A DNA stretch of 64,000 nt from Viridothelium virens (lineage: Eukaryota > Ascomycota > Dothideomycetes > Trypetheliales > Trypetheliaceae). This document shows, piece by piece, positions 1-64,000 of the stretch. The position numbers and the translations under genes were made by a program. The stretch covers positions 1 through 64,000 of the forward strand of contig ML991842.1 of NCBI GenBank assembly GCA_010094025.1, given 5' to 3'. Positions within the stretch are counted from its first letter, which is position 1, and the number at the start of each line of letters is the position of its first letter. The notes beneath the pieces were generated by a model. That model saw only the letters and a list, made by a program, of their open reading frames with translations, was not told the DNA's origin and ran no database searches.

Positions 1-1334
1 TATACACCTCGAATGAATGAGATGAGAGGTTCTCCCTAGGTGAAAATAGCTTCATGCGCAGGAGGTGCGGAAGGAGAAGCATAAGATCCCTGCGATATTT
101 GGCAGGGGGGCTATGGGCTAGATTATAGAGTGGTAATTGGCTATGGTATGGTGGTACTAGGTAGGCACCTCCGTACTTTACGATTGGCCGCTGCCAGAGT
201 TCAAACACCACAGGGATTCAGGTTGTTTCCTATGCCCTAGCAAGGATCTGAGCAATCACTCTTTGGTAACCGACGAATTGCAGAAGGCAACCAGACAAAA
301 AAGATAGAATTGAAGTGGATCGCTTAGTCCTAGCCCCTTGGAAATTCTGATCATCATACCTAGGATGAACGATCGCAATGAGACCTTGTCAGGAGACATC
401 GTTTACAATTCAGGAAGATTCTCTATACGAAGCTCGAGAGTGGCTATGTTACGTCAGAGAGCTATCTTGTCCGTAAGAAATGTGGCTACCAGAAAAAAAA
501 GCAAAGCATCCTATTGGGTAGGCGCAGCTTCTAGAACTCCGGTTCACTGCTGAACCTCTCGTACCGTTCTTGGCGCGGTTTCCTAACACGTCCATAAGCA
601 ATTCTGCATGCGCGACCAATTCCCAATTCGCAATCGCCAAGCATTTATTGGATGGAATTACTATCTTGTCTCTACGCAACTGCTCGCGAAGACATTCTAT
701 GCTTCTAAAATGCCCATGGATTGCTTGCTTTAAGTTTGGACCGTCGCACATAGACAAAACGACGTTACATAACTCCATACTACCTAACTCGTCAAGATAT
801 TTGGTAACATCAAATACCGGTCACTAGTGTTACACGCACCGCAGGGCTAATTGTGTTGATACGGAAAAATGCGTCCATTTCTTAGTCGTTCGTCGGTGAA
901 AGCTACCTATTCTAGGCCGCTCTCTTGAGAAGCTCAGCCTCAGAAATGTGGTGACGGCATGGCAGGTACGAATTGAATAAGACCTTGTCTTTGAGCAATA
1001 ATTCCTCTGGTCAGCAATACAATCGGTTTAACCTCTCTGTCTCATTTCTTCCATAGTCTTGCACTTCTTTCTAATACTTTGACGTGGTAGACAAGGATCA
1101 AAGAGAGCCCTGATAAAGTGATTGGTCCATTCGTTCTATATCGTATTTCTTAGCGTCTGTTTTGGGCGACTGAGACATTTAGAATCTCACCGTACACCTT
1201 CGAATATTTAGGAGAGAGGCAAGCTCTCAGCAAAACCGTTCAGTTGCACCCGCCGCCAAAAGGTACCATCAAACTCTTACAAAGATCATCAAACCCTAGA
1301 CTTGAGCGGCTGACCACAAACTCCATCGCGAAAA
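1..1334. other. Intergenic, no gene seen
   Basis: Mixed-composition DNA with only short open frames on both strands, none with recognisable domains or convincing splice partners. No tRNA A/B-box pair or long repeat was seen. Confidence 0.5.
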
Positions 1335-1860
1335 CTATGCGGTCAGTTCAGTCTCGTACAAGCTCACAAGCACCTGAGTTAACAATCGTAGTTTCCTCAT
1401 GTCTTTCCTCCTCCTAATGTTCGCTCTGGTCACATCATGTGCACCACTCCCAACCGCACCATTGCTACCCTCAGTATCCTCATTGACAACTGGTACAGAT
1501 GGATTCTCATTCTCGACGAGCTCCATAGGATCTAGCATTAGCGACTTCATTCGCCATGCCATTTCCTCTAAGACTCCTGTCAACCCCGTTGAGAAGATTT
1601 ACCGAGGCTCAAAGTCCGTTTTCAAGGATAATGCTGCGACCTCTCAGCAAAGTGAAATCTCCAAAGTGTTGGCAATCTCGAGTGAGTGCTCGTTCTGGAC
1701 AGGATGTCAATGGATTAGAGCGTACACAAAACCTCCTGTCGAATCCTCGAATCCGGATTGTACAAGCCAATCGTCAATACAGATGGGTGATAGAGGATGT
1801 GTCCCAGACGGCGCATCCTTGGGTCGGAAGGGTTCGGAAGGAAGGGTGTCTGACATGAAG
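1335..1860 (-). CDS. Possible small orphan gene or remnant
   Basis: Two coding-looking stretches lie on the minus strand. The upstream one opens at an ATG near 1856 (starts MSDTLPSEPF, contains IDDWLVQSGFEDSTGG). The downstream one runs from about 1556 to the stop at 1335 (VLEEMAWRMKSLM, then ANIRRRKDMRKLRLL and ETELTA at the end). Amino-acid texture is that of a soluble helical protein, but I could not find GT-AG borders that join the two in frame, so this may be a decayed gene, a gene with an intron I missed, or chance. No family recognised. Confidence 0.3.
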
Positions 1861-2043
1861 GATCTAATATGGAGTACGATATGGGAATGAGATGAATGAA
1901 ATGGTGAAGCTAACATTGTTCTTATAATAAATGAAGTATGCAAGATACGAAAAACCCACTTTCCCAAATGTGCTAGAAGAGAGGAAAAGGAACTTGCGAC
2001 ACTGAACGGACAGACTGCCGCCTGATGGAAGAATCTACTTCAT

Positions 2044-2228
2044 ACCTTACCGCCGTTGGGGGGGTTCCTCAACTGGTCATCAGTATAATGTTATTTCAAC
2101 TTTACTGTTACGACCTTGTTGGCCCATGTTAACGCGGCATTAACACGGACCAACAAGGTCATAACAGTGAGACTGAGGTAACATTGTATTGATGACCAGT
2201 TGAGGAACCCCCCCAACGGCGGTAAGGT
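2044..2228. mobile_element. Foldback/MITE-like perfect hairpin, about 185 bp
   Basis: The two halves are near-perfect reverse complements of each other: each arm is about 90 nt with a tiny central loop near 2134-2140. The outer 40 nt or so of each arm (with a run of seven G or C) match without mismatch, while a handful of mismatches, mostly transitions, lie nearer the centre. A TA dinucleotide at 2048-2049 and at 2223-2224 fits a Tc1/mariner-style TA target duplication around 2050-2222, with the flanking CCT/AGG extending the palindrome. It encodes nothing. No second copy is in the window. Known family: non-autonomous DNA transposons (MITEs) of fungi; assignment is inference. Confidence 0.7.
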
Positions 2229-2531
2229 CCCATTCAGCAACAGATTGGTGCACTAACCAAGTCGGACAGGGGCTTGCGTCCTCCCACGAATATACTAGTC
2301 GCCAAGTAATCGATCATCCATCAGCCGTCCTCTCAGACAATGAAGACAGCATCACGTAAGACAACACCGCAGCACAATCCTCTCAATCGACAAACCGAGA
2401 GCCCTTCTCCCGTCCCTCGACCCTTCCCACCTCCATTGTCTCCAAGCCAGCCCATCGCCAGAGCGTTTCTATCTTTCGTCACCAAAGGGGCCCCATCCTA
2501 CTCCACCCCTCTCTCTCCTCCAAACTCCTTC

Positions 2532-2984
2532 CTACATCATCCCCACCCCAACCACCACCACGCCCGCACCCACAACTGCCATGCCTCCTAACCCTACCAC
2601 GCCCTCTGCCCCACCCCTCCCCACCCCCGGCGCTGCCCCCGTCGCCTCCGCCAACGCGACGCTCGTCGCGCTCGCCAGCAGCGAACTGCTTACGCTATCG
2701 CTGACGGTGGTGCCTGCGCTGGTGAGGCTTGAATACAGGACTGAGGCGACGCTGTCAATGGAACTCGCAATGCTGGATGCGCTGGAGGAGCCTGAGGCAC
2801 CTGAGGTCGAGAGGGAGGACAGGGCGGAAGCGACGGCGGCGGTGATGGCTGGGAGGGGGTCGTTGGAGGTCGAGCCGGTAGTGACGGTGGTGGTTTGGTC
2901 GTTGTGGTTGTGGTGCGCGGCGAGGGTGAGGAAGGGGGTGGTGAGGAGGGTGAGGAGGAGGACAGAAGGGGAGGCGAGGTGCAT
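2532..2984 (-). CDS. Serine-rich GPI-anchored-type cell wall protein
   Basis: A 150-residue single-exon protein with secretory architecture. Residues 1-22 form a signal peptide (MHLASPSVLLLTLL... ending LAA), followed by a His/Thr/Asp stretch, then a Ser/Ala/Thr-rich body (about 35-115) that would be O-mannosylated. A Gly/Ala spacer leads to a C-terminal hydrophobic run (about 130-150, GVVGLGGMAVVGAGVVVVG) that resembles a GPI-attachment signal. No Cys and no catalytic domain. The length and layout match small structural mannoproteins of the ascomycete cell wall. The opposite strand also has an open frame here because the codons are GC-rich, but it has no signal or domain. Specific family not recognised. 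Confidence 0.6.
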   Translation of the reverse strand: MHLASPSVLLLTLLTTPFLTLAAHHNHNDQTTTVTTGSTSNDPLPAITAAVASALSSLSTSGASGSSSASSIASSIDSVASVLYSSLTSAGTTVSDSVSSSLLASATSVALAEATGAAPGVGRGGAEGVVGLGGMAVVGAGVVVVGVGMM

Positions 2985-4482
2985 TTTTGTGGTGGTGGGT
3001 TGTCAGAGAGAGACACTCCGAGCGAGGGAGTTGAGGAATTGATGATACGAGGGTTTAGAGGTTTGAAGGATGAGATTTGAATTGGTGAGAGGGAGATAAG
3101 TAAAGAGTTACTGGGGAGGTCCGGAGTTGATCGAAGAAATAGAAAGAGAAGTCATGAATTTTGTATGGAGGGATAAAAGCTGTAGAAATATTTCTCTACC
3201 TTTGAGCGTTCAAGGTTGTGCTCATCCGATATATAGACATCTGTAAGTTATCATTGCCTATCTCTATTCATTACAGTCCTAAGAGAATCTTTCAGCAAGG
3301 CTAACTCGCTGTAGTAATCTACGCGTTAAGGCTGAGCTAAGTTTGGCCAATGATCATTTAGCCCGCCTAAATTCGAGCAAAGTATGGCCATAGTAGGTAT
3401 TGTACTGCGACAAATTTACGTCAGTGATCTTCTCGCAAGGGCGCTTCAGCTAATATACTTCAATTTGAGGTGTATGGAGGAAGATGTTGGCAGTACGGAG
3501 TACGGTAGGAAGGGTTAGGAAGCTGATGCGAAACGCGTTGTGGAACCCTCATCTCAACTTGGCAAGACACTAATACAACTCGAGTGAGGGTCACGACCAA
3601 GCTGACATTTGCCTGCGCAAGGTAAACTCATCACGGGGCTGTGCTGAGCCGGGACCGTACCTGGCAATTGAAGCCGAGCATGTGAGGCACGTATTCCGTT
3701 GGTCCGTCGCGTGCAGTAGGTACGGTATGTCGACTGTTGTCCATCCCGCGGTGCCGCAGTGCACGCTTGTTCTGCCACATGGCTGCCGAACTCGGCGGTT
3801 TTGCTTACGCCATTGAGTCCAGATCGCGTGCAGATAGGAGCGTGACATTTGAGCGGGACTATCGTGTGGCGTAAAACCTCCAGACTGCCATCTTCATAGC
3901 CACTCGCGCCACCGATGGATCGTGCGCGAAAAAATTAACAACCCCCTTTTACAGATTTAGCATAGATGGTGTTGAGTACTCGTGTTCCTCGCATCGACTT
4001 TTCCAAAAGCTAGCGTACCAGCCCTGGCTTTCGTTGTAACCACTCGGCAGTTACAGAAGGGCCGACTCAGGCCATTGTTGAGGAGCATGCAGCGACTGAA
4101 GCGAGTAGCCTCATCTGACGACAGGCCAGTCTGTGACTCCGTCTTTGTGATAATGTCTGTGAATATCTCTCATCAATCGTTGTGACTGTGATGCGGAGTG
4201 ACGTGTGTTTTCGATGTACAGGACCTTGAAAGAATGCAGGATTCTGCAGACAAATCCATTTTGCCGACGAAAGACAAGGATAAAGATGGATGAAGGCGCA
4301 TTAGTGCTTTGCTTAAACGAGTCATGTCTCGACTGGCGATCCTTGATCGCTTGCGACTTGCGACTCAATGGGAAAAGCTTCTTAACGGTTGCTTGTTTCA
4401 ATTTTTCTGAAACATTAGGGTTATATGCATACAAGTCTATACACAGGAGATTCGTTACTACAGTATCAATCAATCACAGCCT
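2985..4482. other. Intergenic, no gene supported
   Basis: About 1.5 kb between the wall protein promoter and the 3' end of the rhodopsin-domain gene. One copy of the recurrent palindrome TACGGAGTAC sits at 3494-3503. Short open frames on either strand lack domains. Confidence 0.5.
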
Positions 4483-5752
4483 CTAGACCTTCTTCACAGC
4501 GCATAAGCCGCCGTTTTCCATCAGCTCCATCTCTTCATAGGTCACCTCCACACTTTTGCTTATGATGTTTTGCTGACCTTCCACTGGGCTGTCATCACTG
4601 CTCTCCGATCTATCACGCCAACTCTTGCCAAGGCCACTGCGTTTTGGGGGTTCTCGTGGTTGACCAGTAATCGTAGTCACTGTACCTTGAGGCCGAATTT
4701 CGAGATCTGGCCTCAGCTGCCCGAGGTCGCCTGATCTTCTGCGGATGTAGCCCTGCATCCTCGGAGCAGACCCGCGACCGCCAAGCATCATAGAACTGTC
4801 ACGGCTATTACTTGTGAGTCCAGCTCGAATCATGATGCGATTAAAAAGAGGTCGTAGCGTTGCCAAACATCCGGCTCTGCAAATCGTTAGCGAGTTCAAG
4901 GTGTAGGGTAGTCATAGAGAAACCCACGTGATGCCAATTCCAGGTTCAACAGTAGACCACAAGGCGATACCAGCCGTTGACCATAGAAAATCATCGCTTT
5001 GCCTGAGTCCTTCGGTAAAGGGAATCCTCACAATCGTTGCGGTGCTGCCAATGGCAGCAAAAGAGAGGATGCCAGCAACAATAGCTTTGATCTTTCTGTT
5101 CATTGACAGGTTTCGGACGATGAAAATAGGGAGAATCCCCAGTGTCCAGTCAGCAATAGTGTTGAGCGCGCCCGCAGTGTAAGTAGCCTTCACCATGGCG
5201 TCTGCAGAGAAGCAATGGGGTCCAGTGTTCGGTCTCAAATTAGCCCACCACTCCGATGGAGGTCGACATTGGAAGATTGCCAGGAATATGTAGAACGTGC
5301 CAAAGATAGCGGTTGAGACCATCACGAGGCGAATGATCCAGATATGAACCTTGACAACGGCAATCCGTAAGAGGAATTGGCCGATTGCAATCTTAAGAAA
5401 GCAGCTACAAGAGATGTAGAAGAGCTCACAGAACCACCAGAACTGGGACAAACGGGTCAGACAAGAATCGTTTTCACATCCGCGTGCACAGCCATTGACG
5501 TACCTTAAGAGCTATCATCGCTTTGTGTGGTTCAAGATCAACCATATGATGACCGGTACCATTCGCAAGTCCTCCAAGCTGACACACTAGATAGGCGGTA
5601 AACAATACCAATGTAACGATCATAAGGATGTCATCGGTCCCGAACGACTTGAGCATGACCGCTCTCACATAAACCCGCAGTGAGACGGTGATCCATGTTA
5701 TTATGAAGAACAAAATATTGACAGCGAGAATCGAGTGGGCTTTGCTTTCCAT
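4483..5752 (-). CDS. Rhodopsin-domain (Pth11/SAT4-like) seven-helix membrane protein
   Basis: Three exons (5752-5504, 5442-4928, 4876-4483) with 61- and 51-nt introns give 385 residues. Seven hydrophobic segments occupy roughly residues 8-255, beginning with ILAVNILFFIITWITVSLRV. The extracellular loop Cys motifs (FQCRPPSEWW and GPHCF) and the late signature ALWSTVEPGIGI followed by ATLRPLF are those of the fungal rhodopsin-domain family (PF20684), which includes Pth11-like receptors but lacks an N-terminal CFEM domain here. The cytosolic tail (about 260-385) is polar and Ser/Arg-rich. Start chosen at the ATG just before the first helix; the frame stays open further upstream, so a longer N-terminus is possible. 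Ligand unknown; role as a plasma-membrane sensor is inference. Confidence 0.85.
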
Positions 5753-7643
5753 AACAGACCGGGTATCATCCAGCAGACTCCAGATTCCGACACCAAGGGC
5801 GAGTAGTAATGGGGTTGAAAGGGACGAGGAAGGACTGAAAGAGGATATCAGGGTTTTGAGCCGCGAGATGTATTTCTACATACGGACTGGAGCCGCGCGC
5901 ATCAGGGCCAAAACGGATGTCGCCGTCTGGGACAGACAGAATTAATGCTTGACAGAGAAGTGGGGCCATCAGTAGACGCTGCTCAATTGAGACTCATCGG
6001 TAGTTGAAACAGCCTTCCATCCCCAAACTCTAAAATGGCTCGAATGCCCGGGCCTGCTTCTAGTCACAACTGAAGACTGACCAAGGCTTGTGTAGGCTAA
6101 GGCCGAGCCAGAGTTGTTCAAGTTCAATGTCACTGATGAGCGCCCAGGAATTCTCCCCAGCTCTTCCCATCTCATATTCCAAATTAGCTTGTGTGAGTCT
6201 AGTCTTTCGTAGCTCCAAGAGGCTTGGCCGATGGCTTGACATTAGCTACGGGTCAGAAAGGTCTAGTCCAGGGACGAGGAGGCATGATTCCGCCATTCAG
6301 GAACGCAGAGAAAACCTAGGCTTGTTAAATTCCGATTGGCCAAGCTGATGGAGATTGCCGGCAGGGGATTCCTAACCGAGGTATCCGTTTCTGCATGCGA
6401 AGTGACTTGCTTGTGACGCACGGTGGCCTACCGAAGAGTTTGAGATAATCCATTCAGGACTAGGCAGGAAAAGAAGCTCTTTTAGCGAATTGAAAGCGTT
6501 GAAATGACGGAGGTTTCGTGGAGGCCCGGCACCTCATTCGTTATTGCCGTTCTAGCGCCAAAATTTCTCATAGGCAAAATAAGCCAGACGTCGCTCGGAA
6601 CTTTTGCCTCACTAGAGCCCTTGGCAGTCAACTGCACAAATGTCGCCCAAGAAGCCGAGTTCCCCAGCACGCGGATCTTGCCATTCTGACAGCTGGTCGC
6701 CAAAGGCGTTTCAGAAGCGACGTAGAAATCTTCAAGCCTCATATCGCTACTGCAATAGAGTTAACCTAAACGGGGGAGATCATGCTGAGGACCAACTTTA
6801 TCGTCCCTGAGACCACTCAAGCAGGAATGTCAATCGACATAAGATGAAACGACGTCACGTACCTGCAGCTCTAGGCAAGCAAGAGGGCATGCATATTGCC
6901 AAAAGCTCTTGAAACACGGAAACTGCATACACTCAGATTCTGGGATAGGGAGATGTCAGACCGTTGCATGGGCTCCGACTCTGGGTAAGATAGCCAGCAG
7001 CTGGACTTGCGATTGACTCGGCCGTTGAAACCAGCTGTCATACTGAGCCTGGGGCTTCTCAAGATGCAGAGATCAGTCCAGACCCAGGATTGTCGTGCTG
7101 AAGTAAGGTGTGATTTGAGGGGTCCCACACCGGCTGCGAGCAACTTGTCGATTGCGCGATCTCCCACCCAACGGGGTGCTTTGTCTGCGCGGCTACACCC
7201 TATTGAAGTTGGAGCGGCCGCTCAAACATAGTGCTAAATCTTATTGAGGCCCTCCCAAATCATATAAGACCCGAACGTCCAGATAGCTCTTTTATACATT
7301 CTTATGAGACCAATTGTTCAGTGTTGAGCCACAATCCAGAGACAATCTTACGTGACAGGGGCTGGGCCAAGTTTCCGCCTCCCGCCACGCCCGCTTTTAC
7401 GACGTCACGTCCCAGGCTTACGAGATGTGAAAAGATCCAATGTGTTGTATTGGACTGTAGAATCAGTAGACCTTGTAACTTATCTGCTGCCTAAGTCTTC
7501 TCTTGATCTATTAGCTCCTAGATTCGAACTCCGAGCCCTATTAGTAGGCACTGGCAATAACATCGAGGCTTTTTGTATCACGTTGACCGCACCTTTTGGA
7601 AAGCGGTGTATCACAAACCCACAGTTCATTGGTCTACTAGAAG
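5753..7643. other. Long intergenic region, no gene supported
   Basis: About 1.9 kb. Two short minus-strand frames (6060-6242 and 6482-6742) have protein-like texture but no domain, start context or splice partner I can defend; they may be remnants. The last part carries the promoter of the GH64 gene. Confidence 0.4.
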
Positions 7644-8759
7644 ATGCCCGAGTCTTTACAAATTGCCCTTCAGAATAGAACAGATTCTGCCCATGTATTT
7701 GCATACATCACAGGCATAGCTATACAAAACAATGGAGCTCGAGTGTTGCTCAAAGCCAACGGACAAGACCTCTATTACCCGTCCAATCCACCTGGGATCG
7801 GCACTCCCCTCGCTGAGGATTGTGCCATACCATTAGGTCCACCCGGAAACACAGTCTCAGTAAATATCCCCCAAATCGCCGGCGGCCGTCTCTGGTTCTC
7901 CCAAGATAGCAAACTCACCTTCCTTTTAAACCCCGGCCCCGCCCTTGTCGAACCCTCCGTCCTCAACCCTACCGATCCAAACGCCAATGTTAATTTTGGC
8001 TTCTGCGAATTTACCCTCAACAACGACCAACTCTTCGCCAACATTAGCTACGTCGATTTCGCCTCGGCAATTCCCATTGCACTCACCCTTGAATCCAAAT
8101 CCGGCTCCACCCAGCATGTCGCAGGGACGCCTTCAAACGGTCTCGATCTCATCTGTGACGGCCTCCGCGCACAAGCCCAGCGAGATGGCCAACCCTGGGA
8201 TAAACTCATCGTAACGAAAGACGGCAAGCCCTTACGCGCCCTGAATCCGACACACGGCAACGCAGTCGGCGCTTCTTTCGACGGTTACTTCGAGCCATAT
8301 ATCGACGCCGTGTGGGAAAAGTATGAGGCCACCTCAGTTCAGATCAATACCCAGGCTGCTCCCGGAGTACTCCCCGGTACTGTGCATCCCTGGAATCAAC
8401 AACTCATCATAGGTGGCCAACCATTCTCCAAGCCCACCACGGCAGACGTTCTGGGCTGTAATTCCGGTCCATTCACCACGGGTCCAGACGCGACGCGGAA
8501 TGCGATTATACCAAGGCTTGCGGCGGCGTTTTGTAGGAGTGCGCTGCTGGAGACGGAGCAGCATCCGAGCCCACCAGAGACGTTCTGGAAGGGAGAGAGG
8601 ACGAATCATTATGCGAGGATTGTGCATGAGGTGAACAGGGACGGGAAAGGCTATGCGTTCGCGTATGACGACGTGCAGCCGGATGAGGGCGAGGATCAGA
8701 GTGGGAAAGTGAACGACGGTAATCCGAGGCTGTGGACGGTGACGGTGGGAGGAAGATGA
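7644..8759 (+). CDS. GH64 beta-1,3-glucanase
   Basis: Single-exon protein of 371 residues covering essentially a whole glycoside hydrolase family 64 domain (thaumatin-like barrel plus alpha/beta domain). The family acts on beta-1,3-glucan, releasing laminaripentaose. The expected catalytic acids are visible as Glu122 (in FCEFT) and Asp138 (in YVDF), 16 residues apart, the same spacing as Glu154/Asp170 in the Streptomyces matensis enzyme (recalled). Other family-like segments are GRLWFS near 82 and PSNGLDLICDGL near 165. The ATG at 7644 gives MPESLQIALQ, which is not a signal peptide, so the protein is either cytosolic, secreted by another route, or has an unseen upstream exon. Substrate could be its own wall or that of other fungi. 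Confidence 0.85.
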   Translation: MPESLQIALQNRTDSAHVFAYITGIAIQNNGARVLLKANGQDLYYPSNPPGIGTPLAEDCAIPLGPPGNTVSVNIPQIAGGRLWFSQDSKLTFLLNPGPALVEPSVLNPTDPNANVNFGFCEFTLNNDQLFANISYVDFASAIPIALTLESKSGSTQHVAGTPSNGLDLICDGLRAQAQRDGQPWDKLIVTKDGKPLRALNPTHGNAVGASFDGYFEPYIDAVWEKYEATSVQINTQAAPGVLPGTVHPWNQQLIIGGQPFSKPTTADVLGCNSGPFTTGPDATRNAIIPRLAAAFCRSALLETEQHPSPPETFWKGERTNHYARIVHEVNRDGKGYAFAYDDVQPDEGEDQSGKVNDGNPRLWTVTVGGR

Positions 8760-9520
8760 AGCGGGCAGCCGGTGGAGGGGTCGAGCTGGCGGTTCGTAAC
8801 GTATTCGGAGTATCGCGATCAGGTAGCTCGGACTTGAGGTATCTGTAATGTGTCAGGTAAACGAAGAACAAAGAGCAATGTGAAGTCAGCAGACATTTGA
8901 TAGGTGCCTGATACTAATAAAAGGTAACCCAGCTTGGGAAAATCGGATGTGTCCTGAGGTTGATATAGCGATCTGAGCCTATGCCATTGGTAGATTGCCA
9001 CCGGCTACCTCCGAATGCCCGCCCATTAGACTGGGCGAGGGCATGACCCGGGTAGATCACCATCGACAGGCACGATGATCGGTCTCCCGCTCAGATTATA
9101 CCAACCTCAGGACACACCAAAAGATGGTGGTGAAGGAGAAGGACAGGTTCGAAGACGCGAAGTTGAGAAATTTACATAGAACCACCGTGCACAGACCTCG
9201 CCACTGTGTGATTGCGTGAGTCAACAGGCAGCAAACAACCTTAGTTGCGGTAAGATTGAGCGATGTGTCTTGTGATGGATGTGTGTCTTGTACTATAGCG
9301 TGGTGCTGTGTATCGTACTGGCAGTTTCGGCCGCCATATAGAGTATCTCACCCACCTCACCCATGAGCCATGACATCACTTCCTTCGCTCACTTCACCAA
9401 GGAGTGTAAAATGCAATGTCTGTGCTACAGTATTCAAGACGGCTTAATCCGTAATCCCGCAAATTCCGGGTCTGTCAATAAATTCTGCCCTAAATTCAAG
9501 GAGAAGGATACGCTACAGTA
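8760..9520. other. Intergenic, no gene seen
   Basis: Lies between the 3' end of the GH64 gene and an orphan minus-strand candidate. A small imperfect hairpin occurs near 9013-9045. No coding support. Confidence 0.5.
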
Positions 9521-9936
9521 TTAAGAAAGAACTTCAAGAAATTTCCTCGATGCCCTTTTCCAGCTCTTGTTTCCAGCGACCTTCGAGATGCATATGACTT
9601 TCAAGTACTGCTGACGTTCGTAGGTAACTGTCTGGCACTCTGGATGGTCTATCTCGCCTTGTATACGACAGCAGTAGTCAGCTCCCTGAGAGTAGAATAA
9701 TGGCTGGAGCTGTTCGTGTGAGAGGATACCATTCATCCTCTTCACCACCCTTCTCGTCCACTTGCACCCCTCACCACCGCCATCGCCTCCCCCGCACCTT
9801 TCTCCCCGTCCATCTTCGCCGTATCATCCTCCAGCACCTGCTGCTCTATAGCAAACACCTCCTGTTCCGCCATGCTGACGCCGCCAGACGCCGCCCCCTG
9901 TCCATTATCGCCGTCCCCGAGCTCCCACAGCCGCAT
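9521..9936 (-). CDS. Hypothetical small protein, two-exon model
   Basis: Minus-strand model with exons 9936-9838 and 9760-9521 (77-nt intron) gives 112 residues. The C-terminal exon has strong protein texture (LQPLFYSQGADYCC, then EIDHPECQTVTYERQQYLKV and a basic end SWKRASRKFLEVLS). The first exon contains CDMRLWELGDGDNG when read from just upstream, where a good acceptor (9956-9955) with a CTAAC branch-point-like sequence suggests a further 5' exon I could not place. No family recognised; the coding call rests on composition and frame-consistent splice sites. Confidence 0.4.
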
Positions 9937-9961
9937 ATCGCAGCCACGCCTCTTCTGAGTA

Positions 9962-11699
9962 GAGTGCTGTTAGGGATTCGCCGCGCCGAGCCAGGCAGAG
10001 CAGAGGTAGAGTAAGTTGAGAGCTAGCCCGTCAGAGCGCTGGTAGATTCATCGTGTGGTTTTTTCATTCTAAGTTTGAGCTGCCGCTTGCTGATAGACCA
10101 TACGGTACGGAGTACCTAAAAGTAGGTGTCGAACCTGAGGCTGCACAGAGTAGGTCAGATTCGGTGATTTTGACACCAAGACGAGGTCGTTGTCCAATTA
10201 TTTTAGGTGTAGTACTAGGCGCAGGGTGTTTGGTGTCAAGCCTTAATTTCAGAGGTCATCAGACAGACTTCCATAGCCTAGATAGATCTATAGAGTTCTC
10301 TGCCATGATGGAGTTGCATCCGAAGTTAGAAAATAGTCCCCTCTTGCAAAGTTTTCTACGTCGTACCGTGCATCACATTGTGGTGTACTGAGTTGTAGAA
10401 GTTGGCTGCATGATGAAGGTCGCTTTGATAACATCAATCGAGCTTTGAATTTGTACGGCGATCATATTAAGACTATGTAAATCCATGCTTAATGACATGA
10501 AACCTTTATCCCTAACCGGATCTCCACCACGAGATGAACGGGCAAGAATCTTTGACAATCCGATCGGTTATTGAGAAGGCCGCAAAAGAAGGGATTCGGA
10601 CCTACATAAGGTAGATAGCATAGCCTATACCTATCCATGCGGTATTGGAGTTAGTATACATTAGGCTTGTCTGGCTCGTGTGGGAACTGCTTGGGAGTCG
10701 GTGATATGATGCGATAGGAGGCGTATGATTTGGCTGACCGTAGTGAGACTCCGCTTCGATGACTTCTATCTGGTGAAGTGACACTGCCTTCTGTAAGACG
10801 GGAGAATCGTTGCTCAAACGGTGCAGCTCATCGGCAGGAGAGGATTCAACAAACATCAAATGTGTCTGATCGAAGTGGAAATTTTACAAAGAATTTTCGG
10901 GTAACCTTTACCCAGTGAAGTCGCTTTGATGATAATTTTCATCACGAGGTTTTACTTCATTTGTGCGAGATCTCCTGGCGAGCAATAGCTGAATGATGTT
11001 TCATACGTCGATCGAGCGCGAGGTATCTGTATTGCTCATGAATAGAGTTGACCTGAAGAAAGCTCCTCAGCGACAAAGCGTACAGGGAGATTCGGTTGAG
11101 TCGTACAGATGTTTCCCGAGGGGCAGTGCCGATGTCAAGACGTAAAGTATCTGACGAGTGCAAGGCCTTAAAACAACGCAAGGCGCAGTTGCTCATCCGG
11201 GTACATGTGACGAAGCGGCGGTTCATGAATCGAGCAGAGGACGTGTTCTTGATCAGTCGACCCGTGTTTTTCATAACGGTCGGTGCGTATGACTTGTTTC
11301 AGACTCTTAATAATGATATCATGTTGTCCCGTTCCATGAAGGCTGGTATAGAATAGTGTATTACTGCATCAAGCTTAGGCCATGAGATGGAAACGTTCCA
11401 TCTAACAATGCCATGAGGATCAATAGACCGGAACGAAGGTGGGATTTGACAACGGCATTCGGACGCAGATGTGGTCATTGAAGCTTCTGATCTCGATGTG
11501 ACTAAGAGTTTCAGCTACCTCCTCACCATTTTCCCCGTTGAACCTCCAGTTTACAGTCTCCGCAGAGGAATGGCCTGCAGCCTTCAATATCTGCATTGAA
11601 AATGGTCCCTAGTCACATCTCCACGCAATTCCATCAGGGGCTCCTCACCACCATTTCCGTCATCACTACAGGATCCCTCGGAGACCTAATTTTTGGCCT
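9962..11699. other. Intergenic, no gene supported
   Basis: About 1.7 kb with short overlapping frames on both strands and no domain. One TACGGAGTAC palindrome at 10106-10115. Confidence 0.5.
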
Positions 11700-12023
11700 C
11701 TACGACCCACGGCCACCACGACTGCCTCGCCCACCGCGGCCATAACCACCTCGACCACCACGTTTTCCAACACGACCACGACCGCCTTGTCCTTGCCCTC
11801 CTCGACCGCCTCGTTCACCGCGTTTGGTGAAGTCTTGCATAGCGTTGCGCACCTCCTGTCGAAAGTGCATTGAGTTCGGAACACCGCTGGGGGCCCCTTG
11901 GAGTTGAGTTTGTCTTCTCTGGAGTGCTACCCTTAGATCCTTCCCCCCTTTTGTGGTGGTCCTAAAGCCCTTCACCACAGTGTCTTTGAATGGATGGGAG
12001 TTGACGGACCCACTTTCAGGAAG
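11700..12023 (-). other. In-frame RGG-rich extension behind the helicase TAG
   Basis: Directly downstream of the helicase TAG (12026-12024) the same reading frame stays open for 107 further codons, to a TAG at 11702-11700. The extension starts LPESGSVNSHPFKD, passes a helical basic part (RVALQRRQTQLQG, RQEVRNAMQDFTKRGE) and ends in an RGG/RG box (about ten RG repeats). Such boxes bind RNA and are common C-terminal tails of RNA helicases. The frame agreement and composition say it was or is part of the helicase, reached by stop-codon read-through, or cut off by a nonsense mutation or sequencing error. Confidence 0.65.
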
Positions 12024-15000
12024 CTAGTCCTGCTTTGAGATGATGTCGTCCGCATCATAAAGGGACTCAATGAAGAATCTCCAGGTGGAAAGACGGTCCC
12101 CGTAGACCAGTTCCGATCTCGGCTCTTCGAGGACGTCGCACCAGCCACGGAAATTTCCAACGGCAATCATCAGGCGCTGTGCTCGCGATAGTTCCGTGTT
12201 CATCTGGTTCTTGAAAGAAGCGAACCCTAAGTCGAGAGGATTCGCCGGATTCCTCTTGACAAAGGAAAGGATCACGATCGGTTTTTCCTTACCCTGCCAT
12301 TTGGCTGTGGTGTCCAATTTCAGGCCGAGCAGGTCAGTCAGGCTACGATCCTGCATCCATTCGCTTACAGCCTTCTTGTGGATTTTGCGACGCTGGCCAG
12401 TGTACGGCGTAACTATGCCAATTTCGTCAACCTTGATCTTTGGCAGTCCTGCTGATGGCTGGAAAGCGAGAAGAGCTTTCACTAATTCTACCACGAAGTC
12501 TGCCTCGGCGTTGTTGCTGCTCGACTGTGTCTGCTCGTACGGCTCCGAATAAGCATCATCCGAGCTAATGTCGACAGCGACGCGATATCGGCCGTTCCAA
12601 GCAGCGCCCATCTGTTCCAAGAACTCTTTGATGGTCGTCTGCAAACCATCATTGTAGTGTGCAGAAGAATGCGTCTCGATTCCGTCGTAATAGAACGTCT
12701 TGGAAATCCAAGTAGCAATGTCCGGATGCATGCGGTACTGTACATCTAGCATGCGATGATGGTACTGGCCACCAGTCGCGGGGTCAAGCGTATACTCGAA
12801 CAAAGACACCTTCTGCATATCCCAGGCCTCGTTGCGCTGCCTTGTCTGAACGACTGGAGGAAGCTGTTGATGGTCACCACCAAAGACGACCATTTCAAGT
12901 TGTTCGATGGACGCCGCAAGGGGTGTTGCTGTGTCTGGTATCGCTGATTGACCAGCCTCGTCCATGACGAGGAGCGCAGGCTTGAAATGATCCATCACTA
13001 CTTCATGACAAGCAGTTGAGCATGTAACAAACACAACCTTGACCTTCGTGTAGAATTTTTCCTCAGAGCATCGAGAGCAATCTTCCGGGATCGCCGCGCT
13101 TGATCCTTCTCCTCCTTGGTGCTTCCTCCACGCTTAAGTCTCTCCACCCGTTCTTTGGCATTTAGGAGACTGGAGACCATCATCTTCTCTTCTGTCTGGG
13201 TTGGCTCATTTTGCCAGTCACTGATCTGCTGGTTGAAGAGCCGATTGTCGGCATATTGTCCCCATTGGAGTTGTCCTGCGTTGGAAGATAGCATTTGCCA
13301 GAAACGATCCTGTAGGTCCTGTTCGTCGCCACCATCTTCTCCGTCGTCTTCTGTGTCAAGCTTTTCTGTTTCGGTGAGTTCTTCTTTGGCGATGGACTTT
13401 CCCGCGATGGTTGGCGCATCGGTGGTCATGCCTGTCGGACCATACGGGTTATGTTGGTCGATATTTATATCATTCGATCCATGGAGGGGTCTGAAATCTG
13501 TTTCGTCCAAGCCTTCGTCAAACTCCTCATCTTCGGTGCCCTTGATCCTTCTAGCTCTCTCGATATCGCGCTCTAAGGTTTTTACACGATCGAGATCACT
13601 GAATGCGCTCCGGAAGCGAGAGACCTTGTACGGAATCGGTTGACCGCGTTTTGCGTAATGATGGTGCAATGTCGCAAGCATATTGTCCGTTGCTTCATTT
13701 GAAGGAGCACAGCAAATGACGGGTCGATTGGTCGACCTGACATAGGCATCTACTATACCCATGAGCGTCTGAGACTTGCCTGTACCCCCAGCGCCCTGAT
13801 TGAAACAGACGCCTGTGTAAGAGGTAACGGCATCCATGGCGCATCGGTGCTGGGTAGGATTGAGCGACCAATTCTGCAGCTCTGCTTGATAGGCATCAAT
13901 AAGCCCAGGGGACGCTATATGCCTCTTCAGGGTATCAGTTCGTGAGATCGTTGGAGGAGCCCTAAGCACGCGACGACGAATATCAATACCTCCCTTGCGC
14001 TCTTTCACGCCCAGCTCCAGCCTTTTAATCGCAGCGAAGCAGCGAGCCGTAGCAGTGGGGTCTCCCACCAAGTTGAACCCGATATTCGCATAGACATGAT
14101 TGGGCTGGGGGTCAAAATCTTTGCCGTGACAGTCTACCATGACATCCCAGCCTCCTTGCTGTCCGTCGACACCGAGAGGATGTTCTGTGATCTTTCCACT
14201 GATCTTCCAGGTCCTCGCGTCGCCGCCATTTATGGTAATTCGGACCTTGGTATCTGCTTCAGGTAGGATCCTGGCCTTGTCGTCATTGAATCTTTCGAAA
14301 CTGACGTATCCGATGAAGTGGTCCGGTTGCTCGGGGTCCTTCTGGAATCTAGCAGAGGCCGTTACGCCATGATCGGTATCAGACTGATTCAACAATTCTC
14401 GCAATGTGTGTTGTTGCTCCCGCTTTAAAGCCAATTTGAGGACTGCAGCGATGGTGCTGGCATTTGGATATTGGCGCAAGCTGCCGAATGAGTCCCATTT
14501 CTCCGGCGCCGGTCTCGACACGCAGACCTGATCCTGAAAATCTGCGGTCCAGCTCGTGACAATCCATCTGGGTGGTTCGACTTCGTCCCATGGGAACTGT
14601 GGATCTGTATGGACATTGCCTTTCGTATCCTCAGTATTTCCGCCAGCAGCCAATGCGTAGTACCACATTGTACCAAAGGTTGCCGTTAGCTCAAAGCAGC
14701 AATTCATGTACTTTCGGAAGATAATCGCATAATCTAGCTTTTCGTCCTTGCTAAATCCCCAGAAGACATATATACGCAGCTTATTGGCATTCAGGAGCTC
14801 GAAGACCAATTGCTCGAACCTCTCAAGGCCGCCATGGTTCGTGCCACGGGTTTGAATGGCTTCCAATTCCGATAATGTGATCCCGGAGAACTTGGGACGG
14901 AAGCCTTTTGCCTTCTTTGCGTCTTTTAATTCAAGACGGACTTCGCAGACTCTTCCAGATGCCATATGCTCTTGAAGGTCCGTATGTCTGGGTGGTAAAT

Positions 15001-15631
15001 GCCATTGATGAAGTTGAGTAATATGTGCGACCGGTAGAATTGGCCTGACTTTCCAGATATTTTCAGACGGATCGAAAAACATGTAGTCCTCCGGATACCG
15101 CAGTTCCATTGAGGGCCTCTTCCGCATGATGCCGTTCAGTGAGTAAGTATTGTTTCTCAGGCACCTTGGGGCGATATGACAAACTATATCCTTCGCATCA
15201 TCCGCTCCCCGACTCATGTGGAGGTTCAACTCCGGATATTGGGAGTGCATGGCCCAAGAGAGTTTTACCATTCCGTCGTGCTTCCTCAAGCCACTACCAA
15301 AGCATTTTGGTTCATCCTGGCCACTCGCGTAGTCCGGGATGGCGATCATCGCGTAATTTTGCACATGCATCCTGTGGTGAGTACCTTTGCTATTTTCGCC
15401 TGTAGTAGTTACTGGGTAGTCTCTTCCGCGGTAGTCGCCATGGATTATGCCGTACTCGGGCATGTCGTATACCCCTCCAGTCTCCGTCAGTGCGTATTCA
15501 CCAGCTCTAGCCCGAAAGCCTTCTATGTCGAAAGACTCTTGCTGGGGTACTCCTGCCATTAGAGTATCTTCCTGAGGAGGCGGTCCAGGCGGAAAAGGTT
15601 GTCTAGAAGAGGATTGATCGTCTTGAGACAT
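12024..15631 (-). CDS. UPF1-like superfamily 1 RNA helicase, frame interrupted
   Basis: A large SF1 helicase related to the UPF1/NFX1-type group (DEAA/DEAG-box ATPases). Residues 1 to about 580 are a fungal-type N-terminal region without a domain I recognise. The core follows: NPTQHRCAMD near 590, Walker A GAGGTGKS near 610, APSNEATDNML (Ia), then an acidic insertion (about 660-800). Motif II is VMDEAGQS, III GGDHQQLPPV, IV QYRMHPDI, then EIGIVTPYTGQ and VI ELSRAQRLMIAVGN. The frame shifts once: up to codon about 857 it is frame one, and VKVVFVTCSTACHEV and all later motifs lie in another frame. The break sits at a run of five A (minus strand; 13056-13060); six A would read through ALRKKFYTK. 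No GT-AG intron bridges it. It ends at TAG 12026-12024, with an RGG tail beyond. Either a sequence error plus read-through, or an early pseudogene. The gene is otherwise intact. Confidence 0.75.
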
Positions 15632-15988
15632 AGAAACTAGATGAACTGCGACCGGCAGCCCTCTAGAAAATCAATTGAATCAATCTGGGGCCGAGAGACC
15701 GGAGTCTGTCAAGCTAGAGAGAGGGGGAGGGAAGGAGGAGGGGAAGGAAAGAGGGGCGAAAGGAGAGGAGAGCTTGCACGCTCCTGAGGGGCGCCAGAGA
15801 GGAAGAGAGAGAAGAACACGGGCAACTCGTACTATTTCTAGTAGCGAGATGTCAGTGGTGGTGGTTGAGGAAGAGAAGGAAAGGTTTCCGAGATGCAAAG
15901 CTGAGGAGCTTATACCAATCCACCGTGCAGGAGTAGGGTTAAGTATTCACCAACGCCCTATTTCGGAATTGGTGGGACAAGGCACCCG
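15632..15988. other. Helicase promoter with polypurine tract
   Basis: Upstream of the helicase ATG. About 60 nt at 15714-15775 are almost pure G/A on the plus strand (so C/T on the coding strand), a common promoter-proximal pyrimidine tract in ascomycetes. No gene. Confidence 0.45.
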
Positions 15989-16676
15989 TCAACCTTGTGT
16001 CCTCACGGCATGACACTGTGAGTCATGGCAGTAGGATTGAAGGATGTGTGTTACGAAAGTATTTATATTTGTGTCCGATGCGGGCGAGGAGACCCCCAGT
16101 GTCGATTCTGTCACCGCAGGCGCAGCACCCGCAATGACAGCTGTACTCTTTTGGGCACTAGGCGACGGCGATGTTGAGCATCGGTGTTGCTCTGAGTATG
16201 CTGACGAAGATCCCTCCAAGATTGGATCCCCGGTCTTGGGCTGGCCGCTAATGTTGAGGAGCAGTTCTGCAATCTGGCAAGCTCGCCTGAGGTGCAAGAT
16301 TTGGATGTACGAAATTTGAGGGCTTCGAGTACTCTGTCAATGTCCATGATAATAATGCGTAGTGTAGCGCGCTGAATGTACTGTGTGCGTGCTTGGATCT
16401 TGTCTAAAAGCGGTCTTGAAAGTTTTGTATACATCTTCGGCCTCGCCAAGAACGCTTCCTGCAACCATTCAAGCAGTCCAACATCAACAGAACATTTACC
16501 ACGTCGGATCATGGGCCAAACAAAATGCTTAGCTTGGCAAGGGACTTTGACATCGACCAGTCTTGCGCGGTTCGCCATTGTAGTACTTCACAGCATGTAT
16601 CCCAGAAATTGGCGGTTTCATCTAATGTGGTAGCAAGCCGTTGTAAGAGCATGGCTGATTGAATAGCCGCACACAT
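15989..16676 (-). CDS. Hypothetical protein, three-exon model
   Basis: Exons 16676-16587, 16527-16333 and 16273-15989 with two 59-nt introns give 189 residues in one continuous frame. The N-terminal part is helical (QSAMLLQRLATTLDETANFW, GLLEWLQEAFLARPKMYTKL, DKIQARTQYIQRATLRIIIM), then IAELLLNISGQPKTGDPI and a Ser/Thr/Ala-rich C-terminal part. Each exon has coding texture in its own frame and the GT-AG borders restore one frame, which argues against chance. The first intron's acceptor is weak, and further 5' exons are possible. No family recognised; the helical N-terminus resembles the predicted regulatory regions of fungal orphan proteins but I do not assign a function. Confidence 0.45.
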
Positions 16677-17449
16677 AACGCTAACGGGGGACCCGCATCG
16701 ACGTAACCATTTTTTCGTGTCGGTGGTACTTCAAACGACTGGTCTGGATCTCTGGCATCCAAGGAGCAGTGGATGGCGTGTGAACGGCCGCACTGCCTGG
16801 TAATAGCTCAGGTATGGTCTAGTGCACAACTGGTTAGCAGACCAGGGTCTCTCATCTCTTGAGTTGCAACCAATGTCATATCTTATGCTTCTGAAGCCTT
16901 GTCGAAGATGAAAAGCTGCCAGTATGCCATTAATTGCGAAAAGAGAAACACTCACATGGCTTCATGGTACTAGACATCAGGGAATAAAATGTCCTGGTGT
17001 ATCGATCTCAGGAAACAAGTAGGAACAGCGCAAAGAGTTTCTTCAAGCTAATCATCCTTCACCTTTAAATTCTTTGCTTAGTACTCCCAAAGTCATCCCA
17101 CTAGGGAGTCGCTAACACGAAACGCTTGCGCAAACTCTTTGCAAGATATTGTATGAGCACGTGTTGGACCCCACCGACCGTGGTAAGGTAATTATCCCCT
17201 ATGATCATGGTTTATGAGACTGAGCTCGGGTTCCTGCATTCCGTCTTGATAAGTTTCCTCCCTGAACGCCAGCGCTGATCATACAGTCCTCTGTAAAGCA
17301 TCATAGAAAGCAAAGCAAGTTTGGGCCCCAATCAAGCACAGCACCTCGAGGATAAGCTACGAAGGTCAAGCATCTCCTCTGAAGCGAATCCCAATCTTGT
17401 GAATTTCGCCAAAGTTCCAGCAAGCACCGCTCATGGCTCAAATGCTAGA
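16677..17449. other. Intergenic, no gene seen
   Basis: Separates the orphan gene promoter from the 3' end of FEN1. No domains or repeats noted. Confidence 0.5.
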
Positions 17450-18854
17450 TCAAGCTGTTCCCCTTGGCTTCGCCTTGGCCTCTTTCTTCTCCTTTGCTTC
17501 CTTTTTCTGCTTTGTCTTCCTTTCTTGAGTCTTCTGTTCATTTTTCCTCTTCAATCGCTCCTGCTCTTCCTTGGTCCTCTCTACAGGCTTGAAGAATCCT
17601 TCAAGGCGACTCTGCTGCGCACTCTTCAAGTTCTTGCCAAGCCGTGCAGCACCGGCCCTCACACGATCCTCGGAAAATCCTTTCTCGGTGACCAAAAACT
17701 GAACGAGGCCTTCGGTATCCGGGGGATTCCACGCAATGGCTTCAATGGTCGGATCATCAGCTGGAAGAACATCTGGGGAGAGGAAGAGATCACGGGCATC
17801 GGCCCAAGGCCAGTCTTCGGGGAGATTGAATTTCTTCCCATTATTAAAGGAGTCGACCACGCTGTCCAAAGACCTGTGCTCTTTGATCAATCTATAGGCA
17901 GTAGCAGGGCCCATGCCCTTGATAGGATCAACATAATCGCAGCCAAGGAGAATGCAGAGATCGATGAACTGTGAACTCCACGGTCAGCTCCAACTTGGAA
18001 ACCCATTTGGGCCATGAAGCTTGTTTATGTTGAACTTACCTCGTTGTAGCTGAGCTGCAGGCCTTCAAGTACCTTGTCCAAAGATATCTCCTGGATAGGC
18101 TCCTTCTTTTGCTCACTGAATGTCAAATGCCTCAGCAACACCGGCGCATTGAATGTCAGTGTATCCATATCCTCGCTGGCCGCAGCATACACCTTTCCAG
18201 CTCTTGCGAGTGCAGCGCACTGGGCCTCCGCCTCGGTTGGGGCAATGATGAATGGTACTCCCATCAACTTCAATAGCTTTTGGCACTCATGGTTATGCTC
18301 TCTTGTGACTCTTACCGTCCTCCGACTGAACTTCTCAACATCCTCAGCTGTTCCGGTTTCCTTGGCCTCTTCGTGCTGTTCCTGCGCTTCGGTTTTGCGT
18401 TGAAAACGTTTAGCAAGCTCGCCGGATTTAAGTTTCGGGGGGGCGCCATCAAAGACGTAGAGTGGTTTGATGCCATTATCGACGATGCGGAGGGTGCGGT
18501 AAAACATGCCCATGAGGTGGGAGGTTGTTTCACCCGTGTCGGACATAAGTTGTTGGCCATCAGAACGGACAGCAATGAGGAAGGAATAGATTGACATAGA
18601 GCTAAGAAGAGCAAATTAGAAGGTCAAGGAGTAGTGTTCAATTGCGAACTCACGCGTCCTGAAACATTTTAGAAGGATCCCCGAACGGATGTAAAAGTAC
18701 TTACTATTGCGACTTTTCTTCCGAATTGGTTTTTGATATCACCTTCTTTGACTGCATCCGGACAATTGTCCTTGAGTACTTGGTAAAGCTCTGGGCTACA
18801 TGAGATGATGTGTCTTGCAGGGTGCTCAATAGTTAACTCACGCTTGATACCCAT
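17450..18854 (-). CDS. RAD27: Flap endonuclease 1 (FEN1/Rad27)
   Basis: Structure-specific nuclease that removes 5' flaps during Okazaki fragment maturation and long-patch base excision repair, in nucleus with PCNA. Five exons: 18854-18842, 18790-18705, 18658-18654, 18601-18040, 17968-17450, giving 394 residues, the usual length. The N-terminal block [16 protein letters not shown], metal-ligand region [13 protein letters not shown] (Asp34), helical clamp with [13 protein letters not shown], and [15 protein letters not shown] are all present. The C-terminus carries the PCNA-binding PIP box QSRLEGFF and a lysine-rich nuclear localisation tail. Exon 1 is only 13 nt and exon 3 is a 5-nt microexon (GACGC) needed to restore Asp-Ala in DASMS. 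Introns are 51, 46, 52 and 71 nt. Divergent from the GCDH gene with 540 bp between starts. Confidence 0.95.
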
Positions 18855-19394
18855 TTTGATGGGCACTTCTCTCTTTGATTGCCTGCAGACGTGCTTCGCA
18901 ACAGGAAATGAAGAACGTAGGCTTGTTGAGGTATAATGCGCTTGTGGCCAAGAATTGAGTATGAAGTGTGGATATCAGAGTTGGGCAGTGACGTCGCCGT
19001 ATGTAAAGCGCGTCTCACTTAATTAAAGTAACGCGTCGCTTCGGTCCCTGGCAACGCCAAGCGATCTCTAGGAGGATATGAGATGAGGGGCATGCGAATC
19101 AACACTTTTCTTTCCGATCGTGCTTAAATGGGATGCTCTTTTCTGCTTCGTACAGCTGAATTTCATTCATCATTTCATCTTCTGGTCACTGAGTTCTGGG
19201 AAGCTATCCGTGGAAGGTCAAATTGGAAAATAGCCTCGGCTTGTTTCCGCTGGAGAGATCAACGGGCTACCGAAGCCGATCAATGTTTTTCTCTCCCCAG
19301 ACGTAGAGGCTTCCACTCTTCTGTTAACTTACATTGGTACGATTAGCTCATGTGCTCATTGTACTTTATCTAGATTCTGTACTATAATTTCAAG
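18855..19394. promoter_or_regulatory. Shared divergent promoter region, FEN1 and GCDH
   Basis: 540 bp between two divergent start codons. It must hold both promoters; no clear TATA box or known operator could be named by eye. Confidence 0.4.
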
Positions 19395-20840
19395 ATGTTC
19401 AAAAATTCAATAAGACAGATCAACCGACAGTCTTGTCACCTACATCGTCATGCACGTATAGGAAGACGCTATGCACACGCACCAGCGGCATTTGACTGGA
19501 AAGATCCCCTAGGATCCAATAATCTCTTTACCGAAGAGGAATTGGCCATATCCGAAACTGCAGAAGCATATTGCCAAGAGCGCATGCTTCCAAGAGTCCT
19601 TGGTACGATTCAATTTTCTGTTGACATTAGCACAAAGCTGATATCGTAGCTCAATAGAGGCATATCGGAATGAAGAGTATGACAAGACGATTCTCGAAGA
19701 GATGGGCGAGCTTGGGCTTTTGGGAGCGACTATCAAAGGCTACGAATGTGCTGGTGTGAGCAGTGTTGCTTCGGGCCTTATAACACGAGCCGTTGAACGA
19801 GTAGACTCTGGGTATCGCTCAGGAATGTCTGTCCAAAGCTCATTGGTCATGGGGGGAATAGAAGAGTTTGGTTCTGAGGAACTTAAACAAAAATTTCTGC
19901 CTGGATTGGCTAAAGGCAAGATATTAGGATGCTTTGGCCTGACGGAACCGAATCATGGCTCCGATCCCGGATCGATGGAGACTACAGCGAAGCCTCATCC
20001 GTCAAAGAAAGGGTACTATTCGATATCTGGAGCTAAGACGTGGATTACAAATTCCCCAATCGCAGACGTTATGCTCGTGTGGGCGAAGCTACAAGAGACG
20101 GGCAAGATAAGAGGTTTTGTCATTGATCGCAGCCAGTGTCCACCCGGTGCAATCGAGACACCTCCCTTGAAGAACAAAAATGGGCTGAGGGCTTCTATTA
20201 CCGGTATGATACAGCTGGACGAGTGTCCGGTACCACAAGAACACATGTTTCCAGACGTCGAAGGTCTCAAGGGTCCCTTTAGCTGCTTAAATTCCGCTCG
20301 CTTTGGTATAGCCTGGGGAACTATGGGAGCTTTGGAGGACTGCATCGCCCGGGCACGAGAGTATGCGTTAGAACGTCGGCAGTTCAAGAACAACCCTATC
20401 GCAAAGTATCAACTGGTCCAGAAAAAGTTGTCAGATGCTACCACCGACGCTGCCTATGGTATTCTCGCCGCGGCACAGGTTGGCAGGCTAAAAGATGAAG
20501 GAAAGGCTGCGCCGGAGATGATTTCAATGATCAAGAGACAGAACTGTGACAGGGCCCTGATCAACGCTCGCATGTAGGTGTTCTCAGTCACGACATTGGA
20601 CTCTGCATACTGACATGTTTTCAGACTCCAGGAGATCTTTGGCGGTAACGCGGTCAGCGATGAGTACCACATCGGCAGACACGTTGCAAATCTCTTCGTA
20701 ACTCAAACGTACTTCAGACTTTCCCATCTCCTCCCCCGAGAAAGGAAATCTGCTGACTAGCCAACAGATACGAGGGTCAGAGTGACATACACTCGCTGAT
20801 ACTTGGACGAGCAATCACCGGTATTCAAGCATTCGTCTAG
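19395..20840 (+). CDS. Mitochondrial glutaryl-CoA dehydrogenase
   Basis: FAD enzyme oxidising and decarboxylating glutaryl-CoA to crotonyl-CoA in lysine/tryptophan breakdown, mitochondrial matrix. Exons 19395-19602, 19658-20573, 20625-20708 and 20768-20840 give 426 residues. The first 30 or so are Arg/His/Gln-rich without acids (targeting peptide), then [17 protein letters not shown], an acyl-CoA dehydrogenase N-terminal signature. [16 protein letters not shown] is the flavin/substrate loop, [19 protein letters not shown] the middle domain, and [19 protein letters not shown] the C-terminal block with the catalytic Glu of TYEG. Arg in the substrate pocket cannot be checked by eye. The combination of TYEG and GRAITG is that of GCDH rather than short- or medium-chain dehydrogenases. 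Confidence 0.9.
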
Positions 20841-21519
20841 CCGGATCGTGCTGTGAGGAGAGGTCAGGTACATGAAAGTAGACACTAGAAGGCACACCAG
20901 CGTTGATGCTTAAAACATGCATGGCTCAGCGGCCGAGCTAGGTCTATGTCCAGAGCCAAGTGGAATCTTGGTTGCAGAGGTCTTTATCGATGAGCGGTGA
21001 GTTAGATAGAAAACTAATTCGTGACTTCTCCTGGTTTCTTCAGGCATGTAGTTGGTGAGGCAAAAAGGATGTAGATTTATAGATCGCTACCAAAAAAAGA
21101 AAAAAAAAATTTGCTTTGCTTAGGTATAACATGTGAGTAGGTCCTGCCGAATAATGAACAATGCACAAACCCTGTACTCCGTATCGGTGGCGCTTCTAGG
21201 TCAGCCCTCTGCGTGCCTCTCTCCGAAACTTCCACTTACTTCCTTTCTCTCTCTCCACATTCACCAAGAAATTCAAACCGGCGAACACCTCGCTCTCATA
21301 CATCTTCATACAAGGCACACAAACTTCTGCTCAAGCTGTGAGGGTTCCCACTTTCAAAAGCCCGACGCCGGCCTCCCCGCAACGTCACCTGTTTGACTAA
21401 CTTATCACCACAGCCACACCAGCCAAGTTTCTTCGCTCAAACCACGATAACCACATTGTCCACAAGCGAACCGGGCATCTCTTCACGAATAATCCTCCAC
21501 TCCATATCGCTACATCGAA
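20841..21519. other. Intergenic, UBC4 promoter side
   Basis: Contains a poly-A stretch near 21092-21110 and one GTACTCCGTA palindrome at 21174-21183, followed by a C/T-rich 5' leader before the E2 start. No gene. Confidence 0.5.
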
Positions 21520-22401
<882 letters not shown>

Positions 22402-23051
22402 CATGGTCTTCGAGAAGCAGATGAGAGAATAGTGTGGTGAGGGAAGGGAAAGGGAAAGTGAACAACTTGCGGCTACTTCGTGATGGGGCTCTCTCTGTGT
22501 TGGGTGTTTACGGCCTTGCGACGGAATCAGGCATCATGCATGCAGCGGGAGGTATCGCGGTTGGTGATGAGTTGCTTTGAGTGATGTCATTGCTTTTCGA
22601 TCCTTTTCCATAGTGCATCTCCGGATCTCTACATACAGGAGGAGCGTTGGGGGCGAAACAATGAGGTTATACCATCTCTTACAATCCGACGTGCTCTATG
22701 CCAAAGCCCGACCTGCCCTACAATATAGTATCTATTGACATACGGTAGAGAAGTGCTAGTGATCAGTAGTCATGACCCAAGACTTGCATCTAATCTCCCA
22801 CATCGCCTGACTGCCTGCCAAGTCTGCCAGAAAAAGTGAAGAGTGTAATGTAGGTAGGATTTGTGACGGCCTTGTACTCCGTTCCGCGGTCTGACATCGC
22901 TCTTCCGGCCTGCACCTGCCAATCCCGCCACATTTCCGCGCTGGACCCTTTTTACAGCTAGCTGGTCATCAATCGACGTCTCACATCTCGACCTTTCAGT
23001 CGTTCTCCCTGCATCTGCGCCACCTTCCATTATTTGAGCCGACAATCATCC
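22402..23051. other. Intergenic, UBC4 3' side and LPD1 promoter
   Basis: Holds a purine-rich 3' trailer and a GTACTCCGT motif at 22874-22882. No gene seen. Confidence 0.5.
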
Positions 23052-24870
23052 ATGATGTTGAAGGCTTTCGTCCCTAGGAGCAGCCTAAGGTCAATATCCA
23101 GACCACTTGGAGGTTCCACCAGCGCATTCCGGCATACTCCTTCAAGCTTCTTTCTAATAGAAAGCTCGAGACTAAGAAGAGGATACGCTACAGAGACTGG
23201 TACACTCTTGCTGTCGATACGATATCATATGGCTTGCTAATTTTCATCTACAGAGGAAAAGGACTTAATAGTCATTGGTGGCGGTGTGGCAGGTTATGTT
23301 GCAGCTATCAAAGCCGGACAAGAAGGACTGAAGGTAAAGCCTTTTGGATCACAACAATGACCAAGCAGCACCCATAATTCAGAATGCTTCGAACTTACAC
23401 TTGCAAAAGGTAGCATGCATAGAAAAGCGTGGCTCTCTCGGCGGCACCTGCCTGAATGTCGGCTGCATTCCATCAAAATCGCTCCTTAACAACTCACATC
23501 TCTACCACCAAATCCTACATGACACCAAGAACCGCGGCATCGACGTCAAGGAAGTCTCCCTAAACCTACAACAAATGATGAAAGCAAAGGATACATCCGT
23601 GCAAGGCCTAACCAAAGGAGTCGAGTTCCTGTTTAAAAAGAACAATGTCGAGTATTTCAAGGGCACAGGCGCATTTGTGGACCCCCATACGGTTGCAGTG
23701 AATCTTGTCGGGGGCGGAGAGACTAGTGTGAGAGGAAAAAACATTTTCATCGCAACCGGGAGCGAGGCAACACCATTTCCGGGGCTAGAGATTGATGAGA
23801 AGAAAGTAATCACAAGTACAGGTGCGATAGCGCTGGAGCAAGTGCCAAAGAAGATGGTCGTCATCGGTGGTGGTATCATTGGATTAGAAATGGTAAGAGA
23901 TTCTCTAACGGCGTAATAACCGTTGTTGCTTGGGGTAAAAGAAGCTCATATCTACATAGGCGTCGGTATGGTCAAGATTAGGCTCCGAAGTCACCATTGT
24001 CGAGTTTCTTGGCCAAATAGGCGGTCCTGGTATGGATGCGGACATATCGAAGAATATCCAGAAGACACTGCAAAAGCAGGGTCTTAAATTCAAGCTCAAT
24101 ACCAAGGTCACCAACGGTGATGCCAGCGGAGAAGGTGTCAAGATCTCCACCGAGGCCGCGAAAGGGGGTAAAGAGGAAGTTGTGAGTCTCCCTCGTTTAA
24201 ATCGATCCTCCCTCAGTCTCCATCATTAAAACTGACCCTCCCCTCCCAGCTCGACGCCGACGTCGTTCTCGTCGCCATCGGCCGCCGCCCCTACACCGCC
24301 GGCCTCGGTCTCGAGAACATCGGCATCGAAACCGACACCCGCGGCCGCCTAGTCATCGACTCCGAATACCGCACCGGGCCGCACGCCCACATCCGCGTCA
24401 TCGGCGACTGCACCTTCGGCCCCATGCTCGCACACAAAGCGGAAGAGGAGGCGGTCGCCGCCGTCGAATTCCTCACCAAGTCCTACGGCCACGTCAACTA
24501 CAACGCCATCCCCTCCGTCATGTACACGCACCCGGAGGTCGCGTGGGTGGGCCAGAACGAGGCGGAGCTGAAGGCGCAGGGGGTGAAATACAAAGTCGGC
24601 ACGTTCCCGTTCACTGCGAACAGTCGGGCTAAGACGAACCTGGATACCGATGGGTTGGTCAAGTTCCTTGCGGATGCGGAGACGGATCGTATTCTGGGGG
24701 TGCATATTGTGGGACCGAATGCCGGGGAGATGATTGCGGAGGGGACGTTGGCGTTGGAGTATGGTGCGAGTACGGAGGATGTGGGGAGGACGAGCCATGC
24801 GCATCCGACGCTGGCGGAGGCGTTTAAGGAGGCGGCGATGGCGACTTATGGGAAGGCGATTCACTATTGA
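23052..24870 (+). CDS. LPD1: Dihydrolipoyl dehydrogenase (E3), mitochondrial
   Basis: Flavoprotein that reoxidises dihydrolipoamide with NAD in pyruvate, 2-oxoglutarate and branched-chain dehydrogenases and in glycine cleavage, matrix. Exons 23052-23199, 23254-23333, 23410-23892, 23960-24181 and 24250-24870 give 517 residues. Residues 1 to about 45 are an Arg/Ser-rich presequence. Then [15 protein letters not shown] (FAD Rossmann), the redox disulfide [13 protein letters not shown] (Cys90, Cys95), the NAD-binding [15 protein letters not shown], second FAD contact [18 protein letters not shown] and the C-terminal dimer motif [10 protein letters not shown] carrying the His-Glu pair. The last exon is markedly GC-richer than the others. 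Assignment is firm. Confidence 0.95.
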
Positions 24871-25307
24871 GCCGATGTGCAGGTCTACTGTAGAGGTCGG
24901 CGGTTAGGAGGGTCAGCGTGGCTGGGGTTGAGGGAAGAGAGTTGTAGTATGGGGTATTTTGTGGTTGCGAGGACATGAGATGTGACGTATCTGACTGCAT
25001 TGCGATTCCGAGGATAGCTCTTAGATTTGTAGTATATACCTATCTACTCAGAACTCCCATATCAATGGAAGGACTCTGCATTTGTATCACGGAGACCTGT
25101 GTTTGAGCCTGTTTACGAACAAGCTAATATTTGCCGAAGTGAAAAAAAAAGGTGTGTGACTCATTCTTCTCTTCAACACTCACGGAAGCATTTCCGGCCT
25201 ACCTAGTACCAATATAAATACTACTAGAAGTTCTCCTTTAGCCCAGTTTTACCCTCCTTCACACCTTCATTACTGCGCTTGGATTAATCTCTCAATTTCT
25301 TCCAAAT
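24871..25307. other. Intergenic, LPD1 3' end and MFS promoter
   Basis: Contains an A-run near 25143 and the TATA-like element noted separately. No gene. Confidence 0.5.
25213..25220 (+). promoter_or_regulatory. TATA box candidate of MFS gene
   Basis: TATAAATA 88 nt before the transporter start codon, with C/T-rich sequence between it and the ATG. The position suits a core promoter; inference only. Confidence 0.4.
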
Positions 25308-27042
25308 ATGTCGCAAATATCAACAGAACTTGTCACACTCCAGCACCCGGAAAGCGTTGCTGTGCGTTCTGCAGCTCAGTCCGTCCGTAGTTTCGGGCGG
25401 ACTTACTTTTCTAATTCATCGCAACCTTTGGCTGAAGGAGTCGGAGATGGCAATGAGGGGCAGAATGATGAGCCGAACCTTTCTCGAGGCACAATTGCCT
25501 CAGTGATAGCCTCCGTGACGCTGGTAGCGGGATTGAATTCGATGACATCCGGGATTATCACCGTAGGACTGCCGACCATTGCGGCTGATCTGAAATTGAG
25601 CGAGGAATTATTGATTTGGTAAGTGTTTAGTTCTTGTCAAGATTCTGGTGTATTCATTCGTGAGTTTTTTGCATATTCAATCAGGATTTTCAAACAAGCT
25701 GATACACTCCTCTCGTAGGCCATCTGCTATCTCACCTCTTACGTGCGGTTGCACCTTCCTACTCTCAGGATCTATGGTTGATGTCTTCGGCTCGCGCATC
25801 ATGTACCTTCTCGGATGTTTTCTTCAGTGTGTTTTTGTCCTTGGATGTGGTCTTTCCAAAACTGCGGTCCAGTTACTCATATGCCTAGGCCTTGGCGGTA
25901 TATCAATCAGCCTTTGTCTTCCAAGTGCGGTCTCACTAATCACGAATACATTGCCTACGGGAAAACCAAGAAATCTGGCGTTTGGATCTATGGGTGGTAG
26001 TCAACCTGCGGGATTCGCTGTTGGACTTGTGCTGGGAGGTATTCTTTGCGATACCATTGGCTGGCGATATGGATTCTATATCTGTGCTGCTATCAACGCT
26101 TTCGTCGTCGTCGTCGCAATCTTTGGTTTACCGAAGGACTCAAGACCATCTATGCCAACGTCCTGGGACAGGAGGTGGGAGGTCCTCAGTAGTGATGTCG
26201 ACTGGATTGGTGCACTGATAGCTTGTATCTCCCTTGCGTTAATGTCATACATCCTGGCATCCGTCACTGGCAACAGCGCAAGTATCAGGGAACCCCTCAA
26301 TGCATCCTTACTCGCGATTGCACTGGCCTTGATTCCCTGCTTTATCCTCTGGATGGGATGGCGAGAAAGATGCAACAAGCTCCCACTCATCCCCAACTCT
26401 CTATGGAAAAACCGCAGCTTCACAACCATTTGCTTTGCAGTCTTTCTAATCTGGGGCTCTTTCAATGCCGCCGTAATTTTATTGAGTTTCTTCTTCCAGG
26501 ATGTCCAACTCTTAACGCCAATCCAGACCAGCATTCGCTTCCTTCCCAGTGTCATCACTGGGGTCCTTGTCAACGTCATCATTGGCTTCGTTATCCACCG
26601 CATCCGCGCTAACTGGATAGTGTTCATCGCTGTCGCGGTCACATCTCTTGCACCATTGCTCTTGGCTTTGTGTAATCCATCATGGACATATTGGGCTTGC
26701 GCTTTTCTGGCCAGTTGCTTGCTTCCTGCGGGAGCCGATGCCTTGTTCACGATATCGAACTTGCTTATCACAGCAGCATTTCCGTCTGAAACGCAGGGTT
26801 TGGCGGGCGGCGTATTCAACACAGTGTCGCAGATTGGCAAATCGGTGGGTCTGTCTTTGGCACAGGTCATTGCCACCAGGGTTACGGCGCGGTCGAAGTA
26901 TCAGGATACATCGAATCCAATGGCGAGATTGGAGGGCTATCGTGCGAGCTTCTGGTTCTGCTTCGCGATTAATGTCGCAACGCTCATGATTTCGATCTGG
27001 GGGTTAAGGACGATTGGAAAAGTTGGGCATAAGAGGGATTGA
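25308..27042 (+). CDS. MFS drug:H+ antiporter-type transporter (DHA2 family)
   Basis: Plasma-membrane proton-coupled exporter family. Exons 25308-25618 and 25719-27042 (100-nt intron) give 544 residues. A polar 60-residue cytosolic N-terminus precedes the first helix (ASVIASVTLVAGLNSMTSG). Motif A is recognisable as GSMVDVFGSRIMYLLG and motif C as the Gly-rich run from GSMGGSQPAG to VGLVLGGILCD. About 14 hydrophobic segments follow in two halves, with the typical DHA2 link DVDWIGALIACISL. Nearest relatives by pattern are fungal quinidine/aminotriazole-resistance type carriers. The natural substrate cannot be read from the sequence. No biosynthetic genes lie next to it, so a metabolite-cluster exporter is unlikely. 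Confidence 0.88.
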
Positions 27043-28010
27043 GAACGTGATGAGATGTAATTCTCATAATTACTGCGAGAGTCGCAGCAAAACCGTTTAA
27101 CGAGCATCGAGGTGCATCCAACAGACTCACTTTCGGATCCGAACAACCGTGTCAAATCACAAGGGAATATCAGCATTCACCGGCTTTAGAAGTCAACCAA
27201 TCACCAATTTGGCCAAATTTTTTGACTTACATATGATTCAATATCCCCCCAGTAAATTAAAACATATAAGGAATACTGACTTTTGAGTTGAAGTCAACTA
27301 GACCCGATGTAGTGGGAAAGATAGAAGGACCATTTGAATGAAGAGCCACCTACAGGATATGTCTGTCTGAGCTATTTCCTTCTGTACAAGCCAGGAGCTC
27401 CCCAGTGAGGACTCGGCCGCGCGAGGACCCATGGTGTCTGTCACTTCCTGATCAGTCATGACAGCAGTCAAGGAACCAGATTTCATTCTCGATGGACGAC
27501 TGTTTCAAGCCATAGATTTCTCCCTTGTCTGGAAGGACTATCACACAACATAAATACGAGCTCTGTCTTTTCGGAAATAGTCTTGCCAACAGACGGAAAA
27601 ATCCAGGTTTTGGGTTTTGGAAGTCACGCCCAAAGCAGGGTATTTGGGCAAAGTCTCGTCGAGTGACATCAACAAATGTTCTGTGAGACAGCTGCTGCCT
27701 GAAAATCAAGCTTTGCCAGTTCTAACAGCAAACGCTAAGGTACCCAATCACCAAAGCCATGTGACGCTGCCATTGTATACAAAGCCGGAAATGGTTCTAT
27801 CGGCGGTACTCAGCGCCGGTGAGCAAGATGCTGACCACGACCTCATCAGTGGACTGCGTACTTAAGAGCACCTACTTTCAGTTTCTGCACCTTCTCTACT
27901 GTGCAAATTCAATACCACAGCTCATTTGCCCGATACAGCCGACGCGCTGGTGGTCACCATTTGTTTTAGGCTCCTTCATATTCCAATCAGCACAACTCAT
28001 CATCACGATT
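27043..28010. other. Intergenic, no gene supported
   Basis: Nearly 1 kb including an AT-rich stretch at 27190-27290. Two short minus-strand frames (27298-27709) have no domain. The last part is the 5' region of the UIM protein gene; its frame stays open upstream to 27819 but the MCKQ start is preferred. Confidence 0.5.
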
Positions 28011-29663
28011 ATGTGCAAGCAAGTGATACGACTGTATCCCCTCTGCACTCCAAACCAGCCTGAACCACCCTGGCATCAGACCATGGACGAGACAGCCCAA
28101 TGCCAGGACGCTGTGAATAATGGGGGTGTTCCATGTGAAGAGTTCGAAGAACCACAAGTCTTGACCATTAAGAATAGTAGATGCCCTCCGTGTCTTCTGC
28201 AGGATCGACAAGAACATGACGCCCATGCGGCTTGGGAACAACAGGCTATGAAAGAGTCAGAACAACTTGCCGCTGTGCACGAACAACACATGAACCAACG
28301 CGACGCTGATCTCGCCCGCGAAGAAGAAGAACAGCTTGAACGAATACTCAAGGAATCTGAGCAAATGGCACTGCAAAGTCCACCACCTCAAGCATTCGTC
28401 GATGATGAAGAGGAATTACGCAAAGCCTTGGAAGTGTCCATGGGAACTACCGAGGAGGATGAACAGCGCCGCGTGGCGGGTGGTGCAGAAGACGACGAGG
28501 AGCAGCTTAGAAAAGCCATCGAAGTCTCTATCGGCACAACTCAGGAAGATGACCAGCGTCGAGCTGCGCGTGTTGGGCCGAAGATCTTCTTCGTGAGACA
28601 TGTAAAGAAGATATGTTGTGGCAAGATTATCAAAGAGCAAACCAATATTGAGAAGGACGCTGATTCTGATGGCATTCCTTTTCTGGAAGAGGAGGACTAC
28701 ATGCCCTGCGATGGATGCGTTAGACGTATACTCGCAGAGCAGGAGGAGGCCCAGTTCGGAGGATCTAGTACTGGTGCCGCTATCCCTCCATTGAGGACTG
28801 GTCACTTACCTCCTGGGTTCGAAGCTCCGTTATCTCCGGACTCTCCATTGACGGCTTCGCAGCCAGATACAGAAGCACTCGATCTGGATCCCACTGGCAG
28901 GGGCAAGGGTCCTCGTTATCCACACAATGAACCTGTTCCTACACTGGACACACCAGTACAACACGGTTCCAATTTCAACCAAGGTTTTGAGCCTTCAGAG
29001 ACGCAGACTGCGGAAGTTAATACCCATCCCCTGAACTCTGACCCTCCTGGATACGTATCCCTAGTAGATCTCAGCAGACCTGAGATAGCGCCTTCGCCAG
29101 CTTACTCCAGTCCTGCAGCGTCGCCAGGAGTTGCTCGACCAGAGAGCTTCATGCCAGACGAGGAGGATGAGGAAATGCGAAGGCCACGCGAGCATCATGC
29201 TCAGATGAACGGATTCCCCACCATTCAAAGATACCAAGAGGAAAGCCGCCCAGCGAGTCCTAACACAGTCATGGCAAATCAGGCAAGTGAGGATGCCGCA
29301 AGAGAGCATCTAGCCGCTGCCCGGGCAGATCTGCGACAAAATCAGCAGCAGCAGCTTCAGCAACAAGCATCCTCTGGCACTGCGCTTCGCAGTCGTCCGG
29401 CACATGATGAAGAAGAGGAAGAGGAAGGAGAAGATTCCCTTGGCGATCTACCGGGAAGCATGTCTCGCAGGCACGTTTCTTCCGGGACCCCACCACCTTC
29501 CAGCAGTTTTCGGCGTGGCGGTCTTCGAGGTCCGCAAGATCATGATTGGAACCATGATTGGCTCAACGAGGAAGGCAATAGCTCGCACAGACTGCCGAGT
29601 TTCATGAGTAGTTTGGATGTGTCACGAGGGACGAGGCCAGTGCCGGATCAAGAGACAGAGTAG
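28011..29663 (+). CDS. Protein with tandem ubiquitin-interacting motifs and Cys pairs
   Basis: Single-exon protein of 550 residues if it starts at the MCKQVIRLYP methionine, which matches a start pattern common in fungal Cys-containing cytosolic proteins; an ATG-less open stretch exists upstream. Two motifs fit the UIM consensus (acidic, Leu, Ala, Ser): EEELRKALEVSMG (about 133-145) and DEEQLRKAIEVSIG (about 162-175). They belong to a 30-residue direct duplication. A third, looser one is EEEQLERILKESEQMA (about 105-120). CPPC near 58-61 and PCDGC near 232-236 could bind zinc. The rest is disordered, Pro/Ser-rich, with a Gln run and an acidic run near 470. Likely binds ubiquitin or polyubiquitin; pathway unknown. 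No named family recognised. Confidence 0.7.
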   Translation: MCKQVIRLYPLCTPNQPEPPWHQTMDETAQCQDAVNNGGVPCEEFEEPQVLTIKNSRCPPCLLQDRQEHDAHAAWEQQAMKESEQLAAVHEQHMNQRDADLAREEEEQLERILKESEQMALQSPPPQAFVDDEEELRKALEVSMGTTEEDEQRRVAGGAEDDEEQLRKAIEVSIGTTQEDDQRRAARVGPKIFFVRHVKKICCGKIIKEQTNIEKDADSDGIPFLEEEDYMPCDGCVRRILAEQEEAQFGGSSTGAAIPPLRTGHLPPGFEAPLSPDSPLTASQPDTEALDLDPTGRGKGPRYPHNEPVPTLDTPVQHGSNFNQGFEPSETQTAEVNTHPLNSDPPGYVSLVDLSRPEIAPSPAYSSPAASPGVARPESFMPDEEDEEMRRPREHHAQMNGFPTIQRYQEESRPASPNTVMANQASEDAAREHLAAARADLRQNQQQQLQQQASSGTALRSRPAHDEEEEEEGEDSLGDLPGSMSRRHVSSGTPPPSSSFRRGGLRGPQDHDWNHDWLNEEGNSSHRLPSFMSSLDVSRGTRPVPDQETE

Positions 29664-31746
29664 GTTGTCTCTCATATCTCCATGGAGGCAATCTTCTTCA
29701 GGAATGATCAGATTGAACGGCCAGGAATTGGGTGCCTTGACGTTCTACCTTTTTTAGCGCTTGCAATGCGGCTAGGCTTGGACTGTATGTGCCAAGAGGA
29801 TCGCAAGAATTTATTTCGTCAACGATCATGTGAAGTAAGAGTAGTCATATGATATCGCATGAATTTCGCTGCGGCAGTTGAGTGGTTTGGCACATCTTAT
29901 TCAGATGAGCTCGTATGACCCAAGTTCAAGCATCTTGATCTCCAGTAAGGCTTAGGTTCTATTTGTTGAAGTGGTGAATTGAAACCTGAAGTGGATTGGT
30001 GTAAGGTCTGGGTTCGGAAGGAACTGCAGACCAGACTAAAGACGCTGTGCGCTAGTACAGATTGGGAGGCAACGACCGCCTGAATGCTCCTGCCTCTCAA
30101 CACTCTTTGAAGCTCAGTGATAGCTTACCTTGAAGTTCTCCATGGGACAAGGCCCCTCGGAGCTGTAGCATTCTGTAAATTATCTATCTGTTTATAGAGC
30201 TTACTTCTCTGAGCGGATAGATTTCGTCCGTACGCACGTGCACCTCGCTACTTTGAGTGACGAAGGCCAAGCCCAAGCCCTACGCATTGTCTCTTAATCT
30301 TGATGGCAATCTCTATGATACATCACTATTCCACCTACCACAAGTCAGTGGAGGCCTATTTATAGGATGCACCAATCTCTTTGGATTGGCCCTTACTTCG
30401 TACCGTTGAAGGTGACAATCAGGCGTCGCGGCTGTCGTATGTCGCAGAAATTAGGGTCGCATGTGGAGATCTCAGCCAGCCATCTGTACTACCTCACTGC
30501 AACCGGTGGTCGCATCACGCGCGGTCGCGAATCATTTGCTTGCCAACAAAAGGTAATGTGAAAGACAACAGACGAGACGGGACTGCAAAACTCATGTCCA
30601 CGGTTACTCAAGTTGCAAAAAAGGCTTAATATCCGGCAAGAGGAGTTTTCCGGGGGTTCCTCCCTTGTACCAACATTCTGACAAGTTTCGCCCTTCGAGG
30701 CATTACGGAGTACCCCGTCATGACAATGAGCCTCAGGCTTGGCAGGAACGGGCCTCTAAAGGCAAAATCCGGGCGAGCCAGGACTTTGACAGCAAACGAA
30801 TGTCGACAGGGGGTGCGCACCTGGCTTGCAAAAGATGTCGTTCTATGGATGAGGTTTCTGCACTAAGCGACCCGAAGTCCAATCGGCGAACCGTCAGCGC
30901 AACGATCTGCGGGCGTTTCACCCCCTAAAGAGTTGATCAAAAGATTGATACCAGATGCAACCAGACGATTAGGATCTTGCTGCCTCCTGCCGCTTTTCCA
31001 ATCACAACCCCTGTCCTCTCCTCCCAATGCACATGAGCAAATGCAAAGCTGCAGTACGACTCTTTCTCGCAAAGTCATGAGTGCCTTCTCCTCACAGGAT
31101 CCTGCAGGCTGTCTAGCCCGGCATGGAAGATTCCGTCATGCATTTCCACCGCCAAGAAGGCTTGTCAGGCCTTCCCTCCATTAACATTCCTACCCTTCGT
31201 AAAATGCCTGGCGGTGCTACCCGTTTTCCGGGAAAGTGCTGAAATAGGTTTGCTAGGATTGGTCCGTGATCCACGCTGGGGTCTTTTTGCTGACGGCTCT
31301 AAGCCTCCAAGAAGGTACCCGACCAGGGGTCTTGCTGCAATGTGCACAATCGTTGCTTACAGTAGGCTACCCCGAGGTGGGAGCTCAGACTCGGTACATA
31401 ATTTCTTGAAAACGGGCCCACCACCTTCCCTACTTAGTACACGACTTGTACATAATCTTTTGGACCTCCACTCGCCCTTTCTTCTGGAGACCGCTTTGTC
31501 GTTCCAGTCACACATTCTCTCAACATAGCGTGTGACCTGCGGATTGCTACTTCACTTAGTCATTGTGGTTAAAAGAGGTTGTTTCGTTTGACTGCATCTG
31601 ACCGGTCTATTCACCAAGGCGGCAATCCATTCATTCATGAACTCACTCATTCTTTGAACTTCTTGTCTATACTTCAGCTTCGTCTTCAAATCGGAAAACC
31701 TGTCAGATATTCTCTTGGCACCAAGCTTTACGCAGATCTGGCGATT
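29664..31746. other. Long intergenic region, no gene supported
   Basis: About 2.1 kb with only short frames on both strands and no consistent splice model. One TACGGAGTAC palindrome at 30704-30713. The last 200 nt are the promoter and leader of the hexosaminidase gene. Confidence 0.45.
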
Positions 31747-33629
31747 ATGAAATTCGTCAATACTCTTATTGTTTGCGCCCCGGCCGTCTCGGCCTTGTGG
31801 CCTATTCCTCAGACTTATACCCATGGAGACTCTGTAATCTTCATTAATCAAAACACCCCTATATCTTACAATGGAAAGCAAGCTGTAAGTGAGAATAAAT
31901 CCTAATTCAGAAACCCCTTTGGCTAACGACTCTTTGATACAGACGCTTTCTTCTGTCTCTACAAATAGCTTCGCCAGCGCTACCTACGGCTCCGCTGCCA
32001 ATGGGTCGGTGACCTCTGCTCAGATTATTGGAGCCGCTGTTCAGCGAACATACCAAACGATCTTCAATCAAAACTATATTCCATGGAAATTTCACCATCG
32101 AAATTCCGACTTTGAGCCTTCGTCAAATTCTAGCGGAGCTGTTGTCAAGAGCATTAAGCTTGTTCAGAACGCCTCCGACCCTGCTGATGTTGGGCGACCG
32201 CTTGTGGGGAGCGTTGATGAGAGCTACACCTTGGATTTAACGACCGACGGCAGTGTCGTAATCAGTGGAAAGTCTTCGCAAGGCATTGCACATGGCCTGA
32301 CAACCTTCACTCAGCTATTCTACAAATATTCCGGTGGTGGCGCATACACCCCTCTCGCACCTGTCTCTATCACGGACGCACCCAAATTCCCTTACCGAAG
32401 CCTTCAAATGGACGTCGCGCGCAATTACTATCCTGTCACTGATGTGCTTCGAATGATTGATGCTGCTGCTTACAACAAATTCAATCACTTTCATCTTCAC
32501 GCCACCGACTCACAATCCTGGCCACTCGAAATTCCTTCTTTGCCTAACCTCACCTCTCTGGGCGCATACCGTAAGGACCTCATTTACAGCGCGTCTGATC
32601 TACAGCAGATTCAACAGTATGGTGCTACCCTCGGCGTAGAAGTCGTCGTAGAAATCGATTCGCCTGGTCATACTGCATCAATCGCTTACAGCCGCCCGGA
32701 CTTAATCGCTGCTTTCAACTCACAGCCTGATTGGGATGCCTACGCCGCCGAGCCTCCCTCTGGAACACTAAAGCTAAACAGTCCTGCCGTATATGACTTC
32801 TTGGAGCAGGTTTACTCTGATCTTCTTCCTCGCGTGAAGCCCTACACAAGCTACTTCCATACCGGAGGTGACGAGGTTAAGGAATCAGCTTATTTGCTCG
32901 ACGATACTGTCAATTCGAGCAGCGACGCAGTGTTGCAACCGCTAGTCCAGAAGTTTGTGGACCGCAACCACGATCAAATCCGCGCAAATGGCTTACATCC
33001 GCTTGTCTGGGAAGAGATGCTCCTGCAGTGGAACCTCACTCTTGGCGACGATGTCCTCATCCAGACTTGGGAGTCCGTCACTGATTCCGTCGCAAAGACC
33101 GTAGCAAAGGGCCACAAAGCTCTTGCGGGTAACTATAACTACTGGGTAAGCCCCCCTCATTATCCCTTCCAAACCTCACATTTACTGATACAACCATCTC
33201 CAGTACCTCGACTGCGGCCAAGGTCAATGGCTCGACTTTTATCCCAACATCTCCGCCTCCTACTGGCCCTACGCCGACTATTGTTCCCCTCGCAAAAACT
33301 GGCGCCTCATGTACTCCTATGACCCTCTAGCTAATGTCCCCGCCAATTCTACGCACCTCGTCGTTGGTGGTGTCGTCGCAATCTGGTCCGAGCAGGTCGA
33401 CTCGGCTAACCTCGACCGCATGGTCTGGCCCCGGGCGGGCGCCGCCGCTGAGGTTCTGTGGTCCGGCGCGAAGGATGCCTCTGGCCAGAACCGCAGCCAG
33501 GTGACAGCAAGTCCAAGGTTGTCGGACATGAGGGAGAGGCTGTTGGCTAGAGGGGTCATGGCCGAACCGATCCAGATGGTTTTTTGTTTACAAGACGGCG
33601 AGTCGTGTGGGGAGGTCAACGAAGGTTAG
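31747..33629 (+). CDS. Secreted GH20 beta-N-acetylhexosaminidase
   Basis: Releases terminal GlcNAc from chitin oligomers during wall recycling or nutrition, extracellular. Exons 31747-31884, 31943-33145 and 33204-33629 (58-nt introns) give 588 residues. A signal peptide covers about residues 1-17 (MKFVNTLIVCAPAVSALW), then a propeptide/GH20b-like N-terminal domain with QGIAHGLTTFTQLF. The catalytic barrel follows: FNHFHLHATDSQSWPLE, EIDSPGHT, then HTGGDEV with the catalytic Asp356-Glu357 pair, VWEEMLLQWN, IQTWES and WSEQVDSANLDRMVWPRA. Fungal NagA/Nag1-type enzymes have this length and layout. Several Asn-X-Ser/Thr sites fit secretion. Confidence 0.93.
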
Positions 33630-34131
33630 ATGAGGTACGCCCAAGGGGTACTTGGAGGTAAAAGAGTGGAGTTTCCATGGACTTTTGGCATCTGTATATT
33701 TACATTATGATTGTGACTTCTTGTCTGAGAACCTTGAATGTGGGATCACTAATAGCATCTTGGCGGCTGTGATCTCAGGGGGACCTGCTGAGATATGGGA
33801 TGTATTCCTCGCGATTCACTGCCACAGTATATTGGAGACAAATTTGACACACTGCTGTGGCCAAAATACAGTTTCTCCCATTCTCAATAATTAAATTGAA
33901 ATAATGCTATCCATAGCCAATAAGATGAAAATTAATCGATCTAAAAGGTGGTAAGCTTCTGTATCCGTATGAAACCAATTTCTGAAGGTTCCGAAAATCT
34001 GCCGCCGCGTTCGCTAAGCGACCAATCAACGATTCTGAACTCTCACACCACCATCCGCACTTTTCGGACTCGCACGAACATCCACATCGAACTGCTTCAC
34101 ATTCCTCCGAAGTCACATACCAGCCGTCAAG
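33630..34131. other. Intergenic, eL18 promoter
   Basis: Includes a CCAAT element on the plus strand near 34021 and a C/T-rich stretch ahead of the eL18 start codon, as is usual for ribosomal protein promoters. No gene. Confidence 0.45.
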
Positions 34132-34946
34132 ATGGGTACGTTAATGTCAATTCTGGATTTCAAGCTATCAAATTTGGAAGCTCGATAGATAGGATCGTTT
34201 CTGACTGAGGGTGTCTTTCTATAGGTATCGACTTGGACCGACATCATGTGCGTAACTCGCACCGCAAGGCGCCCAAGAGCGACAACGTCTACCTCAAGCT
34301 GCTCGTAAAACTCTACCGCTTCCTGGCTCGTACGTTCAATCCCATTCTCGCCAACAGAACTCGTGGCAAACCCCCAAAACCGTCTATATATCTTTCCAAA
34401 TCTAATGACTTTCCTCCCATCCCTTAGGCCGTACCGACTCCCCCTTCAACCAAGTCGTCCTCCGCCGCCTCTTCCAATCCCGCACCAACCGCGCCCCAAT
34501 CTCCCTCTCCCGCATCGTCGCCACCACGACCTCTCCCTCGACCCCCACACCCACGAAGACCATCGTCGTAGTCGGCAGTGTCTTAGACGACAACCGTCTG
34601 CTCACGGTGCCGAAGCTCGAGATCGCGGCGCTGAAGTTCACTGCGACGGCACGAGCTAGGATCTTGAAGGCGGGCGGAGAGTGTCTGACGCTGGATGAGC
34701 TGGCGCAGCGGAAGCCGAAGGGCGAGAACACGGTGTTGTTGCGTGGACCGAGGAACGCGCGGGAGGCGGTGAAGCACTTTGGATTTGGGCCGCACAAGCA
34801 TAAGGTGAGACTTACGTTTTGGATTCGAACTTGCAGGTGAGGAATTGAAGTGCTGATGTGTCGTTTAGAAACCGTATGTTGAGAGCAAGGGACGCAAATT
34901 CGAGCGTGCGCGTGGACGTAGACGGTCGAGAGGCTTCAAGGTGTAA
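34132..34946 (+). CDS. RPL18: Ribosomal protein eL18
   Basis: Large-subunit cytosolic ribosomal protein. Exons 34132-34135, 34225-34329, 34428-34804 and 34869-34946 give 187 residues. Exon 1 is only ATGG: the start codon plus one base, then an 89-nt intron, so the protein begins [20 protein letters not shown]. Other hallmark parts are [61 protein letters not shown] and the basic end [17 protein letters not shown]. Introns in ribosomal protein genes close to the ATG are common and may aid expression. Assignment is firm. Confidence 0.95.
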
Positions 34947-35619
34947 ACATGATTGCTGTGCCAGATTGCTGGTGGGGAAACGAAGACAGGGTGGAGCTGG
35001 CGCTTTGGGACGATACTATCGACGTGGTCATGGCTGGTTGCTCTTTGTGTGTTACGAAGGACTAGCTTAGGCATAGTACAATTGTACACCCGACCAACAC
35101 TACCCCTCCTTAAGTCTCAAGTGAGCTTGCCTCTCCTGTTGCGCGAACCGCGTGAGCGTCGCGCAGTTCGGAGAGATCCTTAGGGATGATAAAATCCAGG
35201 CGTTTAATTTTTACTAAACACTTTAACCTCCCCTCACGAAGGGTAGACATAAGTTAGGAGAAAAGGCATTTATTCGGTCTGTTTCGTACCTTTGTCAAAT
35301 AAATCCTCGAATCAACATCGTCGATTTGTTAATGGACCTAAAGGACGAAACATGGCAATCCCCTGGTACAGATCTCGAGCACTGATAAGTAGGACTTCAC
35401 TCAAGGCTACAGATTTGAAATTGATTCAAGATCATTTCAGGATTCACAAGAATAATAAAACGCCTCAGGCGAACTGCTCGGGTCATGTAAGGCTTTAGCA
35501 TGGGCCGGTTCACATACAAAACATTAGGTCAGCCGCAAGGTGAGAGACAGTTACAGTATCTCCAGTCTGTCGCGATCGAAGAAGGGCACATATGAGATAT
35601 ACATTCGTCAATAAGAGGA
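34947..35619. other. Intergenic between convergent gene ends
   Basis: 3' trailers of eL18 (plus) and the His-rich membrane protein (minus). No gene or repeat noted. Confidence 0.5.
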
Positions 35620-37103
35620 TCAAGCCAAATGCTGCCTCATCACGGTCGGAATGCGGTTATTGGGGAAAGCCAGGACAGGTCCCCTATTCACAGATTCGTA
35701 CCACTGGAGCCAGCTACTGACCAAGTATCCAAAGGATCCCCACATACTCGCAAGTGAACTTTGATATTCACACCACGTATAATCGTTTGAGCGAATTCCG
35801 AAAGAAGCAGACAATCTGTTTGAGTTCAGCAACGAGCGAAGGGCATGGAGGAAACCCAAACTTACAGAAATCCCACAGAGCCAATAGTCGCCCAAACTCC
35901 GATCCACCAGGCGATGCGACTCGGGAAAGGTCGGTACCACTTTTCTTGTGTGATAATTGTGAACATTATACCCGCAACAAGGAAGCATACTGAGGCGACC
36001 GTCTGCGGAACCCAATACCCACCCAATTCTTGCCATGGCTGAAGATCGGAGAGAATTCCAGGCAACGCGACGACTCCGCAGATCGAATAGAGCGTTGCAC
36101 CGAACAACTGAATGCTGCAGGCAATATATCCCATGTCTTTGATATGGTACGTTTTCAGAGCGTGCCAGGTCGGCCACCAGCGCCAGGTTAGGTACTCGTG
36201 AAACTCGCCTTCTTCAATGGGACCATCGTCTACTCCGCCACGCCTTGGAGCAGGAGCTTTGCCTTCAGGATAGATAGATCCAGGCCTTTCGGCTCTGTCA
36301 ATTGTTCTCCAACCAGCTTCAGGGTCAACCGACTTCTGTTTCTCGAGTTCTTCATCGTCCTCATCATCGTGATGATGGTGCGGTATCATATGACCGAAAA
36401 ACATGTGCAGTTTCTCGTCCAGCAGTTGCTTCTGCTCCTCAACGTGTCCTTCGAGATGTCTCTTCATCGCCCGTCCCGCGAAGGAGCCATCATTAATCGC
36501 TTCAAAATACGCCATGGTGGCGCCGAGCTGATAGAGCAGAGCACCAAAAAAGAACAGCAGGCCGGTTCCATATTCGGACTCTCCAACAAATTCCGACTTG
36601 GGCCATTGAAGCGGCGTCCATGCCCATGCACCATCGATCACAAAGAGGACAGATCCCCAGGTGTAAGACCAGCCGCTCCAGAAGGCCATATCCCAGTATG
36701 GAAAGGTGATGAACATCATCATAGCGCTATATACGAAGTTTCTGATCTGAATATGGAGAGGCGGTTTGGGTAAGTCATCCATCGCAACAACGACACTAGA
36801 CTGTCGCCTTTGGCGAGCTTCGCTTGGACCGCGCCCATGTTCACGATGCAAATGCAGCTTTCTCGATACTTTTGTCGCTGCATGCTTCGTAGTCTCTGTG
36901 AACTTAAGATGATGGTTCTGGGAAGAATCGCTGCTATCTGTCAGCACTACATGGTTGTCGTCCTTCTTATGGTTCTGTTTCGGGTCCGTGATCTCTGGAC
37001 TGCTTGTAACGTTGCTCTCGGCCGCTACGTCAGAATTGCCGGTAGTGTTTTCGCTTTTCGGCCCATACTCTGGTTTTCTGAAAGTTGGTGCCGGTGATTC
37101 CAT
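35620..37103 (-). CDS. Fungal multi-pass membrane protein with His-rich loop
   Basis: Exons 37103-35866 and 35815-35620 (50-nt intron) give 477 residues. A long polar N-terminus (1 to about 110, with a His/Lys-rich stretch) precedes hydrophobic helices near 117-140 (FVYSAMMMFITFPYWDMAFW), 145-165, 177-200 (GTGLLFFFGALLYQLGATMAYF), then a charged loop with a metal-binding look (MIPHHHHDDEDDEE, about 240). Further helices are near 330-352 (GYIACSIQLFGATLYSICGV), 368-388, 396-420 and the last near 440 (SFGYLVSSWLQWYES). Repeated aromatic pairs (SGWSYTWGS, TWRWWPTWH) are characteristic of a fungal integral-membrane family without a known function. A His cluster between helices could bind Zn or Ni; that is inference. 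Confidence 0.8.
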
Positions 37104-37937
37104 GGCGATGTTAGCAGCGTTCTGCAGGATACATCAAGAAAATGAAGGATAGCGACGAACGCCTCTGGAGGGCGGAAGAGGTCTCGCAAAGCAGCAGGGG
37201 AACCAAGACGAGAATCCAGAAACTAGACCGCTGTCCACTTACTAGCGAGTCAGCGACCAAGGCCTTATTGTTCATGCAACGTGGTGGAGGATTCCGGTAA
37301 TGTGACTCTCGCAGGGAAGTTGCAATGACGTAGGGGGCAGGGCACAAGCAAATCACAGGTCACAAATGATAATGCAAGAGTATAGAGGATTGAAATTGCA
37401 TAGCAAACCAATACGAGTGTGTTGAGCCTTCATAGTGCCCGGAGCTGAGGAGCTGAGGATGGGTAGACTAACCCCTAAGTGGCATGGCGGACAGTGAGAA
37501 GGGGAGATCAGGAGATGAAGGTCGAAAAAACAAGGAATACTGCTGGGATCCGCAACTAACGTTTACTGGTTTAGAATAAATAGCGTGAAGCTCGAGGATA
37601 TCGCATTTCTCTAAAGAGGAAGACGGCATGGGTATATACCAGATGACCGCTTTTCCTCTGTAGACAAGATCTTATCTTCGGAAATAAATTCAGAGGGATA
37701 AAAAAAAATTTACTTTTATTCTTTTCTTTGAGTCTTTTGATAGAAGAACTATGCTGAGTAACACAGTGAACGCACATTGGTAGCATTGTGGACGTACGGA
37801 TCGGTCGGGGAAGTATTCAGATGCAGTACCACTGCAACACATGTCTCTGCCCCTTTCAGCACAGATTTTTATGTCGTTATTTCCCAGAATACCTTTGTAA
37901 TAGAGCACGGGATCTCCTAGTCCTTTCCATTAACCCT
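37104..37937. other. Intergenic, no gene seen
   Basis: Promoter of the membrane-protein gene and 3' trailer of PRO2. No domain-bearing frame. Confidence 0.5.
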
Positions 37938-39417
37938 TTATGCAGGCTCTTCCAATGGCAACATCCTATGCTTCCACTGCCTCCCTTCCTTCCCTCCATA
38001 GTCCCCTGCCACCTGTCCCTTTCCCCTCACCTCATACTTGTATATAGTCAATCCCTCTAGGCCCACTGGACCTCTCGCGTGGATCTTATTCGTACTGATG
38101 CCCACCTCGGTACCAAATCCGAACCGCTGCCCATCCGCCATCCGCGTGCTCGTGTTGACGAACACGCACGCGGAGTCTACAGCAGCACAGAAGGTATCAG
38201 CTATTACAGACGAGGATGTCAGGATAGCGTCAGTATGGTGCGAGGAGTATGTGTTAATATGAGTAACTGCAGCATCTAGCGCTTTTTCAGAGGAAGAAGA
38301 CGCAGGGATGGTTTTGATGGCAAGGGTCAGGTCAAGAAACTCGGTCATGTAGTCATCTGATGTCGCGGATGTGAGGAAGGCAGCCTGGTGCGCATCGAGG
38401 GTATCCTGTAGCGCGGTCAAGGATTCGGCATCGCAACGCAGACGTACGCCTTTTTCGAGCAAGGCTTCGGCCACTGCGGGAAGGTGTGTAGTGAGAGCGG
38501 CAGAGTCGACAAGGAGAGTCTCAACACTGTTGCAGGCGGCTGGATAGTTGGTTTTCGAGTCGATGACCACGCGAACAGCCTGATCCTTATCGGCGTCGGC
38601 GCAGAGGTAGATGATGCATAGACCGTCAGCGTGCCCGAGGATAGGGATGGTGGAATTCTTCTTGCAGTAGCTGACAAGGGAATTCGAACCTCGCGGAATG
38701 ACGAGATCGATATATTTGTCTAGTTGAAGAAGCGGCTGGATGGCTTCGCGCGTCGTGACGAGTTGGAGGGCATCATTAGGGACAACAGTGGTGGTTAACG
38801 CGTGCGAAATGACTGTAGAGATGGTTTTGAAGGACTCGCTAGTTTCGGAGCCGCCTTTAAGGATGGCGGCGTTGCCAGATTTGATGGCGAGGGAGGCAAT
38901 GTTGGCGATGACTTCTGGGCGAGCTTCGAAAATGATGAGAAGAACACCAATGGGGCAGGATTTGCGTTGGCAAATGAGACCGTCGTCGAGTTCCATGCGA
39001 TGGTCGACTTTACCGACTGTAGGGAGATTCATAAGTTATGCTGCCATGGAGAAATGAAAGATGAAAATGCGTATTCAACGCTTGAGTAGAGAATGGCATA
39101 GCATTGTCTGACCTACTCGGATCCTCTAATCTCCTAACATCCAGAATTCCCTGGAGCATGTCTTCCCATTTTCCTGGTCGACCAAGATCGAGACGTTTCA
39201 GGATACTTTGACTTAGTTCACCTTTTTCTGATGCATCCGAGGGTGAGACTAAGTCACATTTGTTCGCCATCAGAATACTCTCCTTGGCCTCTGCAAGTGC
39301 ATTGTGAATAGCTGTCAAAGCATCATTACGTTCCTGTGTCGAGAGAATGGCAAGTTTGCGGGACGCTATCCGGGCTGCTTTGGCGCATTCAATAGGAGAG
39401 GCATTTGTAAGAGACAT
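37938..39417 (-). CDS. PRO2: Gamma-glutamyl phosphate reductase (proline synthesis)
   Basis: NADPH-dependent reduction of gamma-glutamyl phosphate to glutamate semialdehyde, second step from glutamate to proline, cytosol. Exons 39417-39117 and 39016-37938 (100-nt intron) give 459 residues, the family length. Aldehyde-dehydrogenase fold with SCPIGVLLIIFEARPEV, LAIKSGNAAILKGGSE, the proline-pathway block IDLVIPRGSNSLV, catalytic Cys in YPAACNSVETLLV, and the end block FGFGTEVGISTNKIHARGPVGLEGL. The kinase (Pro1) is not fused, as usual in fungi. Divergent from the Crh1-like gene with 769 bp between starts. Confidence 0.95.
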
Positions 39418-40186
39418 CGCGCAAGAAATGGAGAGGGTGTTATTCCAAATTGTCCTCCAAGTTGAGCAATCGAATGTTTCAACAGAACGACAAAATTGTA
39501 AAAATTTTTAGATGACTCAGAAACTGGGGACGGGGGGAAATGGTTGAGATGCTATGCTAGTCCTACTTAATTCTGCTCTGTAGATTGCAACCAATGCTTC
39601 GATTTTTCAATATTCCATAGATTTCGTAAGAGATCTTAATGAAAGACTTCTTTTCCAAGCAGCCATGGAAACAAACAAGTAATTCTGTGGTGATAGCGTG
39701 TCTCGGAGGTTTGGTGATATGGTCGCAGGTGGCGCAGGCCTCGACTTGCAGCGATAAGCGAGCCAATCCCTGTCTCCCAGCCTCCCCCACCCTCGTCACC
39801 CCTCCAACCTCCATCTTTTCCAACGAACAGCAGTTCACCATCACTCGTAATGCACGGAACCAGCAATATCGCCTTGCCACCTGCAGAGGGTAGCTGACGT
39901 ATCATGACCCCTTTTAAATATTGAAGGCTGGGTTCAATCAGAATCATATTAAAGCATTCGCATCGCATCGGTTTGTGGCTTTCCTCCCTTACTCTTGCCT
40001 ACTGCGACTGCCCGTCCCTTGGTCGCCTTCTCCCTCCACACTTCGCTATACATATCTCACAGTGTTGTTTGCGTTGCTTCAAGTCTTCTTATCCTTGTTC
40101 AAACTGTCGTTGCCAGGGAGGGTTTTGTTGTCGCTAATAAACAGAGCTCCCTCCATAACCGTCCTGCGCTCGCCATCTCTGCAAAC
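39418..40186. promoter_or_regulatory. Divergent promoter region, PRO2 and Crh1-like gene
   Basis: 769 bp between start codons. A TTTAAATA element at 39913-39920 and a C/T-rich leader (39990-40150) precede the plus-strand gene; the frame is open upstream but the ATG at 40187 starts the signal peptide. Confidence 0.4.
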
Positions 40187-41717
40187 ATGCGAACAACCAG
40201 CCTCCACTACAGCGTTCTCGCTACCTTCGCCCTCTCAATTGCATCTACACATGCTCAGACTTACAGCAATTGCAATCCTCTTACACAAGGTGGCTGTCCT
40301 GCAGACTCAGCACTAGGCAAATCTGTCGACATCGACTTTACACAAGGAGCATCTGACAGCTTCACACCACAAGGCAATCCCACATATGGCTCCAATGGCG
40401 CCTCCTTTACAATCGCCAAGTCTGGAGACTCGCCTCAATTGACCTCAAAATGGTATATCATGTTCGGTCACGTCGAAATCGTGATGCAGGCCGCACCAGG
40501 TGCTGGCATTGTCAGCAGCGTCGTTCTCCAATCCGATGACCTCGATGAGATCGATTGGGAATGGCTCGGTGCTCAGCCTGACCAAGTTCAAACGAACTAT
40601 TTTGGCAAAGGCCAGACGACAACATACAATCGTGGTGCTTTTTCTTCCGTTTCAGGCTCGCAATCCGGCACGCATAAATACACTATCGACTGGACCGCTG
40701 ACCAGATTGTTTGGCAAATTGATGGGAATACTGTTCGGACTTTGACACCCGCCAATGCAGATAACCAATACCCACAAACGCCCATGCAAGTCAAAATTGG
40801 AGCCTGGGCAGGTGGAGATCCAGCTACCAACCCTCCTGGCACAGTTCAATGGGCCCAAGGACCCGTCGTCTGGTCCCAAGCTCCCTTTACCATGGTCGTC
40901 AACAGCGTCTCCGTACAGGACTACTCCACTGGAACTCAATACACCTATAGCGGCACCGCGGGTACCTGGGAATCCATCCAAGCGGTTGGTGGTTCTGTCT
41001 CCAGCGGCGGCACCCCCAGCGGTATAGACTCAAGCGCCCCAGCTATCACTTCGACTTCCTCAGACAATCCTATGCCTTTCGCAGGCACGCACAAGGGTTC
41101 ATCAACATACGTGACGCCCTCTGAATGGCCGTGGGTCGGAACAGCGACCACCCTCGCAACCAGTGCCAGTGTCACGAATACCAATTATCCAGGATTGCCT
41201 AGTGGATGGACGGTCACTAGCTCTGGCAAGGTTGTGCCTCCGAGCTCGGCACCAGTGAGTAAGATCCTCCCTTCCCTAAACCCCAATTCACCCAAACCTC
41301 AGTAGCTAACATGTCCTCACTCGATAGTCGACATCCCCACCCGTTTCCTCTACCTCATCGCCCTCAGTCTCGGTGCAGGCTTCTGCGCCCCTAGCTTCCG
41401 CTTCCGCGTCCGCCCCTGAAGGTGGAGAGGAGACCATCACGACCTACAACCAACAAGGCTTCTCTACCATCGCCACCGTACCGGTAGGCTGGAGCACCAT
41501 GAGTAAGAGCTATGATTCGCAAGGCTTCCTAATCACACCTGGCCCAAGCAATGCTGCATCAGCCAGTGCAGCAGACTCAGCGCCTACAGGTGTTGCGGGT
41601 GCGATGCAAAGTCAATCGCAAACGATCAAGAGGCAGAGTGATGCTGCACCAACAATTGGCATTGCGAAGAGTTTAGGGGTTGCGTGTGCAATCGTAGGCG
41701 GTGTACTGATGCTGTAA
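40187..41717 (+). CDS. Crh1-like GH16 chitin-glucan crosslinking transglycosylase, GPI type
   Basis: Cell-wall enzyme joining chitin chains to beta-1,6/beta-1,3-glucan. Exons 40187-41254 and 41328-41717 (73-nt intron) give 485 residues. Signal peptide about 1-23 (ends THAQ), then SNCNPLTQGGCPADSALGKSV, the GH16 core with catalytic DEIDWEWLG (Glu121, Asp123, Glu125), NYFGKGQTT and HKYTIDWTADQIVWQIDG. Family members are GPI-anchored; here a Ser/Thr-rich stem (about 285-455) ends in a hydrophobic tail (IAKSLGVACAIVGGVLML), the expected anchor signal. No chitin-binding CBM18 module. Fungal counterparts are Crh1/Utr2/CrhA-E; the exact paralogue cannot be fixed by eye. Confidence 0.9.
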
Positions 41718-42119
41718 TATAGGACTTAAGAGATCATTCTTTGGGAGAGGTTATTGTTTTGGGTGGAAGTAATGCTTGGACTGGTTGGGTTTAGCGATTG
41801 GAATTCTGGCGGCTTTGGACGATTGATGACTCGGATAATGAAGGACCTGATTTGGTTGGGCATCGGACGCTCCCTTCGAGAGCTAGGTTTTGCATTAGGC
41901 GATTGTGATTCACAAGGTAAATAGCATTACAGTAATCAGGAGGATCGAATGTAAATACGAAGAAAGTATTGAGCAATCACACTGCGTACAAACTTCTTTT
42001 TCGCACTTTACCTCCAAGGCCTCTTGGGCAAAAATCTGCCCAAGCTCCCCTGAGCATGTCCTTCCATTGTCTTATCTGTACCTTAATATGATCGTCGACA
42101 GGCTCCCACATGTTCCTAC
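41718..42119. other. Convergent 3' region, no gene
   Basis: Between the Crh1-like stop and the P450 stop on the opposite strand. Only short frames. Confidence 0.5.
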
Positions 42120-44229
42120 TTACGCCTCTGCAGCAGACCATAATCCAACTCGCACGCCCTCTCCAGGCTGCAGCACAATATCACTCTTCAGCGTCGGACG
42201 CTCTTGCATCCGACATTCAATATGTTCAAATTTCTGGAGAAGTCTGACAAGCGTGTATTGCATCTCGGTTAGAGCAAACTGCTGGCCAATACAGATGCGG
42301 GGACCACCGTTGAAGGGGATGTAGCTGCAAGAAAGGATGTCAGCAGACCTATGAGGTTTGAGGAATGGAAGAAGAGGAATAAAAGGAAAGAGATAGGGAG
42401 GATCGGGTTAGACATACGTCCAGCTCTTTGGTGTCCAATTTTCCCATCGCTCCGGCACAAAGTCTTCAGGATCAAAGGCAGCCTTTTCAGGCGAGCTCCA
42501 GGACGAAGGATAAATATCCTTTCTCCGCTGCATCATCAGCGTGGAATACCCTATGGGAGTATCCTTCAGTATCCCAATCGGCTGGTTCCCATCCGGCCCG
42601 CCTCCAGACGGCAGCGTCGTATCCTTCATCGCCACCCGCACATTAAACGGCACAACCGGATACAGCCTCAGCGTCTCATCCAAGACATGCTTCAAATACT
42701 TCATTTCCTTCAAATCCTCATACTCCGGCTCCCTGCGCCTCCCCACCCTCTCCAAAATCTCTCGCCTCAACTTCCCCAACACATTCGGATGCCTCGACAA
42801 CTCAAACACACACCAACTCAACGTACACGCGGTGGTGTCTCTCCCCGCCAACAGCGTCGCCACCAATTGATCCCTAATAACGACGCGCTCCCGCGTCTGG
42901 CTCGCCAACGCATGCAAAAACGTATACCCCTCGTCGCTCTTGCTCCGCCGCTCCAGCTCCTCCGGGCTCAGCCGCAGCGCCCGCTCAATGAACTGGTTCA
43001 CAAACACATTCAGCTTCGCGATCTGCCGCCGGAAGGCGCGACGCGGAACTAGCACGTTGAATGGGCCCGCACGTGCGATTAGGCTCTGCGTGTGCTGCAC
43101 GGCGGAGAAGGCGTGCGCGAATTCCTGCGCGGGCTCTGCGAGGCTGTTGACGGAACTGCCGAAGAGGAAGTCGGTTGCTGCGTCGAGGGTCATGCGGAAG
43201 AAGAGGTCTGCGATGTCGACGGTGGGTGGGGGGGTGGTGGTGCTGGAGGAGGTGCTGGAGGGGGAGGAGGAGGAGGGGAGGGCGGCGAGGAGGGCGCGGG
43301 TGTGGCGCTCGAAGCAGTGGAGGTCGGAGATGCGGTCTTTGATGAAGAGGGGGCGTAGGAGCTGGCGCGACCAGGCCCATTGCTTGTCGTCGGTGGTGAA
43401 GATGGAGTGGCCGAGGAAGTCGTCCCATTCGCGTTGGAATTGCTCGCCTTTGCCGAAGTCGTTGAATTGGGTGGCGAGGACGGCCTGGGAGGGATTCAGT
43501 CCTGAGATTTTGTGGAGTAGGAATATCGGAGTTGAAACAGAAGAGTGACGGAGATGAGACGGTTTGATTCGAAAAGATGGAGTTATGCGAGATGGGATTT
43601 AAACGACAGTGGATCCAGAATGGAACAATCTTCCAAACAAGAAATCTTCGACTGTAGCCTGGACTTCAAAAAAAAGTGAAATGTTGCAGAATTGGCGAAA
43701 GGGTGTCCGAGAGATACTCCAATAGGGTTCGATTTCTGGGTTATGAAGGGCAGAATCGGGATTGTCAGGAGTCCACTGGTTATCGAGAAAGAAGAAAGGG
43801 GCGCCCCAAAAGAGTTTCAGAGTAATTAGAACAGTTACGAATATTATGGACTGGGACTATATGCGTGAAGAAAGAGGAGGTAAATGCTCTGGGCGGACCC
43901 ACCTTGATGTTCTCTGGATCACTTGTAAATAGAATCCTCAGCCCTGCTACCTTCGTCTGCACCGTATATGGATTCTTCTTGTTCCCCCACTTGAAAAAAA
44001 TCTTCTGCCATAGCTCTAGGTTTTGCTGCTTCCGTAGGTGCTGAATGCCATCCCATAGGACATCAATGCCCCAGGGAAGATAATGAGGTCGTTCAGGTGC
44101 TTCGTATCCCAGTTGCCTGATCCGACGGCTTTTCAGACGGTCGGAGATGGTGCCATAAATGAGATAGGATATCAGAATGAACAAAAGGAGATTAAGAGAA
44201 AATGTGTAATGGATGATTTGGTCAAGCAT
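42120..44229 (-). CDS. Cytochrome P450, CYP52-like (alkane/fatty-acid hydroxylase clan)
   Basis: Exons 44229-43903, 43484-42418 and 42324-42120 give 532 residues; the first intron is unusually long (418 nt), the second 93 nt. An N-terminal membrane anchor ([17 protein letters not shown]) is followed by a basic hinge. ER protein by family. Markers: [20 protein letters not shown] (CYP52-like B-C region), I-helix [12 protein letters not shown] (322-333), ExxR as ETLR (379-382), and the heme loop [15 protein letters not shown] with Cys476. These patterns match the CYP52 clan, which hydroxylates fatty acids or alkanes at the omega end, but the real substrate is unknown. A serine/proline run (near 180-200) interrupts the region before the F-G part. 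Confidence 0.88.
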
Positions 44230-45033
44230 GGTGGTTGGGAAGCGGAGGTTTGGCCCTCGAAATCGACTAAAAATTGGCTCGACGTCAAGACATTGAGAAA
44301 ACCAATGGTTAATCCAACAGCATCTATATCAGGGGCGGGGTTCAATATAAGAATAGTGATGAGAGCGGTCAAATAAGACTGTGGAAGAATGCAGTGTAAT
44401 TGCGGTGTCGTGGTATTGAAGGAATTAAATACCTAAAGTACCTATTTCTTATGCAGCATAGCTTCACATGTTCCGGCCGAGGAAGGCTTAGAAGCAACAC
44501 TGTTACACTGCAACAAGTCATGACGCCCACATGGTTGGCTGGTTCGCATTCCGCTCGTACCTTCGTTGCCGCATCCGGTTGCTTCAAAAACCCTGCAAGA
44601 TAAAACATTTTCGGTTGTCGCCGAAGCTGAGCCCCAGTAAGAGACGCTGCAGTGCGGGGCTGCATGGCAGGTTTAACTGCATGGGGTAGCTTCGGCATCA
44701 GGATAAATGGCTCGAGAACGCACGAAGATTAGGAGACGAGAGAAACGGAAAAGGAGAAGACCACTTTCTCCGTCCATTGAGGAAATCCTGGGACGGCTTG
44801 TGAAGACAAACCTTCAGATGAAACTACTCGGGCAGTATGGACAGGAAGGCGAAATTTACTCGGGCGAACAGGGCTCAGTCGTGTAGAATCAAGCCACTTG
44901 GTTTCAGATGAGGTAGGGGCTTCGAGAGGCTCTCTATCGACGATTATTGGCAGTCGAGAGTATCCAATCACCCAATGACGGTGTTTGAGCTTTTTCATTG
45001 AGTATCAGGAATTTCCTTACCGACGACCATTCA
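44230..45033. other. Intergenic, P450 promoter and Rqc2 3' side
   Basis: Short frames only; no domain, tRNA or repeat noted. Confidence 0.5.
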
Positions 45034-48000
45034 CTACCTCGCCCTTTTACTGCCTCTCCCACCCCTCCCTCCACCTTTGCCACCCGCCTTCGCATTGCCC
45101 TTGGACGCCGCCTGATTCCCCATCACCCTCACGTTCTTGACAGGTACTACTCCCAAGACTTCCGCCTCCTTCCACGCCTTCAGAAGCTCTACCTCCTTCG
45201 GCCAGAACTTCTCCATATCCTCTCCCTTCTCATCCATGTTTCGCCTCTGTGCCGCCTGTGCCATCCATCCCCCCAGAATCTCCCGCACCGCCTTGCCTTT
45301 CTTCACACTGCCTGGCTGAAGCTTCATTCTGTATTTAGCTCGGCCGAGTGCCGACCATGGCGCGCACACAGGAATAGCAGCAAGAATGCTGTCCGCGGGA
45401 TGCGGCGAAAGAGTCAGAGTATTTAGCAGCGTCAGGTTGCGCGCCGTATCGTCATCATTCTCATCTTCTGCTCCACCTTCTAGAGCATTCTCCTCTAGCC
45501 TACGGATTCGAGCTTCTTCTCTCTCGCGACCCTCTTTCTGTGCGCGCTCGTGCTGTTCACGCCGTCGTTGTTTGGCCTCCTCCGCTTCTTTCTGGCGCTG
45601 CTGTTTGGCCGCCTCTTCTTCTCGGGCTTTGTCTTGGCCAGCTTTGGAGCCGAGGATTCGGAGAGCTAGTTCGCGGTCTTCTTCGTCTTGATCGGCATAC
45701 TTAGAGGTAAGTTTCTTGTTTTTGCCCCGTTTGCCGCGGACGAGAGGTTTGGAGGCTGGACTGGATTTGGTGTTAGGCTGGGAATGATTGATAGACGTGG
45801 TTTCAGATTCGGCATCAGAAAGATCAGGGGTGGAATGGTCGGGAATTTGGCCTTTCTTTAGGAGGCGATGCTGATGAGCCGATAGGTGACGTTTTGCAGA
45901 AGGCGCGTCTTGACCATGGACATGGTCACCAGTGACATCAGCGTCCTGGGCATCCTCGTCTCGCTGGCTGCTGTTTTCATCTTCAATATAGTCCTCAACA
46001 GCATCTTGTTCTCTGGACTCGGGCACGTTGGTTTGTAGAGGGTTTGCGGGCCTAGCTCTCGAATCATCTTCTCCATCATCATCCTCGGATTGAGTCTTGA
46101 GTTCAGCATCTGGGAAGTCTTCGTCGTCTCCGCCTGCCTTTAGTTCCGTATCGGGAAAATTATCATCATCTTCATTCTTTGGTTCCGTGTCCGGAAAATC
46201 ATCCTCATCCTCTGTGGCATCATCTCTTTCCCCCTCCACCCTCTCAAGAGTCTCCTCATCACCAGGCCCATCCTCATTCGCCAAATTCTTCTCCGACTCT
46301 GCGACACTCGCCCCATCTTGTACCCAATGTCTCCGGTGGTTCACGACGCTCTCCTCACTGATCTGGAATATCACCGCAAACCCCAACAACAGTTGAGCAG
46401 GTGGTAAGTAGTTTTTCTCACCCTTAATATGGAATATTCCCGGTACTAACACATCCCCTGTAGATGCGAGTTTCGAGACTTGGTCTGCATTCACCCACCA
46501 AGCGGACATGACCGCCTTCGAATCCCACGCACTGGACGTCGCCACGGCCAAAGTCCCTGCTTGAGACAGAGTTGAGGGCGAAATTGGTGCAGTAGGATCC
46601 GAGGCACTGTTCAGGATGATTACGGATGTGGCACCCTCAAGATCGGCATGCACGTAGACATCGCCTTTCTTTAGGTAGCGTTTATAGAGAATCTCACTCT
46701 GCTGGGCGTCTTTCCCAGCGAGCACTAGATATCCATCTGACGAGATAAAATAGATAAACTTTTCGAACCAAAATTGTTTTCTGACTGGTCGTAAAACTTC
46801 TTTCTCCTGCCTGAGGCCCTGCTTGAGATCTTTGGCGACTTTTGCCTCGGTGCTCTTCAAAGCTTTGGCAGAGGCTTGAGATGTCTTTTCTTCCTTGACC
46901 GCTGCAGTTTTCTTTTGGTCGTAGTATTGACGGGCATTGGACCAGGCAGAAAGGGCAAGGTCGATGTCAACTGCGAGACGTCTGTCTTCGGTTTTAGGCT
47001 TCTTCGTGTTGGCATCCTCCTCATCACTCTCCGACGGGTCGCTGTCGGTTATGTCGCCTCCTTCATCAAGGTCATCTTCATACTCGGCCAGAAGAAAAGC
47101 TGCAGTATTTTCGTGGAGCTTAAGTGGAAGCTTGATCATCTGAGCCACAGCATTATTGCGCGTTCGCTCTCGCTCAATTAAACGATCTATCTCGATCCAA
47201 TCCATGCCCTGAGCAATAAGTCCATTCAATGCTGCGGTAGCCTCTGTGACTCGATCCAAGTTTGCTTCGATGGCCTGCGCTTTTCTGACGTGCATCTCTT
47301 GCACTTGTTGAAGCCCTTGAATTCGCTGCTCGTGCGCTTGCCGCGCGTGATCAATTTTTCGCTTCGCTGTATCCTCGCGCTCTTGTAACCGTGACTCTAG
47401 TTTCTGCCCCTCGATACTTGAGAAGAACTCATCTACGGTGTTGTTGAAGCCTTCGAATTCTAAGAATACTGTGGCTGGATCGTTTGCGAATTGCTGCGGC
47501 TTGAAAGGGTGAAAATCGTCATAGATGACATCTCCTCTCTCAGATTCATTATTATTATCCCCAGTTTCATCTCTTTTACCGTATATTTTTTGCCTCCACT
47601 TTCCAATAATATATCCTTTCGCCTTTTCTCGACTTGTGATTTCTTGGATGACATTCTGAGCTTCTTTCAGGACATTCAATAGCTCTTCCAACCGCTCTTC
47701 ACTATTCAAAACATCATCCGGCTTCGACTCCGGATCAAATTTCCTGACATGCAGCGCATGATCAATCAGCATTGGAGGGAACTCAGGCAGGGACACTGCC
47801 AGTGCTTGCCGTAGCACATTTTGTTTCCTTTTTTTTGCCTTCTTCCCTGATACTTCTTCGGACGACTGCCTGTCAATGCTCTTTTGTAGGCCTTCTTTCA
47901 CACGCTGCTGGGTTAGCTCTGGCACTCCAGCATAGTTTTGTCTCAACGTCAAGTTGTACCTCAGCCCCACCCTTACTTGCTCGTGTTCTGCACCCTCATT

Positions 48001-48519
48001 TACATTTCTTAATAGCGCAAGCACATTTAGTTCTGCATCTGTGAGTACGATATTTCCAGCAGCATAAAACTCTAGGTATAGCCGATACTGTCCATCAGAG
48101 AACCGCAGCTCGATAATGCGGTCGGTGCCGATTTGTGATACTGAAGTAACACGCCGCGTCTTCAGAAACTTGCGAAGTTTAGAGATGAAGCCGGAGGGCT
48201 CGGTGGCGGTAGTGCGGGAGAATGAGGTAAGATGGCAGCGGAAACCAGACTCGATAAGGAGTTGTTCGCGATGATCGGGTTTGTGGAATTTGAGAAGGAA
48301 GATACGCTTTGGTAGGAGTCAGTCTGGTGGCGCTGTCTCCCAGAGAGCGGGACTTACAGAAGAAAGGTCGTAGGCATTTGAAAGACGTAGGGAAGTTAGG
48401 TTATTGGAAAGCTCATGAGCAATCACCTAGCAGCATTAGAAACCACAGAAAAAATTGCGCTGATTGGTATTTAAAGAAAAGTATACCTGGACATCCAAAG
48501 AAGAGAATCTTTGTTTCAT
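45034..48519 (-). CDS. RQC2: Ribosome quality control factor Rqc2/Tae2 (NEMF, NFACT family)
   Basis: Binds 60S subunits with stalled peptidyl-tRNA, recruits Listerin and adds CAT tails. Exons 48519-48487 (33 nt), 48426-48358 (69 nt) and 48306-45034 give 1124 residues with introns of 60 and 51 nt. NFACT-N starts MKQRFSSLDVQVIAHEL and keeps Asp9 and the Asp96-Arg97 pair (GTDRIIELRF), corresponding to the residues needed for CAT tailing in yeast (Asp9, Asp98, Arg99). Two helical hairpin/coiled-coil regions follow, then NFACT-R with FWFEKFIYFISSDGYLVLAG and KRYLKKGDVYVHADLEG. A very acidic linker with a repeated block (DDDNFPDTEL and relatives, about 600-650), a Glu/Arg-rich coiled coil and the NFACT-C end APWSALGRAKYRMKLQPG complete it; the tail ends in Gly/Arg repeats. 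Confidence 0.93.
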
Positions 48520-48899
48520 TATCGTCGATAAGAGGCGAAGCGGTTGTCGAAAGATCTGTGTTTGGCGGGGTCGATGTTAATGATTACTAGTATTTGGTCC
48601 AGGAAAATGCGGCGTTGGTGTCGACGTCACAAGTGCAGTGGTTCATCGCAGAAAATGGATGATTGTCTAAAAATAATTCTCCACCTATACTCTTAGAGCA
48701 TAGCATTTAACCGTCGCTCCTTCTTATTTGCGCACTCGAAGACTGCGAGTTGAATGTCGGGTGCCACACACTTGAGGCAGAAAATCTGGTCAACCTTCAC
48801 AGCTGCGGGAGCTTTTCATCCCTTGTCCCTACAGCGGAGACAGTGCCACAAGCCAGTTCTACCACCAAACTCCATAACGCCAAACTCTTAAAGCGACAC
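48520..48899. other. Intergenic, Rqc2 promoter
   Basis: 380 nt between two tandem minus-strand genes. No gene seen. Confidence 0.5.
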
Positions 48900-49561
48900 T
48901 TATAAGCCTTGCCGTAATCGCTCCTCCAATTTTTGCTTTCCAAACGCCCATGCGTTGAGCAAGCCCTGCTCCGACAAATCAATACCCTTTACCTGCGTGA
49001 TGTCCTGTACTGGCGGCCGGCTGACTCGCGAAGCAACAATGACGGGATCTGTTTCCAGGATGATGCCGTCGTCCACGATCTCGTCAATGGCGAGGGATAC
49101 TAGGTCGTAATTCTCGATTATCGTACGCTTGTCAGTAGAGTTCCTATGAGACGTAAGCCATGGTGAGGCGTGAGATGGAGAATTGAGTGGCCCTACTTGA
49201 GGAGGATATTTAGCGAATCACGTAGAGCCAGTATGACATTGTAGAGCAATATTTCATTTTCATCTGAGCCCCCTACAACATATAGCATGACATCGCTCTC
49301 CATCTTGAACACCACTACCCGATTGTCATAGAGAATGATGTCGCTCGTCTGCTTGCTGGTCTTCTCTAACAGACCCTTCTCAAAAGCTTTCTGATCTTTT
49401 GGGTTTGGGTATGGATTTGCGCCTGGATAGCTGGTAGAATTAGGCGCAGTGCCAACGGGAGGATGAGGAGGGGAGTAATATTTTGCAAGCACTCGGGAGG
49501 AGTCGTCCGTGGAGAGAATTAGGATGGCATTGACGGAGAAGAGCGACATGTTCGGAGCCAT
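48900..49561 (-). CDS. RET3: Coatomer subunit zeta (COPI)
   Basis: Small subunit of the COPI coat, Golgi-to-ER transport. Exons 49561-49197 and 49143-48900 (53-nt intron) give 202 residues, a longin fold related to AP sigma subunits: MSLFSVNAILILSTDDSSRVLAKYY, KQTSDIILYDNRVVVFKMES, VMLYVVGGSDENEILLYNVI and LALRDSLNILLKNSTDKRT. Exon 2 ends DGIILETDPVIVASRVSRPP, as in zeta-COP rather than AP sigma. Start chosen at the ATG before PNMSLF; an in-frame non-ATG extension upstream is ignored. Divergent from the mitochondrial helical-repeat gene. Confidence 0.93.
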
Positions 49562-49655
49562 GATCTTGCAGGATGAGTGCCCGGGCTCGGACAAGAGTAA
49601 TAGATTGAACTCCAGAAATTCTCAAGCTTGGCACTCTTAACCAGGTACCAGCAAT

Positions 49656-51974
49656 GTGTGGTCAAGGGAAGAAGCACGTTGCCTCAGTCTCAGTTCTCGC
49701 CCACTCGGCCGCACGAGCTTCGGCCACCTCCCCCTAGTTACAATAGGTATCTTACAGAGCCTCGGATACTGCAAGACATCCATATCATTCGACAAATCTG
49801 GCCCCGTCTCAGCATCTCTGTCGATGTTGAAGGCTTTCTACAACCTGCAGCTGCATCGACCCCACCTCCAGAATCTAAAGCAGATATCCCTTGCGAAACC
49901 ATTCTCGTCGAGTCGGAGGTCCTTCGCTGAGGAGCCACAAAGTCCTGGGAAAAATGGTACCGAAGCTACAGCGTCACCCGGACACAAACAAGGTGGTCAT
50001 GGCAGGGTCAAAGTTCTAAATTCTACGGCCGGTTCCAGTACAATTTCAGATGAAGGTGGCGTACTGAGGGCACGTCACAAAAACGGCAGTCGCTACAGGA
50101 AAGTAAAGTACGATGGGACCGTTCGCCCTGAATTGGATACAAGCCAGGAAAAAGCCGTTCTTGCCTCTAATGCCGCTATTGAAGCCGCGTGCGCTACGGA
50201 GGACTTAGGAACGGTTATGAGTGTGTACGGAAGTGCATTGCCTCTTATTTCAAAGAGGCATACGAAAGATATCGCTCAGCTAATCCATAACTCCTTCCGT
50301 AAGGCCAAGCAAAATGATGATGACCTCTCATCGTTGCTAGAATTCATGTCTAAAGTAATCCATGATCTCAAGTCTGGACAGCTTGCTCCTCATCCATGGG
50401 CTGTAATTCATCTCCTTAGCGCCTTCAAAGAATTGGGAAGATTTGAGGAGGGCATCAGTCTATGGAATGGAGTCGCTGGAAAGGATGACCGTTATGTCAT
50501 TCCATCCACCTACGGAGTGCTCATTGAGCTTTTGAGTGAAAGAGGTGATCCTTTAGACAAGCTTGAGGAACTCTTTCAAATAGGCCTACGATCCCACCCC
50601 GACTCTTTTGCCGAATATCACCTTGCGCCTAATGCAATTCTGGGAGATCGAGCCAAGCGAAATGCGACTGTACACCTTCCTTTGGCCTTATTGCAAGGAA
50701 TCTATACGGCTCGAATGCAACATGGAGACATGCGCAATGGATATCTGGCCCTGGATACGGCTCTACGATTAGCACCTGAGCCTTTCCCTTCTCGATACTT
50801 ACATTACCCGATCCTCCATCGGCCAGCACCTGAGGCATATGCCGCTTTCATTTTAGCGTGTCGGATGGGAGTGAATCTGGGGCCTGGTCTTTTGAATATC
50901 CTACTTTCAAAGATGAATGCGATGTTTGCACCGTTATTTGCGGATTACGATTCTATTCGGAGAAAGCAAAAGGTGGCTAGAGGCATGATTGAGGCATTTA
51001 CCGCATTTATCACAGTTGGTGGACGACTGTCATCCAGGCACCTTGCATCCCTCTGTGTTGCCATAGGATCCACGATCTGGGAAGGAGAAAATACCGATGC
51101 ACAACAAGTCCAAGACCACAGTCAAGCTACAGAAGCTATAGGATCTATGATAACAAGCATTATAGACCTTTCCTCTGAGCTCAACATCCCGCTGGATACC
51201 AGAACATTATCGTCCATGGTCACTACTGCTTCGAAATTGGGATCGTCCTATGTACATGCTGTACTTCAATATGTCTCCTCACATGACTTACAGCCGGATC
51301 TTTACCTCTGCCGGGCTATGTTGCTCTCTGCTGGAGTTTTGAAAGACGCTGATCTTCTCGAACAAAGTTGGAAGCAAGTGGTACAATTGCACCGGGACGC
51401 CCCTCACTCCACTAAACGCGCTTGGGTGTGTTTTGCGAGAGCTTGCCAATCGGCAGGCTTTTTGAGATTTGGTCATGACGAACTTTCTCGAAGTTCCAAA
51501 GCACTCCCGATTGATGATCATGTCAGGGAGGAATGCCGAGAGATTCTGAACAAGCCCGTTGATCCCAACCCACACTATCTTTTGCGTGAACAGACTGGCA
51601 AGCTTGCAAGAGTGAATATGGATCTTTGCAAATTAGTTGAATCGTTGGTCACGAGACTTAGATCTGGAGAGCCTTTAGCTGAGCGCCTACCAGAAACGTT
51701 TCTTCAAGATGATCGGGCCGACCATCCAATCAACGAATCTCAGCACGAAAGCATATACAACGACCTGACCGCAGACCCGTACTCGCCAGATGATTCTACG
51801 GTAGATGTGAATACTATGGGAATTCCATTGGATAAGCTGAGATACGAGAATTGGAAGTCAATCAATGCACTAATATACGAGGCAACTCATAATCAGCTGT
51901 GGAGCGAGTGTGCTCCGACACCAACATTGTCAGAAGCAAAAGATTTTGTTCTGAAGTTACGTGGAATGTCCTAA
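49656..51974 (+). CDS. Mitochondrial PPR/TPR-like helical-repeat protein
   Basis: Single-exon frame of 772 residues from the first ATG (49656), or 716 from the ATG at 49824. I prefer the second: MLKAFYNLQLHRPHLQNLKQ onwards is acid-free, Arg/Ser-rich and ends RRSFAEE, like a cleavable matrix-targeting sequence, and the longer version overlaps the narrow divergent promoter with RET3. The body is almost all helical with pentatricopeptide-like pairs (AVIHLLSAFKELGRFEEGISLW near 248-270, EAYAAFILACRMGVNLG near 388, DLYLCRAMLLSAGVLKDADLLE near 550). Fungal proteins of this type act in organelle RNA handling, translation or complex assembly. A specific member (for example CIA84-like or a CYA5-like translation factor) cannot be chosen by eye. 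Confidence 0.75.
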   Translation: MWSREEARCLSLSSRPLGRTSFGHLPLVTIGILQSLGYCKTSISFDKSGPVSASLSMLKAFYNLQLHRPHLQNLKQISLAKPFSSSRRSFAEEPQSPGKNGTEATASPGHKQGGHGRVKVLNSTAGSSTISDEGGVLRARHKNGSRYRKVKYDGTVRPELDTSQEKAVLASNAAIEAACATEDLGTVMSVYGSALPLISKRHTKDIAQLIHNSFRKAKQNDDDLSSLLEFMSKVIHDLKSGQLAPHPWAVIHLLSAFKELGRFEEGISLWNGVAGKDDRYVIPSTYGVLIELLSERGDPLDKLEELFQIGLRSHPDSFAEYHLAPNAILGDRAKRNATVHLPLALLQGIYTARMQHGDMRNGYLALDTALRLAPEPFPSRYLHYPILHRPAPEAYAAFILACRMGVNLGPGLLNILLSKMNAMFAPLFADYDSIRRKQKVARGMIEAFTAFITVGGRLSSRHLASLCVAIGSTIWEGENTDAQQVQDHSQATEAIGSMITSIIDLSSELNIPLDTRTLSSMVTTASKLGSSYVHAVLQYVSSHDLQPDLYLCRAMLLSAGVLKDADLLEQSWKQVVQLHRDAPHSTKRAWVCFARACQSAGFLRFGHDELSRSSKALPIDDHVREECREILNKPVDPNPHYLLREQTGKLARVNMDLCKLVESLVTRLRSGEPLAERLPETFLQDDRADHPINESQHESIYNDLTADPYSPDDSTVDVNTMGIPLDKLRYENWKSINALIYEATHNQLWSECAPTPTLSEAKDFVLKLRGMS

Positions 51975-52027
51975 CTTCTGTATTCATACAAGCATTTCCA
52001 TTAATCTACCACATCGACGCAGTCAAT

Positions 52028-53397
52028 CTAATCTTCTAGAACGCTTTCCCATCTATAACCATATAACCATTGCAACCCGGAATCTTCTGGCATGAAATAG
52101 GTGAACAACCCCCACATCATCCATTCCCGGGCCACTTGCATCCATGGTCCGTACGTCCTTTTGAGCATGGCGGTGTTTTTGAGGGTATTCGAAACCACCT
52201 TCTCCATCCTCTGCCTTCGATAATTGTCCCATCGCTTCAACAGCTCCAATTGGTTCTCAGCTGAGGCGCTCCTAGACAGGACAAGGGCAAGACTTCTGGC
52301 ATCCTCAATGGCTGAATTTGCACCTTGAGCTCCGGTCGGAGGCTGACCATGAGCAGCGTCACCGATGAGAGCTACTTTTCCGGATGGAGAAATATATGTC
52401 GAAAGAAATGGGAGGACATAGTAACTGAGCATCCATCTCATCAGTACGTCGTTTTACGCGATCTGGTGTCACTTACGGCCAACTTCGAATCTCATCATCT
52501 GGAAGTTTCCTGAGCGCAGTCTGCAACCACTGCGGCCATGGGTCTCGGCAAAAGTGCTCTTCCATTAAGCGTCTATGTTCCGCTGGTTGCATTGACATCT
52601 CCTTCCATCCCTCCTTTCCAAGGTCCGCGAAATTGAATGAGGACAGATAATTGACCTTCGTGGAGTCTTTGGTTGGCATGAACGCGAAAAAGCTGTCTGG
52701 TCCGAAGCTCGAACACGGGCACTTGAACTCATCTTCTGGAATGTCGAGCTCCTTTCTTTCTACTCTTCCACTTAGATTTAGGTGACCCATATACTCGGGC
52801 GGTGCTGCGTCAGGGAAAATCTCCTTGCGAACCGCAGAAAAGAAGCCATCAGCTCCGACAACGAAATCCGCCGAAGCGGTTGTGCCATTTGTGAATGTAA
52901 TTCTCGCACGGCCATCTTTCCCATTTTCTACTATTGAAGAGAAGCGATGCTCATAGTGGATCTTCACCCCATTCTCTGCAGCTTTGCGAAGTGCTACACC
53001 CCGCAAGACTTGTCGAGGAAGTCGTATTGCCTCGTATCCAAACAGTTCGACACTGCCCATCTTCAGCTGACCAAGCTTCTGCCACTGCGGATTGACAAGC
53101 GTGATTGCCTCGAAATTCCCGCCCTCCCCACGTATGGGCTCATAAAGGCCAAGTGCATCTAGAATGCGTAGAGAATTTGGTGTTAGGGTGATGGTCCCTT
53201 CATCCACAGCACCGTCAGGGCGGGCCTCGTAGATTGTCGAGGCGATACCAGACTCTTTGAGAGCTAGAGCGAGGACGGGAGCCTAAATCGACAAATAAAT
53301 CTCAATATTAACCACCTTTTCTACTCGAGGGTAGAACCAGGCAGGGCTTACTAACAGCAATACCGCCACCGATGATGGCTACTGCATTCAAGCCCAT
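52028..53397 (-). CDS. FAD-dependent monooxygenase (salicylate hydroxylase-like)
   Basis: Exons 53397-53356, 53282-52477 and 52424-52028 give 414 residues. The first exon (14 codons) ends in AIIGGGIA and joins APVLALALKESGIAS, together a GxGxxG-type FAD site; its donor is GTTAGT rather than GTAAGT. Next are EARPDGAVDEGTITLTPNSLRIL, a second contact FVVGADGFFSAVRKEIFP (DG motif) and GKVALIGDAAHGQPPTGAQG (GD motif), with ANSAIEDARSLAL. The layout is the UbiH/PHBH class (COG0654) that hydroxylates aromatic or polyketide substrates with NAD(P)H. No polyketide synthase or partner gene lies near, so a role in aromatic catabolism or tailoring is open. No membrane helix except weak hydrophobic C-terminus. 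Confidence 0.85.
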
Positions 53398-54223
53398 GAC
53401 TGAAATCTTCTGCGGGTATAGAATATAGCAAACTGACTGATTTCTGCGCAAAGAGACACAAGTTTCTTCCAGATTGTGAACAAAGGCTTCAGGCAAGAAA
53501 ATAAGAAAGTGGAATCCTTCGCGGAAAGAGATCGTTGTGCGAATTGAAGGAGTAGGGATTGGAGACGAAGTGGTTACGGTCACTGACTACTGCAGCAATG
53601 GATCATTATACGAGAGTAGAATCTAATGTTAAAAAAGTTCTATCGAGAAGAGGCTGCTCCGGAATTTCTTGGAATATCAAACCTGAGCCTCTAAACGGAG
53701 ATTTCGGATGGACGTCAGCTCAGCCAGTTGCACGTGGGTCTCCGTCCCGAATTGGAAGCCGATCTCAGCTCCACGGCTTTCGCAACACAATCTATGAGTC
53801 CTCCCACTTCCGCGTCAGAGAAATGGTGTCGCTATCTGCGCTGTCGTTGATGTTAAAACTCAGGTGCAGTGAGGTAGTTTTTATGGTGGTTAATTCTTGG
53901 TTCTATGTAGTTATCTAGGTCTAATGTTCATGTATGGTTTGACAGCTTCGACTAGACAAACACGTTTGTCTTGAAACAACGAATCGATAGAGCAGTCAGA
54001 TGAACAAGAGAGCATGGCCCGTCTGGGGCTGTCTGGTGCAGTAATCCTGCTAGGACAATTGGGGTGAATCCAATCAGATAGGATTTCTCCTATGCCTTGA
54101 CGTGTTAATTTTCCTACCAGAGAGGAGATGTATAGCTATGTGAAGCAGCAATGAGACTTCTATGCAGACTGTCCGCAAACCCTCAACATCAGGTTAGAGT
54201 AGTGGTAGAGACCACCTTTGCTA
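53398..54223. other. Intergenic, no gene supported
   Basis: Promoter of the monooxygenase and unassigned DNA to the small candidate frame at 54224. A plus-strand frame at 53559-53918 has no domain. Confidence 0.45.
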
Positions 54224-54469
54224 TCAGGCCCCCAAAATCAGAAGAAAAGTAGGAGATTCTTGATCGGGAAAGTTAGACACACTGTCGCAGGCGTCGTCGT
54301 CCTTGCCGAAGTTGAAATACCAATGCGAGAGGTCTGTACACACCGATAGTGCCCGTATCCTCGCGTAAAGATCCTGCCTGAACGCCTGCAATGCATCGTA
54401 AACTCCGATATACCCTTTGAGTGACCTTACGCCGTCTAGTAGCTTATTAAAAGCGTTGCCCGTCTCCAA
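54224..54469 (-). CDS. Possible small hypothetical protein
   Basis: 81-codon frame, ATG to TGA, with a plausible soluble texture (LDGVRSLKGYIGVYDALQAF, then CTDLSHWYFNFGKDD). It starts 35 nt after the Tim22 stop on the same strand, so it could be a separate small gene, a fragment, or part of the Tim22 3' UTR. No family recognised. Confidence 0.25.
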   Translation of the reverse strand: METGNAFNKLLDGVRSLKGYIGVYDALQAFRQDLYARIRALSVCTDLSHWYFNFGKDDDACDSVSNFPDQESPTFLLILGA

Positions 54470-54503
54470 TGAAGTAGTCTGCTGACCAGGCCGGTATTGT
54501 CCT

Positions 54504-55254
54504 TCAGATGACTTTTCTGCTTCCCTCGTCTGCAGGCATCCTCAGATAAAACTCGATCGCCGTACTGAAAGCTGCAAAGCCTGCGCATCCTAAAGCTGCC
54601 GCTTGTGGACCTGCCTTGTATGCTAAAGCACCACCTGTGATACAGCCGCCGGCGACTCCATTGTAGATATCATTTTTTGCCCGTAACTGTAAGGGATCAG
54701 TATTTTACCATTCAAATATTCTCCACCGGTCAAAATCGACCAAAGGATATGCGTACTGCCTCAATCGTGCATTCTGTGCCCGAGAATAATGCACCGATCA
54801 TTCCAAAATTCTTAGCGCTGCTCCAACTCGATTTTCCCATATCTTTGAAGCCACGAGCGATCTGTTGGCGAGTTGAAAGATTGAGCATCTCTTGGCCCTG
54901 AGGTGTCATTGGTGTGTCGTAGCGCATCTAATTTAATCTTGATCTCAGTTGAAGTTCTAGAAGGAGGATGGAAGAGATACTCACGCTCGCCATGAACATG
55001 CCAAACATGCCTCCGAGACCAAAGCCCCCCACACCTGCCATGACAGACTTGCCCGCGCAACTCTCCATTGCGGCTGTCATCTATAGCTGGGTGAGCAGAA
55101 GCGGCCAAGCCGGCCTGTGAAGGAGAGGATGTATATGTAATGGCAAGTTGAGAGGACTCACGTATCTGATCATCTTCTGCTCTTGTAGCTGCTGCTCTGA
55201 TAATCCAGCATTTTGGCCGTTCAAGCCGCCGAGCGGCACTCCCGGGAAACTCAT
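54504..55254 (-). CDS. TIM22: Mitochondrial import inner membrane translocase Tim22
   Basis: Channel subunit of the TIM22 complex, inserting carrier proteins into the inner membrane. Exons 55254-55162, 55080-54985, 54927-54757 and 54686-54504 give 180 residues, the normal length; introns are 81, 57 and 70 nt. Tim17/22/23 fold: [20 protein letters not shown] (first helix and the Cys), [20 protein letters not shown] with [32 protein letters not shown], and [20 protein letters not shown] (fourth helix). Both conserved Cys regions of the family (MESC and GTEC) are seen. Start is the ATG of [10 protein letters not shown]. Assignment is firm. Confidence 0.93.
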
Positions 55255-56363
55255 GCTGTTGAATCTCCGTTTTCGCGAAAGGTTCGGATGACTCCAATCT
55301 AATGAGGAGCGATTTTTGTGCAGGGATTTGCGGAGTTTTCATGACTAATCCCGTTCACCCCCAAACGCCGTCCGTTCAATTTTATTAACGCAGGTTCCCA
55401 CGGCCTTGCCCTCCCAACTGCAATATATTAGGCTATGTTTGCACTGGATCGTCAATACAATTCTCATGCCCTTCAAATTTGCTTCTGGTCGTACGCTTTG
55501 TGGATGCTACAATGCGGTGCTAGTCTTGAGCAGCGCATTGAACACTTGTATGACGAAGATGGACTTATCGTCGCCTATGCACAAGGAGAATTTGCCTCAG
55601 GCATCTCGCCATGTTCCGAAATGTGCCATGCATGTAAGAAATGGTGCAGCGACTCGCTAGAGCAACTGGCTAGAGCAACTGGTAAGGCTGCATGCTGTGA
55701 ACATGGCGCTTGCAGCTTGTCAGCCTTGCCTAAACACCACGATGATGAAGTTTTGCCTCAATTCAACACCCGGTCTAGCGGAATCATGGCTACTATACTC
55801 GTGAAGACTCAGCATGGATCTGCTTAGTGTTACCGCAAGCATCATTGCTGAAGTGTAGCTCTCTTTCAAAGTCAAGTAACTGAGCGATGTCACAAACACG
55901 CTAAAGGAACGCCAGAAATGTATGATCAAGCGTCGAGCCTCTAGATTCTTCTTACAAGTCTTCGATGTCGCCCAGAACCAGACAGGGGTGGAGAGACTGG
56001 GTCTGCAGAGATTCAGAGGCAGAACATTCCAGATGGACCTCTGCACCAATCCCTAGAAGAAATACCTTCACCGGTGGAAGTGGAAGCTGAAGGGTAAGGA
56101 TCGGTCATAGGTCGAGTATGAGCTAATTCGCGGTTGGCAGACCAATAAAGATGTCCTACGCCCGACACACAAGCAGCCAATCAGCCCACAGTCCCTGCAG
56201 TTCAAGGCTATTCAGGCAACAAGGCTTAGATCAAATGATCTGACACCTTCTGAATTCTAGCTCCGAGCGCCGATGCTACATACGCAACGTCAGGACCTCT
56301 TTTCCTACATGACAAGCTAAGAACCTCTTCATCCTCGAAAGCGTTCGGTCTACTACGACAGCA
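55255..56363. other. Intergenic between Tim22 and NLR genes
   Basis: About 1.1 kb, with one candidate frame listed separately (55435-55827). The last part is the NLR promoter. No repeat noted. Confidence 0.45.
55435..55827 (+). CDS. Possible Cys-rich hypothetical protein
   Basis: 130-codon ATG-started frame with ten Cys (for example CSEMCHACKKWC and AACCEHGAC), enough for several disulfides or a metal site, but no signal peptide. It lies upstream of the NLR gene on the same strand with a 0.5-kb spacer. No family recognised and could be chance. Confidence 0.25.
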   Translation: MFALDRQYNSHALQICFWSYALWMLQCGASLEQRIEHLYDEDGLIVAYAQGEFASGISPCSEMCHACKKWCSDSLEQLARATGKAACCEHGACSLSALPKHHDDEVLPQFNTRSSGIMATILVKTQHGSA

Positions 56364-59300
56364 ATGTCCAATCGGCCCCGTCACCGAGACGACTTTGATA
56401 TCGCTATCATCTGTGCTCTGTCGATTGAAGCCGATGCTGTGCTGGGTGTTTTCGACGAATTTTGGGAGGAGGAAGGGGACTCGTACGGGAAAGCAGCGAG
56501 CGACTCGAATACCTACACTACTGGACGTATCGGCAAACACAACGTTGTCCTTGCACACATGCCAGGTATGGGGAAGAACGCATCGGCCAGCGTGGCTGCG
56601 AATTTCTGTTCCAGTTTCAACTGCATCAGGCTTGGTCTGGTGGTAGGCATCTGTGGAGGAGTGCCTGCTGATATAACAAAGGGCGAGGAGATGCTTCTCG
56701 GCGACGTCGTTATCAGCACTGGAGTAGTGCAGTTTGATTTTGGACGGCAGTACTCGGATAAGGTGATCAGAAAGGATACGCTTGAAGATGGTTTAGGCCG
56801 GCAGAACCTGGAAATCCGAGGCTTCTTACAGAAAATGGGAGGTCTGCATGACAGAAAGCAGCTGAAGGACAACACTTTTTTCCAACTGAGTGAGCTCTGC
56901 AGGAAAGACGACTTCCACACGTGGGGATACCCCGGCGCGAGCAATGACATCCTTTATCCGTCGACATACCGTCACATGCACCAACAATCAGAAGCATGCG
57001 AAATCTGCGGGAGTAATAGCTCGTGCGAGGCTGCGCGCGAGTCAAGCTGTGAAGAGCTGAGTTGCGATACCAGGAAGCAGATTCCCCGGTCAGGGCTGCA
57101 GAAAATTGAGGAACAAGGTCTTACAACAGAGACGGGAATCGTGCAGAGACCTGAAATACATTTTGGGAAGATTGGATCTGGAGACTTAGTGATAAAGTCG
57201 GAGAATCATCGTGACGACATTGCGAAGAAGGAGAAGGTGATTGCGTTTGAGATGGAGGGAGCCGGAGTGTGGGACCATTTCCCTACCGTGGTCATTAAAG
57301 GTGTGTGCGATTACGCAGACAGTCATAAGAACAAGAAGTGGCAAAAATATGCTGCGGCTACAGCAGCTGCATGTATGAAGGCATTTTTGAAGGTGTGGAG
57401 AGGCATGGACAAGCCGTTGCGCCCTTCGGCATCTTTGGATCAAAGTTCCTCCTCAAGCTTCAAGACGACCCTCGGGACACGGTACCCCGAAGGTATTACA
57501 CTTCGTCAAGATATATTGAAAATGTGCGGTTGCTGATGATCTAGTAGGGAAGCATCCACTGGACGGGCTTCCGTCCTCTTTGAATGATGGAGAGCCGGCT
57601 TTGAAACGCAGGAAGACCGATTCGCACCCTGATCATCAAGTAGATTTCGACGCTCTCCGACATACCTCCGAAGCTCGCCGAAAGCTTAATCAATTCGAGC
57701 CGATTGCTCTTAGTACAGATCAACGAAGAATCTATCTGAACTCCTTAAAATTCCATCAGATCGAGTCCCGTCATGCGAACATCAAGCCCGCACACACAAA
57801 AACCTGCAAGTGGTTGCTGAAAAAATCCGAATACCAGGACTGGCTTGATGCATGTAAAATCAAAGAGCACAACGGAATATTTTGGATCAAGGGAAAGCCT
57901 GCTGCCGGAAAGTCTACTATTATGAAATTTGCATATTCGAATTCTAAGAGGAATATGAAGAATGCTATCGTTGTTTCCTTCTATTTCAACGCAAGGGGTG
58001 AGGACCTAGAGAGGAACGTCGAGGGCATGTATCGGTCCTTGCTATTTCAGCTGCTCAGCGAAGCTCAAGAGCTTCAACATGTGTTTGACATACTTGGGCC
58101 GGACGAAACCGATGAATACGAGTCCGTCAAATGGAGTATCGAAAAATTGAGAGGCTTCTTTGAACGCGCCGTCGAGAATCTCAAGCAGCGTCATCTGGTT
58201 TGTTTTATCGATGGCTTGGACGAATGCAACGAGGGGGAGGTGAGAGACATGGTGGAATTCTTCGAACGACTCGCACAAGTTTCAGTTATGTCCGGAACTC
58301 AATTACACGTCTGTTTTTCAAGCCGCCACTATCCGTACATTACTATTGAGAAAGGGGTCGAGCTTACCCTAGAAGGTCAGGAAGGCCACCTACAGGATAT
58401 AATTAATTACGTACAGAGCGAACTTAGAGCTGGCCAGAGCAAAGTAGTCCGGCAAATTAAGGATGAGATACCTCAGAGAGCTTGCGGTATATTCCTTTGG
58501 GCTGTCTTAGTGGTAAAGATGCTCCAAAAAGAGTTTGACCGCGGCAAAGTTTACGCACTGCAGAAGCGTTTCAACCAGATCCCAACCGAGTTATTTGAGC
58601 TCTTTAATGATATTTTAACACGAGATGGTGAGCAGGTTGACGACCTAATTCTATGCCTTCAATGGATATTACTCACAAAGCGGCCTTTGAAACGCGAAGA
58701 GCTTTACTTTGGCCTTCTCTCCGGACTAGCTACCGAAGCACTGGCTCCATGGGATCCAAAAGAAGTTACTGAGCAAGATATGGAAAGATTCATACTACAT
58801 TCTTCCAAGGGACTTGCTGAGGTGACAAAGTCAAAGGCTCAGTCTGTCCAGTTTATTCACGAATCGGTGCGAGATTTTCTCAAAGAGGGAAGACTCGAGC
58901 TTCTTAGTGGTGAAGCATTTCTTAAGCAAGGCCACGAGCGACTAAAGCAATGCTGCCAAACATACCTGAGAGTTAATGCTTCGGAATATTTGCCGCTTAC
59001 TACCAACCTACCGGCTGCAAACTCTGAAGCAGCTGCAGATCTTAGGCGGCGAGCAAATGAGAGGTTACCGCTTCTTGAGTACGCTGTGCGCAATATACTT
59101 CATCATTCCAATGCAGCAAGCAGAGACGGCATCTGTCAAGACAGTTTCGTTCAAGGCTTTACTGTCCAAGACTGGGTCCTCCTCGATAACCTTTTTGAGA
59201 GATTTCAAGTGCGTCGACACACGCCAGAAGTAAGTCTACTATACATCCTCGTAGAGAAGAATTTGCCAGACCTTATCGCGATTGAACTTCAACGGGTTCA

Positions 59301-60285
59301 ACACATGGATATTCCAGGGGAACGCTATGAATTCCCACTATGTGTCGGAGTGGCAAAAAAAAACGAAGAAGCTGTCAAAGCTCTAATAACTCCTAATGTT
59401 AGCGTCTGCTCAAACGGAGATCGTCTGCCGGATCTGTGTCTCTCTCCTGAAACAGTTCTATGGCCCTTGAACGATGCGTACCGTTCTTGGAGTAAGCGAA
59501 GCCAGACACCGCTTTTCTGGGCTGCGTCCGGTGGGCATGAGGCAGTGGTCAAGCTGCTGGTCGCGTCAGAAAAGGTTGACGTTGACTTGAAGGACAATAA
59601 CNNNNNNNNNNNNNNNNNNNNNNNNNNNNNNNNNNNNNNNNNNNNNNNNNNNNNNNNNNNNNNNNNNNNNNNNNNNNNNNNNNNNNNNNNNNNNNNNNNN
59701 NNNNNNNNNNNNNNNNNNNNNNNNNNNNNNNNNNNNNNNNNNNNNNNNNNNNNNNNNNNNNNNNNNNNNNNNNNNNNNNNNNNNNNNNNNNNNNNNNNNN
59801 NNNNNNNNNNNNNNNNNNNNNNNNNNNNNNNNNNNNNNNNNNNNNNNNNNNNNNNNNNNNNNNNNNNNNNNNNNNNNNNNNNNNNNAAGGACAATAACGG
59901 CCGCACACCGCTATTATAGGCTGCGCAATATAGGCATGAGGCGGTGGTTGAGCTGTTGGTCGCGTTAAAAAAGGTTAATGTTAACTTAAAGGATAATAAC
60001 AGCCAGATACCGCTATTATAGGCTGCGCAATATGGGCATAAGGCGGTGGTTAAGCTGCTGGTCGCGTCTGAAAAGATTAACATCAACTTAAAGGATAATT
60101 ACAGCCGGACACCGCTATTATCGGCTGCGACACATGGGCATGAGGCGGTGGTCAAGCTACTACTCACAACAGGAAAGGTTGAGGTTGACTTGAAGGATAA
60201 TTACAGCCGGAGAGTGCTATCGGACGCTGCGTTCTGCGGTCATGAGGCGGTAGTCAAACTACTTAAAGAATATATCGCTATGTAG
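56364..60285 (+). CDS. NLR-like protein: PNP_UDP - NACHT - ankyrin repeats
   Basis: Fungal NOD-like receptor. Exon 1 is 56364-57492; a 52-nt intron (57493-57544, with a GCTGATGA branch-like site) joins it in frame to exon 2. Residues 1 to about 360 are a nucleoside-phosphorylase-like domain: DFDIAIICALSIEADAVLG, VGICGGVP, FEMEGAGVWDHFPTVVIKGV and YAAATAAACMKAFL. A linker KRRKTD precedes NACHT with DWLDACKIKEHNGIFWIKG, Walker A GKPAAGKST (near 490) and Walker B LVCFIDGLDE (near 592), then a winged-helix-like part and TPLFWAASGGHEAVVKLL ankyrin units of 34 residues. A 285-nt N-gap breaks the array; beyond it the frame continues but two units carry TAG where the intact first unit has Trp. As drawn, the frame stops at 59919 unless the two TAG codons are errors; the original end is 60285. 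Related PNP domains in bacterial immune proteins (Detocs) hydrolyse ATP; such activity here is inference. Confidence 0.85.
59500..60285 (+). repeat. Ankyrin repeat array, 102-nt units
   Basis: Units start at 59500, then after the gap at 59899, 60001, 60103 and 60205 (last one partial). Each encodes 34 residues of the form TPLxxAAxxGHEAVVKLL, ending DLKDNN or NLKDNY. Unit 1 and the units at 59899 and 60001 differ mostly by transitions (C-to-T or G-to-A). The repeat similarity probably caused the assembly gap. Confidence 0.85.
59602..59886. other. Assembly gap (N)
   Basis: 285 undetermined bases beginning exactly at the end of a repeat unit. If the units were regular, the distance from 59602 to 59898 would be a multiple of 102; it is 297, so the gap length is either estimated or the hidden units are irregular. 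Confidence 0.98.
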
Positions 60286-61618
60286 ATAGTGTATTTATTA
60301 AGTCTTAGCTCTACCATCCACCGTCCTACCCATCTCCTTATTGTATTACGTTTCTTGTATATCCTTCGAATACGAGCTTACCTGGGTGTACTTCTGCTCT
60401 GACGATTGAATCTCCAATGACTAAGCTGACAGATCTTGATTTGTCCCTATCTCAGGAAATCAGAAAATATGTCGACGACCTTCGAGAGTGTACTCGCTGA
60501 GTCATTAGTATAATCCACACAACTACCTACTTAATCTTCCAAAAACTCAGACCCTCAAGTTTTGGTGCAAATACTTCACTCTTTCATGCCGTCCCATTAC
60601 CTCAGAACCTCAGGCGCTAGATGAGATGAGACTAGGCCTGCAAGGGTTTGGAGATTACTAACTATCAACCCTTGTTGACTAAGCCTCTTATTATTTAACG
60701 TCTAAGTTCCTTTGGGTTTATTTTACATCAAAAACCACTTTACACGCCTTATTTTTTATCCTTTAAGCCTTTAAAAAGTATTAAAGATAACAAATTTATA
60801 TAAAAAATACCCATATAACATGTAAAATAACATTCTTATCTTTAACTACTAAATTAATAAATAGATTTTTGTTAAGGTGAATTTTTATAAATAAAAAGGG
60901 TGAAGTTCGCAATATTGAATATAATTTAGAGACAGAGGCAGCAGGTAAATAGTTAGGCAGGCAGGTAGACAGGCCTCAGAGGCAGACCCCAAAGGCACTC
61001 AGACGGCAGAGCCAGAAAGCCAAAGGGTTAACGCTATATTGCGCTAGTAAAGCGCCAATTGAACGTAGCGCCACTACCGCGCACCATGGCTGAGATAACC
61101 GTCCCACCTCTTTACCACAACTCCAAATCAGAGTGCAATGCGGAGGTGCATTCAACCCAACACGACCTTTCTCACGAACTACATGCCATTTTGAGATTCC
61201 CCAAAATTTTTTTTGCCGAAATTGCGGAATTGCGAGAATTTTTGGAGAGGGAGTCACAGTGGGGTTCTAGAGTACGTCACAGGACAGAAGGCTAGCACTC
61301 TTTACCGTCGCCAACCCGTCCCGTTCCTAATCATACGTTGCCCTGGCATACAAAATGTAGAGAACGTGAATCTTCACTACCTGATCAAGCTGAACCAATG
61401 TGTATACCAGACACTTTATGCAAACCTCACGCGTGGAAAATGTCATTTTGGTATCACTATGCTAGTATCTTTGAACTCCATCATGCCCTGCCCATTGCTC
61501 TGTTTCCGAGAGCCCATGCCATGTCCCTCAATTATGCAGAGCGCCGCCATATGTAAAGAAAGCGGGAGAATAAGATTGGCTAGAGGATGCTCTTTCGATG
61601 TATACTGTCACGCGCCAA
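60286..61618. other. AT-rich island and unassigned DNA after NLR
   Basis: Strongly AT-rich between about 60680 and 60920, with many TpA steps and no open frame. Just after it (60930-60990) are short G/C/A direct repeats built on ggcagg and gacagg. A RIP-decayed transposon relic is possible but no element family could be recognised. Then mixed DNA with short frames up to the Ulp2 stop. Confidence 0.5.
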
Positions 61619-64000
61619 TTACCCGACGGGGCTTTCGAGGATGACCTCAACCTCATCCTCCTCGCTTCCCCCATCAGCTCCGCGATCATTTTTGTGCCCG
61701 CCACCTTGCCCTTCTTCCTCTTCACCCTCCTGTGTCACTTCCTGTGTCTCCTCCAGTGTTTCAGCCTGCGTGGCCTCCTGCATCTTACTCCGCTGCTTCC
61801 TCTTTGCCTTGAAACGGTCTTCATCCTCCGCCGCTTCTCTAAGCTGCGTGATTATATCGAGTCCTTGACGATAGCGGCCTGAGGACTCTCCATCTTCTTG
61901 CGCGCGGGGGAGGTTAGAATCGAGCCTCTTCCGCGAGGTAATTGCGGCACCCGCTCGCTTGTGGTCGGTATCCTCTCGCCGCTGTGGCGGTGATACCTGC
62001 TTGGGTACTGCCTGCTCGGAAACAAAGACCACGGAATCCTCGAGCGACTCTGGTTGCTGCGACTCATGCAATAGGCACTGTGATTCGGGTCTTATGACAG
62101 ACTTCGAACCCTGTCTGGAAGATGCATTCTTGGATAACAGTGGTGCAGCATCTGGAAGTTCAGGCGCCTTTACCGGAGATCCGCTACCTCGAGTCGGCTG
62201 GGACACCGATGATTCCGCTGTCTTTGAGGGCGATACGCTCCTGCGGACTGGTACCGGAGGGCTCTCATCGGATATTTCGTCCTTTAGCTTCTGATCAGAT
62301 GGTACAGAGACGATTGAGGTTTTGGGTGGGCTTTGATGTTGCAATTGTGGCCGTGTTTCAACAGTATTTTGCTGCCCACCTTCTCTAGTCTTTCCCTTCT
62401 GCGCGCCTTGTATTTTGACGTTCTTTAATTTACCTCTGGCCTCCAATTTCTGATCCCTGGCGTTCTTTTGTTCCTTATACAAATTTTGCAACAACTTCTT
62501 GATATTCGTTCTCATGATGCCAGGGTTGAGCTCTGGAAAATCGATATGTTGTCTGCTCACGATCTTCCTAACGAAGTCCTGAGGCTCTTCCAGGAACCGA
62601 CTAACGTAGCCGAGTAGGTAGAGACCGCAATCACAGTAGTTGTCCTGAGTTGGAATATGCTTGGCGTTGATTCCCTGGATGTCTTTAGAACTAATATCCA
62701 TGCTCCTCCTGCTTTTGCCTTCTGCAATCAAATACTCTTTGAGAAGTTTCCTTGTGGGAAAACGGTCAACGTCAATCGAGTCTAGGACGATGATCGTAGG
62801 CTCGTGGGCATTGGACTTTCGCACGAGCCCAGACTTCCTTCTCGACTTCTTCTCAGAAGAAGCGCTGCTACCGTGCTGGGGCTTTTCCTCAGCTCGAGCT
62901 TCGACCTTGCTGAACGAACTGCTATCGCCTTCTTCTGTCAAGTGTACGTGACCGGCTAAAGCCTCCTCAGACTCTTGCGCAAGCTGAGTTGCTGCTGCCT
63001 TATCGTCAAAGTTGGTGTACTGTCTACCCACTTTGTCAGATGGACTTCTCGTAGAAAGCTTATTCATGTCAGCCTCCAAACTAGGAACGACGTTTGATGA
63101 TAGCCCGTCAGCAATGTTTGCGTTCTTTGAAGACTGGGACGCAGGCTCCTGGGCTTCTTGGGCCGCATCGAGGTGCTTTTCCAACGGTCCGAGGATTGTA
63201 TTGTCCGAATTCCTTTCCTTGGCCTCTTCGGAATCTGTGCGGACCAGTTTTCTCCCCAGGTTCGGCAAGTTGCAGATAATGGCAACATACCAGTGTAAAT
63301 CTTCGTTGATTGGAACGATAATGTAGTCAAAGTCAAAAATGTCAACTTTTGAAGTCCAGCGCTGCACTGCCTTGTAGTTGAAACCTTTGGTGCCCTTGTC
63401 TGATGTCGAAAGCGCACTGAAGAAGAAGTTACTGAAAAAGTAGACTTTTGGCTTCTCAGAGACCTGCTTCGCCTGGAAGGCTTCTTCGCAGTATCGGAGG
63501 TAAAAAGCTATGAGGTTATCATTCAAAAATTCTCCTTCATCAAGGCGTTTGAGGTCAAGGAAATCAACAGTGGACCTTTTCGCTCCTATCTCTGGATAGA
63601 TGACGGACTGGTCCCATACTTCACCAAGACCGTACTTCCTCGAAAATCTTTCTGATTCGGAGATTTCATCGAGTGAGTCAAGCGTGCTGTATTTTCCAGG
63701 AGCGGTTTGACGTGTAGAGTTACGAAGGCCTTCTCGCCGTTCCCGACCCTGGAATGGAATGGCTCTCTGGGAATCCAAGCTATCATTAACAATCCTCGGT
63801 TGCGTAGAAGACCTTCGCGCAGAGTCACGGTTCGTTAGCTCATCGTGTTCTTCATATTTGATGTCTTGCTGTAGATTTTCGGTGATCCGCCTTTTTTTAG
63901 GAGCCTGCTCCGAGAGCACCTCTTGTCGATGATCTGCTTGTCGATGGTCTCCTTGTTTGGAACTTGGACCTCGAGATGGGGTATAAATTTCACTCTTATC
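61619..64000 (-). CDS. Ulp2-like SUMO protease (C48), 5' end outside window
   Basis: Cysteine protease that removes SUMO chains from nuclear proteins. The minus-strand frame is open to the right edge (64000), so the N-terminus lies outside; the visible part is 793 residues and reads through a GTG at 63919 that is not the true start. Catalytic domain: WDQSVIYPEIGAKRSTVDFLDLKRL, FLNDNLIAFYLRYC, IFDFDYIIVPINEDLHWYV (catalytic His), then a disordered insertion of about 130 residues, IIVLDSID (Asp) and PTQDNYCDCGLYLLGY (Gln and Cys). The insertion between the His and Asp and the long acidic/polar C-terminal tail fit the Ulp2/SENP6-7 branch rather than Ulp1. Tail contains Ser/Pro blocks and an EEEEEG run. 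Confidence 0.88.
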   Translation of the reverse strand, partial: DKSEIYTPSRGPSSKQGDHRQADHRQEVLSEQAPKKRRITENLQQDIKYEEHDELTNRDSARRSSTQPRIVNDSLDSQRAIPFQGRERREGLRNSTRQTAPGKYSTLDSLDEISESERFSRKYGLGEVWDQSVIYPEIGAKRSTVDFLDLKRLDEGEFLNDNLIAFYLRYCEEAFQAKQVSEKPKVYFFSNFFFSALSTSDKGTKGFNYKAVQRWTSKVDIFDFDYIIVPINEDLHWYVAIICNLPNLGRKLVRTDSEEAKERNSDNTILGPLEKHLDAAQEAQEPASQSSKNANIADGLSSNVVPSLEADMNKLSTRSPSDKVGRQYTNFDDKAAATQLAQESEEALAGHVHLTEEGDSSSFSKVEARAEEKPQHGSSASSEKKSRRKSGLVRKSNAHEPTIIVLDSIDVDRFPTRKLLKEYLIAEGKSRRSMDISSKDIQGINAKHIPTQDNYCDCGLYLLGYVSRFLEEPQDFVRKIVSRQHIDFPELNPGIMRTNIKKLLQNLYKEQKNARDQKLEARGKLKNVKIQGAQKGKTREGGQQNTVETRPQLQHQSPPKTSIVSVPSDQKLKDEISDESPPVPVRRSVSPSKTAESSVSQPTRGSGSPVKAPELPDAAPLLSKNASSRQGSKSVIRPESQCLLHESQQPESLEDSVVFVSEQAVPKQVSPPQRREDTDHKRAGAAITSRKRLDSNLPRAQEDGESSGRYRQGLDIITQLREAAEDEDRFKAKRKQRSKMQEATQAETLEETQEVTQEGEEEEGQGGGHKNDRGADGGSEEDEVEVILESPVG

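Follow-up and report, generated by a model that had tools for sequence, protein, structure and literature searches.

A possible RIP-like mutation footprint in two stop-bearing ankyrin units of an NLR-like gene from Viridothelium virens

Repeat arrays of fungal NLR genes and RIP

The closest described systems are fungal NLR genes with C-terminal repeats. In Podospora anserina, the NWD/HNWD genes (het-d, het-e, NWDp-1 and NWDp-2) combine a NACHT gene with a C-terminal repeat array, as does the gene described below, and they likewise carry stops in the repeats. RIP (repeat-induced point mutation) has been proposed as a mutation source in the WD repeats of Podospora NLRs (PMC1805685). One stop lies in the 7th WD unit of NWDp-1 (PMC1805685), and het-d of strain Wa87+ has two stops in the sixth repeat, which are backed by read mapping (PMC12222747, 2025). 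Two RIP-inactivated NWD pseudogenes were described by Paoletti et al. (2007, PMC1805685), with WD repeats largely free of a RIP signature. The same authors found eight of nine silent CpA mutated in WD repeats, called that sample too small, and left undecided whether RIP acts on NLR repeats constantly or only at rare gene duplications (PMC1805685). Dyrka et al. (2014) called the conserved Podospora repeats prone to RIP (PMC4986451), and a 2025 survey of Sordariales reported only a weak negative correlation between NLR number and RIP-affected area (PMC12258605). Among the matches listed in a full-text literature search, no report of a RIP footprint inside an NLR ankyrin array was found.

Gene architecture and the ankyrin array

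The window analysed here is one stretch of 64,000 nucleotides (64 kb; contig ML991842.1, positions 1 to 64,000, assembly GCA_010094025.1). It contains one gene-like unit on the + strand (56364-60285) with PNP_UDP, NACHT-like (NPHP3_N) and ankyrin regions (Table 1). The PNP_UDP_1 match in exon 1 (Pfam PF01048, E=4.6e-14) reaches 52.8 bits versus a curated cut-off of 25.1, exon 2 matches NPHP3_N (Pfam PF24883, E=2e-32), and the C-terminal ankyrin repeats are matched by the Pfam models Ank, Ank_2 and Ank_4 over 60022-60282 and by Ank over U1. The Pfam search of the gene reported no model named NACHT at E up to 0.01; the NPHP3_N model (PF24883) is presumably the one that covers NACHT-type domains of fungal NLRs. 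Judged by its domains, the gene looks like a fungal NLR-like gene of PNP_UDP / NACHT / ANK architecture, which is one of the fungal NLR architectures (PMC4986451); its short predicted intron also points to a fungal gene. A preliminary description of this DNA had assigned it to the HET/NWD type, an assignment that fails at both ends of the protein, as the N-terminus is PNP_UDP_1 and the repeats are ankyrin.

Table 1. Features of the NLR-like gene and its ankyrin array
Feature	Position	Strand	Basis
Exon 1, PNP_UDP_1 (phosphorylase superfamily) N-terminal domain	56364..57492	+	frame open from ATG
Predicted 52-nt GT-AG intron (GTATTA ... CTGAT ... CTAG), links both frames	57493..57544	+	read from sequence
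Open part of exon 2 leading up to the array, with NACHT-like P-loop NTPase and linker	57545..59499	+	open frame
Open ankyrin unit U1 of 34 aa (102 nt); residue 7 is Trp	59500..59601	+	Pfam Ank PF00023, E=6.4e-07
285 N between U1 and U2 of the array	59602..59886	no strand	sequence
Ankyrin unit U2, TAG at 59917-59919	59899..60000	+	sequence
Ankyrin unit U3, TAG at 60019-60021	60001..60102	+	sequence
Open ankyrin unit U4; the Trp column has a Ser codon	60103..60204	+	sequence; Pfam Ank, Ank_2, Ank_4
Last unit U5, diverged and shortened; terminal TAG 60283-60285	60205..60285	+	sequence

Within the 64-kb window, blastn (E up to 0.01) and tblastn (E up to 1) revealed no further copy of either the gene or its array, and the matches obtained were those of gene and array to themselves or to each other's ankyrin parts. 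The exon-2 protein gave 23 pattern matches against prokaryote contigs and the protein of 60022-60282 (the rest of U3 to U5) gave 8 against viral contigs, with none confirmed in either search; both are uninformative on fungi. Elsewhere in the window, two overlapping long frames occupy 12024-15670 on the - strand. The frame at 12998-15670 contains AAA_11/AAA_30 domains, and the one at 12024-13133 looks by eye like the remainder of a helicase; an intron or a frameshift is therefore likely close to where the two overlap. A further long frame on the - strand (61619-64000) includes, by eye, a stretch similar to a SUMO protease of the Ulp1 type.

The post-gap part of the array has a period of 102 (Tandem Repeats Finder), U1 to U4 align without gaps, and U2 to U5 run without a frameshift. 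The array is incomplete because 285 N separate U1 from U2, a run that was absent from the preliminary description of the array and that we assume to be an assembly gap, although letters may instead have been withheld there. The 12-mer AAGGACAATAAC occurs at the end of the left flank (59590-59601) and again at the start of the right flank (59887-59898). As written, the two copies are 297 bases apart, nine fewer than three whole units would give, and the run therefore does not fix how many units are missing. With AAGGACAATAAC on both flanks, it is also possible that two contigs were broken off at a repeat unit or overlap within one. The figure of 285 N may not be real, and repeat counts taken from this sequence are unsafe given the N run.

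The readable units are not near-identical, as had been supposed, since their pairwise DNA identity is 76.5-84.3% over 102 bases (compared by position, no gaps). U2, U3 and U4 differ pairwise at 16-24 of 102 bases, and even the closest pair, U2 and U3, differs at 11 of 34 residues by hand count, with units in the N run falling outside this comparison. Residues 10-11 of the unit read SG, QY, QY, TH and FC in U1 to U5 (codons at 59527-59532, 59926-59931, 60028-60033, 60130-60135 and 60232-60237, respectively). Several bases differ at these two positions, transversions among them, which makes them a candidate hypervariable contact pair, separate from the RIP-like changes described below. Sites that vary and are under positive selection in the ANK repeats of Podospora lie, with one exception, on the concave binding face (PMC4986451), and by analogy positions 10-11 may sit on that face here too.

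Stop codons, mutation context and composition

The preliminary description was right that a Trp codon at unit bases 19-21 of the first unit (59500-59601) is replaced by TAG at the same place in the units at 59899 and 60001. The frame of these stops is set by the ankyrin sequence itself (TPLL*AA, IPLL*AA), whatever the length of the N run. In the sequence as given, translation would halt at 59917 or earlier in the N run, and the allele would yield either no receptor or one whose sensor is truncated. In the stop column, U2 and U3 thus share TAG, U1 has Trp and U4 has Ser (TCG). The Ser codon of U4 makes the codon preceding the stop uncertain; U4 equals U2 and U3 in both codons just before the stop column, and it is possible from this alignment that the TAG was made by a transversion. 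Three neighbouring replacements had also been listed as signs of decay and were recovered in part. TTGAC is changed in both stop units (to TTAAC or TTAAT), but U3 has TCAAC in place of U1's second TTGAC. GACAAT is indeed replaced by GATAAT, but also in the stop-free U4, and hence is no marker of decayed units. GAG to AAG at the HE position is present in U3, but in U3 only.

We polarised the changes with U1 and U4 as outgroups to U2 and U3. Five of the 102 unit columns (5, 20, 28, 31 and 100) were set aside before counting because their ancestral state is ambiguous, U5 was omitted from the change counts as short and diverged, and the control events of U1 and U4 omit columns where U2 and U3 also differ. 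On the U2/U3 lineage, the 19 polarised changes comprise 16 transitions (13 GC>AT and 3 AT>GC) and 3 transversions. GC>AT changes fall at CpA/TpG in 8 of 13 cases, compared with 17 of 54 C/G sites of that kind (P=0.011), and in 9 of 14 cases when the stop column is included as a G>A change (P=0.0037). Comparisons by single reference units share changes and are not independent, and they gave similar fractions: 8/12 from U1 to U2 (P=0.006), 8/11 from U1 to U3 (P=0.002), 7/10 from U4 to U2 (P=0.006) and 7/11 from U4 to U3 (P=0.013). The two U1 comparisons bear out the claim that many C>T and G>A differences lie at CpA/TpG. Between the stop units themselves, the fractions were 4/7 from U2 to U3 (P=0.064) and 4/6 from U3 to U2 (P=0.035). 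In the control, CpA/TpG bias was absent between U1 and U4 (3/6, P=0.28, from U1 to U4; 0/3, P=1, from U4 to U1), and two of the five GC>AT changes on the U1/U4 lineage lie at TpG, both in U4.

The statement that almost all changes are C-to-T or G-to-A was an overstatement, as the raw counts are 12/23 from U1 to U2 and 11/21 from U1 to U3, and the polarised count is 13/19. The GC>AT share of the U2/U3 lineage (13/19) does not differ significantly from that of the U1/U4 lineage (5/13; Fisher P=0.15). Within this one gene and its few sites (13-14), the RIP-like mutation context appears to exceed chance modestly.

Conventional RIP thresholds are a TpA/ApT ratio (PI) above 1.1 together with a (CpA+TpG)/(ApC+GpT) ratio (SI) below 0.75. 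U2-U5 fail this pair, with a PI of 1.19 but an SI of 1.09 over 399 bases. That PI is reached by 1.6% of the windows of this size and the SI is ordinary, with 15.8% of windows as low; among the 3147 windows of this length in the 64 kb, not one combines PI>1.1 and SI<0.75. A composite index at least equal to that of U2-U5 occurs in 3.3% of the 3147 windows of 399 bases, and one at least equal to that of U2 and U3 together in 10.6% of 3165 windows of 204 bases. A comparison of the RIP indices of the units with those of the NACHT domain had been proposed as a check. Here the array is not set apart and open NACHT-exon stretches are higher, with the open exon stretch 57545-59499 topping the array on the composite index (0.35 versus 0.10 at 399 bases). 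RIP indices over the array were accordingly rejected as proof of RIP, because the array is not set apart in the 64 kb. If RIP acted here at all, it was light. Just 3' of the gene, the stretch 60640-60960 has 27% GC and is mildly RIP-like (PI 1.33, SI 0.80). A repeat search of 60280-61650 gave no transposon-like ends, only a 14-nt direct pair and a 19-nt imperfect hairpin (60781-60845).

Origin of the shared stop and comparison with known systems

The best explanation, to which we give a probability of about 0.5, is an NLR-like array with light RIP or RIP-like C-to-T mutation in the lineage of U2 and U3. The RIP interpretation offered earlier is thereby kept where it concerns the CpA/TpG and GC>AT bias on the stop-unit lineage, a bias missing between U1 and U4, as RIP would predict, and is weakened by the composition indices and by the 13-14 sites available. 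Mutation would have struck one unit of the array and produced a stop codon, the damaged unit would then have been copied via unequal exchange or gene conversion, and the units at the edge would have diverged in other ways. In Neurospora, a perfect homology of only 155 bp can suffice for RIP of linked repeats, and interspersed homology is tolerated (PMC4858203). The present unit identity of 76-84% straddles the 80% threshold quoted in PMC1805685. Among the scored CpA/TpG sites, 2 of 17 in U1 and 0 of 16 in U4 give a stop if changed, and because two such U1 sites yield stops, a stop is an expected outcome of CpA/TpG mutation. With U1's base counted as the earlier state of the stop column, each of U2 and U3 shows 7 changes of CpA/TpG type out of 17 targets, and the two units have 5 of these in common, including the stop (P=0.052 for independent hits). 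The two units also share QY at unit positions 10-11. Because U2 and U3 share the stop and four other CpA/TpG changes, the stop was probably copied along with its unit, and one stop-making change followed by copying of the unit is the simplest reading of the alignment; repeated independent hits at the same sites of U2 and U3 are possible. The preliminary description had further proposed that the array would lose function unless recombination renews it; if anything, the sharing of the stop with other derived sites suggests that unit copying spread the damage, and a stop can travel along with a unit that recombination copies.

Ordinary decay is a tentative, less probable alternative, in which the array or its end became dispensable, the changes and one stop arose from the usual GC>AT bias, and a unit duplication doubled the stop, with no sensing of repeats. 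Relaxed constraint would allow the 9 of 13 GC>AT changes on the U2/U3 lineage that alter the protein (hand count), the composition indices are unremarkable, and AT-richer sequence (37% GC, 60286-61000) directly adjoins the gene on its 3' side. However, a CpA/TpG context bias (P=0.004-0.011) is unexpected from plain mutational bias, and CpG deamination fits poorly, as only two of the 13 GC>AT changes lie at CpG, these being among the five outside CpA/TpG. An assembly error is improbable. It would make the units beside the N run chimeric or derived from another locus, and the stops foreign to the gene; the 285 N within the array, flanked on either side by AAGGACAATAAC, fit such an error, as does a study of Podospora NLRs in which short-read assemblies lost repeats of the arrays or gained false ones (PMC12222747). 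However, the differences among U2, U3 and U4 (16-24 of 102 bases) exceed what read errors would produce, and two units with one stop each, followed by an open frame to the terminal stop, form a coherent structure.

We consider it very improbable that the stops are tolerated, with a short receptor ending near the N run still working, or avoided through splicing that removes the TAGs. In favour, U4 and U5 are still open and, by eye, TATTATAG at the stop is similar to a 3' splice site. However, a scan restricted to donors between 59887 and 60021 gave 32 GT-AG candidates of about 40-131 nt that span a TAG, and all of them lack both a GTANG donor and, within the range searched, a CTRAY branch site; for introns of this set, splicing-out of the stops was rejected.

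Beyond light RIP or RIP-like mutation of the U2/U3 lineage, a wider model can be drawn, in which the repeat unit is a RIP target, exchange spreads the stop, and concerted evolution amplifies damage to the sensor rather than purging it, acting as a natural on/off switch of ankyrin NLR alleles. We regard this model as unlikely; if it were true, stop-bearing and open alleles would alternate between strains. 

Compared with the Podospora NWD/HNWD genes, whose repeats are of the WD40 type, 126 bp long and about 85% identical at the protein level, the present gene differs in the kind, length and similarity of its units. In NWDp-1 and NWDp-2, RIP is reported as heavy in the NACHT region and not at that level in the WD repeats, which is the reverse of the present gene (PMC1805685). 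Closer in architecture are the PNP_UDP / NACHT / ANK NLRs Pa_2_8180, Pa_3_8560 and Chaetomium globosum gi116208038, which are described with the same three parts and with ankyrin units of 33-34 aa, as here (PMC4986451). These genes were chosen for highly conserved repeats, with 7 to >16 units in Pa_2_8180 and Pa_3_8560 and 21 in C. globosum (PMC4986451), whereas the present array has few readable units, which are more diverged, and two of them carry stops. The process considered here has already been proposed for such genes, and the present gene may add an ankyrin case with RIP-like context. An ankyrin array with a CpA/TpG footprint in some units only is, once arrays are complete, a natural test of whether RIP on NLR repeats is constant or confined to the time of duplication.
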